A stretch of 64,000 bases of DNA from Theocolax elegans (lineage: Eukaryota > Arthropoda > Insecta > Hymenoptera > Cerocephalidae): contig CM047429.1 of the NCBI GenBank assembly GCA_026168455.1, positions 58,843,623 through 58,907,622 of the forward strand, in the 5' to 3' direction. A program made the translations under genes and the position numbers. This document shows positions 1-64,000 of this stretch, piece after piece (position 1 is the first letter of the stretch; the number at the start of each line of letters is the position of its first letter). Under the pieces are notes generated by a model, which was not told the DNA's origin, did not search any database, and saw nothing but the letters and a program-made list of their open reading frames with translations.

Positions 1-701
1 AAAATGTGGGAAATATGAATTTCTCAATGAGTTGAAGTAAGGGAGAGATCCATTAGGAGAAAATCTTGACAAATGTACTAACTAAAAGAAATCTTACAGA
101 ATTCTTATTACCCAGCGAATCGATCGTCGGGTTAAAAAAAATTCTCATCAATCTTAACATCTCGAGAAAATTATTAAGTAGCTAGTCTGAGCTATATTCT
201 TTCATTTTATTCTACTCCAAATGTTATTCCTATAGGAGTAATTTAAACAAACGTATACTTTTTGCGATTAGGCAATTTAAACAAAGTTGAGATCTTTCAC
301 ATTTGGTACACGCCTAGTTCCCCTAGTGTGCATCACTGAAGTTTCGATATACAAGACCAACATGGCCACAACCACATGGTACATGTAAATACACATATAC
401 GTATAGGACACGTGACTCGCGCGCGTGCTCCCGTTGACCTGTCAAGCTTACTCGACTACGCCACGTGAATTATTTAGTATTTTAGTTAGTATTTAGCATT
501 ATTTAGCATTCAGTGCGTCTACGTGTAACACTATACGTGGCCTCTGGTAGTCCCATCCACGGTTCCTCGAATATAACGTATATCTGTTGCCTCCAGATCG
601 CGATATTTCTGCTGGTCCACAGATAATCATTTGATTAGCGTTTGGATTCGTTTTTTACAGAATTATTACATTTTTTAGAAATTATAATCCATTAACTATG
701 C
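1..701. other. Intergenic DNA, nothing recognised
   Basis: AT-rich sequence with no supportable coding region. It contains a modestly GC-richer patch near 400-620 with no motif I can name. Confidence 0.5.
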
Positions 702-884
702 TACGCGGAGAGAAAAATTTCAGTAAATCTACGCCGAAATCCAATAAAATACTGAACTTTTAGTAAAAATTAGTAAACTTTCAGTAAATATTGATAGAAA
801 TTTCAGTGAAAATTGACAAAAAGTTCAGTATTTTTTTAGGTTTCGACAGTCGTTACCGAATTAATGAAATTTTATCTCCGTGTA
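702..884. mobile_element. Palindromic MITE with 'TACRCGGAGA' ends
   Basis: The left end (702-724) and the right end (862-884) are inverted copies of a TIR of about 25 bp sharing TAC(G/A)CGGAGA(G/T)AAAA and TTTCA. An inner pair is also inverted: 734-761 against 819-846, both containing ATACTGAACTTTT on their respective strands. The middle holds short direct repeats of the type AGTAAA. There is no coding capacity. This is typical of non-autonomous DNA transposons (MITEs). No clear target duplication was identified, so the superfamily is not assigned. Confidence 0.7.
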
Positions 885-3800
885 CGCTGTGTATGTCCGT
901 GTATGGGTCTACATAACAATCAAATAAAAAAATATGTAATTATTTTAATTACACCGTTTTTAATGAATCATTATACATTTATAAAACCTAATATCTATTC
1001 TGTTTATACACAAGTTCAATAATATTGACGATTTGTCAGCAGAAGATGACTGTTTCGGTGAAGCGTAAACATTTACTACATTCTGTTCGTGGCTAAATTC
1101 AAACCATGCCGAGTTATTGACATAAACAAAATTGTAAATGTTTACCGGAGACGCGCCTGACAAAAAATGTCACGCTACATCAAAAGTACTATTATTTTTT
1201 AATTTGTTCCATCAGAGTTTGCGTATAGCAAATGTTTGATGGGTACAACTCGATGTAAAATATTATTGTTATTAAACACTACGGTACATAATATCGAAAT
1301 GCCTTTCAATACTATTTATTACTTCCTTTTAATCAACAACCGACATTAAAAAAACTATATAAAATGCTTATATCAAAATCATTCATAAGAAGTGTAAAAA
1401 AAATAATTATTATTGCATTGAAAAATTTAATAGACTATCGTTTAAAATAAAAGATAAAGATTAAAAGCTGATTTGTCGTGTACGTGACGTTTAACTTACG
1501 TTTACGAATGAATGTATTTTTTAATTTTTAGTTAAATCAATCCATATATGAATGAAGGTATACTTTTTTAAAATGTTCTCTTTTTTGTTAAAAAAAAAGA
1601 TACATCAACTTGATGAAGTTCCATCAATTTTAAATTTCTGACCAAGCGATTTTCCATGAGATGCCGGCAGACCATATGTAAGCGTATGTATACAGGGGTA
1701 GGTATACACGTGCAAGGGAAGCGCTAAAACGTGTACGGATATATTCTCAACGGGCCCCAGCGAGGCCTTGCATTACGTATTCAAGATCGAGAAGAGCTTC
1801 TTGGATGCTAAGATATATATACATGCATGCATATACACACATACACACACGTAGACATATGTGGTTGGACGGAGAGTGCAAATTGTAAAATGTACCACCG
1901 ACAGACCGCGCGGCATCAGACTCGTTTTAGCTGGCCGTCAGTCAAGAAGAGAGTCTGCGCGCCGCGTGTAAAAAAACCGTGGCAGAGGGAGACGTCGAAC
2001 ACGAGGGAAGAAAAGCAAAGAAAAATAAATTAGGAAAAACCGTGGGCGCTCGTGTGCACGTGTATCCTGAGAAGAAAAATGTGTGCATCGGATTGACTAA
2101 CTTTTTCAGACAACCTTTTTAATGGTTTTCTACTAATTTTTTGAGCTACCTATTTATCTATCTTTCCTATTTACTTTTAACGGCAAGTTATTTCTTAAAG
2201 AAGATGTTGCGAAACTTTATAGTTACGTAGACCATTATTTATGCATTAAATTATTTAACTTTAAAGTTAAATGTATATTTATATTACTTGATAAAATAAT
2301 GCAATTAATATATTATTTTAAATAGTTTAAAAAATACTTCATTTTATTTCTTAAGTTAATTAGTTTCCTTTATCTCTATTTAATCAAAGTAAAAATTATT
2401 TAAAGAAAAAAAAATTATATTATTCGTCTACAGTAAGAATGTTCATTAGAAACATAAATTTTTGACCCTTGCACAATTTACTAAAATTGCAGATAAGATG
2501 ATATACATTCGAAACTAGACATTCGATATTCGTATAGCTAAAGGTAGGAAAAGCTTTAAATTGAGAAAAGCTTAGAAGATTTTGCTCAACTTTCACCATA
2601 CTCGTAGCTCTTAAATTTTTTGTTACTTTCAAGAATACCTAGTGATATACAATATTCTGGGTTTTGAATTCTCTCTAGCTTTTCAAAGAAAAATTTTCAA
2701 TGCCATAACTGCCTCCATTTTAACCTTATGTCACTTTATTTATACCGCGAAAGGTTAAGGATACAATTCGCAACGTCAAGGTAATACGCAAACAAGTCTA
2801 TACCCTTTAAAATATCGCTTATTTGAAAACGATAAACATTTATTATTCATTTTGTGCCAATAAAACAATCAATAAGAAAGAGGAAAAAAAGCACTAGTTA
2901 TTTAAAACATAAAGACGAGAGAAATTAATTTCTTATAAGTTTCCCGAAGAAAGTAATTTAAAGTAACTTTTTCAAACGCTGACTTATTAAAAAGTGTTAT
3001 CGGGTATTTGAGAAAAAGAGCGTTTTTAAGGTAGTAGAACCACTTGGACATCTTCGTCGTTAAAGAGTTGACGTGTATAAAAAGAGGAAGAAAATAAAAG
3101 AAGGAACAGCCAAGTGAAAGAAAAGCTGGATGAGAAAAAGAGAAAGGCGGAGCAACCGGAAGTGAATGAAGGCGAGATCTGTGGAATTCTTCGTAGGTCG
3201 TTGGTGGTGCTCGTGGCAAGAACATCATTTACCAGAAGGGTTGAAAGCATTTGTGCCGGCGGGCCAGCACTGATTTCATTAGACGATGCTGATTATATAC
3301 TTATTTCTTTTCGGATTTTCATTGCTCTGATTAGGTGCTCCATTCCGTCATATTCGCAATTGACGAATAACGAGGACATTTTTTTTTCTTTTATACGAGT
3401 CTCTTGTATACTTTTTGTTTAAGACCTTAAAATACTTGTGGTAAATTGTTTGCGCACTCAAGCGAGCAAGAGTAAACTAAGATAATTGTGTATAACAATC
3501 ATCATTAATGCATGGAAATTACCTGCTTGACGTACTATAATCACAAACCACTTTACAACTAGCTGTAATAATTATATGGGCTAAATTAACAGATGGTACT
3601 TTAGCCGTAATAGATATTAATTAATATCATCCAATGAAGAAAACAAATAGATTTACATGCGAGTCGATATTTTTGTAAATTAGAACTTTGTAATTATAGC
3701 TTTGTAGAACTGTATAGTTTTATACGTATCAATTGGTGACTTTCGTGATAAAAATTATCAACAAGCTACATTTAAATAAGCTTTTAACTCATTAATTTGA

Positions 3801-5726
3801 AAAATGTGCAATAATATTTTGAATATTGACATTGATATTAACATTACGCGATAGATTAAAAATATGAATGCAGTAGAAAATTGCATTGACCGTTTGCTGC
3901 TCCATTTACGTCAAATGAATATCAATACAAATTACGTTAATTAATAGAATCCATAAGCTTAATGAAATTCAATTTGTAAACAATGTATAATATGTGTACA
4001 TCGGATACTATTATACGTCTGCTTAAATCCCATTGAAAATTGGCAATATTCTATAAATAATACGTTAAGTAATACACGCAACCTAATGCATATACCCTAT
4101 AAATCGAGTAAAAACTTTGCAATCAAAGTACTGATTGATTTAAAATACGTGAATTACATTAAAAAAAACAATCAAAACAAATTGATAACGTTCAATTTTA
4201 TTGAAAATTCTGTAGATTTTTATTTAAACTTGAGTTTTCAATATCGAAAAATGTGAATGTTACGTAGTCAATTAAAAATTGGTATGTTATGTAAAATGTA
4301 AAAGAACTTTTATTTCAAATTCGAAACAATTGTACTTGTTGAACTTCCATTTTAAAAAATGAATACCATATTCAGCTCAGATCTATTACAATTGGTTCCG
4401 ATGCAAATTTGTCACTTGTATTTATTAGATCGGGTTAGGCATCAGATGTGCAAAGTAACAATAGGAAACGTAGATAAAGAATATAAATGATGACTAATAG
4501 AAGTATGATAAGATAAGACGGTACAGTCGTAATCGTTTGTTTAAATGACTACTGTTGAGAAACTGATGTCAACTTAGGATAATCTAAATTCATTTCTACT
4601 TAAGGAACTTTCTTATCAAAGTTCAAAACTTATTACTCCACCATTTCTCTTAACTTGTCGTGTCACATTGCCTGTACCTAATATACAAATATGTACGTTT
4701 ATGTACGTGCATGTGTGTGCTGGTGTGGGCGTGTGCTGCCTAATTACAAAGTAAGAATTATGTTTCTTTTATTTTGTAAAAATAAATTTTCAAAATAAGT
4801 TATTAACGCATGTAATATCCTGATCAATAAAAAATCTAGTTAGAAGATCATACAAATTTGTTTGTTGCATATATATATAATATCCTATAGTTTCAAAATT
4901 ACAAATGTTTAAAGTATAATCATCGTAATGTTTCTTCAGAGACTGATATCCACTTTAAGAAACTGTTGGCGCTCGGAAACGTTAATTTTCAGTGGATATA
5001 ATTATCATTGATATATGGTTAAAGTTTGACCAAAATTTCTAAAGTAAGTCGTTTTATCTGTTTTTTTTTCTTCTAAATTGATAGCTGTTTGATCGATATT
5101 ACATTTGAATGATGATCATTGTTTGCAATTCATTTTCAGCATTCAGGTATAGTAACTATGCAGTTTATTGAAGTTCGGAACGATTGTGTATTGAACTTCT
5201 GTATTTGTTTAAATTGAATGTATACACATAGGTATATAACGTATATAGGTAAGGTCAAAGTTAAGAAAATACATAAAAGATATTTAAACAATACTTGTAT
5301 AACTCGGAAATTTCAACTTTCGGCATAATCCGATTAACAAAAACATGGAAACAGAGATAGAGAGCAATGGAATGATAGTACGTATGTGTGTGTGTGGAGT
5401 TCCCTAGAACAAGTTAGCCAACGTTTCACATTTGTACTATAGAGACAATTGGCTGCGTACAGCGGATACCAGTTAAGCTTACCCGTATTAACGTGAAAAT
5501 TAGATTACATCGAAAATTCTAAATGAAAATAAAGTATACGTTTAATAATTCATTAAAGATATAAAAGAAGAAAGTTTGACAAGTGAGTTTCGATATCATT
5601 TAATAAACCATCACCGGTGTAGAACAAAAGAAGGAAGATGAACGTAGGAAGAGGCCCAAGGTAAAGTTTCCTTAAGTCTAGTTAAGTCGATCGTGGTCCC
5701 GTTCGATGCTTCAATTAAGACTCTTC

Positions 5727-5764
5727 GAGCGAGAGAATACGGGAACCTATAAGCTCTCTCGCTC
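5727..5764. repeat. 10-bp perfect hairpin (GAGCGAGAGA)
   Basis: GAGCGAGAGA at 5727-5736 is exactly reverse-complemented at 5755-5764, with an 18-nt loop. Pairing does not extend beyond the 10 bp, so a microRNA precursor is unlikely. It sits in a locally GC-richer patch of otherwise AT-rich DNA. Confidence 0.4.
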
Positions 5765-5909
5765 TTGGACAAAGCTCGAGGCTGCGCGAAATTAAACCAT
5801 CGCCGTGGTCACCGAATTTCGGGGTCTCTCACCTAGTCGATCGATCATGTACACGCATACACACATACCTCTCTATATGATGCCTGTCTGATACCATATA
5901 TTGTACACG

Positions 5910-5938
5910 TATATATATATATATACACATATATATAT
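5910..5938. repeat. (TA)n microsatellite
   Basis: Alternating TA interrupted by one ACAC. Confidence 0.9.
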
Positions 5939-7198
5939 CGTTGTATGCGTAAGTAGACATCCGATGACCCATCAGAGCCCATCTCTATTTCTCTCTCAGC
6001 CGATTAACGCATCCCGTATAATCGGCCTGAAGTTGCTTAATGGTAAATATATACACCTATAATATGTAGCGCACTCTCTCCTTTGACGTATACATTATTT
6101 CGAGCTATTGAATCTATTGCATGTCTTTTGATAGTAATACGATTTAAACGATAGTCCGGAACGCGAAGGATATACTTTTTGTGATTCACAAGTTTTCTAC
6201 GTCGTCGTGTTTTTCTCCTGATGCAGCTATTCGATTGATCTGCTGGAGGGAAAAAAAGTCAGAGGATTTCGAGACTGATGGAGGATAGCGGAAAGATTGG
6301 GGGTAAGTCTGGCACGTGGATGTGCGATTACACTAGCTTGCTCTCCTGAATTATGGTTGTAAACTTTTGGCATTAAGTAACGCATTAATAGTTTCCAAAA
6401 GTTTACGGAGGCAGTGGCTAATTTTTTTTTATCTTTTATTTGTGGTTTTAAACGAGTGTCTTTGGAAGAAGGCACTTGAGACTATTAAATTGTAGGTAAA
6501 TATTCATACGTTTGGATTATGAGAATGTACGCGAACAAATAAATTTTAATCGTGGAATAGAATTTCTTTGCGTTAAGGAAATTACATTACTATCACATTA
6601 TCAATTAAATAAAATTAATTTTTCCGACATCGCGGTGGTTCTTGTAAATTATTGATTAATCTGTTAAAATCAGCTTGCTTCCATAATTTTAAATAGGCTA
6701 CTTAAAAGTTTTATTTAAATCCTTTCTGTCAGAACAGAATTTCTACGTACAGTTATATAAGTTGATATTGCTATTTAACCACTTGTTAATATATATTTGA
6801 AATACATATCTACTATTTGTATATTTTTAACGTATTCTTGATTCAGAATATACGTGTATAATAAAATTAGCTATTAAATTTTTAATCGTGCATATCATAA
6901 TTATAAAAGTGCATTTCAATATTTAATAGTACTTAATTTCCAATCAGTATTTCAATAGTTATTTAATGACTCATATATTTCAACAAATCCATTGAAAATT
7001 AAGAGTTATAATATGAGTCTGAATGTTCTATTATGTTTCGAATTTTGATATTTGATGCATTGTAAATAACGATTGTACTGACCTGAATCAAGGGATTAAT
7101 AATTAATGTTGAATTATAATTAACTGCACTTAATATTAATAGAATATTACATTAAAGTTACATTATTTACAATGAACATTGTATACGCAGAACCTACA

Positions 7199-7217
7199 TA
7201 CACGGAGATAAAAATTT
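7199..7217 (+). repeat. Lone MITE terminal sequence (TACACGGAGATAAAA...)
   Basis: The sequence TACACGGAGATAAAAATTT matches the termini of the MITE at 702-884. I could not find its partner end within about 1.2 kb, so it is probably a truncated copy. Confidence 0.45.
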
Positions 7218-7356
7218 AAGTAAAATTTACAATATTATAGGGGCTAAATTTATTATATTTTGCGGTGTATCAAGGAGATACTTGATCTATAATGAAAATT
7301 ACAATTTAATTGTAATATTTTAAATTGATATTTGTAATACAATATTAGCTTAATTC

Positions 7357-7596
7357 GTACAGTGAGAAAAATTTGCTAGTATAAATTATTATTTTAATAG
7401 TAAAAGACAGGACAGACTTACACAATTACAAAAATTGCTATTAATATAATGGTAAAAATTGCCATCAATTTGGAAAAATTACTATTAATAAGGGCAATTT
7501 TTACCATTATTAATAGCAATTTTTATATTTGTGTAAGTCTGTCTCCGTTTACCATTAAAATAGTAATTTTTTTCTTAAAAATTTTTCTCAGTGTAC
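7357..7596. mobile_element. Palindromic MITE with 'GTACASTGAGAAAAATTT' ends
   Basis: The left end reads GTACAGTGAGAAAAATTT (7357-7374) and the right end is its inverted counterpart (7579-7596, one mismatch). The whole 240 bp is nearly self-complementary: the AGACTTACAC segment (about 7413) recurs inverted as GTGTAAGTCT (about 7532), and TGGTAAAAATTGCC recurs inverted as GGCAATTTTTACCA. The loop lies near 7465-7493. No coding capacity. If transcribed it would form a long hairpin. Confidence 0.75.
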
Positions 7597-9897
7597 TTTT
7601 CACGTTTGTGTCTTTTGTATAAAAAAGTATACGTTGGAAAGAAGATTTATCTATATACTGAGAACACAATCTGGTAAACACTATTTTGTTTTTACTAGAA
7701 TGTTTAGTTGCATGTACTATTAGGAGTTTTTTCACAACGTTTTAAAAAAATTTTTCTTAAATTTTTGTCTTAATTGGATTTTGTCATTATCACAACAATT
7801 ATTTTGACTATTGTTTTAATAAACAATTTTATTTAAATAATTAAATTTTTATTTATTTGTTCCTTGAACTTCATGCAGATGAAGATGTTCCCATTAAAAT
7901 ACCAATGGTGTTCATAAATTATATTACCGAATATAGGCATTCGATCGTAATTGATAAAAAGCATATAATATCCATAGTAGAAATTTGTTCAGTTTTATAT
8001 AGATCTGTGCAGTTCTCCATGTTAAATAATCGATTCAGGTGATGAAACTAGATGATTCTCTACCAGGGATATTTACATAATTATGGTAAAAATACAGAAA
8101 ATGTAGTTATTTTATTTATAAAAAAATGGAAACCATGGTAAATATTTTTATGAATATGTTACTAAAATTCACTAGAAATATATATTTAGTAATTGTTGTG
8201 GGTACATTAAATAAAATTTATTACTAAAAAAAGTATATACCAGAAAATGTTATATTTGTTTTTGCTTGTCCTTATAGTATAAGACTTAATTTAACATTAC
8301 CCAATGTACAAAGCAATATAATCTTACATTATTTAGTAATGTTAAAAACAACACATTTTTTATATAAGTGAAAATACATTTTTTTCCTCAGTGTACACTA
8401 CACGTACATTTCTGCGTTTACTAGTTATTTGCTTGATCGACCCGACGTCACGTAGCGGTAGCGTGTAAAAGCCATAATTTTTTTTTACAAATATTATTGT
8501 ATTTGATAACAAGAAATAAAAAACGTGTAGGAAGCGTTACTATTTTTGATGGTAAAACATTGATATTAACGAAAAGAAAAAAATACACATATCATCATTT
8601 TTACTACATAATATAGTAAAATAGAAGATTTTGGTTTCAACTTTTACGAAATATAAACCTATATAAATATGTCTGATATTCTTTTAAATTTCCTTAAAAA
8701 ATTAAGTGTTTCTAAGAGATACTATCTAATATGTTAATATTTATACTTACAAATTAAAAGGAAAAAATATAATGATTGATAATTGATAAATAATAGATAG
8801 TTACAAGTAGTTTCGTAATTCTTAGAACTACCACAAATTGCGATACTACTCAGGTCGAGTTTATATCAACAGCAAGTAACCACGACTTGGTTTTCCATCA
8901 CTTTGGAGTGGCTGGCAAAAGCATCGAGGTAATTCACAGAGGCTAACAGATTCCGAGTCAAAAGCTATGATTACGAAGGTATCTTCATCGACGGAATCAC
9001 TTAAGATGGCCAACTCTAAGAACTCCTCGTTTCAAGTAAATTAAAGTGGTATGTTTCGAAATTCAAGAGATAAAACCACCAAGTTTATATAACTTTTTAT
9101 CATAACGAAAATCAGCGCAATATTGAATATTTTCAAGATATGATTTTTCATCATGTAATGTAATTCGTAGAATAAAAGCGTATCTGTAACATAAATGTTA
9201 TGAAGAAAAAAAATAAAGTTGCTGTTTTTCTCGAAACTTCTTTATTCTTAAAAAGTTGCTTACTTATTTTATCTTGATAGATGTTTTTGAAACTTTTACA
9301 AAATTTCTTTGAACCATTTAAAACAAAAAGTTGAACTTCTCATCTCACACACATCGAAACTGCGTGATATATATTTTGTAAATTTTATAATAAAAAGAAA
9401 AAAAAAACAAATAATTTTAGTAATAAATAATAAAAATTTTGTAAATTGACAAGAGTTGCATTTCCGTATGAAATATTTTCTGAGAGGTTTATATGGTTTT
9501 ATACATATTTTTAGTTAATTATGTATTTTAATACCTGTATACTTTCTTATTTACGAACTATTGACGTTTTTCAGATATCTAACCGGGATGTATTTTTATA
9601 TATTAATAATGAGAAGATAACATTTCAAGGTATATTATGTAAAAATATGCATCTATTATTTAAAAATCGTAAAATCCTTTAATGACGTCCAGCATAAAAA
9701 GTTATTGAATTTCAGAATATTTGATAAAATACATCGCTAAAAAAATCGATTGTTAAATGAAAGAAAAATAAAAGTAAAAAAATTTAAGGTGACTTAAAAT
9801 TAATTGAAGAAAAATCAATTAAAAATTCAGGGAATTTCATCTTACAAAAAAATAAGTTTCACTCGACCTCTCGAGAAAACAAAGATTGGAAGTAAAA
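7597..9897. other. Intergenic DNA
   Basis: AT-rich. A further TIR-like end (TCAGTGTAC, about 8388-8398) resembles the right end of the MITE at 7357-7596 and may mark a second, degraded copy. No supportable gene. Confidence 0.45.
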
Positions 9898-9899
9898 GT

Positions 9900-9938
9900 G
9901 AGAGAGAGATAGAGAGAGAAAGAGAGAGAAAGAGAGAA
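9900..9938 (+). repeat. (GA)n-rich microsatellite
   Basis: Runs of AG with interspersed AGAAAG units. Confidence 0.85.
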
Positions 9939-12900
9939 ATACCTTAAAGTTACTCCTGGACAAAAGATCAATCAGTGAAGATTGAATTGCTTATTGATAA
10001 GGGAAGCTCTACATAAAAAATCTGCAAAAGAGAGCTAAATAGATCAAGACGAAAAAAGATTTAAAAAAAAAAAAAGAAAAAAGCTCGCAGTGCAATTTGA
10101 GAACCGCGAATCTTCTTTTCTTCTTTTGCAAATAGTCGAAACTCTGACGCTAGTGTATACAAAATCGATATATATTCCAAGATAGAGATGGACGTGACAC
10201 AAAGAAGGACTAAAGCGATTTTGAAGGATAATCCATCGGAAATGGAATAGAATCGATGTTCCGAAAGGTGCGAAAAAATTTAAATTGCTATTACCGAAAT
10301 AAATGGTGAAAGATATTAAAATGCTCATTCAATTCAATGTAAAATTATAAAATTTTCTACTGGTTTACGTAGGTTATAAGATATAAAAATGTCTACCGAA
10401 TTTTTTACCTATTTGTGGTGCAATATATTTATTTTCATGATAAAATACGCAAATTTTTAAGAAAACCATTTAACGTAGTTTCAGCCTCTAATCTCTTTTA
10501 GGAGAGTTTATAACTTTAAATTTATTACGTAAGTATCGAAACCAAGTGTATGTGCACATAAAAGTTGATAAGCGATATAAATTGACTTTAAAAATTGTAA
10601 TATAAAACATTTAATGCAATACTTTGTAAAGTCTAACATTTCATTATATATAAACCATGTATTCCTCATACTTATAGCGTTTTACTTCAGAATTTAAAAT
10701 TTTTACTTACACGTAACGTTATAATGTAATAAGTCGAATATCTTATCCGCTATGGAATTTCATATAAGTGTTTGTTTCGCCAAATCTTACTTTTTAACAA
10801 ATAATTTTTAAAATTCGATGAAGTGCAAATGACAGAGTGCGAAGGAACGTTTTCCCGACTAAATATCGTAAAATTAGAAATGTAAGGAAAAGCCGAATTG
10901 ATAAATGCAAAAGCAGGTTGGTATACAAATGTAAAATTAATGATCAATCAGGTAACGAAAGGTAACAAACGACAAAGTTGTCGGGAAGTCGCAAGGAATA
11001 GCCTCCCTCCCTCCACCTAAATTCGTTAACGAGGTGAGGCTTCTCGCGCTAGGTTGTCGAACAATCGCAAGTGTTCCCCGCTTTCGCTCGTACCTTGGGA
11101 TGAAACCGCTAGGTTACCCAACTGGTTCCGCGTGTCGGGGCTCAAGTATAGGCCAGAGTGATATTGGAAGTTTGCGGGATTCGAGGCCGATCGGTTACCA
11201 TCGCACATACACGCCCGTGCTGTACATATAGACCGGTAGAGAGGGCCAAGAGGAGGAAGGGAGAGAGGGAAGAGAGAGGGAGAGATACGACAAGGCAGGA
11301 GGCATAAAACGAGAGATAGTAGAGTATAGGCAACTGCACCGAAACTCGTTGGTAAAGGTCTTGGAGATCGGCGCTGCGTAACTATATGGAGCAAAACTTC
11401 ATCATCGATCGAGTCCCCCTTGCCTCTTTTCCATGAGAAAGTGCACATAGTTATTTCCAAAGTTTCACACCGGCACATTTACTTGGGAGACCGAATCGAG
11501 ACAAAGCGAGAGAGGATTGTGAACGACTTTTAACGGCGCTTGCATTTCCCTTCCAAATCTTTCTAAACCTGCTTTTAAAACGAACCTTCGAATGTATACT
11601 TTTATATATATATGTAACGAATACTTTTTATTCGGTGGGATGAGGGAGACTTTTCGAAAATTTGTTGGTACATTCTTGAGAAAAACGTGGATAAAGTTTT
11701 CGTAACGTGTGTAAGATTGCTTTCGAAAAATTCTATACATCGGATATCCTCTGTATATCCAGTTATTTAAAACTGCATTATTTCAATTTATTGTGCGATA
11801 AACCTTTAATTGAATTGCCAAATTATTTTCCTATCGATTAATATAATATACCGTAAGGTACCCAATTATTGATCATGAACCAATTTCTGATCAGTATATT
11901 ATTTCAATAAAATAATAAGATTTACAGAAATTTAAATGTTGCTACGCACAATTTAAAGGTTAAGCTAACAATAATTGGTTAATAGATTTAACTGGAAATT
12001 TTTTTTCTTAGATTGTTGCTTACTTTAAAAATAACATTTATTTTATTTCTCTGAGATGGCCAAAAGGAAGTTTAATACTTGTACTTTCCGTGTTCTTCAA
12101 AATATATACAACTATTAGCCTTTTTAACATAAAATTATTCTATAAACGTACGGATTTGCCTAAATTCATCAACAATTGGGTATGTGACGGTAATTCAAAA
12201 TTTAACAACCAATTTAAATTCTGTGTTGAAGAAGTTGTCTGTCACTCCAATTGATAGTTTAAAACATAAATTTTCTCATATTTGATTATTTTAGGCAAAG
12301 ATAAGACAGAAAAATTAGAGAAATCTGAGGTTATATATAAAATTGACTGTAATAATTGCGTTGCAAATTATATCGGACAAACATTTTTTACCTCAAAAAT
12401 ATTTACAAACGCAACAGCTGAATAATTTCTCTATTTAAAATTTATTTTTAATCGATGTAGCGTTTACTTTTAGTGTGTATTATATTATTTGCGAATTTTG
12501 TACAAAAGATAGATTGGAAGGAAAAATCAACACGTACGTACTATCTATATGTTTGCTTACAAATCACGACGTTAACGACTCCGATTAAACCTTGACACTA
12601 GCTATAATGCCAGTAAGATTTGTACTCCTCTGTGATACAGAGTAGAATTAGTTTGTAGCTTAGTGTAAGGTGAGATTGAGTGTTTAATTTGTAAACGTTA
12701 ATTTAACATTTAAATTTAAATTTTGTTGATATTTCGTTTAAATACTCGTATTTCTTGTACTACGCCACTTTTTGAACTCATTGTAAACTTTTGTATATTT
12801 TTGTTTAGAAATATTTGGCAACGTATTCAAAGCTATTTATTTTGCTGCTTCAAGCTACTCCGGTGGCACATCATCGAACACATCGTCACTATCACTGTCG

Positions 12901-13108
12901 ACCCCACTTACTGATGTCATCCTTATTCAGAACATATAAATACGTATATATAGAGCCGCAAGTGAGACGTCAAAATTAAGATTGAAACTTTTAACATAAA
13001 TATAAGATGTTGCTAAGTAACAAGACGTAAACAAATCGGCGTTCGAGTTACGTGCCCATATTCATACATATTGTATTGCGCCCAACTTCTTATACTTTCC
13101 TACGTGTT
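9939..13108. other. Intergenic DNA with a GC-richer block at about 11.0-11.5 kb
   Basis: Mostly AT-rich. A GC-richer, purine-biased block (11,000-11,480) holds open frames in both directions (for example 150 codons on the minus strand). Their composition follows the purine tract and I see no domain, so I do not call a gene. The block could be a regulatory island or an untranslated exon, but nothing distinguishes these. Confidence 0.4.
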
Positions 13109-13198
13109 CAACCACTTTTCCGCACGCTTAACTACTTTCCCGCACGCTCAACTACTTTCCCGCACGCTCAATTGTAGAAATTATAGCGTGTGGGAAAG
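13109..13198. repeat. Three 20-bp tandem repeats plus an inverted partner
   Basis: Three near-identical 20-mers (13,109-13,128; 13,129-13,148; 13,149-13,168) end in CCGCACGCT. The third ends with CTTTCCCGCACGCT, which can pair with AGCGTGTGGGAAAG at 13,185-13,198 (14 bp including one G-U pair, 16-nt loop). It lies just upstream of a repeat-element terminus and may belong to it. Confidence 0.65.
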
Positions 13199-13259
13199 AT
13201 TTTTTTAATTTTTAATAATGTTTCACGATAAGTGGAATGTTGTTATTTTATGTGAAAAA

Positions 13260-13330
13260 TTTTTTTTATCGGAGCCCTGAAGATGACCGTATAAAGGTGT
13301 GAGACGGTCGAAACGGTGACAATAAAATTT
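13260..13330 (+). mobile_element. Repeat-element terminus with CTGAAGA...GAAA motif
   Basis: CTGAAGA (13,277-13,283) is followed by the inverted pair GACCG (13,285-13,289) and CGGTC (13,305-13,309), then GAAA (13,310-13,313) and AATAAA (13,321-13,326). This 'CTGAAGATGACC...GGTCGAAACG' arrangement is familiar from termini of dispersed repeats. It also resembles the core of a hammerhead ribozyme, which is known in Penelope-like elements. I could not identify stems I and III, so ribozyme identity is unproven. No reverse transcriptase frame is adjacent. Confidence 0.4.
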
Positions 13331-14842
13331 GTATTAGCTCAAAGAGATCAAGTTTTTCCTTTTTTATTTACCTAACTAATTACGAGCATAAGCCAATTAC
13401 AATATAAAATACACCGATATTTTTTATTAATACACCCTGGTAAAACAGTTCAGCAAGTTTTAGATAGTCTGGACCCAGTGAAAAATGAACTAGATAGTCA
13501 GTCCAGTATAGTTAACCGACGAGTTATGTCGTAAGAATTTTTAGTATTCACTAGCTGTAATAACTGACGATCGACCAAAAATTAAGTAATATAATTTAAG
13601 TTTTGCACTTTTAAAATGATAAAAGTAGATATAAACAATTACAGGAATGATTATATGTAAGTTTGTATCAGTATATTACTTTAAGCCATCGAAATGAAAA
13701 AATGATTTAGCTGACATTTTTGTAGGTTACGTATACAAATTATACATTCAAGTCTTACCATACTTCATTAGTGACTGTACTTTGAAGTGGTCAATTGGTT
13801 TTAGCTATGATACGGGATTATGATATAGCTATGATAAGCAGTTTCACTGTTCAATTTTCTACCAGGTAGCTTGGAACAAATTAATTTAACGTATTTAGCC
13901 CACTATGAAAGCTTTAATTTGGTTAGCTTGAGGGAATGCCAAGCTACTCATTACGGGCAAATCGCTAGATTATCATCAAAGTGATTTGTCTACTAAAAGT
14001 ACTTATTTTACAAGAATAAATAGTTCGTATACGAATTTAAAAAAACCACGAAGACATTCCTCTCCGTTATGATACAATCTAAAATTGTGTAAATTTTTAA
14101 GGTGATTGGTGGAGTAGATTATAAAATTAATTATTTAAAATATGTGAAATATTCAGACACAATAAAACACAACACAAGAACAAAAATGTTAATTAATGTA
14201 TTATAATCACTTTGAAACTTTACTTTACAATCTTAGATAGCGTCATAACAAATAGCAGTATTTTCGTGAATTTCCTTAAATTCTAAAATCTCAGTTGGCA
14301 AATGTGTAGTAAATTACTATAAAAATTAAGTTATAAATCATAAAATTCAAAGATATTTTAATATATTCTATTCGTTACATAATGCATTTAATATTTTAAA
14401 ATTGATTCTATTTGTTTTTTATTCGCCAGTCCCATATCTAAATTATACGTCAACACGTGACATTATAAAAGTATATTCCCAAAAATTAGAATATATATAT
14501 TTATACATACATTTTCACAATATTAAATTTTATAAGTTTACCAAATTAATTTATTGGCACCAATATTTGCTTAATGCTTGCGATCATATAATTCTACCTC
14601 GCAATATATTAAGTTAAACTAAATTACAGCAAGTACACTAATTGAAATAACTAACATAATATTATATAAATTTATATATTACGTATTAATTGTACAGAGA
14701 TTAATTTAAAGATTTAAATAAAATTAATGTAATGTACTGTTATTGCATTAAATTTTTCAACTTTTTAATTAGTACACATTAAATAATATAATTTAGTAAT
14801 GTAACAGCTAAATGCAGCATTTATCGATCAATTTACGAATTG
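13331..14842. other. Intergenic DNA, nothing recognised
   Basis: AT-rich flank of the retrotransposon with no supportable gene or repeat. Confidence 0.5.
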
Positions 14843-14847
14843 TTAAA
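14843..14847. repeat. Target-site duplication (left)
   Basis: TTAAA directly precedes the 5' LTR and is repeated exactly after the 3' LTR at 22,326-22,330. A 5-bp duplication is characteristic of Ty1/copia integrases. Confidence 0.85.
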
Positions 14848-15081
14848 TGATGGAATTGCGATCGGCCCTTGTCTATTTCCCCCCACCACCTTAAGAAAAT
14901 AGAAGAGCGCGGTGTCCGTCGAAGGACTCACTCTCTGCTCGGCTGCCGATCCGTGCAGGTTACATTTGGTGACCCCGTGAACCGCTTTGTATTTTGCAGT
15001 TATATTGTTTTTTTATATTAAACTGGGTGAAGTGTAAGAGAAGTGTTGTTTTGATTGCTGCCACTACCTACTCCTCCATCA
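14848..15081 (+). repeat. 5' LTR (234 bp)
   Basis: Begins TGATGGAATTGC and ends CTCCTCCATCA. It appears identical to the LTR at 22,092-22,325 and should contain the promoter for the genomic RNA. I cannot place a TATA box or the R region with certainty. Confidence 0.96.
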
Positions 15082-15094
15082 GGTTATCGGCCCA
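15082..15094 (+). promoter_or_regulatory. Primer-binding site, initiator-Met tRNA type
   Basis: GGTTATCGGCCCA starts directly after the 5' LTR. Drosophila copia uses GGTTATGGGCCCA, complementary to the anticodon arm of initiator methionine tRNA (a half-tRNA primer). The match is 12 of 13, so the same priming mode is inferred. Confidence 0.75.
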
Positions 15095-15578
15095 CCACCG
15101 CTTCCTTGTGCGCGGGGACCTTGGAAAGGTTGTTTTCTTTTTTCTTGGTAAGAGACGGACGGTGCAAGGATGTCGGAACAAGGAGAGAAAGCGTCGAGCA
15201 GCATCACCAAGGGTAGGTGAAAATATTAATAAAAATAAAGTGAAAATAAAGTGAAAATCGATTTGAGAGCGACGCGGTGATTTTTGTTTTACTTATAACG
15301 ATATCGTTGTGCGATGCGACCCTGAAAAGACGCGGTATGTAAATTCACCGGCCGGTATTACTTTTAATAATTATTATTTGATTAGTGAACAGATTATTAA
15401 TCTACTATTAACGGGATGAGAAAAGTGTAATGAGAAAAATGTGTTGAGTGAACAGAAAAATGTTCATAGACGTGTTTGTCTTTTTATAAAAATTCGCGGA
15501 AGAAGACATTCGAAAGGTCAGAGCGCGGCATTTGTTTATACCGGGTATTGCATGCGGCGGGAACACGTGAGCGACGTA

Positions 15579-15794
15579 GCGAGTGCGAGAGAGAAGGAGA
15601 GCGAGAGTGCGAGTGAGAAGGGGAGCGCGAGTGCGAGAGAGAAGGAGAGCGAGAGTGCGAGTGAGAAGGGGAGCGCGAGTGCGAGAGAAAAGGAGAGCGA
15701 GAGTGCGAGTGAGAAGGGGAGCGCGAGTGCGACAGAGAAGGAGAGCGAGAGTGCGAGTGAGAAGGGGAGCGAGAGTGCGAGTGAGAGGGAGAGC
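15579..15794 (+). repeat. 48-bp minisatellite in retrotransposon leader
   Basis: Four full 48-bp units (15,579; 15,627; 15,675; 15,723) plus a partial unit. Each is built from two related 24-bp halves ending in GAGAGC and GGGAGC. The plus strand is almost pyrimidine-free. Because 48 is divisible by 3, all frames stay open, which explains the long frames here. Confidence 0.9.
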
Positions 15795-16491
15795 GCGAAG
15801 CGGGAGCGGCCGAACGAGCTCGGGAACACTCGAGAAGGAGAGAGAAGGGCGAGTACGGGAGAAGCGCGAGTTCGGGCGCGCGCGAAGTGGGAAAGAGAAC
15901 GGAGAGGCGTACGTATGTAGTAAGGAAACGAGCGAGACTAGGTGAGCGCGGAGCGGGGCGTTCTTTAGGCAAAGAAGCGCGAAGTAGGATAGACGTAAGG
16001 CTAGGTAGGCAGGATCTTGCGCGCAAAATTCATATCAGCTATTCTTTTTTTCTTTCTTTTCTCGTACCGCATGTGATACAAGACCGGTCCAACAAATGAC
16101 TAAGCGACTTTAAGAGAATATTAAATTAAAGTTAACATTAACAAAGTGATGCGCTTCTTAAAAATTGAGAATTGACACATGTAATTAATTGCAGATGAAC
16201 TAACTCTGCTACTGTTCTTACGAACACAGTATGAGTTATTAAAGTTTGAGAAGAGGTTTCCCGGGCAAAAGGTTGGTCTAGACCTTCTAGAGAACAAAAT
16301 AATTTTTACAACAGAATCCGGATTCACATGTACCTTAGGTACGTAATAATAATTATTAAAATGTTTTTAAAAGTTACATTCATCGGCACAGCTGGTCTGC
16401 TGATGTGCTGCAGGCGTCGTACGTTCTCGCAGTGCATTAGTGGGGATGTGGTTGATTGCACTTTGTGTTCAAGTGCTAGTTGGCTACATTC

Positions 16492-16536
16492 GCTGATGGT
16501 TTAACAGCTTTGTGTTCAAGAGGTTGAACCATCAGC
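16492..16536 (+). promoter_or_regulatory. 14-bp hairpin just upstream of gag start
   Basis: GCTGATGGTTTAAC (16,492-16,505) pairs with GTTGAACCATCAGC (16,523-16,536): 13 Watson-Crick pairs and one G-U, with a 17-nt loop. It ends 24 nt before the favoured ATG. A role in packaging, translation or splicing is possible but only inferred. Confidence 0.5.
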
Positions 16537-16560
16537 TGATTGCAATACATGTTTTCAGAT

Positions 16561-19500
16561 ATGGATCACCTATCGGGAGATCAGATTCGAGTGGTATCTG
16601 AGGCAATCAAGGCTAGGCGCGATAAAGGGGAAGTACTGACCATCCCGGTGAAAAACCAGCTAATTACTTATCCCTCTACCGAATTAGGCAATTTAGGAAA
16701 TTCTGAAACAATTAAGTGGGATTTGAATGATGCGATAGAGATGGGTATTACAAGCGATGAGTTAAACGATGACGCGTTTGAGGTCGACCTGAGAGACGTG
16801 GACGTGAAGGGTGAAGAGATGAGCAGAGATATTGAATGCGAAACGGACTCTGAGATAAGCGATAAACGAGATTCGATAATAAACGAGAAGCGAAATTTCA
16901 GAGAAGCGAATGTGTTGAATAAAAATGCGCCGTTGATTATTGCTGATGAAAAATGTAACATAAGCATGCGAATTGAAAACAAAACTAAATTGCCTAACAG
17001 TAAAAGAGATGATTTTTCAGATGAGATGGGAATTGTGATGGACCGAGTCACACAAGTTATTGAAGAAAAATTGCAACCTGTTGAAAATCTCATGAGCCGG
17101 GTAGACAGTGCAGTCAGGGACATACATGTTTTCTTTGATTCAATGACGGGACGTGATATATCCCAACAGAACCATCTGAGAGAGAATATTGATGAGATGC
17201 GTAACCTCAACGATGAGATGCGACGAATGTGTTCGGAGATGAAAGGATGCATTCGCGAAGGACGAGAGGTGTTGAGGGAAATGAAAGAGGTAAGAGATGA
17301 GTTTTATGATAATAATGAAAAAGATTTTGAAGAAATTGCACATAATTCGACGGAAAATTCGGGTTATGACGTTATATCGAAAGCGGATATAATAAAATTA
17401 ATTAGATCAGAAGTAGAGAAAGAAAATAATTCGGAAACTAAAACTTTCAACAAACCAAATGACATGAGTGAGTTTAAAGACGCGATTAAATTACTAAATG
17501 TGAAAGATTCAAGTACAAAGAGAGATTATAAATTATCGGTACAAATGAAATACGAACTATTTATTGATTACTTTACTTCGGAATTAATTGCCTTGGATTT
17601 ACTGTATATTATTGATGAAGACTCTGAAAAACGAGACGCGACGGATAGAGAAATGTTAACGCGAGATCAGTTCAAAGTCAGAGATATTTTAATAAATCAT
17701 ATTGATCAAAATTATCATGCCAAAGTAATTGATATTAAAGACCCGAAAGAGATGCTGGAAAAAATTAAGGAAATTAAGAGATATGAATGTAGTTTATCGT
17801 CTGTTAACTTGAGGAAACAGTTGTATTCTTTGGTGTTCAATCGTAATGGGAGAGTGTCAGTTTTCGTGGACAAATTTGACGAGATAATAAGAACACATAA
17901 TAATATTACTCATGCTCAGCCGTTTGCTGAATCTGAGATCCGTGATGCATTTTATAATGCAATAGTAAGAGAAGTGCCACAGATTCACGAACTTAATTTT
18001 GTGAACAAAAACGCGACGGGTAAGGATCTAGACTATAATCAATTAAAAACTTTTCTTTTACAGCATGAAGCGATGAGAAAGGGAAGTGGAAATGCAACAG
18101 CAAGTACCAGTGTGGAGCCTAGAGCAGCTCTGGCTACCACACAAATGGAAGGGATGCGCTGCTATGAGTGCCATGCAAACGGGCACATCAGCCGAGATTG
18201 TCCCAGGAAAAATTCGGGGGAAAAACTATGCTACAATTGTAGACAATTTACACGGGACCACAAGGCTGAGAACTGCCCGAATCCTAGCACGAGAGATGTG
18301 AGTAACGAGAGACGTGGAAGAGGACGTGGTTTTATAAGGTATGCGAGATTTAATAAAGATAATAGAACTTTTGGTTACAAAAGACATTTTGGAAGTGATG
18401 GGAGAAATGTTAGAGATGCGAAAAGACAAAAACTTATAATAAATCGGGGAAAATTCAATTCATATAAACCTAAAGGTAGAGGGGCAAGTAATTTGCTAAA
18501 TTCGTCCAGAGGCAAGGAACCAAAAGCAGGTAAAATTTTAAATACTTTAACTGATGAAACAAATATTACGAATGTGAGATATGAACCCAGTAGTCGGAAA
18601 CTTTTAGCAAAATTCTTAGTTGACTCGGGAGCAACGGAGCATCTCACCAACTCTAGGCTAATTTTTACGAGATTTGATAATAAAGAAAACCTTATAAGAT
18701 GCGCAAATAAAAATCCAGAGGCGAGCTTAAAATCGGAGGGAGCGGGATGCGTAGGTATTAAAACGGGAGATAATAGAATTTTAACTTTAAATAATGTAAT
18801 TTGCGCGGAATCACTATCGGAAAATTTGCTATCCTTAAGAAAATTTGTAGACAAGGGACTAGGTATTTATTTGGATAACAAGAGAGTAGATATATTTGAT
18901 CCTATTTCGAATAAAACCTTTCTAACTGGAATATACGAGAAACCATACTGGTTGATTGAAGTAGAAATAGAAAAGCGAAGCGATACTTTAAAATCTAGTT
19001 CTGAAAAATTCAATTGCACACCAATTGCCTACCTTCTGACCCGAAGTAAAATTAAACAGACTTCTGATGTAAAATTAAATGAAATCCATGAAATCGAATC
19101 CCAGTCAGAAATTAAGAATGAAAGTGACGTGTTGAAAGTCGGTCCAAACTTTGAAACAACAGTGACAGATAGAAAATTGCATAACCCTAACGAAATAACT
19201 GTAAACACTGATGAAAAAATGAGATGTGAAAAGGAAATTAATTGCGACACAGATTTACCTGCCCAATCAAATAAGTCAATGTTATGGCATGTGAGAATGG
19301 GTCATGCCTCTTTAAATTATCTAAGAAACCTGCAGAAGAGATTTCCTGATTTTAAGGAATTGAGTGATGTAAAATTTGACAATTCCGTGCTTGAATGCGA
19401 AGTGTGTAAAATGACTAAAATGAACAGACTACCTTTCAATGAGACGAGGATGAGAGCATCTGCTCCATTACAAATAATACATTCGGACATAATGGGCCCG

Positions 19501-20280
19501 ATAAGTCCGAAATCACACCCAAAGGGATATCGTTTTATTTCTGTATTTGTCGATGATTATTCCCGATTGGCTCAGGCATATCCTATGAAATTTAAAAATG
19601 ATACAGGATCGTGTCTTGATCACTTTGTTAAAACTTCTAGAAATTTACTTGGACGAGACGCGAAAGTCTGTTACTTAAGATCAGATCAGGGCACAGAGTT
19701 TACGGGAGGCGATACAGTTAAAGTACTGGAAAAACTCGGAGCTGAACTACAGTTAGCATGCCCTGATACTCCTCAGCACAATGGAGTGGCTGAGAGATTC
19801 AATCAGACTATTCAGAAGAAAGTAAGAGCGCTGATGTTTGATTCCAAATTTCCAGAAAATATGTGGGACTTGGCTTTGAGTGCTGCTGTTTATGCTTACA
19901 ATAGAACTCCACACAAGTCAAATGAAATGGTTTCTCCTTTGGAAAAATTTAACCCAAATTATACCGTGAATTTAAAACAATTTAGGCGTTTCGGTTGCAT
20001 GGCTTATGTGAAGATTCAGAGAAAAATAGGTCCTAAGTTCAGACAGATTGCAATCACAAGTTTTCTTGTTGGGTACAAAGCCACCGGTTATGTCTTGTTC
20101 AAACCAGATGAGAATAGATTTTATGAAAGTCGTGATGTGAGATTCAATGAAAAAATTGTTTTTGGTGACAGATTCACAAAGAATCAAATACAAGACTGGG
20201 ATAATAGTTTTGAAAAGGTAAACAACGAGAAGTGGTTCTTGAATTATGAAAAGATGTGTCAAGGGAATCTGAGGAAATAA
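16561..20280 (+). CDS. Copia-type gag-protease-integrase polyprotein
   Basis: This frame of 1,239 codons encodes the structural protein, protease and integrase of the retrotransposon. Numbering from the ATG at 16,561, the N-terminal gag region (about 1-530) is charged. Two zinc knuckles follow: C534-C537-H542-C547 (canonical CX2CX4HX4C) and C557-C560-H567-C572 (longer second spacing). The aspartic protease has D688-S-G-A. The pre-integrase HHCC zinc site is H910, H915, C946, C949. The integrase catalytic triad is D976, D1042, E1078, which fits the DD35E spacing. I chose 16,561 because it has G at -3 and +4; an in-frame ATG at 16,549 has poorer context. The frame stops at 20,278 after integrase. 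Most insect copia elements continue into reverse transcriptase in the same frame, so this stop is atypical: a mutation, a sequencing error or a recoding site. Confidence 0.95.
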
Positions 20281-22004
20281 TAAGAAAGGAGGGAGTAGAA
20301 AAGAAAAAGAGAGGTCGCCCGAGAAAATTGCAAGCGAAAGAAAGCGAAACAGAAAAGGAACAAATATTAAGTGATCCGAAATATCATGCACTGCTAGCAA
20401 AAATTAACTGTGACCCACAGTCGTATAGAGAGGCGATGAGTTCAAACGACAAAGAAAATTGGTTGTCTGCAATTCAGAGTGAATTAGACTCAATGAACAA
20501 AAATGAAGTATGGGAACTGGTAGAACGATCTGAAATTATGAGAGGCGAAATTAAACCAAATATAATTGATTCTAGGTGGGTCTTGAAGAAAAAGATGGAA
20601 AAGGAAGGGACGTGTAGATATAAAGCGAGACTTGTTATAAGAGGCTTCAAGGATAGAAACGAATATGATTTGGTTGAAACATACGCACCTGTTTCGAGGT
20701 TAACCTTGATAAGATCGGTTCTAGCTATAATTAATAAATATGATTTGGACGTATATCAAATGGACGTGAAAACCGCTTTCTTGAACGGAACTATAAGCGA
20801 AGAGATATACATGGAATTGCCAGATGGCATGAATGTGACGAGCAAAGAGAAGCGAGAGAAGGTCTGTAAATTGAAGAAAGCGCTGTATGGTTTAAAAATC
20901 AGTCCGAAACGTTGGAATGAAAGGTTTACGGAAGCTGCTAATAAAATAGGTCTAGTCACTCATGATAGCGAACCATGTTTATTTACTTGGCGAGAGGGGA
21001 ATAAATTCTTGTTTTTGGTTTTATATGTTGATGATATGTTAATTGCTAGCAACGATAAAGTCCGACTAAGCGAGGTGAAAACTAAATTAAAATCAGAATT
21101 TGAAATGACTGATCTGGGAGAACCGAAATGCTTTCTGGGAATTAAGATTATACGGGATAGAGTAAATAAAACGTTGACATTGTCACAAGAAAACTATATA
21201 TTAAAATTGTTACAGAGATTTGGGTTTGGTGAGATGCATCCGCAAAGGACTCCGATGATTACAAACCAGGTAGCAAATCGTAAGAGACGCGATCGCGAAG
21301 AGAATGAGACAGAATCGGAATACAAAAGTGACGAACTCAAACTGAATGTTCCCTATAGAGAAGCCGTGGGTTCATTATTATATCTGGCAAATGTGACGCG
21401 TCCTGATATCACTTATGCAGTGAATATTGTCAGTAGGCATCAAATAAATCCGAATGAGGACGATTGGGAAATGATAAAAAGGATTTTTAGATATTTAAAG
21501 GGAAGTGCGTCCTTGGGTCTGAAATATACTGGCAATACTGATGATATACAAACCTATTCTGATGCAAGTTTTGCCGATTGTAAAAATAGTTTGACAACTA
21601 GTGGTTTTGTAATTAAATTATTTGGAGATGCGGTATCTTGGAAGACGCACAAGCAATCATATGTCGCACTATCTACCTGTCAAGCTGAGTATGTGGCAAT
21701 GAGCGAGGCGTGTCAATATAAAATTTCGTTGTTAAATTCTCTAAAATTGATTCTAATTGATGACTTTAAACCTATGATTTTATGGTGCGACAATAAGGCT
21801 GCTGGTGCAGCCACCCAAATGACAGGTAGCAATAAGTTACGACATATGATTGAAATTAAAGAACATTATGTAAGAGAATGTGTTAAAATGGGTTTTGTTA
21901 AAGTGATGTGGGTTAAGTCTAAAGAACAACTTGCTGATATATTTACGAAGCCGTTGGCTTTTGATTTACATAATAAACTAACCTCCAAGATAATGAATGG
22001 ATAA
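20250..22004 (+). CDS. Copia-type reverse transcriptase-RNase H, -1 frame
   Basis: This frame overlaps the end of the gag-integrase frame by about 28 nt and is offset by -1. It opens after a stop at 20,247-20,249 and has no good start codon of its own near its beginning, so it is probably a continuation of pol. The RT fingers and palm include [11 protein letters not shown] (catalytic Asp codon at 20,763) and the YVDD active-site box (21,024-21,035). RNase H carries acidic residues at codons 21,561 (YSDASF), 21,687 (CQAEY) and 21,789 (WCDNKAA). The C terminus has ADIFTKPL, a typical copia RNase H ending. All catalytic residues are intact. It copies genomic RNA to cDNA in virus-like particles. 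How it is expressed, by -1 frameshifting or not at all in this copy, is unresolved. Confidence 0.94.
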
Positions 22005-22082
22005 AGAGATGCGTATATATTGTACTTGATATGTGTGATTTGTGTTTATTTCAGGAAACAGTAAGTGATTCCAGGTCCGATC

Positions 22083-22091
22083 GGGAGGGAG
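22083..22091 (+). promoter_or_regulatory. Polypurine tract
   Basis: GGGAGGGAG directly abuts the 3' LTR, where plus-strand DNA synthesis is primed in LTR retrotransposons. Confidence 0.75.
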
Positions 22092-22325
22092 TGATGGAAT
22101 TGCGATCGGCCCTTGTCTATTTCCCCCCACCACCTTAAGAAAATAGAAGAGCGCGGTGTCCGTCGAAGGACTCACTCTCTGCTCGGCTGCCGATCCGTGC
22201 AGGTTACATTTGGTGACCCCGTGAACCGCTTTGTATTTTGCAGTTATATTGTTTTTTTATATTAAACTGGGTGAAGTGTAAGAGAAGTGTTGTTTTGATT
22301 GCTGCCACTACCTACTCCTCCATCA
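22092..22325 (+). repeat. 3' LTR (234 bp)
   Basis: Appears identical to the 5' LTR and is followed directly by the TTAAA target duplication. Confidence 0.96.
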
Positions 22326-22330
22326 TTAAA
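22326..22330. repeat. Target-site duplication (right)
   Basis: TTAAA, matching 14,843-14,847. Confidence 0.85.
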
Positions 22331-25300
22331 TATTTAAATAATTAAATAATACCTCTTGGTGGACGGTAACTAATGAATTCTAACATACATTATAGGTATA
22401 TGCAACTTAATTATTAAATTAATATAATATGTATTCAAATATTAGGCTTCATCAAAACTTCGAACACTATGTATTAATAATTTAATTTACGATGAATTAA
22501 ACGTTAATTATACAAATATATGTTTAACATTAGGATTATCTTAATGTGTTATAAATAAAATCCTCTACTTTAAATAAATAACTATTTTCTATAAATAATT
22601 ATATTTGTAAATCAATTATAACTCTGCATACAAACATTTAAAGACATTATGAATATTTGAAATTGTCAACGCTTGCGTAAAATGCGCGTACGTTTACGTA
22701 TACATTCGTAGTTTGTAAAACAAGCAAAAGGTTAATAAAAAGCAATAAACTGTGTAAACGCGGGTACGAAGATGGATGTTTGTACATTCGAGCTTTTATA
22801 AGAATCGATGCACTGGTTTACTCAGGTATGTAAACGCGTGTACCAAAGAAATCTAAATACAGTGTGTATAGAGAGATCAGCAACGTATAAATGCAAAAAT
22901 TCGGTGTATGTATGTAGCGTACAATTGGCAATTTAACAAGTAAACCATTAATCTCGTGTCGTTGGTTACACATGTCCTTTCGTGTCACAAGATTAAATCA
23001 AATTCAATTCACCAGGTTCGAGTGTCGATTATGCGAAGAGGTCAATATGGCTGGGTACACCTTATGCACGACTATCTATATATGTATATAGTAGGCGCCA
23101 GGGGAGAAAAACGATCTCAACAACGACTTTGCGCTTAACGAGATCCGGTGATCCCCTGACTCTGTGGCAATGAGGAAAGGAAACTTTCGCAGCCGCAGAG
23201 GCACAGCTTTTTTCCTACTTGACACTTCCTCCTTTTTTTTCGCGCGTATGCGCGCGTTCTTACTCTAACTTACTTCTTTCTAATTCCATTCTTTTTTTTT
23301 GCGTTTTTTTTTTCTTTTCTCTTTCTTCTTCATCTTAAAAGTGGTAGCTGAAGTCGTAAACGCGAAATTTTCTTTCAACTTTTGTAAACTTAAATTTGCG
23401 GATATTCGTAATTAGCGTTTCGAACATTTTCGCTTGTTTGTGTATATGCGTGTTGAAAATAAAGTTCTTTTTTTTTCTTACTTTTAACAAGTTACCGTTT
23501 TCTTGGTGACTGTATTAAAAAAAAGAAATACGTGCATAGGTTCTTTTAAAAATTTTATATTTCACTTATTTGTTTTCTACATACAATATAAACATATTAA
23601 AATTTAAAACCGAATATTAGGTAATACTATTGTATTAAATATTAAATATTGGATTTTAAATTACCTATTAAGGAGATTAAGACTAAAGAAATTGGAATTA
23701 TTTACCTATTTATTTTTTAATTAACAAAGGGATTTTATCATCAAACGATCGAGATTTTCGTACAGCCACAAGGATCAAGTTTTCACCTAATCATTACAGA
23801 CGCAAAGTGGTTATTAATTTTTAATTCATTTAAAATTAATTATTTTACAAAAATCTCTCTGTCAGCTTCTTCTATATTATTCGAATCTCACGTATGAATT
23901 TTTCCAGATTTCTAGTTCGATGATTGCAAAAAACTTTTGAATGTTTATTAGTAGATCCCTGTAATTTGGCTATCATTAAGACTTAATATTAATACCAATT
24001 AATACATGTATAGCATTGTAAATAATAATATGTAAATGTATCTATAAAGTATCATGGTTCGTAAGTGAAATATGTGAATTAGAATTCATTTGTTTGACAG
24101 AAATGGTATGAAAGATTCATAAATGACAATATTTTCATCTGTCCAATCCTGACAGAATCCACTGAATTTAAGAAGTAAACTAAGTTTATGAAGGAATCGT
24201 TGTACTAAGCACCATCTCGATGAATTTCTTTGTGGTCGTAAAATTGAAAATTTAATTAATTGAAGGTAGTGACTTTGTTCCTTATTCGATTATACCAAAG
24301 AAGTTTTAATTCAATTATCTGTCAGTTCCGTGAGCTTTCCATTTCAACTCTAACAAGCTTAATGATTGCCATTTTCAAAATTAATGTGTAGATTTTACAA
24401 AAATCACGGTAAATTGAGTTTACATTAAAGTATGTACGTTAAGCAATTGACAGTATCTATACTGGACTATGCATTATTAAGTGTCAATGTAGTTATACAT
24501 GCTATGTTGTGATTTTATTGTTATTAATATCAAATAAGAAAATTAACAAATTCTTAATATCTTATACATTTTAAAACAAGTCGAACATGTGTCTAAATAT
24601 CATTGTGAGTATACAATTTATCTTATTTTTTATAAAGTATTATTGTATACTTAATACATTATATACCAATAATTATTCACTACACGGTTAATATTAATTA
24701 CTTATACAAACATATAAATATTTATAAAAATATTTATTATAACAGCATCTCATTAAGAACTTAAAACTCTTTTAATTATCAAAATAAATATTACTTTCAA
24801 CAATCAAGTAAATGTTTGCGACAAATATGTATTTTTCGTACATAAGAAATTTTTCTCTTATGGGCGTTATACATAGTGTATAGTTAAGGTATTTATTTGT
24901 CGCAAATATTCACTTTTCTCACTGTATACTTATTTACTTTGTCCATAATAAATGTTATTTTCATAATATATTGCTCGGTATACAAACAAATTGTTACAAT
25001 ATTCAGCAGATGGCGAACTCAGAAAATGATCATTTTTAATGGGTGGGGTCCGATTTGTCGAAATTTCGTTCAAAATATGTGCGATATTTCAAATTTTAAA
25101 AATTAGTATAGTTTTTTTGTTATTACGAACCAAGGAAATAGAATGATCATTATTTCTAAACTAATAAAATCGTCAGTTATTTTGTATTATGTGCAATATT
25201 TCGAATTCCAAGTAGTAGATAAAAAATTTTCTACTTTAATGACAGTTATCAAGGTGTTAATAGACAAATATTATATAAAAATTATTTGTCTACACGTTAA

Positions 25301-25586
25301 AGTTCGAATATTCGGAACAAATATGTAAAAACTGAAGAATGCATATATTGTTTTTTAAATAATAATCTTTCTATTTCTCTTGGTTCTAAGTAATAAACAT
25401 GCATTCTAATTTTTGAGATTCGAAACAATGCACACATTTTGAATGAACCTTCGACAAATCTGACCCCTCCATTTTTAATATTTTTTTTTATTAACAAAAG
25501 AATATATTTTTGAAAAAATTCTAAACGCCATGCTCTTAGGTATGTTTTGAACAGTATACTCAAATTTTCTTAGTTTTTTAGATTTG
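22331..25586. other. Intergenic DNA
   Basis: AT-rich with no supportable gene. A GC-richer patch at 23,090-23,260 includes CGCGCGTATGCGCGCG. A poly-pyrimidine stretch follows (23,280-23,335). Confidence 0.5.
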
Positions 25587-26560
25587 TAATCCCAAGTGAA
25601 AATAATTTATAAATTTTTTATAAAATTTTTATAAAATACATTTTATATAGTTTTTATAAAGAATTGGTCATATAAAAATTGTATAAAAAATACACTTTAT
25701 AAAATTTTTATAAAAGATATATAGAAGGACTATTTAAAAACTAAATTAAACGTTTTAAATGAGCTGCACCATCCTGCAGTAACGGATAAAAACATTTAGA
25801 TGACACGACCAAGAGGTTATGGACACCAAAAAAATTAGTATTTTAGCGCGACGAAAAATTACTGCTTCCACTGACGATATTGATAAAAAAGTCCACAGTT
25901 CCTCCATCGATTTGGCTGAAAGTTTTGCTTTTTTCACGCCTTTTTGCTTTTTTCAAAATTGTTGCATCCGGCGTACTGTTTAACATCGACTTGGACATCG
26001 TGAAGGTTAGACGGGGTCTGACCAAATGTTTTGTTCTGTGGTTGTCAAGTCAATATTCAACTTTTTCTTTGGTTGCTAATGAAAAATTGAATATTGACTT
26101 GACAACCACAGAACAAAACATTTGGTCAGACCCCGTCTAACCTTCACGATGTCCAAGTCGATGTTAAACAGTACGCCGGATGCAACAATTTTGAAAAAAG
26201 CAAAAAGGCGTGAAAAAAGCAAAACTTTCAGCCAAATCGATGGAGGAACTGTGGACTTTTTTATCAATATCGTCAGTGGAAGCAGTAATTTTTCGTCGCG
26301 CTAAAATACTAATTTTTTTGGTGTCCATAACCTCTTGGTCGTGTCATCTAAATGTTTTTATCCGTTACTGCAGGATGGTGCAGCTCATTTAAAACGTTTA
26401 ATTTAGTTTTTAAATAGTCCTTCTATATATCTTTTATAAAAATTTTATAAAGTGTATTTTTTATACAATTTTTATATGACCAATTCTTTATAAAAACTAT
26501 ATAAAATGTATTTTATAAAAATTTTATAAAAAATTTATAAATTATTTTCACTTGGGATTA
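25587..26560. mobile_element. Near-perfect long inverted repeat (480-bp arms)
   Basis: The left arm 25,587-26,066 and right arm 26,081-26,560 are reverse complements with essentially no mismatch that I can see apart from a C next to the loop. The spacer is about 14 nt. The ends read TA-ATCCCAAGTG and CACTTGGGAT-TA, consistent with insertion at a TA dinucleotide. The outer 150 bp of each arm is built from TTTTATAAAA-like subrepeats. The inner arm has frames of 60-86 codons that appear in both arms and match no family I know. It may be a fold-back element, a head-to-head duplication of a TA-inserting transposon or a hairpin-RNA locus. An assembly or library palindrome artefact cannot be excluded. 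Confidence 0.85.
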
Positions 26561-28984
26561 ATTTCTGATTTTTGCGTTGAAAATTCATGTCTTTTTTCGA
26601 TCAATAATTACTGACCGAAAATTGGTTATTAAAACAATGATTTTTTCTTAAAAAATCAAAACGTCATGTCCTCGCTTTTGTTTTAAACTACCCATATGAA
26701 CATTGTTCAGATTTTTAATTTATTATTTCCAACATAATTATTATGTTGAAAGATGTAGATCCCTCTAACTTGGGTCCGACATCCCGTTAACCAATCAATG
26801 AATTAAAGGTAGTACTGGGCAATTTTTTTATAAAATATCAAGTACGTTTGAAACACTTAAAAACATTTTTAAATAGGGAACTTATAATCTACGTAAACAA
26901 ACCTAAAAGGTTTTACAAGTTGTGTGTATGACTAAAGATTTTTAACAAAAAATATAATGATATCTTAAAGTTTACGTTTTATTTCAACTAAATAAGTAAT
27001 ACACTCTAAACGTAATTTTACGCATTCGCATAAATAAACTATGTCAGTTTAGTGAAAGATTACAATGTTTTTTTAAGTAATTTAATTGAAATGATTAGAT
27101 CGAAATTTGTAAAGAAAAATTAAACCCCCTACCGGGTCCTAGCTTCAGGCAATACTCTCCTCTGCAGTCAGTTTAAATCTAATCTCAGTTTTTGAAAAAT
27201 TATATTTTTAAATTCTTTTTAGAAACTACGTAAAATGTAGTATTTTAAAATGATGAATTACTAATAACTTTGGTTTAATCACCCACTGACTACTATTCAC
27301 AGAGTTAAAATTATATAACTTGAATATTACCTTTGGTTTGTTAAAAAAAGCTTAAAGGATCTAAAAGCTATATAACATTGGAAGATAGTTACAAATTTAG
27401 AATAATACTTTATATAGCCTTTCGATTGTTCTTTTATCCAAATATTTAAACCGGAGTTTTTTTAATTTACGTAAAACCTATTTTTTCCTAGACATTTCGA
27501 GAAGGTGGTGCATCTTCCTCACGAGGGTCTAGTAGATAAAATACCATAACACGATGAATTTGTTTAGACTATAAGATTTATACTCAATGATTTTAGGTAT
27601 AAATATTAAAAAAAAAGTAAATAATGTTAATTATTAAATATTTAATAATCCTTAATTTGAGGTATTCAGAATTAAGGTAATTACACGTTAAGTTAATATC
27701 TCATGCTGCGTTTACAAAAAAGAAACTAGAAAATTTTAATTAATTTATCAATCATCTTATATATATGCGTATAAATATAAAATACTGCAAATGCATTTTC
27801 TATGTATTTTATATCAGCTTTGAATACTCATATAAATAAAAGTAAAATCAAATGAAAGTCAATAATCTTTCTTAAACGCGAGTAATTAATCTTTGTTTTA
27901 GACGATATTTCAAGAAACCGTTTTACTTAAATCTATATTTGAAATATTCTTACGGGATAGTTTAATTGGAAATAAATTGGTTTTTAATTTACGAAAGACT
28001 TTATTTGCATAATATTATTCATGTAGCAGATTAATTCAGGAAATAAATTTCAATATTCTCTTTTCATCAGTATAGTTTCAATGTCTCAAACTCTATTTCT
28101 TGTTATAATTGCTTTTGTGACGTCAAATGCTTTTCTCAAGTTATATTTTATTATCGTTATCTAATTTTAAATAATTAATGCACCAATTCATCAGCTTTCA
28201 ATTAAATCGATAATACTTTAATAAAATATGCTTTGTACCCCTAATATTATTGACATACACGTATATTTTAAAACTTTAGATATACAATAGAAAATTTTTC
28301 AATTACCTAAGCGCAACGAAAACGCTAACAGTTCAGAAACTCTGTTATTGTAGTCGTAAAAATGCACGAGCGGTGTTGTGATGACGAGGTCGAAGAAAAA
28401 TTTAAACTGCCAATATATCCCATAAATCTTCGCGAATTAAAAGAGAAAGAAAGAGAGATAAAAAAATTTACATTTACAAGTATGTAGGTATTAGCTATAA
28501 AAGCCGTTTATTAAAAACAAAGTTTCCTTTTGCAAATGACGGAAAAAAAATAGAAAAAAAAACGAATAAAGAAAAAAAATATGCGTTAGATCGTAACACA
28601 GGATTTAATATCTATATCCGGAAGAGTCACAGAAAGTTTGAAATTTCAACGAAGCTTGCCCTTAGAATGTATATACGATAAATTCTCTACCAGTCGCGAT
28701 ATTTTCTTCGTGCTTTATTGACCGTAAATAGCAACCGGGAGAACTCGATAGCCTTTATCGGTTTTAAATTATTCGAGGTGCGCTTAGCGCTCTGTTTTCC
28801 AAGCGCGAAAGCTCTGAGCATGAATTAAATGAACGTAGCCTTTGACTTCTCGCATTTGGCTTGTTTCATTTGCAAAAAGAAAAAAAGGAAAGAAGGAAAG
28901 GAAAAAAAGGTACGGGTGAGGAAGAGATTTCAACGATGCTCAATGACACGGAAAAGAGCGCGTTTTCTCCCTCACACTAGCGTT

Positions 28985-29023
<39 letters not shown>

Positions 29024-30655
29024 GAGTAAGGAATAAAAGAAGTCCGAGTTTATGAAGGGGGCGGTAGATGTTTCATTACCTGGATTGACTGTGCGGCAAA
29101 GATCGAGAAACGGCAGCCAACAGCATAAGAAAAGCAGCTTCCTCTGCATCTGTAACGAAAAAAGAAAATCTTAAAGCCATACATCAAAATATATAAAGAA
29201 GTGAGTTTAGAGCTTTATTAATTTAGATCTAATTAAATGTACTTGGCGAGCACGTTGAAGCGACAAATGCTTGCATTATGACTCTCGAAAGAGAAATTAT
29301 GTAAAAATTATTATAAATAATGGTTTAACAAAATTAGAATATTAACCTAATTATTACTAAATAACCTTATAATAATCAATTTCTTCCTTTTTAATTGTAT
29401 CTTCATTCTTTAGTTCTTACTTCCTACATTATTCAGTCTTTATATCGATATACAATAATTTGTAAATAAAATGAAATGTTATAGTAAAGAATACTCTAAA
29501 TCTATTATAAAAATGATTAATTATAAATATTTTTCGTATATAACATTTCTTTCTGGTCAAATGGACATTAATTAATTAACAGAACATTGAGCAGTATCAA
29601 TTTACGTTTTCGTATCGGAACAACGTAATTAATGTCAGCAAAAGTGCAAATAATTAAAATATCAGGATACTTATTTATCTGCAATTTCGTTGAATAATGG
29701 AAAATAAAGATAGGAACATTAAAAGATAAATCGTTACGTCGAAATGACAATAATTAAAATATTGTTCGATAAGCAAGTTTATTTTTCTTTTCGTCTAAAT
29801 ATTAATTGCGACACAATAAATCGGTTTGATAAACATTTAAAATATACAAATATGTCATGAATCGTTAAATAAAACAATTCCAAAGAGTAAAATTTATGAA
29901 AATACGATTTTGAAAGTGCACTCAATGAAAGAATGTTATTGTTTTCATCGTAGATTATAAAACTTTTCTCAAACTCATGAAACTTCTATAAAGCTCTTGA
30001 TTACTTTAATTTTTTTTTTTTTGAGTTTGAATATTGCAAATTTATTTTAGAAGCAATTTATAAGAGTAGCATTCTAACTTCATATGGTTTGATGCAAATA
30101 GCGAGCTCACGGAGACTGTAAAAACTACAAAGTTTTTTTCAGCTATAAAAAGAATTATTTCATGAACTAAGTTTACAGCAAAATTAATATAAGCTTTATT
30201 AGTTTTCATATAAAGTTCTTTCTTATTTTACGGAAAACTTTTTCCATTCGAACGAACTGTCACCGTCTTTTAATTTTGTAAAATATATTTATTAACTCGC
30301 ATAAAATATTATTTTTTTTACTACACATGTGGCTACACTGGATTAAGTACTTTTGTTACTGCGAACAATTATAATAAATTTATAGTGAACTAAACCACTG
30401 TAGTTTATCAAACACGCTAAAAAGTGACATACTTTAATTTAAAAAAAATACATCAAATTAAGTCCAAGTCGTATATAGTTACATCGATATAGAGAAAATG
30501 ATAACACAGAGCCCAAAGAAATCGATCGTCATAGCGACATAAAAATTGGCGGACAAGTTGATAAAAATTGTTCACCGCACAACCAGATACGGATCGCTCG
30601 ACGCAACGAGGGAAAAAATTGCTTTCGTTATCCCAATATAGAAGATAAAATAAAA
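26561..30655. other. Intergenic DNA with microsatellite
   Basis: AT-rich. It contains a compound (TG)n(TA)n microsatellite at 28,985-29,022 and a poly-T run near 30,012. No supportable gene. Confidence 0.5.
28985..29022. repeat. (TG)n(TA)n compound microsatellite
   Basis: TGTGTGTGTG followed by about 13 TA units. Confidence 0.92.
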
Positions 30656-30662
30656 ATGTCGG

Positions 30663-30920
30663 GTGAATATAAATACAAGAATAATCGACGACGTGCGAGG
30701 TAGTCCCGGGGCGACAAAAACGGGTTGCAGAGGCGTAGAACCACGAACGGAAGCCGAAGCGACTGGTCCGTTAATGCATGCGATGCAATTGCTGATTGAA
30801 GCGGGACGCTATCTGGCCGACGCGCGGATAGTCAATTTCGGACCTTTCGTGATTAGCGGCGAACTCTGTGCCGTAGACCCTTTGTCTGACGGCCGCGATC
30901 ACGATAGTGTCTGCGGATAA
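30663..30920 (+). CDS. GC-richer open frame, possible exon of unknown gene
   Basis: An 85-codon plus-strand frame lies in an island clearly GC-richer than its surroundings (about 30,690-30,920). The translation from about codon 30 is well mixed (EAEATGPLMHAMQLL, then IEAGRYLADARIVNF) and not low-complexity, and the other two plus frames are interrupted. No family recognised and no strong splice sites at its edges. It may be a real short exon, a relic of a transposon or a non-coding island. Confidence 0.25.
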   Translation: MNINTRIIDDVRGSPGATKTGCRGVEPRTEAEATGPLMHAMQLLIEAGRYLADARIVNFGPFVISGELCAVDPLSDGRDHDSVCG

Positions 30921-32180
30921 TTTTCTGCGTGTACGTCATTTTTGGCTATGAGAATGGAAAAGTCATGTTAGGTTTCATCGGTGTAGGTGAAGAACATATT
31001 TTGGATGTATATTTTGGTATGGGTGTATATCGAACACGTGATTACATTTCCGTTTATCTGGTACGTGTAACGTCGCGTTTGCACTATTTTAAAAAGATAA
31101 TTATTACGGTTGCTGTAATTATCACGTCAATTTTCTTTTACCACATTAGTTTGTCATTATTTGGGGTAATATACTTTATTCATGATGGAAAGAATTTGAA
31201 GAAGTACATTTTTTTCCCTAGTAATATTTTTTATTACTTTATCGGTTTATGAAAAAAAATATAATAATACATTAACGAAAAATTCTGTGACGTCAAATAT
31301 ACTTTTTATGATTTATTTTTTAATTTCGTTAATTGAGAACTGAATTTTCACGTGTAGTAACAAAACGAATTTTTTACCTCTCTTTATATTAATTTTTTTG
31401 TCCAATATTAATTTATTTTTATTCAAAAATTGATGTGGCATTATAAATTCAATTAGTGCATATTGAAATTGGCGAATGTAAATTGATAGCAGTTAAAAAT
31501 AACTAAATCCACGAATTTATTAATTTTAATATTCATGAAAGAATTTGTCAAAGTTCTTTTATACCTAGATAAACCTTAATTCATTCTAAAAATATAATTC
31601 AATCATATCTTGTTTCTTTCGCAATTTTGCGCCCTAAAATGAAGATTACAGTCTTTTGCGTCTGACGAGCAAACCCACTCCTAAAATCTAGCAGGCGCAA
31701 AAGTATACATGTATATATTCGTTTATTGTTATTTAATTATTTATTAGATACGGTGTGCGCCAAGGACTAAGTACGGCTTTTTACCTTGTGTGTTTGCAGT
31801 ACTAATTTTTTTTATAAAATTTTTCGTAATTTAAGATATACCCAAAAGTAAAGCTACCGTAAAGTCGTTATTTATAATGGTTTTATTATTGACCATGATT
31901 ATACGGTCATAGTGACGGTAATAATACAATCTTTGTACCTTACAAAAAAGCATTGGAAAAATACCAATTGAATTTAAAATTACTGATATATTACACATCT
32001 AGGAAGGTAAAGTATTGACGGCACGATAGCACACGTATAGATTTCCACCCGAACCGAAGGCGAGACTATTTTACTTCCGGTGGTGTGTATACTGTATTTT
32101 TTTCAACAACGAGGCCGACATTGCAACTTTTCGATTCGAGCGTAGTTTCGGCCCGTTATTGAAAGAAAAGTATTCAAAAA
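30921..32180. other. Intergenic DNA
   Basis: AT-rich. A 107-codon frame at 30,929 has no recognisable domain. A small imperfect inverted repeat near 31,880-31,925 (TTATTATTGACC against CGGTAATAATA) may be a tiny MITE fragment. Confidence 0.4.
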
Positions 32181-32888
32181 ACTTATCAAATAATGTATTA
32201 AGCATTCGGTAATAACTCTATTTTTGAAGGCATTTACGGTCATTTTTCCGAATCGATCAAACTTAAATTAAACAAGGCAAAATATGCTCTTCGTCCATTA
32301 TATTTAGTGGGATTTTCTAAAAATTTTCTAAACAGGTCTTCGCTAATAAAAATTATAAGCATTTCGTCCTCAATCTCCAGTTTGGACTCCTCAGTAAGGA
32401 ACTGAACATCTTACCTTAGACTCTTATCGCAAGATGTTATGCGGCTCTATATGTAAAAGAAGATGATAATCCGTCTAACAAGTGTAGAGAAATAGTCATC
32501 TCCCTCTAGCGGAGGGATGAAAAACCACCAGACAAAGTGCGACGTAATCGACCCAAGTCGCGGATTTCTTATCAAATAATGTATTTAGCATTCGATAATA
32601 ACTCTATTTTGAAGGCATTTATCATCGTTTTTCCGAATCAATTAAACTTAAATTAAACCGCATAACATCTTGCTGGCGTCGCAGTACATCATGGGATAGA
32701 CGTCTAAGGTAAAATCTCCATTTCCATACTGAGGAGTCCAAACTGGAGATTAAGAACGAAACGCATTTAATTTTTATTAGCCTATTCTGGGAAATTCCAC
32801 TAAATATAGTGGACAAAGAGCAGATTTTGTCTCGTTTAATTTAAGTTTGATCGATTCGGAAAAACGACCGTAAATGCCTTCAAAAATA
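32181..32888. mobile_element. Diverged fold-back repeat with one extra direct copy
   Basis: A left arm (32,219 to about 32,445) and a right arm (about 32,655-32,888) are inverted copies. Anchors are TTTTTGAAGGCATTTACGG, CTCCAGTTTGGACTCCTCAG, TTACCTTAGAC and AAGATGTTATGCGG, each with its reverse complement in the other arm. Identity is only moderate. The segment 32,181-32,275 recurs in direct orientation at 32,568-32,657. The spacer contains a small TCCCTC/GAGGGA hairpin. It resembles an old fold-back transposon or nested copies of one MITE family. Confidence 0.65.
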
Positions 32889-32905
32889 TTCGAAAAACTA
32901 TTTGC

Positions 32906-35900
32906 CGAATACTTTTTTTCAAATACTGAATATTCAATAAAAGTATTAGATGAATACGTCTTCGAATACTAAATTGCACTGTTTTACTCAGGCATTGATC
33001 GTTCGCTTCTAAATCATTTTTTTTATTCTTAATCGTTTACCAAAAAATTCGAAGTAAGTATTCGTACAGAAAATACTTGCCGATCTCCGCAGTATACTAA
33101 TGTAACATATTAAAAATTCATTAATTTTATAAAAATGTACTAATTTCTAACATTTTTTTTAATATGAATTAAGTGTGTATAGATTGCAAATTAGAATATA
33201 ACACAGTTATTCAAAGACCCATAATTTCTTAGACTGTAAGTGTACTTTAGCATTAAATCATTTCGAATTAATTGACTGCAAATGAACTCACTTTCGCTCT
33301 TTAATTTTTCTGTTCAAACATGCAGGAAAGGTAACAATTCATGTACGTAAGTATCACCATGTACAGGATGAAAGATTATTCTCGAGTTTATTACATTATA
33401 ATCCTATAGGTTTACTCAGGTGATAAATACTTTTTATTGTATATATCTGAGTGAGTAAACTAAAAAGAGTTTACTCATTATTTCATTTAAATAGTATAAT
33501 TTTATTTCATTACACTATTAAAAATTTATAACATTCAATTACTATCCTTTTATAAATTAAAATTTATATATATGTTAACTTTTTTCCAGTGGAGGTTGCG
33601 ACTAAATATAAGCCTATCTAAATAAGAAAATCTGTTTTAATTTGCATTTTGCCACTTTTTATGTGGATTTTTGTACACAGAGAAGAGTAAAAATGGAGTT
33701 CCCAATGCATTGTTTGCCTATCTTTACATAGCTGTTACTGTGAGCATACCTAATCTTATTTGCCTACGCGCTCGTTCGTCAGTGAATGGGAAATAAATTG
33801 AATCTAAAAAAAATCTCTAAAAGTCATACGACCGTAAGAAAATATATAACTCTTGAATCCTATTTTCATAAATTGGAAGTTATAATTTATCGAAAAGTTA
33901 AAATTAAACAAAAAATAAATAAATCGATGTTTACGATTTATTGTAAAATAATACGGTATGGTTATTAAATAAGAAATAGGTAAAATTATTTTTTGAGACT
34001 AATATCTCACTTGAGTTACGTAGCACTTTTTATTCAACTTTCATTTTGTTTTATGTATTTTATTTCGAGCCGTCAGAAAAAGTGCATTTACAAAGCTTAT
34101 GAATAAGGTTTAAATTTTAAATTAAGAGGCGACGTTTTAAATGAAATTGATACATAAAATTTTAAATGACACCAAACTTATATGTATGTTACCTTTGATT
34201 ATAAATATTTTATTTCATACGAATGTGTACGTGTTCGTGAAATGAGATTCATTAGCACCCAAAAAATATTCTTTCTTTATACAAGTTTTCTAGTAGAAGA
34301 ATAATTTAAAAAAAATTTTTTAAATTGGATTATTACGAAAAAATTAAATAAATTTAACTGAATAAATTAAATTACTATTTTGTTATTTTGTAACGTTAAT
34401 GTAAATTAAATTAAATAAACACATTTAGCAATTTAAATTCATACATTAATATTATTTAGATCTTGAAATGAATTTTTTTTAAAAAGACACTAATATATAA
34501 TTATCTAGCTTCAACAACCTATATAATTGAACTATATTAAACACCATACAAAAGTATTAATGCATAAATTCTTATTATACATTTAAACTCACAGCAAAGA
34601 AAAAAATTCTATTGCATAATTGTGTGGATGTTAAATAAAAATAATTTTTCCGGTATCGATAAAATAAATGGAAGGTATATTACGTCTATTATGAAGACCT
34701 GTCGAATCATCCCCTAAAATAAGGAATGGCAAGATCATATTAAAACGAATGCTAGGAATTCACTATATTCTCTGAAATTGAACTGTCACTTTTCTTTCTG
34801 GAAGATTGGCAGCGAATACTAGTGTCTTATTCCACAGAAGTTCCTTGCGTTAAACGTCACCCTCTCGCACTAGTATAAAATTTTTATTACATTTAAATAA
34901 ATTTCCAATGAAATATTTTGTCCAACTTAACTATCTCTGGAAAATTGTCGTGTGTGTATATATGTCGTGTATGCGAATGTGTACGCACACACACCCACGC
35001 GCACACTCATATGTACGTATATATCGGTTGAAATATAAAAATTTGCACTTTTATTAATTCCAAGTAAAATTGGATTTTTAAACAATATATATTGAAATAA
35101 ATCGAGCTCTATTAAAACGATTAAACGAAACGTAAATATTAAATATGTTTGACGAAAAATGTGTATATTTCAATATACACAAATATTATTACTGATGGTA
35201 CCCGACTATTTTTAAACATATAGATATAATATTTTATTTAAGTTTACAATTAGTATTTGTGTGCGGTTAACCCATAACTGATTATAACTTGCATAATTGA
35301 AGTTCATCAAGGAAAAATTATTGTTTATTAAAACATGTATTATTAAAACTATTTTTCACGACACAATGATCAAGAAAACTAATTAAAATAATAAACGAAT
35401 AAAATTAGTACAAAGGTTTTCTCACTTTTCCCTCAATTTCACCGATCAGACACAATCTCTTATTAAACAAAAATATCACAGGTAATGTGCAATAGAGGCA
35501 GTGTAAAAAACAGTTAAACAAATATTGTCTTTGTTAATTAATAAACTTAAAATGGGTTTACTTTGATCAGATATTGGAATAATAAGTGAAAGTGTCACAG
35601 CAAAAAATCGGCATAAATGACTATACGAATGTTTTTGAAGCTCTAACCAAGGTTGAATGGAAATCGAGATCAGAGGAGTAACCCAGGTATATAGGGTTTG
35701 GATCATTATTTTCACGGGGGATATCCTCGTTCTCCCTCTTCCGCGTTTACAGCAATCGGACAATGTTTCCGGTACTTTCACCCTTTCAATGAATGCCTAC
35801 GTCCGCGTAATCGTTGGAGCGCGTCGACCGCACAATGGTCGCCCCCCTCCCACCATCCTCTTTCCCAAGTACTACCTATCATCCAGAAAATCTCCTTTCT

Positions 35901-37939
35901 CGATCAATGATCCCAGTCCATTTCTATCTCTTTCTCATTGCGCGTCCACTGTCTTTTCCAGTTCCGTTTACCCCCCTCTCTCTCTCTCTCTGCGTTGACC
36001 ATATATACAACTTTACCTCTCTTTTTAGGGAAATTCTTTTGTCAACCTGCGGGTAGCGAGTCGTTTTGTTGCGTCTCGATGGAAATTCCGCTGGACTGAC
36101 GAAAATTTGATTGCCCTGACTATGTTTCCATGCTCTATCGATTTTAATCGTACTGCCAGTTTACTACTCGGGGTTTTTTTTTTATTTATTTATTTGTTTT
36201 TGCTTTTTTCATTCTTCTAGTTCGGAACGCACGTTTTATTTGCCGTGGCATTTAATTTTTAATCAAATTTAGGGAAAATCGAAACATGAATGTTGTCTTT
36301 CGAAAGTTGTGCTATATTGAAATCATTTTATTCGATGTAAACGTTTGATAAATAAGTCATTTTTTTCTCTTACTGCGTAGCGTTTTATTTTTACTGAAAT
36401 TCATATCGCGTTATATGCAATAAAATTCATTGACGTAAATGTATACATATTAAAAATAGTGGAAACGGTATATAAACTATTAAGTCGGCGAGACACTTTA
36501 GATAACCTATAGCGCTTCACATTTCAAGATAATTGTTTTGGACTGAGTTTCTTATCTTTATTTAATTAGAAATAAAAGTAACCACTTCAGACTAGTTACA
36601 TTTTATGCACATTGTTATTTTGTTATTATTAATGCTCCCTCCATGTATTTTTTAATTAAAACTTGAAATAGGACTGTGTATAGATATTTAAGCGCATTTT
36701 ACGTATGCGGTATTGCATTTCAAACTGACATATGCGAATTACTGTCTTTTGTGAAACGTAAGTACCTTTAAGATCTTTCTCACAATAAAGGAAGTGTCTA
36801 ATTAAGTCTCAAGATGCTAGATAATAGATACAGTCAAAAGCATTCCAAAATGTTTGAGACCCTTTTGTAATTAACCCTTCAAATCAATCTCGGATGCACT
36901 GCTCGCTTTATGGTATAAGGTGCGTATTATACTAACATAAGGTAAGTAATTTTAAATTACGTATCTTTGAAACAAAAAGTATAATATTGACATAATAATA
37001 ATTGTTATTAAAGATTTATAAGAATTATTAAACAACACTCATTTGCAGATAAATATATGTAATTCTTGTTGAATTGTAAATTGAGAAGTTTTAAGCCCAG
37101 TTTTATTCACTAGTCTATATAGAAATCAATTTGCAAAGTGTCATAGTTCAAAACGACTTTACCGCAAGATTCCAAAGCCAAGTCTCAAAGGATTTGCGTC
37201 GAACCTTAGAAAGTCTAGTTTGGTCAATCCAACAGAATTGATTAGGAATTTTAAATTTGTAAAACAAATGTATATTTCGATTGATTTTTCTAAAATACAT
37301 GCTTTTTTACACTGTCTAGACGGTCATTCTATTTTTACGCGAGTATAAATCATAAATGAAAGATAGAGATTTTAAATGAAAATACATTTTCATATGTTGA
37401 TTAAGTCACTTAAATTTTAATAAAGACGTACACGTAATAAATACAAAGTGCTACACGTCGGTAAAAGTAGTTCCTTCATAACTGTAAACACTATATACCA
37501 AGATTTCAAAATTAAAGTTATACGCAGAGAAATTTAATGGAACATAAAATTGCGACCGTCACTTGGTTGCTATTGTGGTGTTCTAATTTTCGTAATGTCA
37601 CGTTATATTATACACATACACACGCACACACGCGTACATAGTTATATATATTATTTAAACATGTCCCACGGATATACAAACTAGATATATTTATATTCGA
37701 TGCGGTTTCTCGAAAATCGTATTTTAGTAATCCTTACATTTGTTTCCATTTCTATTTATTAAATTATAATACGAATGATTATTATTTATTGTAATCAAAA
37801 TCCATGAATTAACTGATGCTTTTGTATATACTAATACACATATAAATAATATAGTGAATTTTGCCGTAATACGCGATTTAAATATGTTGATAAATTGAAG
37901 ATTATATTTGAAATATTATTGATATTATTATGCATATGG

Positions 37940-37972
<33 letters not shown>

Positions 37973-38084
37973 CTGATAATTAGAGTGCATGTGTTTTTTA
38001 TATCGCATTATTTATTAACAATATATATTCCGTTATATTATGCATATTTATAATAATACTAAAATTCGCCAAGATTTTGTTGTT
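32906..38084. other. Intergenic DNA with simple repeats
   Basis: AT-rich. It contains (CT)n at 35,976-35,992 and (TA)n at 37,944-37,972. A GC-richer patch at 35,650-36,060 has several overlapping frames (up to 113 codons) without recognisable domains. No supportable gene. Confidence 0.45.
37944..37972. repeat. (TA)n microsatellite
   Basis: Uninterrupted TA dinucleotides. Confidence 0.92.
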
Positions 38085-38357
38085 TCAAACTGCTTTGATG
38101 TGTTTTTCCAGTATATGTAGGTACGTGTATGTTTTGTAGGTGACACCGAGTAAACGATTCAACACACGTTCGATGCAGCAATCTTGAGGACTTCCTCTAT
38201 CTTTCGATAGGTGAATTTGCGGTTCGTGTCTAGTCCACCGCATCCGCAGATCGGGTGCAAGTTTGTCTCTGAGTGTAACGCATCCTACTTTCGAACTGTC
38301 CGAAGCAGTACAAGCCGATTGTCCGGATGAACAATCATCTTTCGGAAGCAGAAACAT
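38085..38357 (-). CDS. Possible minus-strand exon of unknown gene
   Basis: A 90-codon minus-strand frame lies in a GC-richer island (about 38,130-38,370). It is open upstream of the ATG to about 38,405, where stops appear. The translation (for example VGCVTLRDKLAPDLRMRW and LSKDRGSPQDCCIERVLNRL) is mixed and cysteine-containing, unlike the low-complexity chance frames elsewhere. I see no convincing splice sites and recognise no family. An overlapping plus-strand frame (38,263-38,538) is considered its shadow. Confidence 0.28.
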   Translation of the reverse strand: MFLLPKDDCSSGQSACTASDSSKVGCVTLRDKLAPDLRMRWTRHEPQIHLSKDRGSPQDCCIERVLNRLLGVTYKTYTYLHILEKHIKAV

Positions 38358-38539
38358 TTCCCTCGAATGTTCACTCGAAACAACGATATCAACTGGTTTA
38401 TTCTTTTATTATCAGAATCATCCGAATATTTCATTCACAAGGAAATTTATTATTAATGTAGGATTATATGATTTTATTGGACTATCGAACGAAAATATGA
38501 TTTTAAATCAAAATTCCTCCACTGTGTTTAATTGTTAGA

Positions 38540-41019
38540 ATTCACATCGTTCAACTATTCTATCTATAGTTTTCATGGGGAAAATGCAACTCAAATATTA
38601 TTCAAGAATCAAAGGGAAGAAGTAAGAAAAATCTGTTTGAATTAGTAACTGCATTCTAGGAGCATTTAAAGACTTTTTTAGAAGTTTAAGTTCTTATATT
38701 TGACGATCTAACTAGAGTAGACTATTGGAACTTAAAATTACGAATTTTACAAACTTTTAGATCATTTTCTTGTTTAAAACAAAAGAAGATTCAGTTAGAT
38801 TACTATTAATTTCTCTAAATTAGTATTTTACTTATAATACAAAAATAGATGTAAAAAAACAAATACTGCAATGCTAAATTGTTAATAAATAAAATCATTT
38901 CCATAAATATAAAATCTTTATGTATTTCCTTCCATAAAAATGTATTTATTTTAGTTAATTAAAGTGACCCTTTATATACTTCTTCACTATATTACAAGGA
39001 AATGTCGAAGGATTTCTTTCTCTTTTATATATACCAACCATCCAGTTTCTTTATCATTTTCTCGTTCGTTCGTTATCTCTTTTTCACCAATCCTTTTACC
39101 CCTACTTTTTATCTCTTATTCCCTTTGTATGCATTTGTGATTCTCCCTCCTCTCTCACCTAGCAGTCTCGCACTTTCTCTCTCCCTCTCTTTCGCTCTCT
39201 TTCTCTCACACTCTCTCGTGCACCGGCCCTAACTGAAGAGTAGAGGCTTCTATTTTGTAGCGGCTCGAGCTCACTGGAACGAAAAGGTCGAATGAAAAGG
39301 CAACGAATGCAAACGTAGTGGCCATCGAAATGCAGCCACGCAGTGGAAAAGCAAACGCGGGCAAATGGTTCAAGTCATTGCCGGGCGTTACGACAAAAAT
39401 GTGAGCGAGGTGAGAGAGGAAACGAGAAAAGAAAAAAAGTTGAGTCCTGGTTACCACTTTGCATGGCTCGGTTCTTTACATTCTATTCAAGTCGGGGTAA
39501 GGGTTGTGAATGTATTTAACTATCGGAAAGGAAAACACAATCGAGCCAACCCCACCCCCCCTTCCTCCTAACTCCCACTTCCTCTCTCTTCGCACTCTCT
39601 CTCTTTTCCTGCATCATGTTCCAATTATTAAAATATGCAATATATTCATGCGGGTCCAAGTATACGTGAATGTAATTGAATTTATAAATAATAAATATTG
39701 CTTTTTTTTAATCAAAACATATTTTGTATTCATTTTACACAATTTTCAAATTTATTATTATTTAAAATAAAAAAAGAAGTGTATAACGCATTCCAATGTT
39801 ATTTTTATTTTTTTCAATTTTCATTTTTGTTAAAGTTTTAATTACATAACATATTATATTATATTTGAAATTTATTAAAAAAAATTTGGAAATATAAACT
39901 GTTACATTTTAACAGATGTAGAATTCGAAAAAATATTAGTGAAATAGTGATCACGAGCTAATGTAATAGCTTTTTACAATTACGCCTAGATTTTTTGTTA
40001 AGTACATTTCCATTTTTACACATTAGGTGCTATTCGGACGAAAATCAAGGAGTCGGCATCTTCTTACGTTTACTAAAAACACAAAGTACATGCAGATCTA
40101 ATAATCTAAGGGGTTGGGTAGTAAATTCGTTTAAGCAAATATTAATATTGGTTCGTGCACAAAGACGCTCACTCGGACTAACAAAGTCAAATTTTAGTTG
40201 GGTGCAAAACTCACAAAGATTAAGCTTTTAAAAATTTCGCGACACCGACGACGGACAAAATCTAATAAGCTATGCAATAATAATGTTGAATGTCAGTAAA
40301 TCGTGGCAATTGGTGATAGGTACAGAAGATTTAGAAAATTGAATGATATTGGTGAAATAATTTAGAATAATAACATTCAACCAAGTGTATGTGCTGATCT
40401 TATGACGTGAAGCTCCATGGGGTACGAAGTATAGACTGTATTCTTCCATGTGGGAGCGAGAATGGCGTGCGTGATAACCAGTAGATAATAAGTCTGAATT
40501 AAAGTCATATGTAACAACATTTTTTTTATATAAGTACAAATAAATTTATATTAGCCAATATTAAAAATACATCAGACAAAACATAGCCTTATGGACGACG
40601 ATAAACTGTAGAGATCGACTGATTGATAACTAATTTATTTTTGCCATGGTCGTTAACCTGTATGACATATGATTATACAAAAGTAAACGAGAGAAGGAGG
40701 AGAGAGTAAGCGAGAAAGGGGTTGATAACAAATTTATTTGTGCCAAAGTTGATATCAACCGGATGACACTAAAGTATATAGTGAAGAAACATTGTTATAA
40801 TATAAGTAATTGACTATAAATATTATAAGGCAAGAATACGCAAATTGTAAATTATAAAATATATTATATATTTATATATATATATATATAAAACAGAAGT
40901 ATTATGAGAGCAGTATAAAACAATGTGAAACACTGTACTTTAATAAAAGTTTATAATCATAACCTTCCCACTATTTAGTAATAAAATTATATAAAATTAT
41001 ACAGCGGTGTAACCAACAA
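38540..41019. other. Intergenic DNA with pyrimidine-rich tract
   Basis: Contains a CT-rich tract (about 39,145-39,220) and a GC-moderate block (39,230-39,490) with short frames on both strands. Two imperfect direct repeats with core TTGATAAC(T/A)AATTTATTT lie at 40,622-40,667 and 40,721-40,766. No supportable gene. Confidence 0.45.
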
Positions 41020-41500
41020 CAATTCAGTTCTCACTTTAGCAGAAATAGAACCGTCCGGCGCCATCACGTAAGTCTCCTCCCCTGTAGGCGGATTTGCTAC
41101 CAAGCGTTCCTAGAAATGTCTCTCGTTAGAACGCGGAACCGATCCCGTAATGAAGGCGCCGATGCCGGTATCCAAAACGGGAGTCGATTTCGGTGACCTC
41201 GACCTGGTGTCGGTGGATCCTACCATTCAGGGTCCATCATACAAGGCCTGCTTCAGGTGTTGGAAAATGTGTCACCCCTATCCCTTGTGTCCGAATCTGA
41301 CTGTAGGTCTTTCCTTGTCAATTGCGATCGGAGAGGTTTCGTCTTGCGAACTTGACCCAGGTGCAGCCGCGCCCACATTTCAGCGGGGGAAGTCCAATTA
41401 TTCGTCTAAGTACTCCGAAAGGGAAACTGGCCTTATACAAGATACTCCCTTTTAAAATTAGCTGCAATCTTTCTGACAGCTGCGTTCTTATACCAAATGT
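41020..41500 (+). pseudogene. Probable retroelement gag remnant with one zinc knuckle
   Basis: A GC-richer island carries a frame from 41,150 to 41,455 whose translation includes ACFRCWKMCHPYPLCP, a CX2CX4HX4C zinc knuckle of the kind found in retrotransposon gag nucleocapsid. The segment just upstream is in another frame (MSLVRTRNRSRNEG from 41,117), suggesting an ancient frameshift. No protease or polymerase follows. A decayed fragment is the simplest reading; a host CCHC protein exon is the alternative. Confidence 0.4.
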
Positions 41501-44500
41501 AATTTGAAAGTTATGTTTAAATTTTTCCTATCCCTATTGCTCAGTAACAGATGGAATTCCAAGTATCTCTTATACTTGGCCAGATAATCTGATGTACAAT
41601 CAATGTAAGTCTAATTTCGATTAGGAATTCGTGATCATTGGTTTGAGCATCAAATAATCTAAGGACATATCCTATACACATAGAGGTTCAAATACTTCGA
41701 AGAAGCGCATTGCTTGGTTGCCTAATTCTTTATAGGCTAATTCTCCAAAGTTGGTAAATAGAGTTGAACAAATTTAACACTTTAAATTCCTTGGTTGACT
41801 CGTGGAAAGAGATGAACTTCAAGCAATACAGCCAAGAGAATTTGACCTCGATTTTGCCAAGAGCGTTAACCAGCATTTGATGTGTAATAATCAAGGGAGA
41901 AGTAGGGAAATAAATGTATAACAACTAAATTAGGTCTATCCGAGAACAACCAGTTGAAAAGTTAGAGGCTTAGACTTAAATCAAACTAAATACGTATGTA
42001 CTACACGAAGTGTACTCAATGAAGTTACCTTAAAAATCCTGCGGTGAAACAATTAACAGTGAGTTTACGCTCACAACATAGTTGTTTAAGTAAGTTGAAA
42101 AGAATAAATATATAATTTAAGTGACAATCGAAATTCTAATACTTTCTTTTACATTAATTTAAGTAATAATCAAATTTCTAATATGTTATTATATATTTAC
42201 ATGTATAATTTTTGTCCCATATAAACAATTCCAATTAGTGAATGTGCAATGAATTTCAACAATGTAACATAAACTGGATGACTTTCTTAGATCCTTAAAC
42301 GAAATTATCGTTTTTAATATAAAAATTAAAACTCTCATTGTGTAAGTAAAATCTTCGGGACTAAAAGTGTTAGGTCGTAATTATGAAATACATTTAAAAT
42401 ATGTTGGAATATTAAATATCTTATACAAATGAGAAATGAAAAGTTTTATGACATGGTTTCCGTTTACAATGATGAATACAAAAGCAATGGCTAACTGACC
42501 ATTTTTTTATAACTAACCATTTTCTTAATTATTGGCCTTGATATTATTTCAGCTTTAGCCGATTCTTCTTAAATAAAGATCTATCTTTCTTCGTGATACT
42601 ACAAAGTATCAAAGTTGATTAAAGGGATATTGTTTTATTTTATTCATGCTAAAACCCTTCATTTCGAACAAAATATATTCATTACAAATGAAATTTATAA
42701 TTTAGATTTTTTTTCAATTTACTATATTTTATGCTTAAATATAATATATATATAAATAAAGATAATTATTTAATGTTTAAAAAATACATAATTCAGATTT
42801 AAATCGTTATTTATTTAATTTAAAGTTACGCAAGAGTACCAGAAATATATACACAAACGAATTCGTTTTTTTTTTCATGTTTACATCAAACGAATTCACT
42901 TTTTTTTTCATAACATAATTAAAAACAAACGGGCAGCCAGCGTTTTTAAACGTTTATTTTTCACTCTACTTTCCACGAGGGAGTTTAAACCGAGGTACCA
43001 AAAAGCCGCTTGACTATAAAAGTTATACTGTGCTCAAAAAAACATCGTAATGAACTGGCGTGCACGACATTAAGAACCGCGTCGAGAAGAATTACGCATA
43101 TTTAAATACTACGTGGGTCAGACTGTGATTCGTCATCGTCGTTTCTTTATTCGTGCGAGCAACGTTTTCTCTGTAACCTTTTCTAGATTTTTCTTTCTAT
43201 CTTTTTTTTTTATTCGGGCGACAGACCGCGGGGAGGAGGGATTCAAGTACAGCAGATTAAAAGTTGCATACCACTGCGGTACTTCCCTAGGCTTATGATT
43301 AAAAATTCCCAGGATTATCTGCTGAAACGTTAATAATTCTGTACCGTTGAGGGATAAAGAGAGCAAGTTAAAGAATAGCAAGATGAAGAAGAAGAAGAAA
43401 AGGAAAAACATGCAATAATAAGAATGAAAGTAGATATAAGGAAGAAAAAGAACGATGGAGATAGTAAAAGGTAGCAATGGATTTTAGGATTACATGGTGG
43501 AGAATGAGCTCGTCGCTCGGTGTGAAATTCCGCGAGTTTAAGGATTGTTTACGACTTTTTATTTCGTGATAGAGTTGGAGAAACTTGTCTTATTTATTAT
43601 TTTTTTTATTTTTGATTATATTATTACAAACAATGAACTTGGACAGACATAAGTGAGAAAACAAAAATTCGTAGGATTTGTTTTTTTAGTTTATTTGCAG
43701 GTCAAGGGTTGGTTAAATTAAACACTTGGATACACGAATGATATTGGATAGTTCTGGGTTAATATAAAGATGGAAATATATTTCACAAGAACACGAAACG
43801 TCAGCACTTAGGTTAATTTAGAACTGTACATGTTTGTAAAGCAGGAAATTCGTTTCAAGCGAACGTTTTAATTGAAATATCGTACAAAATGTAATATTTC
43901 GATTTCGGTTAAATATTATGACAAGTGTGTGATAAAAAAAATATTAAATACCCATATAACAACAAATTTAACGGATAAATGTGTGGAGAAAGAGAAAAAA
44001 AAATAAAATTTTCATCTTTACGTCTCGGTAAATTGTGGTTTAGGTATGTTTTTTTTCCGCTGCCGCAAGCAATATAAAAGATTTCACTGAAAATTCAGGT
44101 ACAATCTCGACCCCATTTTCAATTCCACATGTAAAATTAAATGCAACTATAAAAGTAAGCAGGCTTTATAACGTATCAGTAGTTTCATCCAGGCTTTAAG
44201 CGGACGCGCCCGTAAATCGGGTTGTAGGGAAGAGCTCTTTTAAATGAAAAGTATGATTACATTTCATAATTTACCAGAGAATTTTAGAGCCTTATAGCTG
44301 TGAAACCTGCAACTGAAAGGATGCAAATAAGCGTATATAATATACATATATATAGATATATGTATATACATATATTCGTTTACACTCACGCAACACAATC
44401 AAAGGAATTCTCTTTCTCGCTCTATTCTGTTGACCCTATGTGCAACGGAAACTGACGAAAAAGAAAAATAATAAATAAATGGTACAGATAGATAGATACA

Positions 44501-47500
44501 AGGAGAGGTACAGGAACATCGAAAGGGAAATAAAAAAGAAAGGAAAAACGAGGTGGCAGATAGAGTGAGCACAGAAAAGTTTAACGAAGGGTCAGAACAC
44601 AAAAAGATATCGTTTCGCCGTTGGGTAAAACTTTGTTCTACGCTTGCAAGTAGTAGACTTTCAGGAAGTTTCGGCTTGGGTTTTCCGTCTTAATGGAAAA
44701 AGGTGAGGACTAGGCTACCCCCTCCTCCTCCTTCTCATCCTCCTCCACCTCCCGATCCCCACTCTGTAGTTCTTTACCCTTCTGAAAAATGTCCGAATCG
44801 CGTGCCGACAGTGGACGTATAATACGTAGCAAGCTAAAATGCACCAGGTTTTCCAGCTTTTTTTTTGTCTAGCCGTGGCTTTTGCTTACTCTGAAACCGA
44901 AATGGAAAAATACAAGGCACAGCGTAGGCCGGACGGTTCACCTACGTAATAATTGAATGCGGCGTTGTTCACATACCCGACATCTGCAGCTCTTTTTACT
45001 CCTCCTCCTCTTTCACTTTTTTTTCTCGTTTCTCACTCTCTTTCCTTCTCTCTCTCATTCTTGCTCCCTCTCTATCACTCTTTCTCTCACTTTGTTTTAC
45101 TTTATATCAGTTTCTACACAATGTCTGGTTAAGTGAATTTTATTAAGTAATTGCCAGAATAGGTTAAAATCATAAAACACTTTCACCGATAGTCTATTAT
45201 TAAATGAACTAGTAATCTATTTTAGTATTATTAGTATTTCTTTTATCTATCAATTGCCGCAATCGTATTTATTTCGAATTTTACCGTTTTAAAATCATTT
45301 ATTTTGGTTATCATTTTCACATCCAAAATTTTAGAACCGCATAATAACTTCGGACAATATAATCTAATTTTAACTGTATGTATATATTAAATATCACGGA
45401 ATATGGAAATAATAGAGTATTCTCGGAAAATCAATGAAAGTTGTTATTGACTAAACAGTGACAAACAAAAACTGTATTAAAAAGAATCAACTTTCTGCGT
45501 TTTATGAAGAAAATTTTACAACCAAGAAAATATAAAAAAAACTTACTTTTACATCCCTTTAAAGTACTTACTTCTTTCCTAAGGTTAAAGAAAAAAAAAT
45601 TATTTTCACTATCTAAATAAATATTATTAATTTTTTAAACCTTTTATTTATTTAAATGCAAATTATATAGAATTGTTCTATTCGCCTCGATTTTAATTCA
45701 TTGTTGTTTTAAATCGACATTTTTAAGCGCGTTAATTATGATGGACCTTTGGTAACAGTCGCTGTAATCAAACTCCGACTAAATCCAATTTTATGAAGTT
45801 ACGAAAAAAGAAAAACATTATTATCGCATGAATATCGAACACTTTTTTGTCAGAATAGTAGAGGTATAAATGAAAATCAATTATTCAATTAGTATCGATT
45901 CATTATTGACGTTCGTATTAATTATACTGATGTACCTCTATAACGTGGCTGCGTTACGACCACACGTACGATTATTTGTCATAGAAACTTTAAAGAGGAT
46001 GATGTTTGAATTCGGCGAAACATAAAATTGAAACGATATTTTATTCACATTTCAATTCATCAAAATATATGTATATAATATATATATTTGTACAAAACAT
46101 TAGTGTTGAATTCATAAATTAAATACATCAATGCAAATCATTCGATTTTCATAATAATTGGTAAAACTTTACGCGTTTAACTACATTTGAGCAATATTAT
46201 AAAAGTTTAACTGCAAAAGAAGTAATACGTTGACGTAATATATTAACAACAAAAACCTGGGATATAATAGTTCAATTGACATCGACGCGTAAATGTCTTT
46301 GTACATAAAGACAAAAAGGATTAAAAAAGAAGTTGAACAAACAAACGAGGGTAAAATAAATGGCATTAATCGAATTATAAAAGATCATTACTCTAATACT
46401 GGAAATTTAATTATTCGTTCGCGGCATGAGTGGCATATCATCCAATCAGTGGGCGGTTAATAGGTTATGATTAACGCAGCACGTATTTCCATTCATTGCG
46501 ATACATCATCCTTCACTCATTGATGTATATACGCGGTGGATACTCAACGATATACATATAAAAGTATATATAAATAGTTATAGATTAATTGAAAGACGAA
46601 TTATATCGTCGGGAGCGTTATACTACGATACTGTAATTATTTTGTCGCGTATAACAGTTAATGAAGATTTCTAAAGTTAGCCAACGGTAACACGACACGA
46701 ATACGAAACAACCCCCTCTTTTACTCTCATTATTACAACCGGTACACGTATATACACGTATATATATATATATATATTTGGCAAAGACGCCCCGCAGAAA
46801 CGCACATCGTCTTGCATGTATGTATATATATATATGAAAACACTTATACGTGCGAATGCGTGTACAACTCGAGGACTCGGAGAACATGTGCACACGAGCA
46901 AGTTCTAGCGATCGATACGCGCCAAGTAACCGAGGCGAGTTTCCGTGATTAATAATGAACCGGAAGTCTTGTAAAGGCGTGTACGTGCCACGTGAATAAT
47001 ATAAAGTCGGGCAATGCAACCTCCTCCTCCTCCTCCTCCTCCTCCTCCGTCTTCTTATCCTTCTCCTCTTCTGCTTCTTCCTCTTCTTCTTCTTCTTATT
47101 GCAATGTCTAGCTATCAATAGAAACTATATACGGAGACTGCTCAGAAAAGTAGTAACAAAATTAAGCCTTTTTTTGCGGATTTACCGTTTCCCGGGGATT
47201 CAATAATTCAAGGATCGGGCGGGTCAGCCTGTATATATCTATATGTGTACACCGCTACGAAATTAAGGGAGGGCACGCGATTAATAGTGTCCTCGATTAC
47301 TCCTGGACAAATATTATTTTTCGATTTTCCCCGAGTGAGCGTTACTATAAATCACGATAACCATCAATATACGAGTGTTATTATACAAGTTTTAATCAAG
47401 TATGCTATCAAGTAAGTTGCACTACAAATTGCATAAGTCAGAGCTTTCGAGACGTTTGACCGGCGACGGGCAGTGAAATAGTCTTTTATTACTCTCATTC

Positions 47501-50500
47501 AATGGGGATTATCTGACCCAATGATGCTGTATGTTTATTCTTAAGACATTATCCACGTTTAATGACATAACGAGACATGACAATGAACACGTAATAAAAC
47601 TCGGGATTATCTCAGGTATTCAAAATATATGGCTCATTGTTGATAATGGTAAAATGTATACATATACCTGGGTTGGGGAGTCAAAGGGATTAACCGGATT
47701 GACGGGTACCACCTGTTAGGCAATTAGTCAAAACCACCGGTAATTTATTACCCCCTTTTGTATGAATAAGACAATGTAAATATAAACAATTGTTTTTGAA
47801 AATATTTTACTTTACCAAGTGATTCCCATCTTCTCAACCATTTTTTCAAATTTAAAGCACGAGTTTTTTTTTTTAAATCTTAATATCTCAGTGAAAATGG
47901 GCAACGTACCAAAATAATCGAATACTTTTCACTGCTTGACGTTATCCGAACAAATCTTACAGGACTTTATATTTATAATCGAAAATTCGTTGCACTTACA
48001 GAACAATCCGACATTTATTAACATATTGTTTTCAATGTCACTGAACTGAATATCGTATAATAAACGCGTTTCTAAAATAGAATAACGGCATTTCATTTTT
48101 ATTGATACATTATATTTCGAGATATGTAAATAGCAAATGTTATTTATTATTTATTTCAATTTCACCGAATTGTCATAATTTTCTATTTTTACGATAATTA
48201 AAGATATTGACTTTATTACATCAAAATTTGTCTAATTAAATATATTCCTATATGAATCAAGTTAAATTATGCATCAGCAAAATCTGTTTTAACTCCTTAA
48301 CGAATTAAATTATTCAGATTTCATAATTTACATTCTATACTAATTATAATCTAAAGTATTTAATACTCAATTAATATTAATTAATTAAATTCTGCTATAA
48401 TAATATTAAAAGAAGTAACGATGAGTTTATAAACAGATTGAAAAAGAATAATCGATTAAATCCTGATAAAGTATACAATTACCTCGATATAAAAAAAAAT
48501 ACGACGTTTGATAATTGAATTTGTTAATTTAAAATGACTACTTTTCACTTAGAAATATGAAAAAGAAAAATCATGATTTCCCTAATTTAATCAATGTTAT
48601 CTATTTCGTTAGCAAGTTTTAGCCAACAAATTTTAATACCGTGGCGTGTATCTCCGTGGTTTTATTCATGATAGAAACTTTGACTGATATCATCAAAAAG
48701 TTTGTTTTGCTTTTGGTTTTAAAGTTTACAAATAATAGCCTTACATTCCCGTGAACGTAATTACTCACTTCAAAGTTATTTGCATCTTTTTCTTTCTTTT
48801 ATTCTCTTTTTTCGTACCGTGCCTTACGAAAATTGTATACGAATCACTAAATATTCTACATCAATTTCAAACGCGAAGTATAAAAAATGTTTACTCAAAC
48901 GCACAGGTAATAGATTTGCATAAAGCAAACTTATCCCAAATTTATAGAGGACGACTTGTGCAACTTTTACACAGCAATTTCGCATTTCCGTATAGAAGAA
49001 GATACATATAACCGTTCGTTGAATCTGAATTTATGGATTTTCCGAAAACATCCTCCCATAGTTTATTTGGTATTTGATATCACTTGAATAGGTTATGCAT
49101 AAAAAACTTTCAGAATTCGAAGTAGTGCCATTTCGAACTCTCATTTCACCCTATTTGACTTTATGGTACATCATTTCTTATTAGCCTATACGTTCAAAAA
49201 ATCTTTTTTTTACAACATATATTTTTTTACCTAATTTTTAAAATCAACAATAAATATCGATTTTAATATTTAATTTATTGAAATACTTCATAACAATTAA
49301 ACTTTGGAATTTTACGCGCGCAAAATAAATATTGTCAATTTAAAAGAAATACAATAAAACCGAAGTTGGTTAACATTTATACAAATTTAATAAATATCGA
49401 TTGTATTTTGTTACATATAAACTATAAACTATATAATTTATTGTCATATAATTGGCATCGAGTAAGCAATAAAAAGAATGTTAACATTTATTTTTTGAAT
49501 CTCCAGTTATTGCGATCGCCAGTCTCCATCAAATAAATTGTTAGCCTTTCCACGCCACCGTGGTATTTACACTTTTCCCATTTTAAATCCCTGGGTGTCG
49601 ATATATACCAGAGTTGATTAGAAGTACTTGTATTTACATGGGAATAGTAGTTTGTACGAAAGTCATTGCCGAATCAATAAAAAAATTCGCATTAAAAGGC
49701 ACTTATGTAAAACAGAACGTTTATGACGAAATTTGGCATATTACATATGCATATATGTAATTGTTTACATTTATTTGCCTTTTCAATTAAAAAAAGTCTG
49801 AATGTAATAATTTTGTACCACAAATTAAATAATAGTTTATACGACAAAATATTTTCACGCATATTTGTAAGTTCATCTTTTGTAGTGAAAAATTTACACA
49901 ATAATTTATATAACCTATTAATAATAAAGGTATAAATAATAACCGTATCGTAAAATAAATTTTCAAAACTCTTACTAATTATTTGATTTCTAAAAGTTAG
50001 ATAAATTAATAAATACAAAAGTATCTGTAAACAACTGTAAACAATTTAGAAACTTTATATTAAAAATGGTGTTAGTTTTATTAAGTATGCGGAAGGACAA
50101 CTACATCAATATAAAACATAATATTGTTGTTTAAAATGTTGCATAATGTACCATATATATCAAATACACTTATGTCTGTAAATTATTAAACCGCATTGTT
50201 TATCAAAATCAGATGGTCAGCAATACCAACAAAACAGTATAGTTTCAATTTTCAAATGCCAATAAATCTCCTCGGTAATACAATCAATTACAACGTATGA
50301 CGCGCTACCTTCGTTTTAATCCGTATATTTCAGCCGATAGAACTTTATTTCATAAACGAACCTCGTTAACAGAGTCGTTCTTCTCGCCGGAGAAAAGATA
50401 AGAGATATACCAAAATATAAATTGGTAAACGTCGAAGGAAAATGTACACCGAGTTCACGCAATCGGGAGCCTCTATAAATTTGTAAAGTATACACCATAA

Positions 50501-50835
50501 CTAAAATTTAATAACCAACAATTCTATCGACAATAAGAATGAACGATCACAAGTGTCTCCGTGCGAGCCATTCGCTTATACATCATTTCTGGCATAAAAT
50601 TTCAAAGCTCCGCAAGTTCGAGTTGCGCAGGGGTGCTTCCATATTGCAGGAAGTAAAAAGTCTCCCAGAAGCGAATAAAAAAAAAAGGCGAATAAAAAAA
50701 AAGTAGAAATCTTTCATGGCAAACGCCAGGGAAAAAACCATTAAATAGTCGTAAAAATTTACGAGTTTACAGCGGGCTATGAAAAAAAAAGAGGGAAGTG
50801 GTGGGGATCGATGGGTGGAAAAGGAAAAGTAAAAA
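41501..50835. other. Intergenic DNA with simple and biased-composition tracts
   Basis: AT-rich with no supportable gene. Notable tracts are the purine run at 43,380-43,460, C/T-rich stretches at 44,719-44,765 and 45,000-45,095, (TA)n at 46,760-46,778 and (CTC)n at 47,021-47,048. The 166-codon minus-strand frame at 46,618-47,118 reads through the CTC repeat as poly-Arg and is not credible. Confidence 0.5.
47021..47048. repeat. (CTC)n trinucleotide repeat
   Basis: About nine CTC units followed by degenerate CTT/CTC. Confidence 0.92.
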
Positions 50836-50855
50836 GGGTGGGGTTTGGGCGGGGG
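50836..50855 (+). other. Potential G-quadruplex
   Basis: The 20-nt run GGG-T-GGGG-TTT-GGG-C-GGGGG has four G-tracts with short loops on the plus strand. It sits in a purine-rich tract (50,770-50,890), about 1.3 kb upstream of the predicted repeat-RNA promoter. Confidence 0.6.
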
Positions 50856-52097
50856 AGAAGTAGGTAAAGGGAGAGGAGAAGATACAAAAAAACTGTTTGT
50901 AGGAAAGAAAAAGACGGAAGGAAAGTGTGTGTCGCTACGCGCGATAAACGAAAATTTGTGGGTAAAAGTTAAACTCGGTCTCTCGACTTAGTTATACGGA
51001 AGATAACTGGAGTTGATTTTTGGTAGCGACGCGAAAATGTTCATCCCCTTTTCTAAGCATGTATACCTTACATACAGAGTGTAGCAAGCTAGCCCATTTA
51101 TATGGATGCGCGGGCGACATTGTCCGTGAAACGTCGAGAAGGGTAACAATGGAGTGTCTCTCGCGATAAACAATGGCCCCGCGGCGTTTCACATGCCACC
51201 GCGGCAAGTGGTATCGCCGCCCGCGATATTTTCTCGGGTGTAGGGAGGTTTTTTATCGTATTTCAGACCCGCCGGCATCCTCCCTCTCTCTCTCTCTCTC
51301 TCTTTTTCGCTCTTGCTCTTTCTTCCCCCTTGTTCCTTTATTTATGCCCGTGTCGCACACTCGTCATGCGACACGTACGCTTGTATGCGTGATGCTCTGA
51401 GCGATGGTTCATACTATTCTTCGTGAATGCTGCTGCTGGTGGTGGTGCTGGTGCTGCTGCCACGTCGCTACTGCTTGTGTACATGGATTTGCTTTACGCG
51501 GGCTACGAGAAAAAGTTAATGGAAATAGTGTTTCTCGATTTTGTCTTTTGCGCTTTTCAAATGCCGAATTGTAAAAACATGGATATGTTGATGCAGTTTA
51601 TGATTGAATAATACTCTATCGAAACGACTCGATTAACAAAATAATATTTTAATGCACAATATTTGCTTTGAAGTAATTATGTAGTGAAAATTATAAATAT
51701 TCAATATGCAGTATTATAAGTATTTAATATACAGTATTAGTACGTAGGTGATTACGCATTGATAAATATAATAATTTTTAATAATTTATAGTTACTTAAA
51801 AATTACTCGTAAAATAATAATAAATAAATAATTATAGTATATAATTTTTGTAATATAGTGTATAATTATAATGTTAATATATATATATTCGTATTTAAAT
51901 ATTAACATATGCAACTTTAGTAACTAAATTAATAACAAATTGTATATCCATACTTATACAGTATAAAATGTATTGAGAGTTAGGTGGCTCACAACTTGTG
52001 TTAAAATTTTCCTACAGGCATATAGCACTGCACACATAAGACCCAAAATATTCCATCCAACCCTTATTGAAATCAAAATGTCTACGTGATTAGTCTA
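50856..52097. other. Flanking DNA upstream of the repeat-RNA promoter
   Basis: Contains a GC-richer island (51,110-51,260), a (CT)n tract (51,289-51,304) and a short GCTG/GGTG-rich stretch (51,428-51,462), followed by AT-rich DNA. Frames of 60-75 codons show no recognisable domain. Confidence 0.45.
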
Positions 52098-52127
52098 CTC
52101 CCTCTGTAACTGTACCAACAGAGGGAG
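52098..52127. promoter_or_regulatory. 10-bp perfect dyad upstream of TATA box
   Basis: CTCCCTCTGT (52,098-52,107) and ACAGAGGGAG (52,118-52,127) are exact reverse complements separated by 10 nt. The dyad ends 18 bp before the TATA box, so a dimeric factor site is plausible, but no known factor is assigned. Confidence 0.45.
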
Positions 52128-52145
52128 CAAACTCGGTCATACAGG

Positions 52146-52183
52146 TATAAAAGGGGTGCCTCCGCGCTGACAGGTAGTTAGTC
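52146..52183 (+). promoter_or_regulatory. Predicted TATA-type core promoter
   Basis: TATAAAA at 52,146-52,152 is followed by a GGGG run. TTAGTC at 52,178-52,183 is one mismatch from the insect initiator TCAGTY and places +1 at A52,180, with the TATA box at -34. A strong splice donor follows 70 nt later. Confidence 0.55.
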
Positions 52184-52249
52184 AAGGTCGGAGCGTCGGA
52201 GGATTCTCTACGGTAGTGTCGTCAATGGCATCGGTGTACTGTTCCTGAG
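52180..52249 (+). ncRNA. Predicted leader exon of the repeat RNA
   Basis: A 70-nt exon from the inferred start site to the strong donor GAG|GTGAGTG (GT at 52,250). It is markedly GC-richer than the intron that follows. Its only ATG is followed after seven codons by TGA. Confidence 0.5.
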
Positions 52250-52759
52250 GTGAGTGAATTTTGTTGTGCATGAATATTTACTTGAATATTTAAATAATCA
52301 ATCGGTGATATAATAAATCTTTGTTATTTGTAATATTTACGTAAATAATCAATTGTGATTTAAGTAAATTAAAATTGCATTAATGTTTACAATTTTATCT
52401 TAAAATTGAAAGACAAGTTGATAAAGTTCATCAATAAATAAAGTTATGTAGTAAAATAAAATTTGAAGATAATAAAACATTGTTGTTTTATAATATTATG
52501 TTTAATCGAGATATTTAAATATCTATATTTCGAAAGTTTATCAGTGACGCGCGATTAAACATCATACTTTAGAATTAAAATATTAAAGTAAAATAAGTAG
52601 TTGATAGAAGTTTTCATAATATATTATTTACTATCCGCGAGAGTAAAAGCTTTTTATATTTGCTATACCGATATTACAGCATTGATTATTTATAATAATT
52701 TTTCAACAAATTAAAAAAAAATACAAGCATGAATTCAATATATATTTTTACTAGACTAG

Positions 52760-52935
52760 AGGTCTGCAATGGCTCCATCGGTGGAGTAGTGGACTCGTAC
52801 TCGGAAGTCTCGGGTTCGATTCTCTGTCTCTACCGAAGGATACAAGCAACACTTGGGGAATGTATTTTTAACAAGTGCTTTCTTGTTCAAGACATCGTAT
52901 GACCTCCGTTTCTCATTAGAGCAACGTTAAAATAT
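52760..52935 (+). mobile_element. tRNA-derived SINE-like sequence
   Basis: An A-box-like TGGCTCCATCGGTGG (52,770-52,784) and a B-box GGTTCGATTC (52,813-52,822) have tRNA-like spacing. No good tRNA cloverleaf forms, and a non-tRNA body ends in an A/T-rich tail near 52,928. This fits a SINE rather than a functional tRNA gene. Confidence 0.55.
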
Positions 52936-53394
52936 TAAAAAATATATTCACAGTATTAAAGATATATAATTAGTATTCCAAAGTGATTACGTAAAAAAAA
53001 TTAAAAAAAAAACATTGATTTGCCCGTGAGCAGTTGTTTCAATACATACAAAGTTGAAAAAATATTACAATTTATAAGTATGTATATTTAAAAGAGTTCA
53101 TTAATATAATTAAAAAAATCAAAAGACGCAAAAGCGCCTGACGCAAATATACAATATTATACAATATAATTTAATTATATAACGTATAAACAAAATTTGA
53201 ACGATAACTAAAGGTTACTCAAAATTCAAATTTGTATATTTCAAATGTACAATTTATTTTGAACTTGTTCAGTCTTGTCAGGTAAATTACTTACGTGACT
53301 TAAAATTTCTTAGAATACTAAATGTAATGTTAATGAACTCATAAGAAGTCGTAAAGTTAGCGTCCCCCGTTCAAGGGATGCAACGGTACCTGTC

Positions 53395-53441
53395 CCGGCG
53401 GCAGGTATAATTGCCGCCCGCCGGTCGAGCATACGACTCGA
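53395..53441. repeat. GC-rich double hairpin
   Basis: GGCGGCA (53,397-53,403) pairs with TGCCGCC (53,412-53,418); a competing pair is CCGGCGG/CCGCCGG. Next to it TCGAG (53,425-53,429) pairs with CTCGA (53,437-53,441). It is an isolated GC-rich spot in AT-rich DNA, about 270 bp before the exon array. Confidence 0.45.
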
Positions 53442-53711
53442 TTCATTGGTTTCCAATGCAATACAGAATACAAGATGTTATTACAATAAAGTTATGAACT
53501 TTAAAACTCGGAAAAAATATGTTCATACTCTAGTTGTAATATATACACATAATTAATTGCAAAACAAAATTCAAAAAAAAATATCTGGAAATAAGACCGC
53601 AAAACTGAAAAATACGCAATAATTTAATAAATACTACATCGCAACAACAAGGAGTATAATTACAGCAAAGGTAAGAAAATTTATACATATATTTCATCAT
53701 TTGCGCTGCAG

Positions 53712-53807
53712 CCAGCGAGGGATAAACAACAAATGACAACACCTGAAATTTAAGCAGTTATTTAACAAAACGACGTTATCACAGCATGGATTGCAAACCT
53801 TAGGCAG
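53712..53807 (+). ncRNA. Predicted exon 2, apparent founder of the array exon
   Basis: A 96-nt exon starting CCAGCGAGGGATAAACAAC after the acceptor TTGCGCTGCAG and ending GGCAG|GTAAGTAA. It aligns with only the 3' half of the array exons, where the same TTTGCGGTGCAG|CCAGCG sequence is present but buried inside the exon. It is more diverged than the array units. Confidence 0.55.
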
Positions 53808-54849
53808 GTAAGTAATTTACATGATCAAATGTGAGAAATTTTAATATTTAACTAACTCTATAAGCATAATTTTTCAGATCATCAGTGGACCAGCCAGCGA
53901 GGGATAAACAACAATTAAAAATACATGGATGTATAAAATTATATTCACTTGCATTTATTATTTGCGGTGCAGACAACGAGGGATAAGCCAAATTCAAGAA
54001 AACATGAAGAAAAGCAGTTATTTTTAAAGAAACAACGTCATCACAGCATGGTGTGCATAGCTCAGTACAGGTAAGTATTTTATACTAACAATTGTGTGAA
54101 ATTTTCAATATTTGACTAACACTTTTAGCATATTTTTTCAGGTCATCATCGAACCAGCCAGCGAGGGATACGCAGCAATCAGGAATTTTCGTAAACCAGC
54201 AATTTTTTACTTGCATTTATTATTTGCGGTGCAGCCAACGAGGGATAAGCAAAATTCAAGAAAACATGAATAAAGCAGTTATTTTTAAAGAAACAACGTT
54301 ATCACATCATGTAGTTCAAACATCAGTGCAGGTAAGTATTTTATATTATTCACTGTAAGAAATTTTCAATATTTGACTAACACTTTTAGCATATTTTTTC
54401 AGGTCATCATCGAACCAGCCAGCGAGGGATACGCAGCATTCAGGAACATTCGTAAATAAGCAGATTTTTACTTGGATTTATTATTTGCGGTGCAGCCAGC
54501 GAGGGATAAGCAAAATTCAAGAAAACATGAAGAAAAGCATTTATTTTTAAAGAAACAACGTCTTCTCAGTATGGTGTGCAAAGCACAGTCCAGGTAAGTA
54601 TATTATCAATTGTGAGAAATTTTCAATATTAAACTAACACTTTTAGCATATTTTTTCAGGTCATCAGCGTTCCAGCCAGCGAGGGATACGCAGCAATCAG
54701 GAACATTCGTAAATAAGCAGATTTTTACTTGGATTTATTATTTGCGGTGCAGCCAGCGAGGGATAAGCAAAATTCAAGAAAACATGAAGAAAAGCATTTA
54801 TTTTAAAGAAACAACGTCTTCTCAGTATGGTGTGCAAAGCACAGTCCAG

Positions 54850-54964
54850 GTAAGTATATTATCAATTGTGAGAAATTTTCAATTTTGGACTAACCACTTT
54901 TAGCATATTATCAATTGTGAGAAATTTTCAATTTTGGACTAACACTTTTAGCATATTTTTTCAG
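54850..54964 (+). repeat. Array intron with internal duplication (115 nt)
   Basis: This intron contains two consecutive copies of the segment TATTATCAATTGTGAG...TTTTAGCAT, about 49 nt each, so it has two branch-point motifs (CTAACCAC and CTAACAC) but a single final TTTTTTCAG. Confidence 0.85.
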
Positions 54965-55059
54965 GTCATCAGCGTTCCAGCCAGCGAGGGATACGCAGCA
55001 ATCAGGAACATTCGTAAATAAGCAGTTGTTCACTTGGATTTATTATTTGCAGTGCAGCC

Positions 55060-58000
55060 AACGAGGGATAAGCAAAATTCAAGAAAACATGAAGAAAAGC
55101 AGTTATTTTTAAAGAAACAACGTTATCACAGCATGTAGTTCAAACATCAGTACAGGTAAGTATTTTATATTATTCACTGTGAGTAATTTTCAATAATTGA
55201 CTAACACTATTAGCATATTTTTTCAGGTCATCATCGAACCAGCCAGCGAGGGATACGCAGCAATCAGGAACATTCGTAAATAAGCAGATTTTTACTTGGA
55301 TTTATTATTTGCGGTGCAGCCAGCGAGGGATAAGCAAAATTCAAGAAAACATGAAGAAAAGCAGTTATATTTAAAGAAACAACGTTATCACAGCATGTAG
55401 TTCAAACATCAGTACAGGTAAGTATTTTATATTATTCACTGTGAGACATTTTCAATATTTGACTAACACTTTTAGCATATTTTTTCAGGTCATCTTCGAA
55501 CCAGCCAGCGAGGGATACGCAGCAATCAGGAACATTCGTAAATAAGCAGATTTTTACTTGCATTTATTATTTGCGGTGCAGCCAGCGAGGGATAAGCAAA
55601 ATTCAAGAAAACATGAAGAAAAGCATTTATTTTTAAAGAAACAACGTCTTCTCAGTATGGTGTGCAAAGCACAGTCCAGGTAAGTATATTATCAATTGTG
55701 AGAAATTTTCAATATTGGACTAACACTTTTAGCATATTTTTTCAGGTCATCAGCGTTCCAGCCAGCGAGGGATACGCAGCAATCAGGAATTTTCGTAAAC
55801 CAGCAATTTTTTACTTGCATTTATTATTTGCGGTGCAGCCAACGAGGGATAAGCAAAATTCAAGAAAACATGAAGAAAAGCAGTTATTTTTAAAGAAACA
55901 ACGTTATCACAGCATGTAGTTCAAACATCAGTACAGGTAAGTATTTTATATTATTCACTGTGAGAAATTTTCAATATTTGACTAACACTTGTAGCATATT
56001 TTTTCAGATCATCATCGAACCAGCCAGCGAGGGATACGCAGCAATCAGGAACATTCGGAAATAAGCAGATTTTTATTTGCATTTATTATTTGCGGTGCAG
56101 CCAGCGAGGGATAAGCAAAATTCAAGAAACATGAAGAAAATCAGTTGTTTTAAAGAAACAGCGACATCACAGCATTTAGTGCAAACGTCAGTACAGGTAA
56201 GTATTTTATACTAACAATATTGTGAAATTTTCAATATTTGACTAACACTTTTAGCATATTTTTTCAGGTCATCTTCGAACCAGCCAGCGAGGGATACGCA
56301 GCAATCAGGAATTTTCGTAAACCAGCAATTTTTTACTTGCATTTATTATTTGCGGTGCAGCCAACGAGGGATAAGCAAAATTCAAGAAAACATGAAGAAA
56401 AGCAGTTATTTTTAAAGAAACAACGTTATCACAGCATGTAGTTCAAACATCAGTACAGGTAAGTATTTTATATTATTCACTGTGAGAAATTTTCAATATT
56501 TGACTAACACTTTTAGCATATTTTTTCAGATCATCATCGAACCAGCCAGCGAGGGATACGCAGCAATCAGGAACATTCGGAAATAAGCAGATTTTTACTT
56601 GCATTTATTATTTGCGGTGCAGCCAGCGAGGGATAAGTAAAATTCAAGAAACATGAAGAAAAGCAGTTGTTTTAAAGAAACAGCGACATCACAGCATTTA
56701 GTGCAAACGTCAGTACAGGTAAGTATTTTATACTAACAATTGTGTGAAATTTTCAATATTTGACTAACACTTTTAGCATATTTTTTCAGGTCATCATCGA
56801 ACCAGCCAGCGAGGGATACGCAGCAATCAGGAATTTTCGTAAACCAGCAATTTTTTACTTGCATTTATTATTTGCGATGCAGCCAACGAGGGATAAGCAA
56901 AATTCAAGAAAACATGAAGAAAAGCAGTTATTTTTAAAGAAACAACGTCATCACAGCATGTAGTGCACGCGTCAGTACAGGTAAGTATTTTATATTATCC
57001 ACTGAGAGAAATTTTCAATAGTTGACTAACACTTTTAGCATATTTTTTCAGGTCATAATCGAACCAGCCAGCGAGGGATACGCAGCAATCAGGAACATTC
57101 GTAAATAAGCAGATTTTTACTTGGATTTATTATTTGCGGTGCAGCCAGCGAGGCATAAGCAAAATTCAAGAAAACATGAAGAAAAGCAGTTATTTTTAAA
57201 GAAACAACGTTATCACAGCATGTAGTTCAAACATCAGTACAGGTAAGTATTTTATATTATTCACTGTGAGAAATTTTCAATATTTGACTAACACTATTAG
57301 CATATTTTTTCAGGTCCTCATCGAACCAGCCAGCGAGGGATACGCAGCAATCAGGAACATTCGTAAATAAGCAGATTTTTACTTGCATTTATTATTTGCG
57401 GTGCAGCCAGCGCGGGATAAGCAAAATTCAAGAAAACATGAAGAAAAGCATTTATTTTAAAGAAACAACGTCTTCTCAGTATGGTGTGCAAAGCACAGTC
57501 CAGGTAAGTATATTATCAATTGTGAGAAATTTTCAATTTTGGACTAACACTTTTAGCATATTTTTTCAGGTCATCAGCGTTCCAGCCAGCGAGGGATACG
57601 CAGCAATCAGGAACATTCGTAAATAAGCAGTTGTTCACTTGGATTTATTATTTGCAGTGCAGCCAACGAGGGATAAGCAAAATTCAAGAAATCATGAAGA
57701 AAAGCAGTTATTTTTAAAGAAACTACGTCATCACAGCATGTAGTGCAAACGTCAGCACAGGTAAGTATTTTATATTAATCACTGTAAGAAATTTTCAATA
57801 TTTGACTAACACTTTTAGCATATTTTTTCAGGTCATCATCGAACCAGCCAGCGAGGGATACGCAGCATTCAGGAACATTCGTAAATAAGCAGATTTTTAC
57901 TTGGATTTATTATTTGCGGTGCAGCCAGCGAGTGATAAGCAAAATTCAAGAAAACATGAAGAAAAGCAATTATTTTTAAAGACACAAGGTCATCACAGCA

Positions 58001-58400
58001 TGTAGTGCAAACGTCAGCACAGGTAAGTATTTTATATTATCAACTGTGAGAAATTTTCAATATTTGACTAACACTTTTAGCATATTTTTTCAGATCATCA
58101 TCGAACCAGCCAGCGAGGGATACGCAGCAATCAGGAACATTCGGAAATAAGAAGATTTTTACTTGCATTTATTATTTGCGGTGCAGACAGCGAGGGATAA
58201 GCAAAATTCAAGAAACATGAAGAAAAGCAGTTGTTTTAAAGAAACAGCGACATCACAGCATTTAGTGCAAACGTCAGTACAGGTAAGTATTTTATACTAA
58301 CAATTGTGTGAAATTTTCAATATTTGACTAACACTTTTAGCATATTTTTTCAGGTCATCATCGAACCAGCCAGCGAGGGATACGCAGCAATCAGGAATTT
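55060..58400 (+). repeat. Higher-order repeat copy 1 (13 units)
   Basis: Units with exons 55,227 through 58,354 recur in the same order 3,388-3,389 bp downstream. Private variants are shared one for one, such as GAGGCATAAGC, CGCGGGATAAG, GAGTGATAAGC and GACACAAGG. I count three differences by eye: a C/A in the intron at about 55,447 and two 1-nt length changes. Boundaries are approximate. Confidence 0.9.
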
Positions 58401-58448
58401 TCGTAAATCAGCAGTTGTTACTTGCATTTATTATTTGCAGTTGCAGCC

Positions 58449-61400
58449 AACGAGGGATAAGCAAAATTCAAGAAAACATGAAGAAAAGCAGTTATTTTTA
58501 AAGAAACAACGTTATCACAGCATGTAGTTCAAACATCAGTACAGGTAAGTATTTTATATTATTCACTGTGAGTAATTTTCAATAATTGACTAACACTATT
58601 AGCATATTTTTTCAGGTCATCATCGAACCAGCCAGCGAGGGATACGCAGCAATCAGGAACATTCGTAAATAAGCAGATTTTTACTTGGATTTATTATTTG
58701 CGGTGCAGCCAGCGAGGGATAAGCAAAATTCAAGAAAACATGAAGAAAAGCAGTTATATTTAAAGAAACAACGTTATCACAGCATGTAGTTCAAACATCA
58801 GTACAGGTAAGTATTTTATATTATTCACTGTGAGAAATTTTCAATATTTGACTAACACTTTTAGCATATTTTTTCAGGTCATCTTCGAACCAGCCAGCGA
58901 GGGATACGCAGCAATCAGGAACATTCGTAAATAAGCAGATTTTTACTTGCATTTATTATTTGCGGTGCAGCCAGCGAGGGATAAGCAAAATTCAAGAAAA
59001 CATGAAGAAAAGCATTTATTTTTAAAGAAACAACGTCTTCTCAGTATGGTGTGCAAAGCACAGTCCAGGTAAGTATATTATCAATTGTGAGAAATTTTCA
59101 ATATTGGACTAACACTTTTAGCATATTTTTTCAGGTCATCAGCGTTCCAGCCAGCGAGGGATACGCAGCAATCAGGAATTTTCGTAAACCAGCAATTTTT
59201 TACTTGCATTTATTATTTGCGGTGCAGCCAACGAGGGATAAGCAAAATTCAAGAAAACATGAAGAAAAGCAGTTATTTTTAAAGAAACAACGTTATCACA
59301 GCATGTAGTTCAAACATCAGTACAGGTAAGTATTTTATATTATTCACTGTGAGAAATTTTCAATATTTGACTAACACTTGTAGCATATTTTTTCAGATCA
59401 TCATCGAACCAGCCAGCGAGGGATACGCAGCAATCAGGAACATTCGGAAATAAGCAGATTTTTATTTGCATTTATTATTTGCGGTGCAGCCAGCGAGGGA
59501 TAAGCAAAATTCAAGAAACATGAAGAAAATCAGTTGTTTTAAAGAAACAGCGACATCACAGCATTTAGTGCAAACGTCAGTACAGGTAAGTATTTTATAC
59601 TAACAATATTGTGAAATTTTCAATATTTGACTAACACTTTTAGCATATTTTTTCAGGTCATCTTCGAACCAGCCAGCGAGGGATACGCAGCAATCAGGAA
59701 TTTTCGTAAACCAGCAATTTTTTACTTGCATTTATTATTTGCGGTGCAGCCAACGAGGGATAAGCAAAATTCAAGAAACATGAAGAAAAGCAGTTATTTT
59801 TAAAGAAACAACGTTATCACAGCATGTAGTTCAAACATCAGTACAGGTAAGTATTTTATATTATTCACTGTGAGAAATTTTCAATATTTGACTAACACTT
59901 TTAGCATATTTTTTCAGATCATCATCGAACCAGCCAGCGAGGGATACGCAGCAATCAGGAACATTCGGAAATAAGCAGATTTTTACTTGCATTTATTATT
60001 TGCGGTGCAGCCAGCGAGGGATAAGTAAAATTCAAGAAACATGAAGAAAAGCAGTTGTTTTAAAGAAACAGCGACATCACAGCATTTAGTGCAAACGTCA
60101 GTACAGGTAAGTATTTTATACTAACAATTGTGTGAAATTTTCAATATTTGACTAACACTTTTAGCATATTTTTTCAGGTCATCATCGAACCAGCCAGCGA
60201 GGGATACGCAGCAATCAGGAATTTTCGTAAACCAGCAATTTTTTACTTGCATTTATTATTTGCGATGCAGCCAACGAGGGATAAGCAAAATTCAAGAAAA
60301 CATGAAGAAAAGCAGTTATTTTTAAAGAAACAACGTCATCACAGCATGTAGTGCACGCGTCAGTACAGGTAAGTATTTTATATTATCCACTGAGAGAAAT
60401 TTTCAATAGTTGACTAACACTTTTAGCATATTTTTTCAGGTCATAATCGAACCAGCCAGCGAGGGATACGCAGCAATCAGGAACATTCGTAAATAAGCAG
60501 ATTTTTACTTGGATTTATTATTTGCGGTGCAGCCAGCGAGGCATAAGCAAAATTCAAGAAAACATGAAGAAAAGCAGTTATTTTTAAAGAAACAACGTTA
60601 TCACAGCATGTAGTTCAAACATCAGTACAGGTAAGTATTTTATATTATTCACTGTGAGAAATTTTCAATATTTGACTAACACTATTAGCATATTTTTTCA
60701 GGTCCTCATCGAACCAGCCAGCGAGGGATACGCAGCAATCAGGAACATTCGTAAATAAGCAGATTTTTACTTGCATTTATTATTTGCGGTGCAGCCAGCG
60801 CGGGATAAGCAAAATTCAAGAAAACATGAAGAAAAGCATTTATTTTTAAAGAAACAACGTCTTCTCAGTATGGTGTGCAAAGCACAGTCCAGGTAAGTAT
60901 ATTATCAATTGTGAGAAATTTTCAATTTTGGACTAACACTTTTAGCATATTTTTTCAGGTCATCAGCGTTCCAGCCAGCGAGGGATACGCAGCAATCAGG
61001 AACATTCGTAAATAAGCAGTTGTTCACTTGGATTTATTATTTGCAGTGCAGCCAACGAGGGATAAGCAAAATTCAAGAAATCATGAAGAAAAGCAGTTAT
61101 TTTTAAAGAAACTACGTCATCACAGCATGTAGTGCAAACGTCAGCACAGGTAAGTATTTTATATTAATCACTGTAAGAAATTTTCAATATTTGACTAACA
61201 CTTTTAGCATATTTTTTCAGGTCATCATCGAACCAGCCAGCGAGGGATACGCAGCATTCAGGAACATTCGTAAATAAGCAGATTTTTACTTGGATTTATT
61301 ATTTGCGGTGCAGCCAGCGAGTGATAAGCAAAATTCAAGAAAACATGAAGAAAAGCAATTATTTTTAAAGACACAAGGTCATCACAGCATGTAGTGCAAA

Positions 61401-61789
61401 CGTCAGCACAGGTAAGTATTTTATATTATCAACTGTGAGAAATTTTCAATATTTGACTAACACTTTTAGCATATTTTTTCAGATCATCATCGAACCAGCC
61501 AGCGAGGGATACGCAGCAATCAGGAACATTCGGAAATAAGAAGATTTTTACTTGCATTTATTATTTGCGGTGCAGACAGCGAGGGATAAGCAAAATTCAA
61601 GAAACATGAAGAAAAGCAGTTGTTTTAAAGAAACAGCGACATCACAGCATTTAGTGCAAACGTCAGTACAGGTAAGTATTTTATACTAACAATTGTGTGA
61701 AATTTTCAATATTTGACTAACACTTTTAGCATATTTTTTCAGGTCATCATCGAACCAGCCAGCGAGGGATACGCAGCAATCAGGAATTT
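58449..61789 (+). repeat. Higher-order repeat copy 2 (13 units)
   Basis: The downstream copy of the 13-unit block. Between the copies the exon at 58,354-58,544 has a hybrid middle (CGTAAATCAGCAGTTGTTAC) that mixes two exon types, as expected at an unequal crossover point. Confidence 0.9.
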
Positions 61790-62264
61790 TCGTAAACCAG
61801 CAATTTTTTACTTGCATTTATTATTTGCGTTGCAGCCAACGAGGGATAAGCAAAATTCAAGAAAACATGAAGAAAAGCAGTTATTTTTAAAGAAACAACG
61901 TTATCACAGCATGTAGTTCAAACATCAGTACAGGTAAGTATTTTATATTATTCACTGTGAGAAATTTTCAATATTTGACTAATACTTTTAGCATATTTTT
62001 TCAGATCATCATCGAACCAGCCAGCGAGGGATACGCAGCAATCAGGAACATTCGGAAATAAGCAGATTTTTACTTGCATTTATTATTTGCGGTGCAGCCA
62101 GCAAGGGATAAGCAAAATTCAAGAAACATGAAGAAAAGCAGTTGTTTTAAAGAAACAGCGACATCACAGCATTTAGTGCAAACGTCAGTACTGGTAAGTA
62201 TTTTATACTAACAATTGTGTGAAATTTTCAATATTTGACTAACACTTTTAGTATAATTTTTCAG

Positions 62265-62378
62265 GTCATCATCGAACCAGCCAGCGAGGGATAAGCAAAA
62301 TTCAAGAAAACATGAAGAAAAGCGTTTATTTTTAAAGAAACAACGTCTTCTCAGTATGGTGTCCAAAGCACAGTCCAG
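62265..62378 (+). ncRNA. Shortened array exon (114 nt)
   Basis: The last array exon joins the 5' start of a normal exon directly to its 3' half at the shared CCAGCGAGGGATA motif, removing about 77 nt. Both splice sites are intact. Recombination between the two motif copies inside one exon explains it. Confidence 0.8.
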
Positions 62379-62444
62379 GTAAGTATATTATCAATTGTGA
62401 GAAATTTTCAATATTTGACTAACACTATTAGCATATTTTTTCAG

Positions 62445-62700
62445 GTCATCAGCGGACCAGCCAGCGAGGGATACGTAACAATCACGAACATTCGGAAATA
62501 AGCAGTTTTTTTTACTAATCCGACTTTATCGCAGCATGGAGTATGAACTTTAATGCTTGTTAGTTTTTTTGTGTTTTTAATTGCTATTATACAACAAATT
62601 TTTTTTAACTGCTTCATAATTTTATTATTTTCACCTAAGCAGCTAGAGACGGAGTCGAATGGTAGCTGATAATTAAACATAAGGTGATAATAGGTACATT
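62445..62700 (+). ncRNA. Predicted terminal exon (start of)
   Basis: It begins GTCATCAGCGGACCAGCCAGCG after TTTTTTCAG and resembles array exons to about 62,500. It then diverges, keeping a trace of CGCAGCATGGAG (62,532-62,543), and no donor follows. ATTAAA at 62,672 is the nearest poly(A)-signal variant; AATAAA at 63,451 is an alternative. Confidence 0.5.
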
Positions 62701-64000
62701 TACGCCACACGGTCAATAAGCTCCATTGCATGTAAGTTATTTTATGTTTCTTTGAATATCTTTGCGAGTGAAATGAATTTGTAAACAAGAATATCAATAC
62801 CCTGTGTAGGGTGTGTTGCTTACTAAATAAGTAGAATATTTATATTTTAATAGATCGCTTTAAATACTTATATGCTACATTAAGTTTTGAACAGTAGGTT
62901 TTTATATTCGTTGAAAAATATTAATTCTTATATTATTAATAACTGTAATTCGTAGTAGTCAGTTTAACAATATCACATTTTGTGTAAATAGTAAAATGTT
63001 AATATTAATACGCTAATACCGCTATGATATTTGAATCTTTAATATTATTGAATTTCAGAATGCTTTTACTCAAAAATATGTTAATTCAATTTACATATTT
63101 TATTGTGTTGTCTGCTTTTATTACTTATTCTAACTCGTTGACGTGAGTGAGTTCACAAGTGTGAATAACGTAGTACAGCAGTAATCGAATGTAACAGCTT
63201 TTTCTCATTAGCATTCATAAATTGAGAAAGTGAAGTAATATTAATAGGCCATGTCTAATTAATTAAAAAAATATGATAATTTAATAATTGTTATTATGTA
63301 TTACAGAATAGGGATATTTTTGACTTTTACACAATTTTATCGGATGCTATTGTGTGCAAGATATTGGTGGAAGTATTGATATTATAATTTTGCATTTCTC
63401 CGAATTTTTAAATGTATTGACGAACTTTTAACAATGCACATCTTGGTATCAATAAAAGGTACTCTAATTTTGATAAGTATTAAATATTATATATAATAAT
63501 TTAAATTCATTTATTTAACAAATGTTTGTTGTTGGTTAACAAACATTTTGTGAATTGTTTTTTTACACTAGTTCTGGCGTACATTTTTCTGGTATACACA
63601 GAGCAAACAATGTTTTATAGAAATCAATATGTTTTTATTTGTATTCGTAGTCCATCGTTATACTAAGAAAAAGTAATTTTTTTCGATTTGTACTCTATTT
63701 TTAAAATTTTTATAGGAAGATCAGACTGAAAATTTAACACGATCTATTGTTTGTATTGTTATTCGTATTTCTCAGTTTTTATTAATATAAAGTATTATTT
63801 AACGTTCTTCATTATTTGTGAGTAAAATAATGAAGAAACGAAACGAGTTATTTAAATATTTCTGAATAATCGTTTAAAGGAATTAATCGGTAAATACAAA
63901 TTTTATCCGTATTTTCGATACAATACAACCTATTCTTGTATTGTTGTGTGAGCACTTGTGCACACTCGGAAGTAAATTAGATATATGAAGTAAAACGTTA
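62701..64000. other. Sequence downstream of the array
   Basis: AT-rich with no supportable gene. It may include the 3' end of the predicted RNA (AATAAA at 63,451-63,456). Confidence 0.45.

Follow-up and report, generated by a model that had tools for sequence, protein, structure and literature searches.

The 64,000-nucleotide stretch of Theocolax elegans DNA analysed here (the window) holds, at 53,712-62,444, a run of 34 consecutive exon-intron units in which donors and acceptors, 34 of each in a donor/acceptor scan, alternate in register. The best explanation, to which we give a probability of roughly 60%, is a spliced noncoding RNA gene that has grown by duplication of its unit and would make a multivalent product; we infer that its distribution is narrow. 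That the array is transcribed and spliced seems quite likely. A role of the RNA as a multivalent scaffold or sink is a tentative proposal that we regard as possible but less likely than not.

Anatomy of the array

TRF reports the repeat as a ~261-262-bp array at 53,672-62,297, with edge copies that reach 62,473. On the plus strand, the array opens with exon 2 (96 nt; 53,712-53,807), a diverged B-type module, followed by the first short intron (70 nt; 53,808-53,877). The scan then places 32 units, u2-u33 (53,878-62,264), each made of a composite exon of 189-193 nt and an intron of 66, 71 or, once, 115 nt. After them come the last internal exon (114 nt; 62,265-62,378), in which an A-type head is fused to a B-type module, the last short intron (66 nt; 62,379-62,444) and the terminal exon. 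Across the array, 26 introns measure 71 nt, six 66 nt, one 70 nt and one 115 nt, and the exons that precede them measure 96 nt (one), 189-193 nt (32) and 114 nt (one). An earlier note on this DNA had described 33 such units with introns of 66 or 71 nt. The regular array stands, but the units number 34 (33 is the count of exons between the first and last short introns), and the two lengths hold for 32 of the 34 introns.

In its anatomy the locus is indeed not a simple satellite and, as had also been claimed, donor, branch-like site and acceptor are present in 34/34 units. The donor CAG/GTAAGTA is exact in 33 of the 34, as is CAGGTAAGTA, the remaining donor reading CTGGTAAGTA; GTAAGTA and the TTTTTCAG acceptor are kept in every unit (34/34), and no intron lacks a branch-like sequence, ACTAAC or ACTAAT (34/34). 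The 115-nt intron (54,850-54,964, plus strand; TRF and scan) carries an internal 49-bp duplication with both splice sites whole, which we counted in favour of splicing use. The duplicated segment takes in the branch-like site and a second TTTTAG. An extra AG is found in all 34 array introns, 13 nt before the used acceptor and ~9 nt downstream of the branch A; its use could lengthen exons by 13 nt. Not being an ideal arrangement, this extra AG counts against the splicing reading.

The repeat is confined to this place in the window. Exact copies of the 9-mer CAGGTAAGT number 33 in the array and 0 elsewhere in the 64 kb, both strands included. With up to 3 mismatches allowed, the motif CCAGCGAGGGATAAGC occurs 67 times, always in the array and always with at most 2 mismatches, where shuffles give an expected count of 0.06. 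Outside the array, the 64-kb window has no CCAGCGAGGGATAAGC copy within 3 mismatches and only short, chance-level matches to the repeat unit.

Putative leader, promoter and transcript end

Upstream of the array, a TATA box, TATAAAAGG (52,146-52,154, plus strand), is the sole TATAAAAGG, with GG, on the plus strand of the window, although TATAAAA as such is common in this AT-rich DNA (59 on the plus strand, including the one at 52,146). Just before it, at 52,098-52,127, lies a 10-bp inverted repeat, CTCCCTCTGT-N10-ACAGAGGGAG, a possible factor site. A putative exon 1 of 70 nt (52,180-52,249, plus strand) would start at an Inr-like TTAGTC, chosen by eye ~34 nt past the start of the TATA box, and end at the donor GAG/GTGAGT. 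The putative intron 1 (52,250-53,711, plus strand) would span 1.46 kb and end in TTTGCGCTGCAG, and exon 2 opens exactly with CCAGCGAGGGATAA. TATA box, inverted repeat, Inr-like sequence and donor all fit a leader exon; the placements of the intron-1 acceptor and of the transcript end are guesses. The terminal exon, a diverged copy with its T module at 62,461, would have its first part at 62,445-62,677 on the plus strand, with candidate poly(A) signals at 62,672 (ATTAAA), 63,262 (ATTAAA), 63,451 (AATAAA) and 63,479 (ATTAAA). The earlier note's outline of a TATA promoter and leader donor upstream and a diverged final copy downstream agrees with these sequence features (TATAAAAGG at 52,146, the donor at 52,249 and the terminal exon).

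Within 53,712-62,444, AATAAA occurs once on the plus strand and 41 times on the minus strand, a skew that speaks for the gene, though in a repeat it amounts to little more than one observation. A sigma-70-type promoter scan of the leader stayed near chance level, and its model has no bearing on an insect. Inside the putative intron 1, the stretch 52,770-52,840 has a tRNA-like B box, GGTTCGATTC, and resembles a tRNA-derived SINE; ARAGORN found no tRNA in the window.

Copy number and conservation between units

Twelve of the 34 units, u20-u31, match u7-u18 at 99.6-100% identity with a lag of 13 units. The two 3.35-kb stretches (55,053-58,407 and 58,442-61,796, plus strand) differ when aligned at three positions, one substitution and two single-base indels, and stem either from a recent duplication or from the way the sequence was assembled. 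Independent units thus number ~22, fewer than the earlier note implied. We left u20-u31 out of the conservation counts because of this near-identity, so that 22 of the 34 units were used. A core set of 19 also drops the diverged edge units u1, u2 and u34, whose mean identities to the other units are 78%, 85% and 86%. Since the copies are homogenised, columns are fairer units of counting than copies. The p-values below serve as guides, because copies are non-independent and the element was picked after inspection.

Of 262 columns, 139 do not vary among the 22 units. Invariant stretches are longest at CCAGCCAGCGAGGGATA (17 nt, exonic, 13-29 nt into the exon), ATTTTCAAT (9 nt, adjoining the branch site), GGTAAGTA (8 nt) and TTTTTCAG (8 nt); an invariant run of 17 appeared in 0.1% of 20,000 column shuffles (p 0.001). 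Variable columns make up 1 of 10 at the donor and 2 of 14 at the acceptor, against 112 of 205 elsewhere (Fisher p 0.006 and 0.003), and the branch site is not significant (p 0.17). When the variability profile was shifted circularly, only the true register, 1 of 262, made the donor and the acceptor both fall within invariant runs of 8 nt or longer. The same shift test on the 19 core units was weaker (13/262), from which it follows that the edge copies carry much of this signal, and in the core neither donor, acceptor nor branch site is significantly more invariant than the rest (Fisher p 0.11, 0.11 and 0.57). Differences between the copies spare the splice signals, clearly with the diverged edge units included and only weakly without them.

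A 13-mer, CCAGCGAGGGATA, provides an internal comparison. All 35 copies that lie at most 16 nt past a live acceptor are intact, compared with 10 of the 32 that sit 93-95 nt inside the exon, beside a dead one. Leaving out u20-u31, the figures are 23/23 by live acceptors versus 6/20 internally. In columns, none of 13 is variable in the A half versus 6 of 13 in the B half (p 0.007), and the remainder of the two halves is equally variable (44/76 in A, 45/82 in B). Whether CCAGCGAGGGATA survives correlates with its nearness to a live 3' splice site and not with its sequence alone.

Composite exon and proposed origin of the unit

Cut at CCAGCGAGGGATAAGC, the array gives 32 A modules and 35 others, namely 32 B modules in the composite exons and those of exon 2, the 114-nt exon and the terminal exon. 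The A half resembles the terminal exon (identity over 33 aligned columns is 85%, versus 61% between A and B there), and the B half resembles exon 2 (78% over 95 columns, 82% in the 3' part). Between the halves, the tract ATTTATTATTTGCGGTGCAG resembles the intron 1 end ATTTCATCATTTGCGCTGCAG when compared by eye. Judged from these likenesses, the 190-nt exon looks like a terminal-exon head joined to an intron-1 tail with a dead acceptor and then to exon 2. The fit is imperfect: over columns 14-47 the B half matches exon 2 and the terminal exon equally well (64% each), and u2 has an A half whose start is more like exon 2. The possibility that the composite exon hides a further intron (GTAAAT...GTGCAG, ~45 nt) was rejected because only 24 of the 32 exons have the GT, seven having GG and one neither.

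We propose that the ancestor had three parts, a leader exon, exon 2 and a terminal exon, and that a block reaching from the tail of intron 1 across exon 2 and intron 2 and on into terminal-exon sequence was duplicated again and again. Every such duplication would have joined a terminal-exon head to an intron-1 tail and exon 2, leaving the composite 190-nt exon with its dead central acceptor. The order of the duplications is part of this proposal.

Surroundings of the array

A Copia-type LTR retrotransposon occupies 16,540-22,001 on the plus strand. Its gag/integrase frame encodes 1,246 aa and its reverse-transcriptase frame 584 aa; the two lie in different frames and overlap slightly. These are the only protein genes recognised in the window, among the 20 of 109 listed ORFs that were scanned. 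Within the best 120 relatives listed for the reverse transcriptase, the first named is from the bee Anthophora retusa, followed by the wasps Bracon and Trichogramma, in keeping with a hymenopteran window. The stretch at 26,006-26,141 (plus strand) matches several unrelated miRNA precursor models, all below their cut-offs, and is perhaps a palindromic mobile element. At 15,581-15,795, TRF finds a GA-rich 24/48-bp tandem repeat with long low-complexity reading frames on both strands.

Comparison with known RNAs

To our knowledge, mammalian FIRRE lacks such a head-to-tail succession of exons and minimal introns, and the analogy is one of layout only, a repeat common to many exons of one lncRNA. 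Its RRD repeat overlaps 7 of the 13 exons in human and 11 of the 23 in mouse and is a nuclear retention signal (PMC4820808). SNHG14, the mammalian SNORD115/SNORD116 host, is described as having 29 and 48 tandem intron units (PMC11608373). Like the array, it strings tens of consecutive similar noncoding exon-intron units into one spliced transcript. There, however, each intron holds a box C/D-like snoRNA, whereas the introns here are minimal and without a C box, and the protected sequence is exonic. In view of these tandem units and of the repeated exons of FIRRE (PMC11608373 and PMC4820808), the claim that no described RNA has such a structure was overstated. Hsr-omega of Drosophila, offered earlier as an analogue, is a long noncoding RNA of omega speckles with ~280-bp tandem repeats over ~5-15 kb (PMC9865238). 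It is a weaker analogue, since its repeats are described as forming one stretch after two exons, with no mention of an intron for each (PMC9865238), unlike the present units, which each have intron signals. The 680 bp upstream of the array's putative start (51,501-52,180) contain no perfect three-box heat-shock element.

ANTSR was considered because it is a hymenopteran noncoding gene without homology between lineages, in an interval free of protein genes. This sex-determining lncRNA of aculeate Hymenoptera is described as showing no sequence homology between lineages and as occupying an interval of 17-73 kb that contains no protein genes (PMC12799146). In L. humile it comprises four exons and its transcript measures 793 bp, whereas in O. 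bicornis it has two exons; COPA, CRELD2, miR-315 and THUMPD3 are its neighbours (PMC12594375). So small a described form, four exons or two, is unlike an array of more than 30 exons. The window gave no miR-315 (at most 3 mismatches to its sequence, and Rfam), and none of the flanking genes was recognised in the 20 of 109 listed ORFs scanned; those genes may lie beyond the window, which may not reach them. For kakusei (PMC1847703), the portion consulted states no exon or repeat structure for comparison. The portions of the open-licence literature consulted contain no account of such an array. It differs from the known kinds in its minimal introns, its composite exon with a fossil acceptor, a conserved element that is exonic rather than intronic, and its insect host. 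Fourteen viral contigs hold a 16-mer of the repeat once each and none as an array, and viral copies of the array were rejected on these single 16-mers. One exact 31-mer had 0 matches in bacterial and archaeal genomes.

Alternative readings

An RNA of over 6 kb that repeats a 190-nt module without a sustained frame, as the earlier note predicted, is what the joined repeat part would give: it comes to 6,306 nt, and its open runs are at chance level. Open stretches of up to 126 codons might suggest a repeat-protein gene read across the spliced exons, but 126 aa is what the composition yields by chance (mean 124 in 200 Markov resamples). The joined transcript (to 63,300) has 82-93 stops per frame, 25 of the 34 exons are not multiples of three, and the one frame searched, 57,288-57,626, produced no protein candidate; on the open runs and this search we rejected protein coding, and a repeat protein has almost no chance of being the explanation. 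It is also quite improbable that the tandem exons exist only to carry snoRNA, miRNA or piRNA. The exon stretch TATCACAGCATGG shares a seed-like 8-mer with the miR-2 family, which could speak for such a host, but the array has no Rfam match at E up to 1 (nor the whole window any family at gathering scores), and despite the 8-mer a miRNA source was rejected. A C box is present in 0 of 34 introns and CTGA in 2 of 34, which disposed of a snoRNA host even though the tandem exon-intron layout is as at SNORD115/116 (PMC11608373). Folding revealed nothing stable or unusual (z +1.06 for one exon, -0.62 to +0.98 for seven single modules), which speaks against small-RNA cargo; a structured repeat or ribozyme was rejected on these folds and on the array's lack of Rfam matches.

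A local satellite or minisatellite might instead have amplified an intron-bearing block of an ordinary low-level lncRNA, its uniform signals coming from unequal exchange and not from use. Strong homogenisation and the near-identical 3.35-kb duplication agree with such an origin, as does the lack, in the 19 core units, of any significant excess of invariance at splice-site columns. Against it, the edge units diverge elsewhere yet retain their splice signals, CCAGCGAGGGATA decays only where it is not beside a live acceptor, and the rest of the window has no motif copy within 3 mismatches and only chance-level unit matches. Selection for splicing fits better than an inert satellite because of this CCAGCGAGGGATA pattern and because the longest mutation-free runs fall on the element, donor, branch region and acceptor; we consider the satellite rather unlikely. 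Very improbable is an array of 17-mers that acts as DNA, as an insulator or enhancer array bound by a DNA-binding protein with transcription incidental. DXZ4 exemplifies an insulator/enhancer repeat array, and 35 intact, regularly spaced sites are present here. The R0 repeat of FIRRE, in up to 40 copies, is bound by CTCF and RAD21 (PMC4820808). Protection in our array is confined, however, to a transcript-related context, beside live acceptors, whereas a DNA-binding protein should make no distinction between A and B copies.

A model for the array and its RNA

In the spliced noncoding gene that we favour, each unit keeps the signals of a short intron, a perfect U1-type donor, a branch site and a T-rich acceptor. 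Such short introns may be recognised through strong splice sites together with an exonic element just past the 3' splice site. The 17-nt CCAGCCAGCGAGGGATA is probably that exonic splicing enhancer, or else a docking site for a single, sequence-specific RNA-binding protein. Spliced together, the units would yield a transcript longer than 6.3 kb in which a protected element recurs every ~190 nt, and it could serve as a multivalent platform or sink for the bound protein, most plausibly in the nucleus. It is tempting to speculate further that this is an architectural RNA of Hymenoptera, selection having amplified splicing itself by copying a whole splice unit over 30 times. More than 30 junctions in one transcript, each with a 17-nt enhancer, would then form a splicing-factor sink or platform, and copy number could differ among haplotypes and so act as a dosage dial, a scenario that we think distinctly unlikely.

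If transcribed, the array would offer a stepwise view of how a plain three-exon noncoding gene becomes a repeat RNA of more than 30 exons. Its built-in control, the 13-mer beside live and beside dead acceptors, helps to separate selection for splicing from mere homogenisation. A transcribed array would also provide an insect tandem-exon noncoding RNA to compare with SNHG14 and FIRRE of mammals, and a testable exonic element for the splicing of very short introns.
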